From: a virus
Direction: 5' to 3' (one strand)
Length of the DNA: 31,424 nt
IMG/VR virus record: IMGVR_UViG_3300027805_000056
Location: 1-31,424 of that record
The notes below the pieces were generated by a model, which saw only the letters and a program-made list of their open reading frames with translations, was not told the origin of the DNA and ran no database searches. Positions 1-31,424 of this stretch are shown in pieces. Each line of letters begins with the position of its first letter. Positions within the stretch are counted from its first letter, which is position 1. A program made the translations under genes and the position numbers.

Positions 1-54
1 GTTGGCTGCTGCAGGGTCGGTGGTCAGGGCGATCATTTCGTTGAGGGTGGTCAT
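1..54 (-). CDS. N-terminus of an unknown leftward phage gene (partial)
   Basis: Only the first 18 codons lie in the window (MTTLNEMIALTTDPAAAN), and the gene runs off the left edge. The start is chosen because the 15 bases ending in its ATG (GGAGCACGCACCATG on the minus strand) are identical to those before the next leftward gene, and they contain a GGAG Shine-Dalgarno core. No function can be assigned from so short a piece. The shared leader suggests both genes belong to one leftward early-type operon. Confidence 0.5.
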   Translation of the reverse strand, partial: MTTLNEMIALTTDPAAAN

Positions 55-88
55 GGTGCGTGCTCCGGTTGCGTTGACGATGGGGTGA

Positions 89-352
89 TCAGGCGAAGTC
101 TTCCGGGAACAGCATGCGCAGAGCTTGTGCGGGACCGATATCGCCACGTGTCAGTCGAGCCATGCTGCCGACGACGTGGATGTCAGCGCTGGCAGTAGTG
201 TGGCGCGCCCCCTGATCGGCGCGCCAGGTTGCCGTGAAGATTTGGTCGGCAAGCCGCTCGCGTTGATAGGCCCTGTAGTCCTTTCTCTCGTGGTGAGGGA
301 TCCACCACGGGACCGTGGCGCGGGCGATGCGACGGCAGACTAAGTACAGCAT
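89..352 (-). CDS. Hypothetical 87-aa basic protein
   Basis: I do not recognise this protein. It starts MLYLVCRRIARATVPWW and is rich in Arg, Trp and Tyr in its first half, with a central stretch (HHERKDYRAYQRERLADQIF) typical of small basic helical phage proteins. The frame stays open for 21 more codons upstream, but the internal ATG at 352 is preferred because it has the same GGAGCACGCACC leader as the gene at 1-54, whereas the upstream ATG has no ribosome-binding site. It ends 34 bases before the next start, so the two are probably co-transcribed. It is the first leftward gene of the divergent control region. No membrane segment or catalytic motif is visible. Confidence 0.5.
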   Translation of the reverse strand: MLYLVCRRIARATVPWWIPHHERKDYRAYQRERLADQIFTATWRADQGARHTTASADIHVVGSMARLTRGDIGPAQALRMLFPEDFA

Positions 353-442
353 GGTGCGTGCTCCTGCAGTGGTTGACGACGAAGTGATGATAGGTCCGAT
401 GGTGTAATGGTGCATCAGGGGAAACCATTAGGTCCATTGCCG

Positions 443-602
443 AGTGTGACGCTGTGACTGGTGGGGGGGGGGTGCAAATTCGACTGTCACAATTGATATT
501 TAAAAAATGACCCCATAGTCAGAAAACTACATGGTCACAGTCTCCACCATCGAACCATCCCTAGATCCACCGCACCCCCGGATTCTGTCACAGCGTCACA
601 CT
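443..602. repeat. 16-bp inverted repeat made of GTCACA boxes, third copy inside terS
   Basis: AGTGTGACGCTGTGAC at 443-458 is the exact reverse complement of GTCACAGCGTCACACT at 587-602. A third exact copy of the 15-base core GTCACAGCGTCACAC lies at 1273-1287, inside the start of the small terminase gene. The core is itself two GTCACA boxes on an 8-bp period. Single GTCACA boxes also occur at 486-491 and 534-539. This looks like a protein-binding array (regulator operators or a terminase recognition site); which of these is an inference. Confidence 0.7.
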
Positions 603-623
603 GCGCCCTGCGTCAATGGACGC

Positions 624-637
624 TAGGGTTTACCCTA
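624..637. promoter_or_regulatory. Dyad TAGGGT-TT-ACCCTA, candidate operator
   Basis: A perfect 6-bp inverted repeat with a 2-base centre lies 63 bases upstream of the 55-aa gene. It is followed by two close copies of CAATGGG/CAATGGGG at 643-657. The size and symmetry suit a dimeric repressor site, but no repressor gene was identified in the window. Confidence 0.35.
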
Positions 638-699
638 ATGTGCAATGGGTCAATGGGGTGTAGGATAGCATTGTTATCAACGCGCCAAGGAGAGAGAGC

Positions 700-867
700 A
701 TGTCGGTCTACCGAGAGATGGGGTACCAGAGCCGCAGGGACTACCTGGAAAGCTTGGCCGCCGAGTACGGGATTGACCCGATCATTGTCTTCACCCTGGC
801 GTCGATGCTGGGGCCGAACGAAGACTTCGATGGCCTCGTCACCTCGCTTGAGGATGAGTACGCATGA
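700..867 (+). CDS. Hypothetical 55-aa acidic protein
   Basis: Translation gives a 55-residue protein beginning MSVYREMGYQSRRDYLESLA and ending in the acidic stretch VTSLEDEYA. The start has an excellent ribosome-binding site (AAGGAGAG at 688-695), and the codon choice matches that of the larger genes. The N-terminal half is predicted helical and amphipathic, followed by a short hydrophobic stretch (PIIVFTLASML). I know no function. It is the first rightward gene after the control region and is separated from the terminase genes by the repeat tract that begins two bases after its stop codon, so it may be transcribed from its own promoter. It could be a small regulator, but nothing in the sequence proves it. 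Confidence 0.7.
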   Translation: MSVYREMGYQSRRDYLESLAAEYGIDPIIVFTLASMLGPNEDFDGLVTSLEDEYA

Positions 868-869
868 GA

Positions 870-981
870 CCCTGGGGGCCACGGCCCCTGGGGACCACGC
901 TCCCTGGGGGCCACGCTCCCTGGGGGCCACGCTCCCTGGGGGCCACGCTCCCTGGGGGCCACGCTCCCTGGGGGCCACGCT
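870..981. repeat. Seven tandem 16-bp repeats (CCCTGGGGGCCACGCT)
   Basis: Contiguous units start at 870, 886, 902, 918, 934, 950 and 966. The last five are identical, the first two differ by one or two bases, and a broken eighth begins at 982. There are no spacers. Each unit has a G5 run and a CCC run, so both strands can fold. The array starts just after the stop codon of the 55-aa gene. Because 16 is not a multiple of 3 and no frame meets a stop, all frames look open here without coding for anything. Confidence 0.95.
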
Positions 982-1008
982 CCCTGGTCCTGCTGCAGCA
1001 CGGGAGCA

Positions 1009-1038
1009 GGGGGCAGGGGGCAGGGGGGAGCAGGGGGG
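1009..1038 (+). other. G-quadruplex motif
   Basis: Four G tracts (G5, G5, G6, G6) are separated by loops of CA, CA and AGCA. This meets and exceeds the usual four-tract, short-loop definition of a stable parallel quadruplex. A further GGG lies at 1002-1004. It sits 28 bases after the end of the 16-bp repeat array, and in the rightward transcript it would fold in RNA as well as in DNA. Confidence 0.75.
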
Positions 1039-1117
1039 TACCCCTCGACTGAGCCGGCCCCGTGTTCAAAAACGTACACCCCACAAAAATTTTCAGCACC
1101 CCCGAACCCGTAAGTCA

Positions 1118-1170
1118 TTGAACCAATCTATCCCATCAACCTCGCCGGAATCCTTGAACCAATCCATTCC
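1118..1170 (+). repeat. Imperfect direct repeat TTGAACCAATCYATYCC
   Basis: Copies at 1118-1134 and 1154-1170 differ at two bases and lie 36 bp apart, just upstream of terS. Spacing and size would suit a regulator binding site or duplicated promoter element. No matching third copy was noticed. Confidence 0.6.
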
Positions 1171-1193
1171 CTTTTTCCTTCCCCACCCCCTCG

Positions 1194-1202
1194 TGCTACA
1201 CT
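1194..1202 (+). promoter_or_regulatory. Candidate extended -10 for terS (TGCTACACT)
   Basis: The sequence fits TGnTAnnnT, and its -10 ends 6 bases before the terS ATG at 1209. A transcript would start at or next to the ATG, giving a leaderless mRNA. This agrees with the lack of any Shine-Dalgarno sequence before that ATG. No good -35 box is seen at the proper distance, so this is tentative. Confidence 0.3.
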
Positions 1203-1208
1203 CGTCGC

Positions 1209-1805
1209 ATGGAGCAGAATCCGCCAGTCGCTCAGGCGATTCCCACGTGGCTCGATGCCACCTCGTCGCCTAGTCACAGCGTCACACCGCACATATCGCA
1301 GGCCAAAGCGGCCAGGATGACCCGAGAGGGTCAGGAGGCGGTGTTCCTCGCCATGTTCGAGCGAGTCCTTGGCGAGATGGTGCGCGGACGTACCCTCAAG
1401 AACGTCATCGAGCACGACGTTCGCCAGATTGACTACGAAGCCTTCTTCCGCTGGATCAAACGCGACCCCGCTCGTCATGAACGGTACAAGGAGGCCAAGG
1501 AACTGCGCACCGAGTGGTGGGCTGGTCGCCTCGTCGAGATCGCCGATGCCGATGACAGCACCGAGGACGTGGCGCGCTCTCGTCTGCGCGTGGACACCCT
1601 GAAGTGGCTCATGGGCGCCGACAACCGGAAGACCTACGGCGACACGAAGCAGGTCGAGATCAACCAGTCCATCAGCATCACCGCAGCCCTTGAACAGGCT
1701 CGGGCACGGGTGCAGATGATCCAGCCTATCGAAGAAGTCGTTGACGTGGACACCATGGGGCTGATCGAGCACCGGCAAGAACAGCAGACTGAGGACAACG
1801 ACTGA
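1209..1805 (+). CDS. terS: Terminase small subunit, Sf6-like
   Basis: This 198-aa protein recognises phage DNA for packaging and feeds it to the large subunit. The region around residues 90-145 (YKEAKELRTEWWAGRLVEIA, then SRLRVDTLKWLMG and YGD) matches the pattern of the Sf6/P22-group small terminases, in which an SRLRVD...KWL...YGD block follows an N-terminal helix-turn-helix (about residues 55-85 here). It is directly followed by terL with a one-base TGATG overlap. The ATG at 1209 has no ribosome-binding site and may be read leaderless; ATG 1317 (MTREGQEAVF) is a shorter alternative and would leave the 15-base GTCACA repeat at 1273-1287 outside the gene. The first 36 residues are low in structure, which fits either choice. 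Confidence 0.85.
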   Translation: MEQNPPVAQAIPTWLDATSSPSHSVTPHISQAKAARMTREGQEAVFLAMFERVLGEMVRGRTLKNVIEHDVRQIDYEAFFRWIKRDPARHERYKEAKELRTEWWAGRLVEIADADDSTEDVARSRLRVDTLKWLMGADNRKTYGDTKQVEINQSISITAALEQARARVQMIQPIEEVVDVDTMGLIEHRQEQQTEDND

Positions 1806-3352
1806 TGCCAGCGCAGCGCCAACGCTACAGCGCCGAGGAGGAGCAGCTGCTCATGTCGCAGATGTGGTCGCCCCACGTCGCCGACGACCCCGAGACGTTC
1901 GTGATGTTCACGTTCCCCTGGGGGCAGAAGAACACTCCCCTCGAACACTTCAGCGGACCGCGTACCTGGCAGCGGGAGGTGCTGCGCTCGATCACTCGTC
2001 ACATCCGCACGAACCGCAGCCCCGGGGCCGTGCTCCAGGCGATGCGTAGCGCCGTCGCATCGGGCCGGGGGATCGGGAAGAGCGCACTCGTGTCGTGGCT
2101 CATCTTGTGGATGCTATCGACGCGGATCGGGTCGAGCGTGATCGTCAGTGCCAACAGCGAACCGCAGTTGAGGTCGGTCACCTGGGGCGAACTGACAAAG
2201 TGGGCCACGATGGCAATTAACGCGCACTGGTGGGAGCCGTCGGCGACCAAGTTGGTGCCTGCGGCGTGGCTCACTACCCTTGTCGAGCGGGATCTGAGCA
2301 AGGGCACGCGGTACTGGGGTGCCGAGGGGAAACTGTGGAGCGAGGAGAACCCCGATGCGTATGCGGGTGTCCACAATCACGACGGCATGATGGTGATTTT
2401 CGACGAGGCCAGCGGCATCCCGGACACCATCTGGTCCGTGGCTGCGGGCTTCTTCACCGAGCCCATCGTTGACAGGTACTGGCTCGCGTTCAGCAACCCT
2501 CGCCGACCCAGCGGGTACTTCTACGAGTGCTTCACGTCGAGGCGGGACTTCTGGCAGACGCGGCAGATCGACTCTCGCACGGTCGAGGGCACCGACAAGG
2601 CGGTGTACGACCAGATCATCGCGGAGCACGGTGAGGACAGCCGGGAGGCGCGCATCGAGGTGTATGGTCAGTTCCCGAGCACCGGGGACGACCAGTTCAT
2701 CGACCTGCAGCGGGTCGAGGAGGCGATGAAGCGCGAGGCAGTGCCCGACCCCAGTGCGCCCGTCGTCATCGGCGTGGACCCGGCGCGCAGCGGGGTGGAC
2801 AGCACGGTGATCGCGGTGCGGCAGGGGCGGACGATCCTGACGCTGCGGCGATACAAGGGCGAGGACACCATGACCGTCGTCGGGCACGTCATTCGCGCCA
2901 TCGAGGAGTTCCGCCCGACGTTGACGGTGGTGGACGAGGGTGGCCTGGGCGCCGGGGTGCTTGACAGGCTCAAGGAGCAGCGGTACAAGGTGCGCGGGGT
3001 CAACTTCGGATGGAAGTCGAGCAGGCCGGCGATGTACGGCAACAAGCGTGCTGAAATCTGGGGTGCGCTCAAGGAGTGGCTGTCCACAGCGTCGATCCCC
3101 AACGACAAGCACCTGCGCGACGACCTCACGGGGCCACGGGTCAAGCCGAACAGCGCCGGGGCCATCTTCCTGGAGTCGAAGAAGGAGATGAAAGCCCGAG
3201 GACTCGCCTCTCCCGACGCTGCCGATGCCATCGCCGTCACCTTCGCGTTCCCCATCGGCACCGACGACCCGGTGCTCAACCAGCGCGGTGCATCGCACTC
3301 GCGCATCGTAGTTCCAACGGTAAACTACTGGAACGCGACACAGAGAGCATGA
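1805..3352 (+). CDS. terL: Terminase large subunit (packaging ATPase and nuclease)
   Basis: This 515-aa motor pumps DNA into the prohead and cuts the concatemer. Walker A is GRGIGKS (residues 87-93), and Walker B with the catalytic acid is MVIFDEAS (D200/E201). The C-terminal RNase H-like nuclease shows its acidic residues at GVDPARSGVD (about D325), VVDEGG (D377) and SPDAADAIAV (D471/D474). The length is normal for the family. It overlaps terS by one base and is followed after a single base by the portal gene, so the packaging genes are translated as a unit. The ATPase and nuclease motifs are both intact. The GRGIGKS/DEASG pairing resembles the Sf6 group rather than the T7 or T4 groups. Confidence 0.96.
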   Translation: MPAQRQRYSAEEEQLLMSQMWSPHVADDPETFVMFTFPWGQKNTPLEHFSGPRTWQREVLRSITRHIRTNRSPGAVLQAMRSAVASGRGIGKSALVSWLILWMLSTRIGSSVIVSANSEPQLRSVTWGELTKWATMAINAHWWEPSATKLVPAAWLTTLVERDLSKGTRYWGAEGKLWSEENPDAYAGVHNHDGMMVIFDEASGIPDTIWSVAAGFFTEPIVDRYWLAFSNPRRPSGYFYECFTSRRDFWQTRQIDSRTVEGTDKAVYDQIIAEHGEDSREARIEVYGQFPSTGDDQFIDLQRVEEAMKREAVPDPSAPVVIGVDPARSGVDSTVIAVRQGRTILTLRRYKGEDTMTVVGHVIRAIEEFRPTLTVVDEGGLGAGVLDRLKEQRYKVRGVNFGWKSSRPAMYGNKRAEIWGALKEWLSTASIPNDKHLRDDLTGPRVKPNSAGAIFLESKKEMKARGLASPDAADAIAVTFAFPIGTDDPVLNQRGASHSRIVVPTVNYWNATQRA

Positions 3353-3353
3353 C

Positions 3354-5378
3354 ATGGCACGCCCCTCGAACGAACAGCGCATGAACGACGTCCACCAGGA
3401 GGCCCTGGCGGAGTTCGACAAGATCCAGACTGCGCTGCGCGACGAGCGTCTGCAGTGTCTACAGGACCGCCGGTTCTACTCCATTGCGGGTGCGCAGTGG
3501 GAAGGCCCACTGTTCCAGCAGTACGAGAACAAGCCTCGACTGGAGGTCAACAAGATCGCGCTGGCCGTGCAGCGGATCTTCAGCGAGTACCGGAACAACC
3601 GCATCACCGTCAACTTCATCTCGAAGGACGGGTCGAAGAACCGGAACCTCGCGGACATCTGCGACAAGCTCTACCGCGCCGACGAGCAGGACTCGTGCGC
3701 CGAGGAGGCGTATGACAACGCTTTCGAGGAGGGTGTGGCCGGTGGGTTCGGGGCGTGGCGTCTGCGGGCCGAGTACGAGGACGAGGAAGACCCGGACAAC
3801 GAGTACCAGCGTATCAGGATCGAGCCGATCTTCGACGCTGACTCGTCGGTGTTCTTCGACCTCAACGCCAAGCGGCAGGACAAGTCGGACGCCAGGCACT
3901 GCTTCGTGCTGACGTCCATGACCCGTTCTTCCTACATGCGGGAGTGGAACGACGACCCGGCGACGTGGCCGAAAATCGTCCATCAGAGCGAGTTCGACTG
4001 GCAGACGCCCGACGTGGTGTACATCGCCGAGTTCTACCGGGTCGAGAACGTGCGCGAGACGCTGCACATCTTCGAGGCCATCGATGGCACCGAGGAGAAA
4101 TACCTCGAAAGCGAACTGGACGACGAGACCCGTGCGACGCTGGAGGCCGTTGGCACCATCGAGGTGAGGCAGCGCAAGATCGCGCGCAAGCGGGTCCACA
4201 AGTACATCATGTCCGGTGGCCGGGTGCTGGAGGACGTGGGTTTCCTGGCCGGGAAGTACATCCCCATCGTGCCGTTCTACGGCAAGCGGTGGTTCATCGA
4301 CAACGTGGAGCGGTGTTCCGGTCACGTCCGCACGGCGAAGGACGCCCAGCGGCTGAAGAACATGCAGCTCTCCAAGCTCGCAGAGATCAGCGCGCTGTCG
4401 AGCATCGAGAAGCCGATCATGACCCCGGAGCAGGTGGCGGGGCACCAGGTGATGTGGTCTGAGGACAACATCAAGAACTACCCGTATCTGCTGATCAACC
4501 CCGTCACGGGGCCGGACGGGAACACGCAGGTCGGTGGGCCGGTGGCTTACACGAAGTCGGCATCGGTGCCCCCGGCGCTGGCGGGCCTGCTACAGATCAC
4601 TGAGCAGGACATCCGCGACCTGCTGGGCAACCAGGAGCAGGGCGACAAGATCGTCAGCAACATCTCGGGCAAGGCGCTGGAGACCGTCCAGCAGCGGCTC
4701 GACATGCAGAGTTACATCTACCTGTCGAATATGGCGAAGGCCATTCGGCGGTGCGGTGAAATCTGGCTGTCGATGGCGAAGGAGCTCTACATCGAGCCCA
4801 AGCGCAAGATGAAGGGCCTGGGCCTGCAGAACACCGTCGAGAGCATCGAACTCATGAAGCCGATGATCGACGAGCAGGGTGAGTTGCGTTACGAAGGCGA
4901 CCTGAGCACTGCAGACTTCGACGTCAGCGTGGATGTTGGCCCGTCGTTCCGTTCGCAGCGCGAAGCCATCGTCCAGTCGCTCACGAACCTCGCTGCGGTG
5001 ACGCAAGACCCGCAGACGCAGGCCGTGCTCCAGGCCATGATCATCATGAACATGGAAGGCGAGGGTCTGGCCGACGCGCGGGAGTTCTTCCGCAAGAAGC
5101 TCGTGGACATGGGTGTCGTCAAGCCGACCGATGAGGACATCAAGGCGGCCGAGGCGGCAGCGGCCAACGCGCAGCCTGATCCGAACGCTGTATTCGTCCA
5201 GGCTGCTGCCGAGAAGGCGATGGCCGAGGCCGAGAAGGCCCGCGCCGATGCTGCCAAAACGGTCGCCGAAACCGAATTGACTCGGGTGAAAACGATGGAG
5301 ACCATCGAACGCCTGCAACTCGACGCCGATCAACAAGTGATTGATGTTGTGCAGAACCGACAATCTGTGCAACAATGA
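3354..5378 (+). CDS. Portal protein, P22 gp1-like
   Basis: This 674-aa protein forms the dodecameric ring at one capsid vertex, through which DNA passes and to which the tail attaches. The N-terminal part (FYSIAGAQWEGPL, then RLEVNKIALAVQRIFSEYRN and AFEEGVAGGFGAWRL) is the pattern of the P22-type portal family. The length is a little under P22 gp1 (about 725 aa). The C-terminus, roughly residues 590-665, is rich in Ala, Glu and Lys and is predicted to form a long helical barrel or coiled coil, as in P22. It starts one base after the terL stop with only a weak AGAGAG before it, so it likely depends on translational coupling. It lies exactly where P22 gene 1 does, before the scaffold. Confidence 0.93.
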   Translation: MARPSNEQRMNDVHQEALAEFDKIQTALRDERLQCLQDRRFYSIAGAQWEGPLFQQYENKPRLEVNKIALAVQRIFSEYRNNRITVNFISKDGSKNRNLADICDKLYRADEQDSCAEEAYDNAFEEGVAGGFGAWRLRAEYEDEEDPDNEYQRIRIEPIFDADSSVFFDLNAKRQDKSDARHCFVLTSMTRSSYMREWNDDPATWPKIVHQSEFDWQTPDVVYIAEFYRVENVRETLHIFEAIDGTEEKYLESELDDETRATLEAVGTIEVRQRKIARKRVHKYIMSGGRVLEDVGFLAGKYIPIVPFYGKRWFIDNVERCSGHVRTAKDAQRLKNMQLSKLAEISALSSIEKPIMTPEQVAGHQVMWSEDNIKNYPYLLINPVTGPDGNTQVGGPVAYTKSASVPPALAGLLQITEQDIRDLLGNQEQGDKIVSNISGKALETVQQRLDMQSYIYLSNMAKAIRRCGEIWLSMAKELYIEPKRKMKGLGLQNTVESIELMKPMIDEQGELRYEGDLSTADFDVSVDVGPSFRSQREAIVQSLTNLAAVTQDPQTQAVLQAMIIMNMEGEGLADAREFFRKKLVDMGVVKPTDEDIKAAEAAAANAQPDPNAVFVQAAAEKAMAEAEKARADAAKTVAETELTRVKTMETIERLQLDADQQVIDVVQNRQSVQQ

Positions 5379-5379
5379 T

Positions 5380-5407
5380 TTGACGTGGCTTCCGTCCGGC
5401 CCATAAC
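5380..5407 (+). promoter_or_regulatory. Candidate sigma-70-like promoter before the scaffold gene
   Basis: TTGACG (5380-5385) and CATAAC (5402-5407) are separated by 16 bases, in the 47-base gap between portal and scaffold, the first sizeable gap in the late operon. A short TCCGT/ACGGA inverted repeat overlaps it. An internal promoter would help give the large amount of scaffold and coat needed. Box matches are only fair. Confidence 0.3.
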
Positions 5408-5425
5408 GGATGAGATGAGGAACAC

Positions 5426-6295
5426 ATGACTGACAAGGCAGACAAGGACGACACCGACCACGAAGACGTAGCGGTTCTGGACGAGTTTGAGGCAATCAAC
5501 GACGAGAACCCCTCCGTCGAAGATCAGCCGACGAGCGAATCCGAGCAGCAAGAGTCTGACGAGGTTGTTGTCTCCATCGGGGAGGAAGCGCCGCCTCCTG
5601 AAGAGAGCACTCCTGCGCCGGAATGGGTGCGCGAGTTGCGCAAGTCTCACCGCGAGGCTCAGAGGAAGATTCGAGAGTACGAGACCAAGCTGCAGGCCAT
5701 GCAGGGCGCCGAGAACAAGCCGGCACCCCTGAGCGCCAAGCCGAAGCTCGAAGACTTCGACTACGACTCCGAGCGGTACGAGAAGGCACTGGAGCAGTGG
5801 TACGACCACAAGCGCCAAGTGTCTGAAGCAGAAGCCAAGGCCCGAGCCGCCGAAGAGGAACAGGCGAAGGCGTGGCAGTCCAAGCTGGATGCCTACGGGA
5901 AGGCGAAAGCCGACCTAAAGGTCAAGGACTACGACGATGCCGAAGAAGTTGCGCAGCAAGTCTTCAGCACGGTCCAGCAAGGCGTGATTCTGCAAGGTGC
6001 CGAAAACCCCGCGTTGCTGATTTACGCACTCGGCAAGAACCCGAAGAAGGCGAAGGAACTGGCGTCTCTGAGTGACCCGGTGAAATTCGCGTTTGCGGTT
6101 GCGAAACTGGAAAAGGAACTGAAAGTGACGCCACGCAAACCCACCCCCGCACCCGAACGAGTCGTCAATGGTGATGGCCCGAAGTCGGGTACGGTAGACT
6201 CTCAACTGGAACGGTTGCGCGCCGAGGCCGAGAAGACCGGAAACTATTCCAAGGTCTTCGCGTACAAGCAGCAACTGAAGCGTTCACCCCGATAG
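5426..6295 (+). CDS. Scaffolding protein
   Basis: This 289-aa protein is the temporary internal core for procapsid assembly. It has the composition expected of a scaffold: a very acidic first 80 residues (many Asp and Glu), then charged helical segments likely to form coiled coil (about residues 65-95 and 115-170), and a basic C-terminus ending KQQLKRSPR, the kind of end that binds coat in P22 gp8 (303 aa). Position between portal and coat is that of P22 gene 8. The ribosome-binding site is GAGGAA just before ATG 5426. The assignment rests on position and composition, not on an obvious conserved motif, because scaffolds diverge quickly. Confidence 0.85.
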   Translation: MTDKADKDDTDHEDVAVLDEFEAINDENPSVEDQPTSESEQQESDEVVVSIGEEAPPPEESTPAPEWVRELRKSHREAQRKIREYETKLQAMQGAENKPAPLSAKPKLEDFDYDSERYEKALEQWYDHKRQVSEAEAKARAAEEEQAKAWQSKLDAYGKAKADLKVKDYDDAEEVAQQVFSTVQQGVILQGAENPALLIYALGKNPKKAKELASLSDPVKFAFAVAKLEKELKVTPRKPTPAPERVVNGDGPKSGTVDSQLERLRAEAEKTGNYSKVFAYKQQLKRSPR

Positions 6296-6304
6296 GAGCT
6301 TTTC

Positions 6305-7585
6305 ATGTCCAACTCTTTCGTCAAGGAAGAACGAGTCGCCTTCGAGAACATGCTCGAAGGCTTCAACGACGCCCTGGTGCTGTCGCGCAACGTGTCCATC
6401 TACCGCACCAGCGGCGAGATGATGGAGCGCACGAACAACATCATCTGGCGTCCGCAGCCCTTCATCGCCCAGTCGTTCAGCGGCATGGACCAGACGCTGA
6501 ACTTCCAGAACATGACCCAACTGTCGGTGCCGGCCACGCTCGGCTTCCAGCGGTCGGTGCCGTGGATCATGGACGCGCTGGAACTGCGTGACGCGATGGA
6601 CGAGGGTCGCCTGGGCGACGCTGCCAAGCAGAAGCTCGCCAGCGACATCAACCTCGCCATCATGGGCGCTGCTGCCAACTTCGGCTCGGTCGCCGTCTGC
6701 GTCACGGGTGCTGCCGGTGACTACGACGACGTGGCGCTGTGCGACACGGCGTTCAACGAGATCGGCGTTCAGAACTTCGACCGTTACCTCGCCCTGTCGA
6801 GCCGCGACTACAACGGCATGGCCGGCAACCTTGCCATCGCCACCCGTTCGTTCGGCAACCGCATGTCCGAGGATGCGTACCGCCGCGGCTTCGTTGGCAC
6901 GGTCGCCGGGTTCGAGACGTACAAGTTCGACTACGCCAACCGCATCCGTGCAGTGACCGGCTCGAACACGACCATCGACACCCGTGCGACGGCCAGCAAC
7001 TACTACGTGCCCGAGGCGACGACCGTTGCGGTGACTGGCGAAACGTCCAACAAGGACAACCGCTTCCAGACCATCACGGTCACGAGCAACGCCGACCTGC
7101 GCGCAGGCGACGTCATCCGCATCGACGGTGTGGAGTCGGTCCATCACATCACGAAGGCTTCGACCGGCGTGCTGAAGACCTTCCGCGTCGTCAGCGTCGG
7201 TGGCGGCAACACCGTGGTGATCACCCCGCCGATGATCTCGGCCCAGGGTGGTACGGACGCCGAGAAGCAGTACCAGAACTGCTCGATCACCGCCAATGCC
7301 TCGGCCACCGTCACGCGCCTGAACACCGCTGCCGCGCCGATCAACTGCTTCTGGCAGAAGGACGCGCTGGAAATTCTGCCGGGCAGCTACGCTCCCCCGA
7401 CGAATGCTGGTGCGGCGATCATGCGCGCTTCGACCGACCAAGGCATCGAACTGGTGATGCAGAAGCAGTACGACATCAACACGATGAAGACCAAGTACCG
7501 CCTCGACTGCCTGTTCGGCGTGGTGAACAAGCAGCCCGAGATGTCGGGCATCCTGCTGTTCGGTCAGTCCACGGCTCAACCCTGA
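6305..7585 (+). CDS. Major capsid protein, P22 gp5-like
   Basis: This 426-aa coat protein forms the icosahedral shell. P22 gp5 is 430 aa, and this protein shares its pattern: an N-terminal helical arm (VAFENMLEGFNDALVLS), then IYRTSGEMMERTNNIIWRPQ, a conserved GLGF-type block (LGFQRSVPWIMDALELRD), a central insertion rich in Thr and Val (about residues 225-345) that corresponds to the extra I-domain of P22 coat, and a C-terminal segment (QYDINTMKTKYRLDCLFGVV) with the DxxTxxxxYRLD..YG pattern. The HK97 fold is inferred from the family. A strong AGGAG overlaps the scaffold stop at 6294-6298, nine codon-free bases before the start, in keeping with high expression. A 9-bp hairpin follows the gene. 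Confidence 0.95.
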   Translation: MSNSFVKEERVAFENMLEGFNDALVLSRNVSIYRTSGEMMERTNNIIWRPQPFIAQSFSGMDQTLNFQNMTQLSVPATLGFQRSVPWIMDALELRDAMDEGRLGDAAKQKLASDINLAIMGAAANFGSVAVCVTGAAGDYDDVALCDTAFNEIGVQNFDRYLALSSRDYNGMAGNLAIATRSFGNRMSEDAYRRGFVGTVAGFETYKFDYANRIRAVTGSNTTIDTRATASNYYVPEATTVAVTGETSNKDNRFQTITVTSNADLRAGDVIRIDGVESVHHITKASTGVLKTFRVVSVGGGNTVVITPPMISAQGGTDAEKQYQNCSITANASATVTRLNTAAAPINCFWQKDALEILPGSYAPPTNAGAAIMRASTDQGIELVMQKQYDINTMKTKYRLDCLFGVVNKQPEMSGILLFGQSTAQP

Positions 7586-7592
7586 TGACGTA

Positions 7593-7615
7593 GCGGGCCG
7601 GTGACCCCGGCCCGC
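7593..7615 (+). terminator. Hairpin after the coat gene
   Basis: A perfect 9-bp stem (GCGGGCCGG / CCGGCCCGC) with a 5-base loop starts 7 bases after the coat stop codon. No T tract follows, so it is more likely a transcript-stabilising or pausing structure, or a weak attenuator, than a full intrinsic terminator. Confidence 0.65.
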
Positions 7616-7644
7616 ATCGCAACCGCATCTCAAGGAGTTCACAC

Positions 7645-8256
7645 ATGTCCTACCAGACCATCGCGGCGCAAGGCACCGCTGTCGTCACGCTGACCGCTAA
7701 CCAGAAGATCGTCGTCCAGACCCAAGGCGAGGCCGAGATTCTGCAGCAAGTTGGCTACCCCAACTACCCGTCGCAGTTGGACCTGCTGAGTGCCCTGACC
7801 AACGGCACTTACACCTCGTCCGCCTTCACCAACGGCGCTACCATCGAGATTCGCGCAGGCGCGTTCCCGGTGCTGTACGACGTTGGCACCGATCCTGTCG
7901 TCGGTGACAACGGCAACTGGCAACCCCAGGGCGATCCCGTCGCGCTGAACGCCACCGGCAACCTGACCGCTGCGGCGATGCTGAACGGCCTGGTGACGTC
8001 CACGACCGCCGCCGCCGTGACCGCCACTCCGCCGACCGGCACCGTGCTCGACGCTGCTGCCACCCTGGCCGTGAACGAGAGCTTCGACTTCTCGGTCATC
8101 AACACGGGTGCGAGCAACGCCTTCACGATCTCGGTCGGTGGTGGTGTCGCCGGCTGCACGCTGGTCGGCAACATGGTCGTCGCGCTGAGCTCGTCGGGCC
8201 GGTTCCGCGTGCGCAAGACCGCTGCGGCGACTTACACGATCTACCGCATCGGCTGA
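7645..8256 (+). CDS. Putative capsid decoration or head fibre protein
   Basis: This 203-aa protein, rich in Ala, Thr, Gly and Val, has almost no charged residues and a predicted all-beta character. The C-terminus (SSGRFRVRKTAAATYTIYRIG) is a FRxRK...YxIYRI ending, a pattern I have seen on many virion surface proteins. The 150-aa protein at 12348 ends in a similar way (FARLRYVAATNSWYRIG), so the two may share a small beta-domain. It lies between two hairpins just after the coat gene, with a strong AAGGAG (7632-7637), which suggests a protein made in high copy. No P22 gene occupies this slot, so it is a clade-specific addition. Decoration of the capsid is inferred from location and composition. 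Confidence 0.6.
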   Translation: MSYQTIAAQGTAVVTLTANQKIVVQTQGEAEILQQVGYPNYPSQLDLLSALTNGTYTSSAFTNGATIEIRAGAFPVLYDVGTDPVVGDNGNWQPQGDPVALNATGNLTAAAMLNGLVTSTTAAAVTATPPTGTVLDAAATLAVNESFDFSVINTGASNAFTISVGGGVAGCTLVGNMVVALSSSGRFRVRKTAAATYTIYRIG

Positions 8257-8275
8257 CGCAGGTCGGTACTGAGCG

Positions 8276-8310
8276 CGCGGGTGGTGGTTGCAAGCTACCA
8301 CCCGCGTTTT
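8276..8310 (+). terminator. Intrinsic terminator-like hairpin with TTTT
   Basis: A perfect 10-bp G+C-rich stem (CGCGGGTGGT / ACCACCCGCG) with an 11-base loop is followed at once by TTTT. It lies 19 bases past the stop of the decoration-like gene. It likely stops part of the transcription, so that coat and decoration mRNA exceed that of the downstream tail genes. Confidence 0.8.
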
Positions 8311-8327
8311 CACATGAGGAGCGCACT

Positions 8328-8492
8328 ATGCCGTTGAAGAAGGGCTACTCCCAAAAGTCGATCAGCGAGAACATCTCGAAAGAGGTGAAGCGTGGCAAGC
8401 CGCAGAAGCAGGCTGTCGCCATCGCGCTGAACACCGCCCGCACCGCTGCCACCAAGGCCGGGATGCCGAGCAAAGCGCCGAGGAAGCGATGA
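8328..8492 (+). CDS. Small basic protein, DUF6496-like
   Basis: This 54-aa, Lys- and Arg-rich protein starts MPLKKGYSQKSISENISKEV. The middle, KRGKPQKQAVAIALNTAR, is the typical Lys-x-x-QA-x-AIAL block of small phage and bacterial proteins annotated as DUF6496. The role of the family is unknown to me; a DNA- or RNA-binding role is plausible from its charge. The start is supported by AGGAG at 8317-8321. It overlaps the next gene by four bases (ATGA), and it follows the terminator, so it begins the second block of the late operon. Confidence 0.8.
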   Translation: MPLKKGYSQKSISENISKEVKRGKPQKQAVAIALNTARTAATKAGMPSKAPRKR

Positions 8493-8911
8493 ACTACCCC
8501 ACCTTCGTCTACAAGTCCCCCGGCTCGTTTGGCGGTCTGCTGGGCGGCTGGTACCAGTACCGCAGCGTGGCCGATGCAGCAGAGCACGAGGCCGCGCTGG
8601 CGGACGGCTGGCATGCCACCGCTGACGACGCCATCGTGGCGGCTGGGAAAGAAGCGTTCACCCATGGGGTGAACAAGCGCCAACTCGCCCGGGTGCTCAA
8701 GGACAAGCCTTGGGAACGTCTGCCGAAGCCTGCGAAGCCTGCTGAAGTGGTTCCTGTGGTCGAACCTGTCGCGCAGGCAACTGCTGATGACGCCCCGCCG
8801 ACTCGCGCAGAGATCGAAGAACAGGCTACACTTCTGGGTATCAAGTTCGACGGGCGCACTTCCGACAAGCGCCTGCTCGACCGCATCGCAGAGGCGATGA
8901 AAGGGGCCTGA
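8489..8911 (+). CDS. Hypothetical virion-region protein with C-terminal helix-extension-helix-like motif
   Basis: This 140-aa protein is built of two parts. Residues 1-70 carry a YKSPG...GGWYQYRSV.D..E.EAALADGW block that is common in phage proteins near head genes. Residues 70-100 form a Pro- and Ala-rich linker (PKPAKPAEVVPVVEP). The last 40 residues (PTRAEIEEQATLLGIKFDGRTSDKRLLDRIAEAM) look like a small HeH/LEM- or SAP-like helical domain, which in other phages binds nucleic acid or protein partners. The gene is coupled to its neighbours (ATGA overlap upstream, GTG two bases downstream). The exact role is unknown; a part in head-tail joining or DNA handling is suggested by its place before the gp4-like gene. 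Confidence 0.7.
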   Translation: MNYPTFVYKSPGSFGGLLGGWYQYRSVADAAEHEAALADGWHATADDAIVAAGKEAFTHGVNKRQLARVLKDKPWERLPKPAKPAEVVPVVEPVAQATADDAPPTRAEIEEQATLLGIKFDGRTSDKRLLDRIAEAMKGA

Positions 8912-8913
8912 TC

Positions 8914-9396
8914 GTGGGCTACAGCAAGCGCCAATTCCTGACCGCCGCGTTTACCGAGATCGGGCTGGCGTCCTATGTTTTCGACCTTCAACCCGAAGAC
9001 CTGGAATCGGCGCTTCGTCGCCTTGATTCGATGATGGCCGACTGGAACGGCAAGGGTATCCGCCTGGCCTACCCGCTTCCGGGTTCACCGGAAAGCAGCG
9101 ATCTCGATGGCGAGTCCGAAGTGCCTGACAGCGCCAACGAAGCAATCATCGCTAACCTGGCGATGCGATTGGCTCCGAGCTACGGCAAGCAGGTGTCGCC
9201 GCTGACCCTTGTCGCGGCGAAGACTGGTTACAACACCCTTCTGTCGCGTGCCACGATGCCCTACGAGCAGCAGTTCCCCGGAACGCTGCCATCTGGTGCT
9301 GGCAACAAGCCGTGGCGCGTCTACGACGATCCCTTTGCCCGTCCGCCGGTCGATCCGGTGTTGACTGGACCCGAGGGACCGTTGGAGTACAACTGA
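8914..9396 (+). CDS. Head completion / tail accessory protein, P22 gp4-like
   Basis: This 160-aa protein should bind under the portal ring after packaging, stabilise packaged DNA and start tail assembly. It has the family features of P22 gp4 (166 aa): an N-terminal YSKRQFLTAAFTEIGLASYVF segment, then LRRLDSMMADWNGKGIRLAYPL, and the strongly conserved EAIIANLAMRLAPSYGK block around residues 70-90. Translation begins at GTG 8914 with AAGGGG (8900-8905) upstream, two bases after the previous stop. It overlaps the fibre gene by one base (TGATG). Its order (coat, then gp4) is that of P22. Confidence 0.9.
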   Translation: MGYSKRQFLTAAFTEIGLASYVFDLQPEDLESALRRLDSMMADWNGKGIRLAYPLPGSPESSDLDGESEVPDSANEAIIANLAMRLAPSYGKQVSPLTLVAAKTGYNTLLSRATMPYEQQFPGTLPSGAGNKPWRVYDDPFARPPVDPVLTGPEGPLEYN

Positions 9397-11834
9397 TGCC
9401 GACTATCAATCAACTGCCGCTGCGTTCGCCTGTCAGTCTAGGCGATCAAATCCCTATCTACTCGCCTAACAACGGCGATGCGCGGCGCACTCCGGTTTCA
9501 GCGGTTGTTGATCTGGTTGTCAACGGTCTTGATTTACCAAACACGGCTGTTCTGTTGACCGGCAATCAGACAGTTGGTGGAACCAAGACCTTTTCGTCCG
9601 CAATCGTCGGGGACATCACCGGTAACGCCGGGACCGTCACGAACGGTGTCTATACCACCGGTAACCAGACAATCGGCGGAACGAAGACCTTCTCGTCCGC
9701 GATTGTCGGGGACATCACTGGAAACGCCGGGACCGTCACGAACGGCGTCTATACCACCGGCAACCAGACTATTGGTGGGACGAAGACGTTCTCCAGCACA
9801 ATCGTCGGGGACATCAGCGGGAATGCTGGCAGCGTCACCAATGGTGTGTACACCACCGGCAACCAGACAATCGGTGGCACCAAGACCTTCTCGTCCGCGA
9901 TTGTCGGGGACATCACTGGCAACGCTGCGACTGCAACTACCGCAACTACCGCAACTACCGCAACTACCGCAACTACCGCGGGCAGTGTAACCAATGGTGT
10001 TTACACTGTCGGTGACCAGACAATCGGTGGTACGAAGACATTCTCCGTCAACCCCATCCTGTCGGCTGGTACTGTCAACGCCATCCTAACGCTCGACGGT
10101 AGCAAGCAGATCAGCGCGGTTTCGGGGCTTACTTGGGACGGCACAAAGTCGAACTTGTCTCTCGGTGGCGTCACCGTTGGACAAGGTAATGCGCCTTCTG
10201 TCGGCAGTATCGCATTCGGCTTCCAAGCCCTACTTAACGCCACAAGTAGTAGTGGTTCTAATATAGCCATTGGCGACTACACACAGCGTTCTGCCACAAC
10301 AGGTGGTGTAAACGTAGCGATTGGGAGTTATGCGCTAAATTACAATACCACAGGGTCGTACAACGTGGCGATTGGTAATGGGTCGCTAAAGTACGGAATA
10401 GGGTCTTACAACACGGCAATAGGCGAATCCGCTTTAGCAAATAACGCTTCGCCGTTTGAGCATAATACCGCCGTTGGATACCAAGCGCTGTACTCCCAAG
10501 GTACCAATGACTCTTTTTCTACCGCTGTTGGAAGTCGTGCGGGTAGAAACGGTGGTGGCTTATACAACACGCTTCTTGGGTATAACTCGGGAAGGGATGT
10601 AGACAGTTCATACAACGTCATTCTTGGTTCCTTTACTGGCTACCAGTTTGGTATCCTTGATATCCGCATCACCGACAACAACATCGTCCTGTCGGACGGT
10701 GCTGGCAACCCCCGCAGCTACTACGACGGCCCCAACAACGCCTGGATTTGGCGCACGGGTGCGTCGGAGCGGTTGCGGCTTGATTCGTCGGGCAACGTTG
10801 CGTTCTCCGCCGGCACCGCCGCCGCCCCCGCGCTGACCACAATTGGCGACACAGATACGGGGGTGTTTTTCCCCGCCGCGAATAACTGGGCGGTGGCGAC
10901 GGGTGCGTCGGAGCGCATGCGCATCAGCAGTGCTGGGAATGTGGGAATTGGGACGACGAATCCGAATTTCCCGTTGCACGTTGCGGCCGCAGGCAATAAT
11001 CGCTTGGCCGTGGAATCGACGACAAGCGGCGCGGCATTGATAGGCCTATACGCTCCGACAGGTGCGCTGGCAGCATTTAACCAAATTCAGTCGATAGTCG
11101 GAGCCACAGAACACTGGGCAATTGGCGGTAACGGCTGGGAAAACACGCTTACGTTTAAGACCAACGGCCAAGAGCGCATGCGGATCACGAGCAGCGGTGA
11201 CGTTGGTATTGGGACTAGTTCGCCGGGCGCTAAGCTGGATGTCGCCGGCAATGTTAAGTGGTCTGGCACCGCATTTTTACCGAACGCCGGGACCATCCAA
11301 TGGGGCACTTCTGACTCAGCGGGGATTCAGGGCCGAGACAACAGCACCGGCAACGGATATCTGATTTTTTCCGTTAACAATGAAAAGATGCGGATTTTGC
11401 CGTCTGGCAACGTCGGTATTGGGACGACTGCGCCAACGTCAGGCATTGAACTTTTCAATGCCAGTGGGCAAACAACCGCAGCAATCACAACCGGCACCAA
11501 TGTAGGCTCGTTCATCACGTTGCGACACAATTCCGCCGCTGCTGGTGCAGGTGGTGGGGTCATTTTAGGTGCGCAAGGCGGCAACTTCGCCGCTATCAAG
11601 GGCCTTCTGTCCAACGGGGCCAACAACACCACAGGCGATTTGGCGTTTGCTACGCGGGGCGCATCGACTGATAGCGCTCTAACGGAGCGCATGCGGATTA
11701 AGGACACAGGTCAAACACGCTTCGTCCCCCTCGCCGCAGACCCGGCAGGAGCGGAATCCGGTGACGTCTACTACAACAGCGGCACCAACAAACTGCGTGT
11801 CTACAACGGCACCGCTTGGGTCGATCTCCACTGA
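9396..11834 (+). CDS. Long repetitive tail fibre protein
   Basis: This 812-aa fibre is probably a trimeric receptor-binding or side-tail fibre. In order: an N-terminal module MPTINQLP...GDQIPIYSPNNGD (residues 1-30) shared with the 150-aa protein at 12348; four to five 33-residue repeats of the TGNQTIGGTKTFSSAIVGDI type (about 55-210); a block of NVAIGSYAL/NTAIGESAL units like the Hep_Hag (YadA-like head) repeats (about 285-415); three to four ERMRISSAGNVGIGTT units (about 455-770); and a C-terminus with GDVYYNSGTNKLRVYNGTAW. The frame is open upstream to 9312, but ATG 9396 overlaps the gp4 stop and matches the N-terminus of the second fibre-type protein. No S74 chaperone domain is present. 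The Hep_Hag part is A+T-richer than the rest. Confidence 0.88.
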   Translation: MPTINQLPLRSPVSLGDQIPIYSPNNGDARRTPVSAVVDLVVNGLDLPNTAVLLTGNQTVGGTKTFSSAIVGDITGNAGTVTNGVYTTGNQTIGGTKTFSSAIVGDITGNAGTVTNGVYTTGNQTIGGTKTFSSTIVGDISGNAGSVTNGVYTTGNQTIGGTKTFSSAIVGDITGNAATATTATTATTATTATTAGSVTNGVYTVGDQTIGGTKTFSVNPILSAGTVNAILTLDGSKQISAVSGLTWDGTKSNLSLGGVTVGQGNAPSVGSIAFGFQALLNATSSSGSNIAIGDYTQRSATTGGVNVAIGSYALNYNTTGSYNVAIGNGSLKYGIGSYNTAIGESALANNASPFEHNTAVGYQALYSQGTNDSFSTAVGSRAGRNGGGLYNTLLGYNSGRDVDSSYNVILGSFTGYQFGILDIRITDNNIVLSDGAGNPRSYYDGPNNAWIWRTGASERLRLDSSGNVAFSAGTAAAPALTTIGDTDTGVFFPAANNWAVATGASERMRISSAGNVGIGTTNPNFPLHVAAAGNNRLAVESTTSGAALIGLYAPTGALAAFNQIQSIVGATEHWAIGGNGWENTLTFKTNGQERMRITSSGDVGIGTSSPGAKLDVAGNVKWSGTAFLPNAGTIQWGTSDSAGIQGRDNSTGNGYLIFSVNNEKMRILPSGNVGIGTTAPTSGIELFNASGQTTAAITTGTNVGSFITLRHNSAAAGAGGGVILGAQGGNFAAIKGLLSNGANNTTGDLAFATRGASTDSALTERMRIKDTGQTRFVPLAADPAGAESGDVYYNSGTNKLRVYNGTAWVDLH
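9558..9953 (+). repeat. Four 99-bp in-frame repeats inside the fibre gene
   Basis: Units begin at 9558, 9657, 9756 and 9855, each 99 bp (33 residues) and highly similar. A partial fifth resumes around 10006 after a short insertion. They encode the TGNQTIGGTKTF repeat. Recombination between units could lengthen or shorten the fibre in frame. Confidence 0.9.
9933..9977 (+). repeat. Five tandem 9-bp repeats (GCAACTACC) in the fibre gene
   Basis: Perfect contiguous copies start at 9933, 9942, 9951, 9960 and 9969. They encode an Ala-Thr-Thr run (about residues 180-194) at the end of the fourth 99-bp unit. A change in copy number keeps the frame, so slippage would alter only linker length. Confidence 0.95.
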
Positions 11835-11845
11835 AAGGCAACATC

Positions 11846-12184
11846 ATGAACATCCTCTGGCAAATCGAATGGGTGCGCTGCGTCCCGCAGGTCGAAGGCG
11901 TCGAAAATCTGGTCGTCGAGTGCGGTTGGCGAGCGACGGCGAGCGACGGCCCGCACAGCGCCACCGCGTACGGGGCTTGCACTTGGCAGCAGCCTGAGAG
12001 CGCCGAGGGCTTCGTGCCCTACGCCGAGTTGACCGAGGACCAAGTGCTCGGCTGGGTCTACGGCAGCGGCGTCGACCGCACGGCCACTGAGGCCGCGCTG
12101 CAGCGCCAGCTCGCTGATCTGATCAACCCGCCCATCGTGCAGCCGGCGCTGCCGTGGGCCAACAGCACCGAAAGCCACGCATGA
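11846..12184 (+). CDS. Conserved phage protein, DUF7936-like
   Basis: This 112-aa protein starts MNILWQIEWVRCVPQVEGVE and continues with VVECGWRATASDG...SATAYGACTW and AELTEDQVLGWVYGSGVDR. This pattern (IW.ie.m...p...g....V..V.W...g.dg..sa..yG...........pf..y..LTE.QVi.WV) belongs to a phage family that I recall as DUF7936, usually found next to fibre and host-recognition genes. The C-terminus ends PPIVQPALPW, a typical family ending. The function is not established. The ATG at 11846 is chosen because GAAAGG precedes it by nine bases; an in-frame upstream start at 11816 would overlap the fibre gene. The stop overlaps the next ATG (ATGA). Confidence 0.75.
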   Translation: MNILWQIEWVRCVPQVEGVENLVVECGWRATASDGPHSATAYGACTWQQPESAEGFVPYAELTEDQVLGWVYGSGVDRTATEAALQRQLADLINPPIVQPALPWANSTESHA

Positions 12185-12336
12185 ACGACCAAGACGTCAG
12201 CCTGAAGATCAGCCTCGTCAACGGCATCCTGAACTACCTGGGCACCCGTCCTTACGTCGAGGTGTTCCAGCTCATTCAGGAGCTTCAGGCGCAAGCGGTG
12301 CCGCAGGTACAGGCGCCGAAGGTCGAACAGAACTAA
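12181..12336 (+). CDS. Small helical protein in the fibre island
   Basis: This 51-aa protein, MNDQDVSLKISLVNGILNYL..., has a conserved-looking core VNGILNYLGTRPYVEVFQLI followed by QELQAQAV. Similar small proteins with an L...lnaILn.L...Pf.eV..LI..iq pattern are common beside phage tail genes, and their role is not known to me. The start at 12181 overlaps the previous stop by four bases, so translation is coupled. An upstream in-frame ATG at 12154 would bury the start in the previous gene without a ribosome-binding site. Confidence 0.75.
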   Translation: MNDQDVSLKISLVNGILNYLGTRPYVEVFQLIQELQAQAVPQVQAPKVEQN

Positions 12337-12347
12337 CAGCAACGATC

Positions 12348-12800
12348 ATGCCGACAATCAATCAACTACCGCTGCTGACGGAAGCGTCGTCGGGTGATCA
12401 ATTGCCCGTCTACACGCCGCAAAACGGCGACACTCGTCGACTACCACTGAATACGCTGCTGGAGTTTTTCACCGACAACTTCACGTCGCCGATACTGGTG
12501 CCGAACCTGTACGCGCCCCTTGCGGGGTTCAGCCTCGACGTCCCGCAGCCTATCGCGTCGCAGTGGATGATCCTGCAGCCCGTGAGCACGTTGGCATCGG
12601 GTACGATCACGCTGCCGCTGAACACCACAACGCCCGATGGCACCGAGGTGCTGATCACCAGCACGCAGATCATCACGACCCTGACCATCGGACCGAATGG
12701 TGCCGCCAATGTGTTTGGCGCACCTGCCACTCTGGCGGCAAACGGGTTCGCTCGTCTACGCTACGTCGCCGCGACGAACTCGTGGTATCGCATCGGTTGA
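12348..12800 (+). CDS. Short fibre- or decoration-like protein, paralogue of the fibre N-terminus
   Basis: This 150-aa protein begins MPTINQLPLLTEASSGDQLP, nearly the same as the N-terminus of the 812-aa fibre, and continues QLPVYTPQNGDTRRLPLNTL as in that fibre. After about residue 70 it becomes an all-beta, Thr-rich domain (ASGTITLPLNTTTPDGTEVL) that ends FARLRYVAATNSWYRIG, similar to the end of the decoration-like protein at 7645. It looks like the same virion-attachment module with a short surface domain in place of the long repeat stalk. It may be a second receptor-binding or capping protein. It begins 11 bases after the previous gene, with no strong ribosome-binding site. Confidence 0.65.
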   Translation: MPTINQLPLLTEASSGDQLPVYTPQNGDTRRLPLNTLLEFFTDNFTSPILVPNLYAPLAGFSLDVPQPIASQWMILQPVSTLASGTITLPLNTTTPDGTEVLITSTQIITTLTIGPNGAANVFGAPATLAANGFARLRYVAATNSWYRIG

Positions 12801-12802
12801 CC

Positions 12803-13063
12803 ATGCCCAAAACCCCCGCTTGGCAGCGCAAAGAGGGCCAGAACCCCAAGGGTGGCCTCAACGCCAAGGGTCGCGCATCGGCCAAGGCGGAAGGCATGAA
12901 CCTCAAGCCTCCGGCACCCAATCCGAAGACGGAGAAGGACGCGGCACGACGCAAGAGCTTCTGCGCGAGAATGGAGGGCATGAAGGCGAAGAACACCAGC
13001 GCCAAGACTGCCAAAGACCCCAACTCGCGCATCAACAAGTCGCTGAAAGCCTGGAACTGCTGA
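12803..13063 (+). CDS. Small basic protein, DUF6321-like
   Basis: This 86-aa, Lys/Arg-rich protein has the ordered blocks PAWQRKEGQNPKGGLNAKGR, ...RRKSFCARMEGMK... and KTAKDPNSRINKSLKAWNC. These are the pattern of a widespread phage and bacterial family (DUF6321), often found in structural-gene clusters. The function is unknown; the Cys at SFCARM and the terminal WNC are typical of the family. The frame is open far upstream (12563), but that part is the shadow of the previous gene; the ATG at 12803 lies two bases after the previous stop. The next gene begins one base after the stop codon. Confidence 0.8.
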   Translation: MPKTPAWQRKEGQNPKGGLNAKGRASAKAEGMNLKPPAPNPKTEKDAARRKSFCARMEGMKAKNTSAKTAKDPNSRINKSLKAWNC

Positions 13064-13064
13064 C

Positions 13065-14474
13065 GTGGCAACCATCCCCATCGTCTCCGGCATCTACACC
13101 GACAACGGCCCCGACCTCCGGGTGTCGTACCCGGTCAACATGGTGCCGACGCCGATCAACAGCGGTGCCGGGAACCTGTTCCTGCGGCCCGGGGATGGCC
13201 TTGTCCAGTCTGTCACCGGCCCTGGTCCTGATCGCGGCGGGATCAACTGGAACGGCGTCCACTACCGGGTAATGGGCAGCAAGCTCGTCAGCATCTCCTC
13301 GAACAACGTCGTCACGGTGCTCGGGGATGTTGGTGGTGCAGACGACCAACTCGTCGTGATGGACTACAGCTTCGACCTGCTCGGCATCGTGTCGAACAAC
13401 GCGCTGTGGTACTGGAACGCGACAACCGGCACCCTGACCCGCAACACCGCACTTGGTCGGGTCATTGACGCCTGCTGGATCGAGGGCTACTGGATGGCGA
13501 CGGATGGGCAGTTCCTGTTCGTCACCGACATCCTTAACCCGCTCGCCACGCTGCCGTTCTCCTACGACGCATCGGAGCGTGACCCGGACCCAATCAACGC
13601 GGTGTTGCGCCTGCGCAATGAGGTCTACGCGATCAACCGCAACACCATCGAGGTGTTCGACAACGTGGGCGGCGGCTTCTTCCCGTTCGCCCCCATCGAA
13701 GGTGCGCAGATTCAAAAAGGGTGCATCGGCACCCATGCGTCCTGCGTCTTCCTCGAATCAGTTGCCTTCCTCGGCGGTGGGCGCAACGAGGCGCCAAGCA
13801 TCTACCTCGGGGCCAACGCCACCGCCACAAAGATCAGCACGCAGGAGATCGACAACCTGCTGCTGAACTACACCGAGGCGCAACTCGCCCAGGTCAAGCT
13901 CGAAGCACGCAACGACCGTAACCATCAACTGCTGTACGTCCATCTGCCCGACCGCACGGTGGTCTACGATGCAGCCTCATCCCAAGCACTTCAGCAGTCT
14001 GTCTGGTACACCCTCACCAGCAGCGTCATGGGGTTCTCTCAGTACCGGGCGAAGAACTTCGTCTGGTGCTTCGACAAGTGGTTCGCGGGCGATCCGCAGT
14101 CAAACGCCGTCGGCTACGTCGACCGCGACATCAGCACGCACTGGGGTCAGAAGGTGCGCTGGGAGTTCGGCACGCCCATCGTCTACAACAAGACGAACGG
14201 TGCGATCTTCCACGAACTCGAACTGACGGCACTCCCCGGACGAGTGGCCATTGGTGTCGATCCGCAGATCAGCACGTCGTACAGTCTCAACGGTCTCTCG
14301 TGGTCGCAGCCGAAGTACATCCGCATCGGCAGTACAGGCAACCGTGAGAAGCGCCTGGTTTGGCGTCAGCAGGGCTTCATGCGCAACTGGCGCGTCCAGC
14401 GGTTCCAAGGTGATTCCGACTCTCACTTGTCGGCCATGAACCTTGAGATTCGCGTCGAACCTCTGGTGTACTGA
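13065..14474 (+). CDS. Packaged-DNA stabilisation / tail hub protein, P22 gp10-like
   Basis: This 469-aa protein corresponds to P22 gp10 (472 aa), which binds the gp4 ring and closes the portal channel together with the needle. Visible family features are the N-terminal PIVSGIYTDNGPDLRVSYPVNMVP, a repeated beta-rich region (residues 60-200) with DGQFLFVTD and EVYAINRNTIEVF, a central SVAFLGGGRNEAPSIYLG and NHQLLYVHLPDRTVVYD, and the C-terminal WRQQGFMRNWRVQRFQ. It uses GTG at 13065, one base after the previous stop. It sits two steps later than in P22 because the fibre island was placed between gp4 and gp10. The stop overlaps the next ATG by one base. Confidence 0.93.
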   Translation: MATIPIVSGIYTDNGPDLRVSYPVNMVPTPINSGAGNLFLRPGDGLVQSVTGPGPDRGGINWNGVHYRVMGSKLVSISSNNVVTVLGDVGGADDQLVVMDYSFDLLGIVSNNALWYWNATTGTLTRNTALGRVIDACWIEGYWMATDGQFLFVTDILNPLATLPFSYDASERDPDPINAVLRLRNEVYAINRNTIEVFDNVGGGFFPFAPIEGAQIQKGCIGTHASCVFLESVAFLGGGRNEAPSIYLGANATATKISTQEIDNLLLNYTEAQLAQVKLEARNDRNHQLLYVHLPDRTVVYDAASSQALQQSVWYTLTSSVMGFSQYRAKNFVWCFDKWFAGDPQSNAVGYVDRDISTHWGQKVRWEFGTPIVYNKTNGAIFHELELTALPGRVAIGVDPQISTSYSLNGLSWSQPKYIRIGSTGNREKRLVWRQQGFMRNWRVQRFQGDSDSHLSAMNLEIRVEPLVY

Positions 14475-15289
14475 TGGCTACCGGACGGCTCAGGATCGGT
14501 CGAGATCAACTTGCGTCCTTCCTCAAGGACCACGAGGCGATCCGCCAGTTCGAGCGTCTGTTCACGGACGTCGAGCAACTGGAGCCAACCACCCTCGCCG
14601 ACATCATCCTCACTCTCGCCACCGCCGAGAACAAGGCCGGTGAGGCACTGGATGCGGTGGAGAAGCTGCGCCGGGAGATCGAACTCAGCATCCCGCGAGT
14701 CGAGCAGCCGGTTGATGCGCTCGATGCGCTCGACGACCCGCGCATCGTGCAACTCGTCACGCAGATTGACGATCTGCGCAAACAGGTCGAGGCGCTGCAG
14801 TCGGCACCCCCGCCCCGCGAGTTCAAGCGGGCTCGCTACGGGCAGTTCTACGACACGACCCCGCAGACGGCAACAGCAATCAACACGCCGGAAGCTGTCA
14901 CGTTCAATACGACCGATGTCAGCAACGGTGTGTACATCGGATCACCCACCTCGCGCATCTACGTCGACGAACACAGCATCTACAATTTCCTGTTCAGCAT
15001 TCAACTCGACAAGACAAGCGGTGGATCGGGTATCTTCTGGGTGTGGCCTCGCATCAACGGCGTTGACGTGCCTGACAGTAACAGTCAAATCCAGATTCAG
15101 GGAAACAATGCTGAGCAACTGGTGACGGTCGGGTACTTCTTCGACCTCAAAGCCGGCGACTACGTGGAAATCATGTTTGCCGTGAACGACACGACGGTGC
15201 GAATGGATTACTTTCCCGCCAGCGCGTTTTACCCGGCGATTCCGTCCATCATCCTCACCGTCTCAAACAACATTCAGGGGGTTCAATGA
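14474..15289 (+). CDS. Putative tail needle-like protein (helical stalk plus TNF/C1q-like tip)
   Basis: This 271-aa protein has two parts. Residues 1-115 are helical with heptad-like stretches (VEKLRREIELSI, VTQIDDLRKQVEALQS), suggesting a trimeric coiled coil. Residues 125-271 are beta-rich and resemble a C1q/TNF-type jelly roll: YGQFYDTTPQTA, then TFNTTDVSNGVYI, YNFLFSIQL, FFDLKAGDYVEIMFAVND and a hydrophobic end SIILTVSN. In P22 the gene after gp10 is the needle gp26, and in Sf6 the needle knob is known to be a TNF-like fold. Slot and architecture therefore fit a cell-envelope-penetrating needle. By eye I see no direct sequence likeness to gp26, so the role is an inference. The gene overlaps both neighbours by one and four bases. 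Confidence 0.6.
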   Translation: MATGRLRIGRDQLASFLKDHEAIRQFERLFTDVEQLEPTTLADIILTLATAENKAGEALDAVEKLRREIELSIPRVEQPVDALDALDDPRIVQLVTQIDDLRKQVEALQSAPPPREFKRARYGQFYDTTPQTATAINTPEAVTFNTTDVSNGVYIGSPTSRIYVDEHSIYNFLFSIQLDKTSGGSGIFWVWPRINGVDVPDSNSQIQIQGNNAEQLVTVGYFFDLKAGDYVEIMFAVNDTTVRMDYFPASAFYPAIPSIILTVSNNIQGVQ

Positions 15290-15624
15290 CCGTCACCGTC
15301 AAAGTCCTCGTCGCGCCTCTCCAGATGGCGAACACGCAGACGACTCAGTACACCGCTCCCGCGAGCACCAAGACCATCATCGACAAGGCCACCGTGGTGA
15401 ACACGGACACCGTGAACCGCACGTTCAGCGTCAACCTCGTCACGAGTGGCGGGTCGCCGGGGAACGCGAACCTGATGATCGACAACCGCGCCGTGGTGCC
15501 CGGGGAGACCTACAACTGTCCCGAACTGGTCGGCCAGGTGCTCGAACCCGGTGGCATCATCAGCACCATCGCCAGCGCCGCATCGGCGTTGACGCTGCGG
15601 GTGTCTGGTCGAGAGATCACTTGA
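15286..15624 (+). CDS. Conserved small beta-rich phage protein
   Basis: This 112-aa protein opens TVKVLVAPLQMANTQTTQYT and has the ordered pattern TQYTAPASTKTIIDKATVVN, FSVNLVTSGGSPGNAN, VVPGETYNCPELVGQVLEPG and a final LTLRVSGREI. This layout is frequent in phages, with unknown function; the alternating beta strands and a YTAPA/T...I...V.N pattern suggest a small Ig-like or beta-sandwich virion protein. It overlaps the needle-like gene by four bases (ATGA), so it may be produced with it in fixed ratio and could cap or chaperone it. No enzymatic motif is seen. Confidence 0.75.
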   Translation: MTVTVKVLVAPLQMANTQTTQYTAPASTKTIIDKATVVNTDTVNRTFSVNLVTSGGSPGNANLMIDNRAVVPGETYNCPELVGQVLEPGGIISTIASAASALTLRVSGREIT

Positions 15625-15632
15625 GGCATACA

Positions 15633-16118
15633 ATGACGCCGCCGAGTTCGTGGCTTCCGGCTGCCTCTGAGGACGTCATGGTCGACTCGCTACGGTCTCA
15701 CTTCGCGTCGCTGATGTTGCCGCCTGCTGCGCAGGAGTGGCTGCTCATGCTATGGCAAGCGATCCAGACGTTTGACGACTACGCTGACAACGATGCCGTC
15801 AAGCGCGACGATCTGGATGCGACGATCTGGAACACCCTGGTCGCCATGCCGCAGAACCCGTTCTTCGCGCAGCACGCGGCGGCACTGCTCTCGGCCTTGT
15901 CGGTTCTGATCCTCAAATGGCAGGCAAGTGATCGACAAGAGCGTGCCGGTGCTGCTGATGCAAGGTCGTTTGTCTGGCGAGCCGGGTACTACGACGTCGT
16001 GCTGCTGACGGTGCAACTCGTCCACGGTCCTGCTGCTGCAACGTCTGTGTCGAGCAAGGTGCTCGGGTTGTACGGTGAGTCGCTGGACGACTACATGAAG
16101 GAGTTCGGCAATGCCTAA
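15633..16118 (+). CDS. Conserved helical phage protein in the P22 gp14 slot
   Basis: This 161-aa, mainly helical protein contains WQAIQTFDDYADNDAVKRDD, IWNTLVAMPQNPFFAQHA and LILKWQASDRQERAG...SFVWRAGYYDVV, a run of motifs that recur in uncharacterised phage proteins next to ejection genes. P22 has gene 14 (172 aa, involved in virion assembly) at this place, just before gene 7; equivalence is suggested by position and length only. ATG 15633 is taken as start, although TTG 15621 is in frame. The end overlaps the next gene by eight bases. Confidence 0.72.
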   Translation: MTPPSSWLPAASEDVMVDSLRSHFASLMLPPAAQEWLLMLWQAIQTFDDYADNDAVKRDDLDATIWNTLVAMPQNPFFAQHAAALLSALSVLILKWQASDRQERAGAADARSFVWRAGYYDVVLLTVQLVHGPAAATSVSSKVLGLYGESLDDYMKEFGNA

Positions 16119-17055
16119 CCCAATCGTTGCAATCGCGGGATCGTCACTCATCGGTGGTGCGATGCAGTCGCGGTCCGCGAGCAAGGCCGCAGACGCACAA
16201 TCGCAATCTGCCCAAGCCGGCATTGAAGAACAGCGCCGCCAGTTCGACGAGATTCGCAGGCTGCTCGCCCCGTATGTCGAGGTCGGCACGCCTGCGCTCG
16301 AAGCGCAGCGGGCGCTGTTGGGCCTCGGTGGCGCAGGCGCACAGCAGCAGGCAATCCGCCAGATCGAGCGCAGCCCGTTCTTCCAGAGCCAGATTGAGCA
16401 GGGCGAGCGAGCCATGCTGCAGCGTGCCGGTGCGACGGGTGGCCTTCGCGGTGGCAACTTGCAGGCGGGGCTTGCCCAGTTCCGTCCCGCGCTGCTTCAG
16501 CAAGCCATCGAACAGCAGTACGCCCGCCTTGGGGGCATGACGTCGCTGGGCCAGCAGTCTGCCGCTGGTGTGGGCACCGCTGGTCAGGCGATGGGTGGCA
16601 ACATCAGCAATTTGCTCCAGCAGCAGGGTGCTGCACAGGCTGGCGGCATTCTCGGGGCCACTGCACCATTCGCGCAGATGGCGCAGTTGCCGATGCAGAT
16701 GGCGGGCTTGAATTACGCCCGCACGGGGCAGTTCGGCATCCCGGGCCTGTTCGGTGGAACTCCGATCACGCAAGCGGCCAATACTTACGGCACCATTCCG
16801 GGATCCGAGCAGACCCTAATGCTTGCACAGCAAGACTTCGGTATGCCCACGTACAGTGACCGCCGACTCAAGCGCGATGTCCGACGCATCAGCACTCGAA
16901 AAGACGGCCTCGGGGTGTACTCGTTCGAGTACGTGTGGGGCGGTGGTCGACACATTGGGCTGATGGCGCAGGAAGTCGTCAACGTCTACCCCGAAGCAGT
17001 CGGGTCCATTGGCGACTTTATGACGGTGAACTACTCCATGATTCCGGAGGCGTGA
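16111..17055 (+). CDS. DNA ejection protein, P22 gp7-like, with C-terminal S74 domain
   Basis: This 314-aa virion protein is expelled into the host to help DNA entry. The N-terminus has a hydrophobic segment (IVAIAGSSLIGGAM, residues 5-18), then the family region EEQRRQFDEIRRLLAPYVEV, ALLGLGG, ERSPFFQSQIEQGERAMLQ and ATGGLRGGNLQAGLA. The last 66 residues are an S74-type intramolecular chaperone/self-cleaving domain: YSDRRLKRDVRRI, then VYSFEYVW...HIGLMAQEVVNVYPEAV. The Ser249 and Lys254 spacing (five residues) equals that of the catalytic dyad in endosialidase chaperone domains. Cleavage before Ser249 would leave a mature protein of 248 residues. AAGGAG lies at 16098-16103. Confidence 0.88.
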   Translation: MPNPIVAIAGSSLIGGAMQSRSASKAADAQSQSAQAGIEEQRRQFDEIRRLLAPYVEVGTPALEAQRALLGLGGAGAQQQAIRQIERSPFFQSQIEQGERAMLQRAGATGGLRGGNLQAGLAQFRPALLQQAIEQQYARLGGMTSLGQQSAAGVGTAGQAMGGNISNLLQQQGAAQAGGILGATAPFAQMAQLPMQMAGLNYARTGQFGIPGLFGGTPITQAANTYGTIPGSEQTLMLAQQDFGMPTYSDRRLKRDVRRISTRKDGLGVYSFEYVWGGGRHIGLMAQEVVNVYPEAVGSIGDFMTVNYSMIPEA

Positions 17056-17056
17056 C

Positions 17057-18544
17057 ATGGTTCAGCCGATCAACTACACCATCCCCGTCGCCGATCCCTT
17101 CGAGAGTCTGACGAGGGGGATGAAGCTGGGCCTGCAGATGGAGCAGGTGCAGGCTGCGCGGCAGCAGCGGGCCATGGAGGCGCAGCAGATGCAGGCTGAG
17201 ATGGCTGCGGCGCGGCAGAAGGCCGAGCAAGATGCTGCCAAGGCTGCGGAACTCGTACGTCTCCAAGAAGTTCCGCTGGAGGACATGACCCAAGCGCAGC
17301 GGTTCCGACTGATGGAACTCACGCAGAGTGAGGCCACCCGGGCGCACATGGCTCGTGCCTATGAGAGTCTGAGCACCGAGCAGCGCGCAAACCAGGCTCG
17401 TAACTCGGGCAGTCTGATTGTTGCGCTGGGGTCCAACCCTCAAGTCGGCATTCGACGCCTGCAGACGATGATTGAGGCGGAGAAAGACCCCGCTCAGAAG
17501 CAAGCACTCCAGGTCGCACTTCAGATCGCTGAGGTCAATCCCCTTGAGGCGGCGAAGATGATCGACGGCACGCTTTCAATGGCGGGGCCTGAGTTCAGCA
17601 AGGTCGCGGAGTCGGCGCGCAACTACCTCAAGAACACGGGTAAGCCGCTGTACCCGGAGCAAGAGAAACCCATCGTGGTTGGGCGTGAAAGCTCGGTGTT
17701 CATGCCCGGAACCCGTGAATTCTTGACCCCTCCCGCACCACCCACACCCCCTGTTTCGGTTGGCCGCGGTGGTGGCGCACCCACTGCTGAAAAACCTGCC
17801 AAGCCCGGCAAGGCTGTCAAGGTGGTCGACCCCGATACGGGCAAGATCGTCATGGTTTCGGAGCAGGAAGCTATTGAGCGACGTATGACTCCAGCCGAAG
17901 GGTTGGAAGGGTTGTCGCCCAAAGAGATCCAGCGCCGCGAAGCGACGTTCCCGCAAGCCAGACAATCTGTGCGATCTGTTACGTCCACGATGTCGACCAT
18001 TGAGGAGACCATTGACCGACTTCTCAAGAACAAGAGTGGTTTGAGCCAGGCCACTGGTTTCATCCTTGGTCGAGAGATGGTTCCCGCTGTGACAGACGAG
18101 GCTCGCCTCGCAGTGGCCGACATCAACCAACTGAAGAACCTCGCATTCGTTCAGGGGTTGACTGAACTTCGTCAAGCATCCACCACTGGGGCCGGCGTCG
18201 GTAACGTGTCGAACAAGGAAGGTGATCGCTTTGAGAACATAAAGGCTTCGCTTGATCGGGTGCAGTCTTACGACGATCTTGTAGCCTCATTGAAGCGACT
18301 CAAAGCACAGGCTACGAATACGAAGTCGTCGATGCAAACGGCGTTCGACGACACTTACGAATATCGTCAGCAGCAAGCACAACCGCCCGCACCCCCGGGT
18401 GCCCCGCAACCGCCTGCTGCTGGTGGTAGATTTCCTACGCCTCCTCAAGCAGCAATTGACGCGCTGCGGCAAGGGCGTGGTACTGACGCACAATTCGATG
18501 CGATTTTTGGCCCCGGGGCTGCGGCAAGGGCGAGGGGGCGCTAA
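17057..18544 (+). CDS. DNA ejection protein, P22 gp20 slot
   Basis: This 495-aa virion protein is the second of three in the ejection set. Residues 15-75 are a Gln/Ala/Glu-rich coiled coil (MEQVQAARQQRAMEAQQMQA), residues 215-245 are a Pro- and Gly-rich linker (PPAPPTPPVSVGRGGG), residues 300-420 are helical and hold LKNLAFVQGLTELRQAS and GAGVGNVSNKEGDRF, and the C-terminus (AIDALRQGRGTDAQFDAIFG) is a short tail often seen in podovirus ejection proteins. The start is well supported by GGAGG at 17045-17049. The stop shares one base with the next ATG (TAATG). Assignment to gp20 rests on order and architecture because these proteins diverge fast. Confidence 0.8.
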   Translation: MVQPINYTIPVADPFESLTRGMKLGLQMEQVQAARQQRAMEAQQMQAEMAAARQKAEQDAAKAAELVRLQEVPLEDMTQAQRFRLMELTQSEATRAHMARAYESLSTEQRANQARNSGSLIVALGSNPQVGIRRLQTMIEAEKDPAQKQALQVALQIAEVNPLEAAKMIDGTLSMAGPEFSKVAESARNYLKNTGKPLYPEQEKPIVVGRESSVFMPGTREFLTPPAPPTPPVSVGRGGGAPTAEKPAKPGKAVKVVDPDTGKIVMVSEQEAIERRMTPAEGLEGLSPKEIQRREATFPQARQSVRSVTSTMSTIEETIDRLLKNKSGLSQATGFILGREMVPAVTDEARLAVADINQLKNLAFVQGLTELRQASTTGAGVGNVSNKEGDRFENIKASLDRVQSYDDLVASLKRLKAQATNTKSSMQTAFDDTYEYRQQQAQPPAPPGAPQPPAAGGRFPTPPQAAIDALRQGRGTDAQFDAIFGPGAAARARGR

Positions 18545-20424
18545 TGGCTACCAACCCGTTCGCTCAGTTTGTTCAAGAAGAAGTCAACCCATTCGCTCAG
18601 TTCGCAACACCGACCCCCACCACCCCACCCGGTCAGATCCCCGGCGCCCCTGCCAGTCTCGTCGCGCCGCCCAGCGTTCCCCCAACGACGCCCCTCGGCC
18701 AGCGAGCAATCCAGATAATTCGACCCACCGTGGAAGCACTTGGTACGGTTGCGGGTGGCGTCATCGGTGGTGGCACTGGCGCAGTGGGTGGTAGCGTTGT
18801 CCCTGGTCCCGGCACTGTGGCCGGCGGTACGCTCGGCGCTGTGACCGGCGCGGGCCTCGGGTACGGCATCGCCAAGGGTGGTCTTGATCTGCTTGAGCAG
18901 TCTCTCGGGTATCGGGAGGGGCCGAAGACCGCTCAGGAGGCGCTGGTCGGTGGTGCGCGGGATGTTCTGACTGGGGCAGCATACGAGACTGCTGGACGTC
19001 TGGCCGCACCCCTTGTTGCGAGGGGTCTGGAAGGTCTTGCCGCGTTGCCCGGACGTGCTCTCGACTTCAGAGGTAAGCAGGCCACGAAGATCGCCCGCGA
19101 TGCTGCCGGTAAAGAGATTGACGCAATCCGCGCAGCATTGCGAGGTGCTGCACCAGGTGAGACGCCCGCGCAAGCAACCGCTGGTATCCAACGCAACGCA
19201 TGGCAGTCGCTACTCGAACTCGGTAAAGAAACCGATCAGATGAGCGTCACGCTGAAGAACCAAAGCGATGACCTGCTGAACGAACTTTCGCGCATGGCGC
19301 AGGGTGGCAATCAGACCGATATTGCCAACTCCATCGACGCCTCGCGCAAGGTGCTCAATGCGCTGACAAAGCCGATGCGCGAAACGTCACTCGACGCCGC
19401 AAATCAGCAAAAAGCCAACAGTCTGAACTATGTCAACACTATGCTTCAGCGCATCTTCTTGCAGAAGCAGGTTCCTCTACCGCAAGGGTTTCCGCCACTG
19501 AGCGTAGATCGAATTGTTGGCGCCATTGACGAGGCGAGGATGCAACCTGGTGCGCGAGTCAGTACGACGCAGCAACAAGTCCTCGGTCGACTGCGTGCTC
19601 AGATTCTCAACGCCGCCGAAATGAACGGCGGCACCATTGATGCCTACGATCTCTACACCATTCGCAAAGAAGGGGTCAACGAGATCATCGACGCGCTGAT
19701 GGTCGGTCGTGATCCCAAAGTAAGCAAGCAGGTCGCGGCAGACGTTCTCGGCATTGTTCGACCGGAGATCGACAACGCGATCATGCGAGCCGGTGGTACG
19801 GAGTGGAAGAACTATCTCGACACGTTTTCCAAAGGTGCGAAAGACCTAGAGAAGCGGCAGATGGCTGCTGAAGCGTTCCGCATGTTCAAGGACTCTCCGC
19901 AGGAATACGTCAAGCTCGCGCGGGGTAACAACCCCGATGCGGTCGAGGCTATTTTCGGACCGGGCAACTACAACATCTTCAAAGAGATGTCGAACGAGAT
20001 GTCTACTTTGAACAAGGTCGCCTCGTATGTCGAACGTGAGGGTGTTATCGCAAATGCCGCAAAGGGCGGGCGAGAGGAACTTGCGCGAATTCTGAAAAAG
20101 CACCGCAAGCACACTCTGATTCCGAACTGGTTCAACCCATGGGTGACAACTGCCAACATGCAACTTCGGAACATTCAGGATCGACTGAATACCGAAACCA
20201 TGCAAGTGATTGAGCGTGCCGCGCAGTCGAACCAGTCAATGCTCGATCTTCTCGAAGGTTTGCCTCGCGGCGAGCGCAGCAAGTTGATGAAGATGATCAA
20301 CGGGCTTGGTAGGATGGGCGCACCTGTTGTCCAGACCCCCGCCGCCCGTGGTGCCCTCGTCGCCACGATGGCACCAGAAGAACAGCAACCTCAAGGCATC
20401 ATGTCCCCCGAGGAGCAACAATGA
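18544..20424 (+). CDS. Large DNA ejection protein, P22 gp16 slot
   Basis: This 626-aa protein has the usual features of the largest ejection protein: a Pro-rich N-terminus with two copies of NPFAQF (residues 4-9 and 17-22), then Gly-rich hydrophobic segments (VEALGTVAGGVIGGGTGAVG and TLGAVTGAGLGYGIAKGG, about residues 60-120) that can insert in membranes, and a long helical body (residues 170-590). P22 gp16 is 609 aa and is ejected into the host envelope. No lytic transglycosylase motif is visible. It starts at TAATG overlapping the previous stop, with a G-rich AGGGGG sequence before it, and overlaps the tailspike gene by four bases. Confidence 0.78.
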   Translation: MATNPFAQFVQEEVNPFAQFATPTPTTPPGQIPGAPASLVAPPSVPPTTPLGQRAIQIIRPTVEALGTVAGGVIGGGTGAVGGSVVPGPGTVAGGTLGAVTGAGLGYGIAKGGLDLLEQSLGYREGPKTAQEALVGGARDVLTGAAYETAGRLAAPLVARGLEGLAALPGRALDFRGKQATKIARDAAGKEIDAIRAALRGAAPGETPAQATAGIQRNAWQSLLELGKETDQMSVTLKNQSDDLLNELSRMAQGGNQTDIANSIDASRKVLNALTKPMRETSLDAANQQKANSLNYVNTMLQRIFLQKQVPLPQGFPPLSVDRIVGAIDEARMQPGARVSTTQQQVLGRLRAQILNAAEMNGGTIDAYDLYTIRKEGVNEIIDALMVGRDPKVSKQVAADVLGIVRPEIDNAIMRAGGTEWKNYLDTFSKGAKDLEKRQMAAEAFRMFKDSPQEYVKLARGNNPDAVEAIFGPGNYNIFKEMSNEMSTLNKVASYVEREGVIANAAKGGREELARILKKHRKHTLIPNWFNPWVTTANMQLRNIQDRLNTETMQVIERAAQSNQSMLDLLEGLPRGERSKLMKMINGLGRMGAPVVQTPAARGALVATMAPEEQQPQGIMSPEEQQ

Positions 20425-22574
20425 CCGCACTCAGCATCCAACCCGCCTACCCGCTGTTCACCGACAAGGATGGGGCACCACTACGCAACGGGTACGTCTG
20501 GATCGGTGCGGCCAACCTGCCCCCGCAGACCAACCCCATCGGCGTCTTCTGGGATGCGGCGCTCACCATCCCCGCCGCGCAGCCCGTCCGCACGATCAAC
20601 GGCTACCCGTCGAACAACGGCACCCCGGGGCGTCTGTACGTCAACAGCGACTACTCGATCCTCGTGCGAGATCGTGCGGGTACGCTGGTCTACAGCGCCC
20701 CGGCTGCTGGCGAGCGGTTCAGCGAGGTCGTCATCACCGGCATCGACTCGTCGAAGGTGCAGTACCTGCCCAGTGGCCCCGGTGCTGACCCCACCAACGT
20801 CCAGACGGTGCTGCGTCGCACCATCCACGTTGACGACTTCGGTGCCATCGGTGACGGCATCGCCAACGACAGCGCCGCGTTCCAAGATGCGGTGGACTAC
20901 GCTGAGTCGCTTGTCGGCACGTCCGCCTTCGACGCCGTAGGCGTAGAGATCCAACTCGGCCCGAAGAAGTACCTCCTCGGGTCCACCATCACCGTGACCA
21001 ACGGAGGCATCGGCTTCCGTGGGCCGCTGGGTCGTGGAGCGATGGTCGAGGGCAACGTGCTGCTGTTCGACGTTGGCGATCCGACCAACGCGCAGCGTAT
21101 CCGATTCGTCAGCTTCGAGAACATCCACTTCTTCTGCAACGTCGCTGCGGGCACCACGACGGCGGTGCGCCTCTACCGCACGATCCAGACGCAGTTTCAA
21201 CTGTGCTACTTCAGCAACTGGAACATCGCCATCGACTCGGTGCGCGGGAGCACGACCCACTTCGACCGCTGCTACTGGGCAAACAGCCTACGCAACGTGC
21301 AAGGCCAGGCGTTCATCAAGCTCAGCGGGCTGGACGAATCGCTGTTCCCCTCGCCTCCCGCAACCGGGGCGCCGGGTGGTGGCGTCCACCTCACCGACTG
21401 CGAGTTCGACGGCGGGCCGGCAGAGATGCTGTACGGCATCCAGGTGCGCTCGGTTGATGGTCTCTACATCACCCAGTGCCACTGGACCGACTGCGTTTAC
21501 ACCCTCGGCATCGTGCCAGAGGGTGTGCCCGACAGCCACGTCATCCTTGACATCCACGTCACCAACTGCTATTTCGACGGGCCGGCAACCGTCACCCCCG
21601 ACCCGGTGAATGTGCTCATCGGCGGCACGGTGCGCGAGACGGTGACGATGGCTTCCGGTGCCACCCGGACGAGCAGCTACGAGAAGATCAAGTTCACCGG
21701 CTGCACGTTCCGTGGCGATGCTCGGGCCGAGCACTCGGTCAGCGTGCGCGTCACCGATGGCGACTCGTGGTGGGACAACACTACTCGGCGGCTAGAGAAC
21801 ATCATCTTCAGCGCGTGCATGTTCGGCCAGGTCAAGCGATCTGGTCTTTTCATCGCTGGCGCCGCCACCAATCCGACTGACACATTCATCGAGCCGTTCG
21901 GCGTCGTGGTCGATGGTTGCACCTTCTACGACTGTGCGCTGACCAACCCGACTGGTATCGGATCGGGTATCAACGCCCAGGCCGAGAGCATCGTCATCTC
22001 GAACTGCGCGTTCCTGCCCAACAACGGCACGTCGGACTTCATCGTCAACCTGATTCCGTCCGATGCTGGCGATGACGCCGGCCCGGGATGCATCGTTGTC
22101 ACGGGCAACGACTTCAGCAAGGCCGATGGTGCGACGGTGCGGGTGCTGAACGTCTCGCCCGCTCAGATCGGCGTCAGCATCGAGCAGTCGAACAACCTGT
22201 TCCCCGGCTCGGGCACCCGCATCAGCGAGGTCTACCGGCTCACCACGACCAATGCCACCACGACGAACCTGTGGAGTTACACGGTGCCCCAGGGTGCCGC
22301 TGGACACGTTCGTGCCCGGGTGGTCGGATCGACGGCCACCGGCAACTATCGAGCGGTCTACGAGTTTGAGGTGGGCTTCGGGCGAAACGCGGTGGGTACG
22401 AACCTGTCCACCGGCACCGGGAACTGGGCCAGCGTGATGAGTTGGAACCCCGATTCGCTCGCCACTCCGCCGACTGCCACCATGAGCGCGAACGTGCTGA
22501 ACGTGGACGTGACTGGTGTTGCAGCTACCAGCATTGACTGGGATGTTCACATCGACCTGGTGCGCTCGCGCTAA
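20421..22574 (+). CDS. Tailspike protein with P22-type head-binding domain and beta-helix
   Basis: This 717-aa protein binds and probably cuts host surface polysaccharide. Residues 1-105 (IQPAYPLFTDKDGAPLRNGY, LTIPAAQPVRTINGYPSNNG, YSILVRDRAGTLVYSAP) follow the N-terminal head-binding domain of P22 gp9. Next comes VDDFGAIGDGIANDSAAFQD (about 138-157), the signature of the pectate-lyase-like right-handed beta-helix, which runs through about residue 600 with many FTGCTF/FSACMF/FYDC-type turns. The last 110 residues form a beta-rich trimerisation or carbohydrate-binding end. AGGAG (20411-20415) precedes the ATG. P22 places gene 9 at the end of the late genes too. The enzyme activity (endoglycosidase or lyase) and receptor cannot be read from sequence. 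Confidence 0.9.
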   Translation: MTALSIQPAYPLFTDKDGAPLRNGYVWIGAANLPPQTNPIGVFWDAALTIPAAQPVRTINGYPSNNGTPGRLYVNSDYSILVRDRAGTLVYSAPAAGERFSEVVITGIDSSKVQYLPSGPGADPTNVQTVLRRTIHVDDFGAIGDGIANDSAAFQDAVDYAESLVGTSAFDAVGVEIQLGPKKYLLGSTITVTNGGIGFRGPLGRGAMVEGNVLLFDVGDPTNAQRIRFVSFENIHFFCNVAAGTTTAVRLYRTIQTQFQLCYFSNWNIAIDSVRGSTTHFDRCYWANSLRNVQGQAFIKLSGLDESLFPSPPATGAPGGGVHLTDCEFDGGPAEMLYGIQVRSVDGLYITQCHWTDCVYTLGIVPEGVPDSHVILDIHVTNCYFDGPATVTPDPVNVLIGGTVRETVTMASGATRTSSYEKIKFTGCTFRGDARAEHSVSVRVTDGDSWWDNTTRRLENIIFSACMFGQVKRSGLFIAGAATNPTDTFIEPFGVVVDGCTFYDCALTNPTGIGSGINAQAESIVISNCAFLPNNGTSDFIVNLIPSDAGDDAGPGCIVVTGNDFSKADGATVRVLNVSPAQIGVSIEQSNNLFPGSGTRISEVYRLTTTNATTTNLWSYTVPQGAAGHVRARVVGSTATGNYRAVYEFEVGFGRNAVGTNLSTGTGNWASVMSWNPDSLATPPTATMSANVLNVDVTGVAATSIDWDVHIDLVRSR

Positions 22575-22591
22575 CATCTGCGAGTGCAGCA

Positions 22592-22864
22592 ATGGCTTCC
22601 GACAACACAGTCCAGACCCAAGTGGAATATCTAGCTCAAGTCATCACAGAGATCGAGGACAAAATGATCGACCCCATCGACTACGGATTGCTCAAGGGCA
22701 AGGTCGACGCACTAGAACACAAGATTGACAATCTCAGCGGAAAGGTGGATCAACTGGTCCACCTCGCCAGTGAGGGCAAGGGCGGCATTCGCGCCCTGTG
22801 GTTCGCCGGCAGCATTGTTGCCGGCATCATCGGTTGGGTTGGCGCAGACAGGTTATTCAAGTGA
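22592..22864 (+). CDS. Single-pass membrane protein, XhlA/holin-like
   Basis: This 90-aa protein has a hydrophilic N-terminal 65 residues with a heptad pattern (LLKGKVDALEHKIDNLSGKV) followed by one membrane helix (ALWFAGSIVAGIIGWVGADR, about 68-87). A coiled coil followed by a C-terminal membrane segment is the plan of XhlA-like haemolysin and holin accessory proteins. It is the first gene of the lysis cassette and overlaps the GTA-type holin by four bases (GTGA). It may regulate hole formation or be a class III-type holin. There is no strong ribosome-binding site before ATG 22592, 17 bases after the tailspike stop, so coupling may be used. Confidence 0.7.
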   Translation: MASDNTVQTQVEYLAQVITEIEDKMIDPIDYGLLKGKVDALEHKIDNLSGKVDQLVHLASEGKGGIRALWFAGSIVAGIIGWVGADRLFK

Positions 22865-23256
22865 CACCCATCGACCCCATCAGCGCAGTTCTCGGCATCG
22901 GCGGTAAGCTGATTGACCGTCTGTGGCCTGACCCTGAACAGAGGGCGCAGGCTCAGATCGCACTGATGGAGCTCGCGCAGAAGGGCGAACTGTCTGAACT
23001 GGTGGAGCGAGCCTCCATCATCAAGGCCGAAGCGCAATCTGAGCACTGGCTTGCTGCGACATGGCGACCCGTGCTGATGCTCACATTCGGCGCGTTGATC
23101 GTGGCTCGATGGCTCGGGTACTCGGCACCGAATCTGAGTCCAGACGAAGTGCTCAAACTGTGGGACATCGTTGAGCTCGGCATTGGCGGTTACGTGATCG
23201 GAAGAAGCGCCGAGAAAATCGTTCCGAGTATTGCCGACGCCATGAGGAAGAAGTGA
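22861..23256 (+). CDS. Holin, GTA 3-TM family
   Basis: This 131-aa protein has the pattern of the GTA_holin_3TM family (first known from gene transfer agent release): IDRLWPDPEQRAQAQIALME, then the strongly conserved EHWLAATWRPVLMLTF, GALIVARWLGY, and LWDIVELGIGGYVIGRSAEK. Membrane helices are at about residues 67-87 and 99-116; a third shorter hydrophobic stretch near the N-terminus (AVLGIGGKLIDRL) is amphipathic. It makes the inner-membrane hole that releases the endolysin. It starts at GTG 22861 in a GTGA overlap with the preceding gene, and its stop overlaps the M15 peptidase start. Confidence 0.88.
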   Translation: MTPIDPISAVLGIGGKLIDRLWPDPEQRAQAQIALMELAQKGELSELVERASIIKAEAQSEHWLAATWRPVLMLTFGALIVARWLGYSAPNLSPDEVLKLWDIVELGIGGYVIGRSAEKIVPSIADAMRKK

Positions 23257-23618
23257 TGGACTGGTCGGATTACCCGAACTTCGACGAGCGGGAGTTCCGC
23301 TGCCGGCATTGCGGGCGGCAGGAAATGAAGCCCGAGTTCATGGCGAAGCTGCAGGCGCTGCGAACGGCCTACGGCAAGCCCATGAGCATCTCGTCAGGGT
23401 ATAGGTGCGCCGACCACCCCATCGAGAAGGCGAAGCCCTCGCCCGGGATGCACGCTACCGGGCGCGCGGCAGACATTGCGGTGCAGGGTGCTGAAGCCGT
23501 CCGCGTGCTCCAACTGGCCCTCGAACACGGGTTCACCGGGATCGGGGTGCAGCAGAAGGGCACCGGACGCTTCATCCACGTCGATCTGCGGGAGCAGCCG
23601 ACGATCTGGTCGTACTAG
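23256..23618 (+). CDS. Endolysin, peptidase M15A-like
   Basis: This 120-aa zinc peptidase cuts peptidoglycan stem peptides. The M15A pattern is complete: SISSGYRCADHP (residues 44-55), GMHATGRAADI with zinc ligands His66 and Asp73, and RFIHVDLR with the third ligand His108; the acidic residue after this (Asp110) is also typical. Length is that of stand-alone M15 endolysins. Residues 14-20 (FRCRHCG) hold a CxxC seen in many phage members. ATG 23256 overlaps the holin stop (TGATG) and has AGGAAG 6-12 bases upstream; GTG 23253 is also possible. No signal peptide, so it relies on the holin. The stop codon lies in a CTAG shared with the opposite-strand gene. No Rz/Rz1 spanin pair was seen nearby. 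Confidence 0.93.
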   Translation: MDWSDYPNFDEREFRCRHCGRQEMKPEFMAKLQALRTAYGKPMSISSGYRCADHPIEKAKPSPGMHATGRAADIAVQGAEAVRVLQLALEHGFTGIGVQQKGTGRFIHVDLREQPTIWSY

Positions 23619-23806
23619 GCCAGAGCCGCGAACGCTGCCACCAGCGCCACGATGGCGACGGCGCAGATCAACGTCTGCATCACTTGTGCAAACGCGAAAT
23701 CAGCAAAGCGGTCTTCTTCGTCAGTGGCACCGAGTTCGGATGCTGCCTCGGCCGCTTCGCTGTAACCACCACTTCCTTGGTCGTGAATCGGTGCATGTTG
23801 GCGCAC
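23615..23806 (-). CDS. Small C-terminally anchored membrane protein, overlapping the zinc-ribbon gene
   Basis: This 63-aa protein is encoded largely out of frame with the zinc-ribbon gene (overlap 23680-23806). It starts at GTG 23806 preceded by AAGGAGATACCA, a near-perfect ribosome-binding site with good spacing. The first 40 residues are hydrophilic and acidic (EAAEAASELGATDEEDRF) and the last 22 (VMQTLICAVAIVALVAAFAA) form one membrane helix that ends at the stop codon. Its stop (TAG) is made by the same CTAG as the endolysin stop on the other strand. It also fills the otherwise empty 60 bases between the endolysin and the zinc-ribbon gene. The role is unknown; a lysis helper is possible, though it is transcribed with the early-type genes. 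Confidence 0.6.
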   Translation of the reverse strand: MRQHAPIHDQGSGGYSEAAEAASELGATDEEDRFADFAFAQVMQTLICAVAIVALVAAFAALA

Positions 23807-23886
23807 TGGTATCTCCTTCGCATGTAGTCAGACTGTTTCCGTGTTTCGAGGACTTGCGTCCACGTTCCGCACTCGGGGCACTGCAT
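23680..23886 (-). CDS. Zinc-ribbon protein with NrdR-like N-terminus
   Basis: This 68-aa protein opens MQCPECGTWTQVLETRKQSD and continues MRRRYQCANMHRFTTKEVVV, the recurring small phage pattern CP.CG.wt.VLETR...d...RRRYeCan.HRF.T.E. The four zinc ligands would be Cys3, Cys6, Cys28 and His32. The N-terminal CPxCG and RRRYxC layout is like that of NrdR-type zinc ribbons, but the ATP-cone is missing. It is likely a nucleic-acid or protein-binding regulator. The Arg-Arg in RRRY is coded AGG AGA, which makes the ribosome-binding site of the overlapping membrane gene. It follows the previous gene by six bases. Confidence 0.82.
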   Translation of the reverse strand: MQCPECGTWTQVLETRKQSDYMRRRYQCANMHRFTTKEVVVTAKRPRQHPNSVPLTKKTALLISRLHK

Positions 23887-23892
23887 GTTGGC

Positions 23893-24168
23893 CTATTTGG
23901 CGTTAGGCCCCAAGGCTTCGCGCGCCAGGTGGGCCATTCCCTCTGCAGTCCACGTGTCAACGCCGTCGGCAATCTCTGCCAGCGCAGCGCGCAGCCGCTC
24001 AATCTCGTCAGCGGCTTCGTCCACAGCCTGCGCTAGTTTGCTGTCAAACCACAGCGAACTCTCGGCATAGAAGTTCTCGCCAGCGCGCAAGCGCTCCACC
24101 AGCGGCCTAACACTTCGCTCAACTTGACCCGCCACGGCACCGTGGTTCTCGTCGGTCTTCGCGTCCAT
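23893..24168 (-). CDS. Hypothetical 91-aa phage protein
   Basis: I do not recognise a named family. The protein starts MDAKTDENHGAVAGQVERSV, followed by helical stretches (LVERLRAGENFYAESSLWFD, VDEAADEIERLRAALAEIAD) that could pair as a coiled coil, much like the short accessory proteins common in phage early regions. The ATG at 24168 is chosen because AGGAG ends six bases upstream; GTG 24174 is in frame but overlaps this site. The ribosome-binding site is within the last codons of the upstream gene, whose stop lies two bases before the start, so translation is coupled. Confidence 0.7.
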   Translation of the reverse strand: MDAKTDENHGAVAGQVERSVRPLVERLRAGENFYAESSLWFDSKLAQAVDEAADEIERLRAALAEIADGVDTWTAEGMAHLAREALGPNAK

Positions 24169-24170
24169 CG

Positions 24171-24536
24171 TCACTCCTGTTGCGCCCGCGTGGCGGGCCG
24201 GTTACCAATGGCGATTGCACGCTGCATCGCCTTCGCTCGATCCCGCATCCGCTGACTGCGCTGTGTCGGCGTCAGTCCCGGCGGTCGCTTGACGTCCTTG
24301 CCCTCACCCCATGCGTAGGCTGCGATTGTCCAGCGACCGATGCTGTCCTGTTCCCAGGCCGCGATACGCACGAGCCTGCGCCGGTACAGTGTCGCAACGA
24401 ACTTGCGACAGGCGTTGTACGCCAGTCCCGACTCCTCGCTCAGACCGCGCACCGTTGTCGACCCTGCGATGAGGACCGAGATGGCCTCCGCGTAGCACGA
24501 CACGCTTGCGAGGTGGCGTCGTAGTGATCCGCTCAT
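24171..24536 (-). CDS. Winged helix-turn-helix-like DNA-binding protein
   Basis: This 121-aa protein contains AEAISVLIAGSTTVRGLSEE (about residues 17-36) followed by SGLAYNACRKFVATLYRRRL, a helix-turn-helix that ends in a recognition helix, then VRIAAWEQDSIGRWTIAAYAW, which would form the wing. The C-terminal half (PTQRSQRMRDRAKAMQRAIA) is basic and helical. Phage early operons often carry such small transcriptional regulators or replication-associated DNA-binding proteins. It starts at ATG 24536, overlapping the helicase stop by one base (TGATG). Its target is not known; the GTCACA boxes near the left end are one candidate. The family is uncertain. Confidence 0.65.
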   Translation of the reverse strand: MSGSLRRHLASVSCYAEAISVLIAGSTTVRGLSEESGLAYNACRKFVATLYRRRLVRIAAWEQDSIGRWTIAAYAWGEGKDVKRPPGLTPTQRSQRMRDRAKAMQRAIAIGNRPATRAQQE

Positions 24537-25942
24537 CAAACCCCCTTCTGTTGTCGGTACTTCTTCACGGCGCTGCGCAGTGCGTTCTGCGTCGTCGCCT
24601 TCTCGTCGAGCGCGATGGCCTGCGCCTGGTCAAGCGTATCGCGGCACATGATCCGGTGGCAAACCACCGGGGCACCCTGACCCTGCCGGCGCACCCGGGC
24701 GTTCATCTGGTCGTACAGATCGAGTGACCAGTTGAGCCCAAACCAGACCACCGTGCGTCCACGCTTCTGCAGGCCGTCGATGCCGTGTCCCATGCTGGCA
24801 GGATGGCCAATCATGAGTTGACAGTCCCCCTTCATCCACCTGTCCATTGCAGCCGTGAGTGACCCCTCGGTCTTGCACTCGGTCAGGTTGATCGGACGCA
24901 GATCCTTGAACCGCGCCATGATCCTCTCAGCATCGCTCCGGTAGGCATAGGAGCACAAGACGGGAGAACCCTGAGCCTCGTCGATGATCTCCTCCAGCGC
25001 GTCGAGCTTGAGCTCGTGGATCGGCTCCCACAGGGGCATCCCCGCCACCGGGTACACGGCGCCGTTGCTGAACTGCAACGCCTTGTTGGTCAACGAGCCT
25101 TGGTTGAACACCTCGACCGTGGTGCCGCTGTCGAGCTGCGTGAAGAACTCCTTCTCCAGCTGCTCGTACTTCGCTCGGACCTCGCCCTCCATCTCGACCT
25201 CGATGTTGTTGACGATGAGGTCGGGCAGGGGGTTGTAGTCCTCGGCTGACATCTCCAGCGTGATGTCGCCGATGAGGTTCTTGATCGTGTCCTCGGCGTC
25301 GTCGTAAAGCACCTCCTTGTACGTGCCCACCTTGCGATAGAAGCGCGTCTTGAAGGCGGTCTTGGACGTGCCCAGGCGCACCCCTCGGTCCACCACGAGG
25401 AACTGGCCGTGCAGATCCTTGTAGCCGTTGCTGGCCGGGGTGCCGGTAAGGCCCGTCGTCCAGGCGAACTGATCGAGCACCTTGCGCACCGCCTTGACGC
25501 GGTCCGTCGCGCTGTTCTTCATCTTGCTGATCTCGTCCCACACCACCCCGTTGAACGGCAGCGGCTTGTCCTTGGCGACGTAGTACGTCTGCAGGGTCTC
25601 AGCGAGCCAGCGCAGGTTCTCGTAGTTGATGAGGTAGATGTCGGCGGGGCGCATCAGTGCCCGGGTGCGCTGGTCCTTGGTGCCCGTGACCATGCTGAAG
25701 CGCAGATGCTTCGTGTGCTCCCACTTCGCAGCCTCCTGTCGCCACACGAGTCGGATGACGCGGATCGGGGCGACGATGATCACGCCGCGCAGGTAGCCGG
25801 TGGACAACAGGTGCGCGATGCTGGTGAGCGTGATGACGGTCTTCCCGAGCCCCATGTCCAGCCACATCATCGACTGCGCGTGAGTGCATTGGAAGTTGAC
25901 CGCCTTCTTCTGGTAGTCGTGGAGCAGGTTGGGGGTTAGCAT
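24536..25942 (-). CDS. SNF2-like superfamily 2 helicase/ATPase
   Basis: This 468-aa ATP-driven DNA translocase has the motifs in order: DYQKKAV (Q-motif, about 9-15), DMGLGKT (I, 29-35), VVWDEIS (II, 133-139; DEIS instead of DEAH), GLTGTP (III, 164-169), and ARVRRQGQ (VI, 415-422), preceded by GHPASMGHGIDGLQ (V). This is the phage SNF2-type helicase that travels with VRR-NUC nucleases and functions in replication, recombination or restart. ATG 25942 is chosen; an in-frame GTG at 25954 would lengthen it by four residues. It overlaps the XF1762 gene by 7 bases. No fused nuclease domain is present, but the VRR-NUC gene two positions upstream may supply that activity. Confidence 0.92.
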   Translation of the reverse strand: MLTPNLLHDYQKKAVNFQCTHAQSMMWLDMGLGKTVITLTSIAHLLSTGYLRGVIIVAPIRVIRLVWRQEAAKWEHTKHLRFSMVTGTKDQRTRALMRPADIYLINYENLRWLAETLQTYYVAKDKPLPFNGVVWDEISKMKNSATDRVKAVRKVLDQFAWTTGLTGTPASNGYKDLHGQFLVVDRGVRLGTSKTAFKTRFYRKVGTYKEVLYDDAEDTIKNLIGDITLEMSAEDYNPLPDLIVNNIEVEMEGEVRAKYEQLEKEFFTQLDSGTTVEVFNQGSLTNKALQFSNGAVYPVAGMPLWEPIHELKLDALEEIIDEAQGSPVLCSYAYRSDAERIMARFKDLRPINLTECKTEGSLTAAMDRWMKGDCQLMIGHPASMGHGIDGLQKRGRTVVWFGLNWSLDLYDQMNARVRRQGQGAPVVCHRIMCRDTLDQAQAIALDEKATTQNALRSAVKKYRQQKGV

Positions 25943-26382
25943 CGGATTTCCCACAGTGTTCTAGCAATGCCCGCTGAGCCAATATCACTTCGCACTCTGG
26001 ATGGGCAATCCCAGCCCTTGTTAGGGGGAAGGTCTTTGACCCGAATCCACCCGACTGCTCGGAGTGAAGCGCCACTCTCATCGTGCTGCGTGTAAGTGAT
26101 GCAGCGCCTGTAGCCCATCGCCTTGGCCGCCCGCCACACCGCGCCATACAACATCGAGTTGGCGTTCTTGTCGCCCAAGGTGCAGGTTCGGTTTACCTCA
26201 AGGGTCAGCCCGTTGTCGAACATCCTCGCCACCGGACGACCAGCACAGGCCACACCAATCAATAATCCCCAATCTGTTTCCAGACCTATGCTGAACTTGT
26301 GCCCGACAGGGGGCTTGTTGTGGCGGTGGTGCACCTTGACGAACTCCTGTGCTGCTTTCAATGTGATCGGCACAATCAGCAT
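25936..26382 (-). CDS. XF1762-family protein, GNAT-like fold
   Basis: This 148-aa protein is recognised by its ordered blocks: LIVPITLKAAQEFVKVHHRH, NKPPVGHKFSIGLE, GVACAGRPVARMFDNGLTLEV, NRTCTLGDKNANSMLYGAVW and MGYRRCITYTQHDESGASLRAVGW. These mark the XF1762 family of phage and bacterial proteins, which look like small N-acetyltransferases. Family members have no proven substrate that I know of. It is the only metabolic-looking gene in the operon, and it sits between the nuclease and helicase genes with 7-base overlaps on both sides. A role in modifying a protein, nucleoside or small molecule during infection is an inference. Confidence 0.85.
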   Translation of the reverse strand: MLIVPITLKAAQEFVKVHHRHNKPPVGHKFSIGLETDWGLLIGVACAGRPVARMFDNGLTLEVNRTCTLGDKNANSMLYGAVWRAAKAMGYRRCITYTQHDESGASLRAVGWIRVKDLPPNKGWDCPSRVRSDIGSAGIARTLWEIRC

Positions 26383-26660
26383 GTCGTCAGCATCTCGTCC
26401 ACCATGCGCAGCCCAGCGTCCACGTTGTCAACGACGAACACGCTGACCTCGTGCCCACGCAGCCGGTTGTGCTCACGCTGCTGCGGGATCGCGGGCTTCT
26501 GCCCCTGGCGCTTGAACTCGCAGAAAAACATGCGCCCGTTGGGCAGCACGAACAGGCGGTCAGGCACCGCAGCGCGCGCTGGCGACGTGAACTTGTAGAC
26601 CAGCAGGCCGCGCTGCTTGGCGTAGTCGCACACCTTGGTTTCAATCTGCTTTTCGAGCAT
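26376..26660 (-). CDS. VRR-NUC nuclease
   Basis: This 94-aa protein is a stand-alone VRR-NUC domain of the PD-(D/E)xK superfamily. It shows KVCDYAKQRGLLVYKFTSPA, then PDRLFVLPNGRMFFCEFKRQ with Asp34, Glu48 and Lys50 as catalytic residues, and GQKPAIPQQREHNRLRGHEV with the conserved Gln. Such phage nucleases cut branched or Holliday-type DNA and usually pair with a SNF2 helicase, as here. The frame is open upstream to 26777, but that segment overlaps the methyltransferase; ATG 26660 is preferred because GAGGAT precedes it by five bases. It overlaps the methyltransferase end by 20 bases. Confidence 0.92.
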   Translation of the reverse strand: MLEKQIETKVCDYAKQRGLLVYKFTSPARAAVPDRLFVLPNGRMFFCEFKRQGQKPAIPQQREHNRLRGHEVSVFVVDNVDAGLRMVDEMLTTC

Positions 26661-28020
26661 GGTCAATCCTCGCTTGGGCGATGGTGAAGTAGTCGGCGTC
26701 ACGCTCCATGCCGATGAAGTGGAAGCCTTCGAGTGCTGCCGCTTTGCCCGTGCTGCCGCTGCCCATGAACGGGTCAAGCACGGTGCCCCCGGGCGGGGTG
26801 ACGAGGCGGCATAGGTAGCGCATCAGGTCGGTGGGCTTGACGGTGGGGTGATGGTTGCGGGATTTTCGGTCTTGCGTGCTGGTGTTGCCGTTGTTTCCGC
26901 TCGGATGCCCAACCATACTTTTCAGCCCATCCCCCATTTTCTGCGACGGTCGCTCATCCAATCCCTCGCACCCCTCGTCCCGATCCTTCTTGCTGGCCTT
27001 GGCGCAGTAGAAGAACCGGGCGGCATCATTCAGCAACCCCACCACCTCGTCGCTGCCGTCGTGGATCAGGTTGGCGGGCCAGCGGCCTTGTTGCAGCGTT
27101 CCAGCATGGCCAGTAACGCCGAACATTCCAGCCCTGGCTGCGCTCGCGGTTGTTCTGATGTTCGGGTCGCCTTCGTCAACACCCACCCTGCACCCGTCCA
27201 CGTTAATCGCCCCCGTCCCATGCGCCAGCACGTTCTCGGCCACGGTGCCCACCAGCGGCTTGCGGGCGACGGTGATGGGCTCTAGGGCGGGCTTCAGGGC
27301 GGTTCCCCAGCCGGCCCATTGGCGGGCGGCATCGGTTGCGGGGGCGGTTATGTCCCACGATCGGCCATCCTCGTCCGACCACATTGGCTGCGGCGGTCCG
27401 CCTTGCCGCTTGCCCTCTCCTACGACTTCGCGCTCCGCAAAGGTCTTGCTCTCAACGCTGCGGATGTCCGCCTCGCGCTCGACCCATTCTGGCACGTCGC
27501 CGAGCAGATGCCTGCACGCCTCAAGGTGTTCCCGCGTCATGATCGCGGGCTGGCTCGCCGCTGTCGTGTAGTGACCGCCCATGTTGGTGCCGGTCGCCTC
27601 GTCAATCTGCCGCGCCGTCACGCCAGTCGAGCGCACCCAATCCGTAAAGCGATACCGTCGCGCCGCTTGCTCCTGCGCCGCGTCCATCTTGTCGATCGCC
27701 TTCGACACATCCAGCGACTTCGGGAACCCCGACCCATACACCCAAGCGATCATGTCGCGGATCTCGAACCCCGCATCCTCGATCCGCACGGCCATGCGGT
27801 GCTGGGTCCGCGTGCCGGCAAACGCCAGCAGGTGCCCGCCAGGTTTCAATACCCGCAGGCACTCCCGCCAGATCGCTTCGCCCGGTACGTCGTAGTCCCA
27901 CTTCTTACCCATGAAGCTCAGGCCATAAGGTGGGTCAGTCACGACCGCATCGACGCTGTTGTCGGGCAGCATGGCCAGCCAGAACAGACAGTCTCCAAGG
28001 TACAGATCAGGGCTTCTCAC
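26641..28020 (-). CDS. DNA methyltransferase, beta class (N4/N6 type)
   Basis: This 459-aa enzyme transfers a methyl group from S-adenosylmethionine to adenine N6 or cytosine N4. Near the N-terminus is LYLGDCL...VVTDPPYGLSF (DPPY at residues 29-32, motif IV); at the C-terminus are HPTVKPTDLMRYLCRLVTPP and the AdoMet-binding LDPFMGSGSTG (about 416-425, motif I). Motif IV before I with about 250 residues between, which should hold the target recognition domain, is the beta-class order. It starts at GTG 28020, eight bases after AGGAGA; ATG 28041 (MLTGESS) is possible. The product may protect phage DNA against host restriction. No cognate restriction enzyme is nearby. Confidence 0.92.
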   Translation of the reverse strand: MRSPDLYLGDCLFWLAMLPDNSVDAVVTDPPYGLSFMGKKWDYDVPGEAIWRECLRVLKPGGHLLAFAGTRTQHRMAVRIEDAGFEIRDMIAWVYGSGFPKSLDVSKAIDKMDAAQEQAARRYRFTDWVRSTGVTARQIDEATGTNMGGHYTTAASQPAIMTREHLEACRHLLGDVPEWVEREADIRSVESKTFAEREVVGEGKRQGGPPQPMWSDEDGRSWDITAPATDAARQWAGWGTALKPALEPITVARKPLVGTVAENVLAHGTGAINVDGCRVGVDEGDPNIRTTASAARAGMFGVTGHAGTLQQGRWPANLIHDGSDEVVGLLNDAARFFYCAKASKKDRDEGCEGLDERPSQKMGDGLKSMVGHPSGNNGNTSTQDRKSRNHHPTVKPTDLMRYLCRLVTPPGGTVLDPFMGSGSTGKAAALEGFHFIGMERDADYFTIAQARIDHARKAD

Positions 28021-28162
28021 TGATGACTCTCCTGTAAGCATCCAGCGCCACCCGCAGGTCGGCGCGTAGTTGTTCGATCTCGGCCTGTTGACGCTCCATC
28101 TTCTCGGTCGCCTCCTCGGCAAATCGAGCCAGCGTCTCGTGGTTCCAGGCAGCGAAGTTCAC
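28007..28162 (-). CDS. Small coiled-coil protein, 51 aa
   Basis: This short protein reads MNFAAWNHETLARFAEEATE and then a charged heptad helix (KMERQQAEIEQLRADLRVAL). It begins at GTG 28162, whose last two bases form the polymerase stop (GTGA), and ends 14 bases past the methyltransferase start. Tight coupling on both sides supports it as a real gene. The function is unknown; small helical proteins at this place could be polymerase or methyltransferase partners. A longer frame reaching 28246 is the shadow of the polymerase C-terminus. Confidence 0.7.
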   Translation of the reverse strand: MNFAAWNHETLARFAEEATEKMERQQAEIEQLRADLRVALDAYRRVISEKP

Positions 28163-30000
28163 GCGAGACTCAGGCACAGCTTCTCCACTTCCTCGACGTA
28201 GTAACCAAAGTCCACCGGCAGCACGGCATCCTCGATGCGGTTGCACACTTGGACGTTCCAGCCGCTTTCAACCCCGATGCGGCGCCACTCGCCAGGCTTG
28301 CGGGCCAGCGGCGGCATCACCTTCGTCAGCGGCCTACCACCTCGGGCGATGTAGTACCTGCAGGTGTTCTGCACCTGCTCCTCGCCCCACAGCAGCCTGC
28401 TCGACCGGGGCACCTTGACGCGCAGCATGAAGTCCATCTTGTCGGGCCAGTTCTCCACGGTCTCGCGGATCGGTGCGCCTTCGAGTAGCACCTTCTCGGC
28501 CACCTTCGGGATCACCAGTCCACCCGCGTTCTGGTGCCAGTCAACTCTCCACTCGTAGGCACCCTTGCGCTTGACCGACCCGTCCTCGTACTCAGCGATG
28601 TAGTTGTTGACGTCGCGCAGGAACATGCGCCGGTAGCGCACTTGTTCGAGGTTGAGCTTGGTCAGCCGCATCCACCAAGCGCACGCCTCGTCCACCGCTG
28701 CCACCTGGCTGCGCGGCACGCGCACCGTGACACCATCGGTGTTGACCTGCACGATGCTCAACCCCGGCACCTTCAGCATGTTCTCGGCCAGCAGGCACAG
28801 CAGAAGCTGCCCGTTGAGCGTGATCGACATGGTGAACAGCGGGTCATAGAAGACGCTGAAACGGTTGTTGCTGTCGCCGTAGACCCCGTTCAGCGCGAGC
28901 TTGAGCATGGCGCTCTCAGCCGACTTCTTGGGGTACTGCTTGCGCTGCTCGAACAGGTTGCCGTAGATGCTCGTGAACTCGCGCCCCAGGTGCGCCGGGG
29001 CGAACCCGTTCGTGATGGCAAGGTTCGGGTAGTAACTGGTGACGTCTAGGTCGATGATGACGTGCTCGTCGTCAGACTCGACCACCACGTTCTCAAGCGA
29101 TCCGTGGATGCCACCCAGGCCGAAGACGAACGTGAACCCGTCCACCGTCGCCGTGAGGTCGGTGAAGACCCCCTTGGTCTCGGTGATCGTCTGCGCCTTG
29201 AGCCAGTCCAGCACCCGCTGGAACTCGGGCCGCTCGAACGTGATCCACGGCAGGATGGCGTTGCGCAGCGCGATGCTCGGGCGCGGGGTCTGTCTGGGCT
29301 TGCGACCATCGGGGCCGAAGTCGTAGCACTGGACACCGGCCTCCTCCAGCTTCATCACGAAGAAGTCCTTGCCGATCTTCGTGTCGTTGTGGTTCAGGAA
29401 GTCGCGCCCGTACTTGACCGTCAGTTCCTCACGGAACCGGATCATGTCGAGCGTGTGGTGGTAGAACCGCTTCGTCTCGGCGACGTCGTGGCGGTTGTAC
29501 CGCTTGAGCACTTCGACCTGCTCCCGGGTCAGCACCGTGCCCACCGGAAACGGCAAGTCCTCGATGCTGTCGGAGCGCATGTTGAACTCCAGCGCCTTGA
29601 GCGACGTGGCGCGGGCCTTGTTGTCGAAGTGGTGGATCTTGAACAGGTCGATCTGCTCGACCACCCGGTCGCTCGGACGTACCTGGTGCAGCCAGCGGTC
29701 GTCACCCTCATCGGTCTGCGAGTCGATGATCGCCTGCGCCTTGGCGTACAGGATGCCCGCGTTGCACGAGCCCATCATCAGCAGCTGGTGCAGCACCGGG
29801 TAGTCGAACCCGATACTGTTGAAGCCCACCATCCGCGCCTTGCGGTCAGCGAGCCAGCGCACGAACTCGACGATCTCTCGGGAGTCGTTGCGCCAGTCGC
29901 TGATCTCGAACATCCAGCAGATCGGCGCAATGGCGTGCTCGACGGACATTGTGAAGACGTTGGGATATGTCTCAATGTCCCAGATGAAGTCGTTGGTCAT
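28159..30000 (-). CDS. Family-B DNA polymerase with 3'-5' exonuclease
   Basis: This 613-aa replicative polymerase has an exonuclease with Exo I DIET (Asp8, Glu10), Exo II NSIGFD (Asn61-Asp66) and Exo III YNRHD (Tyr168-Asp172). The polymerase has motif A DVTSYYP (Asp319), motif B KLALNGVYG (Lys367 to Gly375) and motif C VNTDG (Asp422). FGLGGIHGS (about 293-301) precedes motif A. In motif C, Asn420 replaces the first Asp of the usual DTDS, and Gly follows in place of Ser. The 42 residues between motifs A and B leave no room for the TPR1 insertion of protein-primed polymerases, so it is likely RNA-primed or ssDNA-binding-protein-assisted. It follows the ssDNA-binding gene by 48 bases with a C-UUCG-G hairpin between. 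Confidence 0.9.
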   Translation of the reverse strand: MTNDFIWDIETYPNVFTMSVEHAIAPICWMFEISDWRNDSREIVEFVRWLADRKARMVGFNSIGFDYPVLHQLLMMGSCNAGILYAKAQAIIDSQTDEGDDRWLHQVRPSDRVVEQIDLFKIHHFDNKARATSLKALEFNMRSDSIEDLPFPVGTVLTREQVEVLKRYNRHDVAETKRFYHHTLDMIRFREELTVKYGRDFLNHNDTKIGKDFFVMKLEEAGVQCYDFGPDGRKPRQTPRPSIALRNAILPWITFERPEFQRVLDWLKAQTITETKGVFTDLTATVDGFTFVFGLGGIHGSLENVVVESDDEHVIIDLDVTSYYPNLAITNGFAPAHLGREFTSIYGNLFEQRKQYPKKSAESAMLKLALNGVYGDSNNRFSVFYDPLFTMSITLNGQLLLCLLAENMLKVPGLSIVQVNTDGVTVRVPRSQVAAVDEACAWWMRLTKLNLEQVRYRRMFLRDVNNYIAEYEDGSVKRKGAYEWRVDWHQNAGGLVIPKVAEKVLLEGAPIRETVENWPDKMDFMLRVKVPRSSRLLWGEEQVQNTCRYYIARGGRPLTKVMPPLARKPGEWRRIGVESGWNVQVCNRIEDAVLPVDFGYYVEEVEKLCLSLA

Positions 30001-30026
30001 TACGCTTACCGCTTACGTTGAGACAG

Positions 30027-30042
30027 GGGGGCCGAAGCCCCC
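30027..30042 (-). terminator. C(UUCG)G hairpin between ssb-like and polymerase genes
   Basis: In the leftward transcript the sequence folds as GGGGGC-UUCG-GCCCCC, a 6-bp G/C stem with the very stable UUCG tetraloop, 7 bases after the stop of the ssDNA-binding gene. No U tract follows. It may pause or partly stop transcription, or protect the 3' end of an upstream mRNA, thereby lowering polymerase relative to ssDNA-binding protein. Confidence 0.65.
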
Positions 30043-30048
30043 ACCCGA

Positions 30049-30705
30049 TCACTGCTGCATGAACGGCGGCACGGGCATCGCCGGCTGCATGAACGCCGGG
30101 GCCGGTGCGGCGGCGGGTGCGGCCTGCACCGCGCCGAACATGCCCGATGCGTCCACGCGGCCCTCACCGAACGCCTGATCGTCGCCCGCGAACTGGACTG
30201 CCACAAGGTCGGCACGCACGCCACGCCCGTGCTTGTTCTCCTGCAGCCAAGGTTTGATCGCCACGTTGACCCTGCAGCCGCCGTACATCGCCCGGGTCAG
30301 TTGCTGGTAGGCCATCGTGTTGCTCGGGTCGATGGCGCTGCCGTCGGCCTGAATGATTTGCGGCGGGGTGTCGCGGCCAGCAGTCAGGTACATCTGGCCG
30401 GCATAGCCGTCGTAGGGTTGGAAGGTTTTGCTGTTGACCTTCTGGCCGCCGTCGCCGTAGCAGCGCAGCTTGCGGTCGGCGCTGATCATGGTCAGCACCT
30501 GCTGGGCGTGCTGCTTCCACTTCTCGAGCGCCATCTCGTTCACGCGGCGCATGAACTGCGCGAAGCCCGGGTGGTCGGGCGGCATGATGAAGTCGGCGCT
30601 GTAGGACACGCGCTCCTTGCCCGTCTCGGGCGAGACCTTGCGCTGCGGCTCGACGAGGTGTGGGAACGACAGGCGCACGTTGGACAGGAAGATTACGTCA
30701 GACAT
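30049..30705 (-). CDS. ssDNA-binding protein, Enc34/DUF2815 family
   Basis: This 218-aa protein coats single-stranded DNA at the replication fork. It opens VIFLSNVRLSFPHLVEPQRK, continues YSADFIMPPDHPGFAQFMRR and GDGGQKVNSKTFQPYDGYAG, and holds YGGCRVNVAIKPWLQENKHG with GVRADLVAVQFAGDDQAFGE, the pattern of the Enc34 (former DUF2815) OB-fold family that is related to T7 gp2.5. The last 35 residues are Ala/Pro/Met-rich (QAAPAAAPAPAFMQPAMP), unlike the acidic tail common in SSBs. GAGG is seen five bases before ATG 30705. The next gene upstream is 15 bases away, so it is co-transcribed with DUF2800. Confidence 0.9.
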   Translation of the reverse strand: MSDVIFLSNVRLSFPHLVEPQRKVSPETGKERVSYSADFIMPPDHPGFAQFMRRVNEMALEKWKQHAQQVLTMISADRKLRCYGDGGQKVNSKTFQPYDGYAGQMYLTAGRDTPPQIIQADGSAIDPSNTMAYQQLTRAMYGGCRVNVAIKPWLQENKHGRGVRADLVAVQFAGDDQAFGEGRVDASGMFGAVQAAPAAAPAPAFMQPAMPVPPFMQQ

Positions 30706-30720
30706 GATTACCTCTTAGGG

Positions 30721-31424
30721 TTACGAAAGCCACGCCGGCAGTTCCACCGGCTTCTCGACGGCGCTAAACATCGGCGCCGCATTTAGTACGACGGCGGTAC
30801 GGGAGTCAGCGGCCAGCGCAACGACAGGCTTGCCCATCGTCTTGACCACGTACTCGCGCTCCATCGTCTCCAGTTGCCTCTTGGTCAGTTGGACGTCAGT
30901 GCCGTCCCGCTTCTTCCAGGTCAGTTTCTCGGCCTTGGCGGGGCTGACGAGCTTCGTCTCGTAGATCGCGGTCTTGGGGATGCCGAGCTTGACGAGCTTC
31001 TCGGCCATCTCCTCCTCGGACAGATTCCACGAGCGAGTGCCCTTGCCGTTGACCATCTTGAGCCCAGGCATGTCGATGCCGGCCTTGAGCCTGCGCTCCG
31101 CCTCCTTCTCGACAGCCTCCAGCAGTTGCCGCATCAGCGGTGCAGCCTCCATGATCTGCACAATCTGTTCGTCGGGCATCGTGGTTGGGTCTTTGCTCGC
31201 AGCACTCGACACGATGTCCATACGATCCACCACCTCCAGCGCCTTGTTCGCCAGGGCACTGCAGCCACCACGGTGGGCACAGTACCGGCACTGCTTTTCA
31301 CCAGGCACCAATGGCGCATCGGGCCGGTCGGTCGCTGCGGCCTGCACCACGATGTCGCGGGCCACGACGTCGACCACCTCGTCGATGGTGTAGTCCTTCG
31401 AGCGGATCGCCTCGCCACCCTTGA
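30721..31424 (-). CDS. DUF2800 family nuclease-like protein (partial)
   Basis: The gene enters from the right edge, so the N-terminus is missing; the visible 234 codons are its C-terminal part. The reading frame starts with KGGEAIRSKDYTIDEVVDVV and continues to QCRYCAHRGGCSALANKALE, a C-x2-C-x5-C cluster like that of Cas4/RecB-type nucleases and of the DUF2800 family. The C-terminal region (MVNGKGTRSWNLSEEEMAEK, then ETKLVSPAKAEKLTWKK) also follows the family. DUF2800 proteins sit beside DUF2815 ssDNA-binding genes in phage replication modules, as here. The catalytic core would lie beyond the window. It is thought to act in DNA recombination or end processing, an inference from family and context. 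Confidence 0.88.
   Translation of the reverse strand, partial: KGGEAIRSKDYTIDEVVDVVARDIVVQAAATDRPDAPLVPGEKQCRYCAHRGGCSALANKALEVVDRMDIVSSAASKDPTTMPDEQIVQIMEAAPLMRQLLEAVEKEAERRLKAGIDMPGLKMVNGKGTRSWNLSEEEMAEKLVKLGIPKTAIYETKLVSPAKAEKLTWKKRDGTDVQLTKRQLETMEREYVVKTMGKPVVALAADSRTAVVLNAAPMFSAVEKPVELPAWLS

Follow-up and report, generated by a model that had tools for sequence, protein, structure and literature searches.

The window, by which we mean the whole stretch of 31,424 nucleotides analysed here (IMG/VR virus record IMGVR_UViG_3300027805_000056), encodes a small ejection protein of the P22 gp7 family whose C-terminus is an exchangeable cassette, frequently gained and lost, and we hold with moderate confidence that the observations as a whole are best explained if this cassette brings in a putatively self-cutting Peptidase_S74 domain that has no trimerising helix. 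The cut itself, predicted between Tyr248 and Ser249 of gp7, appears to us somewhat better than an even chance. S74 domains are known from spikes, fibres and MYRF, where they sense folding in a trimer-dependent way. The identity of both domains of the 314-aa ORF is near certain: P22_gp7 (PF25688) matches residues 19-178 (E 1.8e-11, 44.7 bits against a curated cut-off of 28), Peptidase_S74 (PF13884) matches residues 249-297 (E 8.2e-10, 39.3 bits against 22), and in PHROGs the ORF finds phrog_598, 'DNA ejection' (E 2.2e-38). The gene order is also of the P22 type, with the phrog_578 head-closure gene upstream at 13065 and phrog_2534 directly downstream of gp7. When PF13884 was searched over the whole record it gave a single match (E 2.2e-12), so strong that chance can be left aside for the gp7 domain; scanning all six frames with a custom S74 HMM gave E 6.5e-35 there, a value obtained by construction because the alignment includes the window's own domain, and nothing else below E 3.7. 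The sequence-only reading had recognised a 66-residue S74 domain with a correctly spaced Ser249/Lys254 pair (+5) on a gp7-like protein, and this is borne out by the match above the Pfam cut-off, by the dyad spacing of five and by Asp250 directly after Ser249. Its range of 16858-17055 lies one codon late, opening at Asp250 and taking in the stop codon, so that 16855-17052 is correct (Table 1).

Table 1. Features of the gp7-type gene and its neighbourhood in the window
Feature	Coordinates	Strand	Basis
gp7-type ejection protein (P22 family) of 314 aa, S74 at its C-terminus	16111..17055	+	Pfam, PHROGs
gp7 core, about residues 1-218, common to S74-less relatives; predicted helical within 17-177	16111..16764	+	nucleotide comparison, model
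Linker, residues 219-248, within the exchanged segment; pLDDT about 40-52, probably disordered	16765..16854	+	nucleotide comparison, model
Peptidase_S74 domain lacking the helix, residues 249-314; cut predicted at Tyr248/Ser249	16855..17052	+	Pfam, alignment, model
Ser249 codon; equivalent to MyRF Ser587 and endoNF Ser911	16855..16857	+	alignment
Lys254 codon; equivalent to MyRF Lys592 and endoNF Lys916	16870..16872	+	alignment
Next ejection-protein gene	17057..18544	+	phrog_2534 'released from the phage upon host infection'
Candidate third ejection protein, at the place of gp16	18544..20424	+	inference from gene order only; weak phrog_36512, unknown function
Head closure Hc3, anchor of the P22-type synteny	13065..14474	+	phrog_578
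Long fibre without S74	9396..11834	+	Pfam, S74 HMM scan

Among the best 80 viral relatives of gp7, 31 carry S74, 46 are complete ORFs without it and three are cut off. In a phylogeny built from 61 gp7 cores (27 with and 34 without S74), presence of the domain changes at least 14 times, nine of the changes being forced by well-supported branches; since shuffling gave a mean of 20.3 changes, presence is still clustered on the tree. The row nearest to the window, L004, is S74-less, and its core is 98% identical over 205 columns. In nucleotide comparisons, made with metagenome phages known from sequence only, the window is 97.2% and 98.8% identical to L004 on the two sides of the cassette; with L008 the identity is 93.6% before the cassette, as far as 16766, and 98.8% beyond it, starting at 17045, the 278 bp between these sides being replaced by 57 bp. 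Several short alternative Gly-rich tails (GLPSYAVMP, GGMTGFFGGYGTGGD) recur at the C-termini of S74-less gp7 proteins such as L003, L047 and L058, which makes the whole C-terminal segment of gp7 look like a site of swapping. The end of the L004 gp7 gene also shares, in another frame, the closing bases of the window's S74 gene (around 17028-17059); this common sequence lies over what seems to be the ribosome-binding site of the next gene, and may be either a remnant or pre-existing sequence.

The S74 domain on gp7 is under purifying selection, its dN/dS (median 0.06, pooled 0.15) being lower than that of the core (0.21 by both measures), as calculated on the 70 of 465 pairs (151 computable) that fell in the chosen dS range and that, sharing ancestry, are not independent. 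These values also disfavour S74 as neutral baggage. The cassette behaviour could be read in another way, with S74 as an exchangeable module for interaction with some partner in the host or the virion, under diversifying selection and with proteolysis incidental, and the number of gains and losses, the clean replacement between near-identical flanks and the variety of short tails on the S74-less forms all agree with it; however, a domain so constrained is unlike a diversifying binding surface, the near-identity of the immediate flanks means that no partner located there co-varies, and we regard this reading as improbable.

To judge the active site, S74 ORFs were gathered from viral contigs, named phages and bacterial genomes, and because the best 80 loci per search were taken, the resulting set of at least 179 distinct helix-less domains (167 C-terminal and 12 internal) is no census. 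Left out beforehand were ORFs open at the 3' end, except those with an internal domain, domains scoring below 15 bits, duplicate domain sequences and seven domains whose tails reached 27 aa or more; seven whose tails measured 21-26 aa (L227, L237, L259, L260, L261, L265 and L293) passed the tail limit. The 'minimal' S74 domain noticed earlier is thus no peculiarity of this phage. The serine is kept in 178 of the 179 domains and the lysine in all of them (52/53 and 53/53 when counted per cluster under 60% identity), the only loss of serine being in L231, a 101-aa ORF with a stop in the upstream frame, while the positions between the two vary by cluster (R251 is R in 30, E in 11, A in 3, I in 3, and so on; L253 is L in 38, A in 6, V in 5, and so on). 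The main search patterns, for viral contigs and bacterial genomes, covered only residues 281-289 and so favour Gly283 and Ala286, not the dyad. Seven of the 179 domains came from a scan with one pattern spanning the dyad; without them the counts are 171/172 for serine and 172/172 for lysine, and the two scans with the 281-289 patterns alone give 134/135 and 135/135. The residues of the MyRF cleavage centre, mapped onto gp7 by counting in the alignments by hand, also have their matches in the clusters: R590 corresponds to R252 (R in 49/53), Y615 to F272 (aromatic in 53/53), Y617 to Y274 (aromatic in 51/53) and V669 to V306 (53/53). Against catalysis it counts that Asp250, Gly283, Ala286, Val306 and Tyr308 show roughly the same conservation as the dyad (Gly283 and Ala286 lying inside the search patterns), so that Ser and Lys could in principle be structural.

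The predicted cut would leave a protein of 248 aa, inside the length range of S74-less gp7 proteins, which have 216-295 residues (median 238.5, n=46), and S74-bearing ones have 220-270 residues ahead of the serine (median 243, n=30), both counted from the first start codon. Ten fused ORFs of 1113-1767 aa (one of them cut off) hold an internal helix-less S74 domain, which is followed by a lytic domain in L101 and L188 (SLT), L211 (GH108) and L241 (Phage_lysozyme2) and, below the cut-off, by VanY in L210; no Pfam lytic domain was found in the other five. The first serine comes after 267-291 residues in seven of the ten, and after 350, 490 and 639 residues in the remaining three. The fused ORF of MW202675, annotated 'internal virion protein D', has its serine at position 277. 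The part before the first serine resembles stand-alone S74 proteins in nine; in six, about 100-200 aa of the part after it resemble ORFs found up to 4 kb downstream of stand-alone S74 genes. Two long ejection-type fusions, L188:2682-6650 and L234:1460-6763, contain two helix-less S74 domains each. With S74 inside these ORFs and a cell-wall hydrolase after it in five (one below the cut-off), the fusions suggest polyprotein processing at S74, although the three with the serine elsewhere and the five without a Pfam lytic domain count against such a cut.

We envisage that the S74 domain would fold and then, while the particle is being assembled, sever its own chain between Tyr248 and Ser249; the mature gp7 set free in this way would be as long as the gp7 genes of S74-less relatives make it from the outset. 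Local crowding of gp7 at the portal (about a dozen copies, the value for P22), or else a partner, would stand in for the trimerising helix, and in the fused phages the same cut would part the small ejection protein from the one that follows it, which is sometimes lytic.

The main difficulty for self-cleavage is the end of the chain, which stops in the window where the C-terminal coiled-coil helix (alpha4) of the known S74 chaperones starts. This helix is absent from the window protein and from all 30 complete gp7-S74 relatives examined, in which zero (20/30) or three (10/30) residues follow the motif V-D/N-Y-S/G-x-V/I. In structural comparison the last residue, 314, superposes on MyRF 677, so that the zipper positions and alpha4 heptads are missing, and with them the C-terminal coiled coil of CIMCD/ICA domains. 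AlphaFold2 models the isolated domain with block pLDDT mostly of 91-95, as a compact beta/alpha unit with just a short helical turn near its end; in the model of the whole protein (mean pLDDT 63, S74 blocks 87-96) the helical core at 17-177 is followed by a low-confidence stretch at about 178-246. Where CIMCD/ICA domains have a trimeric beta-helical stalk upstream, this single-chain model has a low-confidence linker, which is probably disordered. Foldseek returned no significant PDB match (best E 0.52), and VIA-align ranked MyRF ICA (7dc3) first (Z 3.6, rmsd 2.5 over 53 residues) with unrelated kinases just below it at about Z 3, the family assignment resting on sequence and not on the structure search. 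A domain profile against PDB sequences found MyRF (7dc3), two tail fibres (one long) and GA-1 gp12 (3gud), all weakly (E 0.001 to 0.03); the chain of 3gud starts at the serine equivalent to Ser249. A further match, to ThreeFoil, looks like a repeat artefact. Nothing favours the restoration of alpha4 by frameshift or readthrough past the stop, as judged by eye in three frames of the S74-bearing gp7 genes with no coiled-coil program: 3' of the stop, the sole long open frame in most relatives belongs to the next gene, and this gene opens with a start codon of its own, in a frame that differs between relatives. In the window it turns helix-rich after about 30 residues, and a shifted gp7 fusion is for that reason still conceivable.

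It had also been proposed from the sequence that the domain assists trimerisation of the ejection protein, and this is unlikely given the absence of alpha4 in the window and its 30 relatives, the probably disordered linker and the existence of a 98%-identical core without S74. In MyRF, trimerisation is driven by alpha4, a helix of four heptads with K671 at its top, and cleavage depends on the trimer (PMC8326128); an intact alpha4 zipper is needed, zipper mutants of MYRF losing their processing (PMC3742443). These requirements count against a cut in gp7, as does the arginine of the upstream beta-helix that participates in endoNF cleavage (PMC8326128), where the window has its linker. It may then be that the S74 fold and active site are kept but no cutting occurs, because alpha4 and a trimeric stalk are missing, and that the domain stays on gp7 as a cap or oligomerising end and is ejected with the protein. 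The uniform lack of alpha4 and the MYRF mutant L683A, which still oligomerises yet shows no self-processing (PMC3742443), favour this alternative, but strict retention of Ser and Lys across highly diverged domains is hard to explain without catalysis, and most fused ORFs have the cut site positioned as in stand-alone S74 proteins; we consider it rather unlikely, although the strongest of the competing readings.

The long fibre of the window has four E-R/K-MRI repeats, three of which are then followed by G-N/D-VGIGT, and ends in ...RVYNGTAWVDLH. That this fibre is devoid of S74, in which such repeats were said usually to end, was already noticed in the sequence-only reading, and both the PF13884 search and the six-frame HMM scan agree, finding no S74 in the fibre or elsewhere in the record besides gp7. 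The N-terminal part of the fibre (9396-10050) consists of near-identical TGNQTIGGTKTFSSAIVGDITGNAGTVTNGVYT repeats (BppL_N). Repeats of this kind on a fibre with no S74 would fit an S74 domain that acts in trans on the fibre as a detached chaperone or protease, as had been suggested; yet known S74 cleavage targets its own chain (PMC8326128 and PMC3742443), and the related genomes do not follow such a pattern. For 42 of the 80 relatives we searched the record, a contig that may be a fragment, with PF13884: the 17 with S74-gp7 gave one match each except G022, in which a second match lies in a fibre-like ORF, and the 25 with S74-less gp7 gave none. Action in trans, or displacement from the fibre, is accordingly very improbable. 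One S74 domain exchanged between fibre and gp7, with a complementary distribution, was not seen in these 42 records and is rejected for this sample. The contig of L043 and L082 has a gp7-S74 without alpha4 and also a fibre-like ORF (L082:841-1788) with full S74 and a coiled-coil-like tail, so that this phage group can make both forms.

The pairing of S74 with ejection or structural proteins is not new, since such genes are named in GenBank for Pseudoalteromonas virus vB_PspP-H6/1, Sulfitobacter phage phiGT1 (in a record note) and Rhizobium phages (in product names). H6/1 gp17 ('putative ejection protein', note 'pfam13884') likewise has a C-terminal helix-less S74 and two further putative ejection proteins downstream, but its N-terminal part is diverged and it is known by annotation only. 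In phiGT1 gp17, pCB2047-A and -C, EBPR podovirus 2 and Rhizobium phages, a helix-less S74 also sits on a small protein, its gene being directly before a peptidoglycan-hydrolase gene in phiGT1, pCB2047-C and EBPR podovirus 2; unlike the window protein, these belong to another N-terminal family, P22_gp7 being found in only three of 40 S74-protein cluster representatives. All 40 match phrog_6121 ('virion structural protein'), whose profile seems to contain S74 as well; 20 match phrog_4287, 'DNA ejection protein', and four phrog_598. A long downstream ORF was obtained in 35 of 49 rows, with Pfam Phage_lysozyme2 in three, SLT in three and phrog_26675 (endolysin) in five. Judged by the names in the record titles, most of the bacterial S74 set is alphaproteobacterial; a shared 'chaperone of endosialidase' gene of alphaproteobacterial phages is named, without discussion, in PMC10783043. 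Sinorhizobium phage phiM5 gp27 (L300:1834-3240) has a C-terminal helix-less S74 and lies directly before an internal virion protein/exolysin gene; its depositors, in contrast to our assignment of the window gp7, named it 'putative tailspike protein/chaperone of endosialidase', but its S74 form and gene position suggest an ejection protein. It is annotated as 'detected in phage particle proteome', which we count for self-cleavage together with the near-invariant dyad, the matched MyRF centre, the low dN/dS, the length match and the serine positions in the fused ORFs.

MYRF/MyRF ICA (7dc3) and the endosialidase NF CIMCD (3GW6) share with the window domain the Ser-Lys dyad and the surrounding aromatic and Gly/Val residues, and differ from it by their alpha4 coiled coil and their trimeric stalk. 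P22 gp7 has the same N-terminal core family and, at 229 aa, the length of the S74-less forms. According to PMC8402733, it is present in about 12 copies per virion, binds procapsids via residues 21-154 and has its N-terminus trimmed by the host protease OpdA. Trimming at the C-terminus would therefore be compatible with assembly, although of another kind. Among the matches listed for openly licensed PMC literature we found nothing on the helix-less form, on how its dyad is conserved or on its behaviour as a cassette, nor did any title or opening of an abstract there describe S74 in ejection or virion proteins.

We would venture, as a possibility on the unlikely side, that helix-less S74 domains are a separate, compact class of self-cleaving domains for phage ejection proteins, a cassette that needs no trimeric coiled coil, moves from one ejection protein to another and removes itself, and that in fused forms would split an ejection polyprotein into a small protein of the pore and one that cuts the cell wall, so that cleavage would be timed with assembly or ejection. 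Because the helix that the known relatives need is missing, whether and when the gp7 S74 domain cuts is a clear, testable question. A large group of S74 domains that has kept the catalytic centre and dropped the trimerising helix, on proteins of the DNA-delivery channel, tests what the chemistry requires, and it points to an unstudied processing step in the ejection proteins of podophages.
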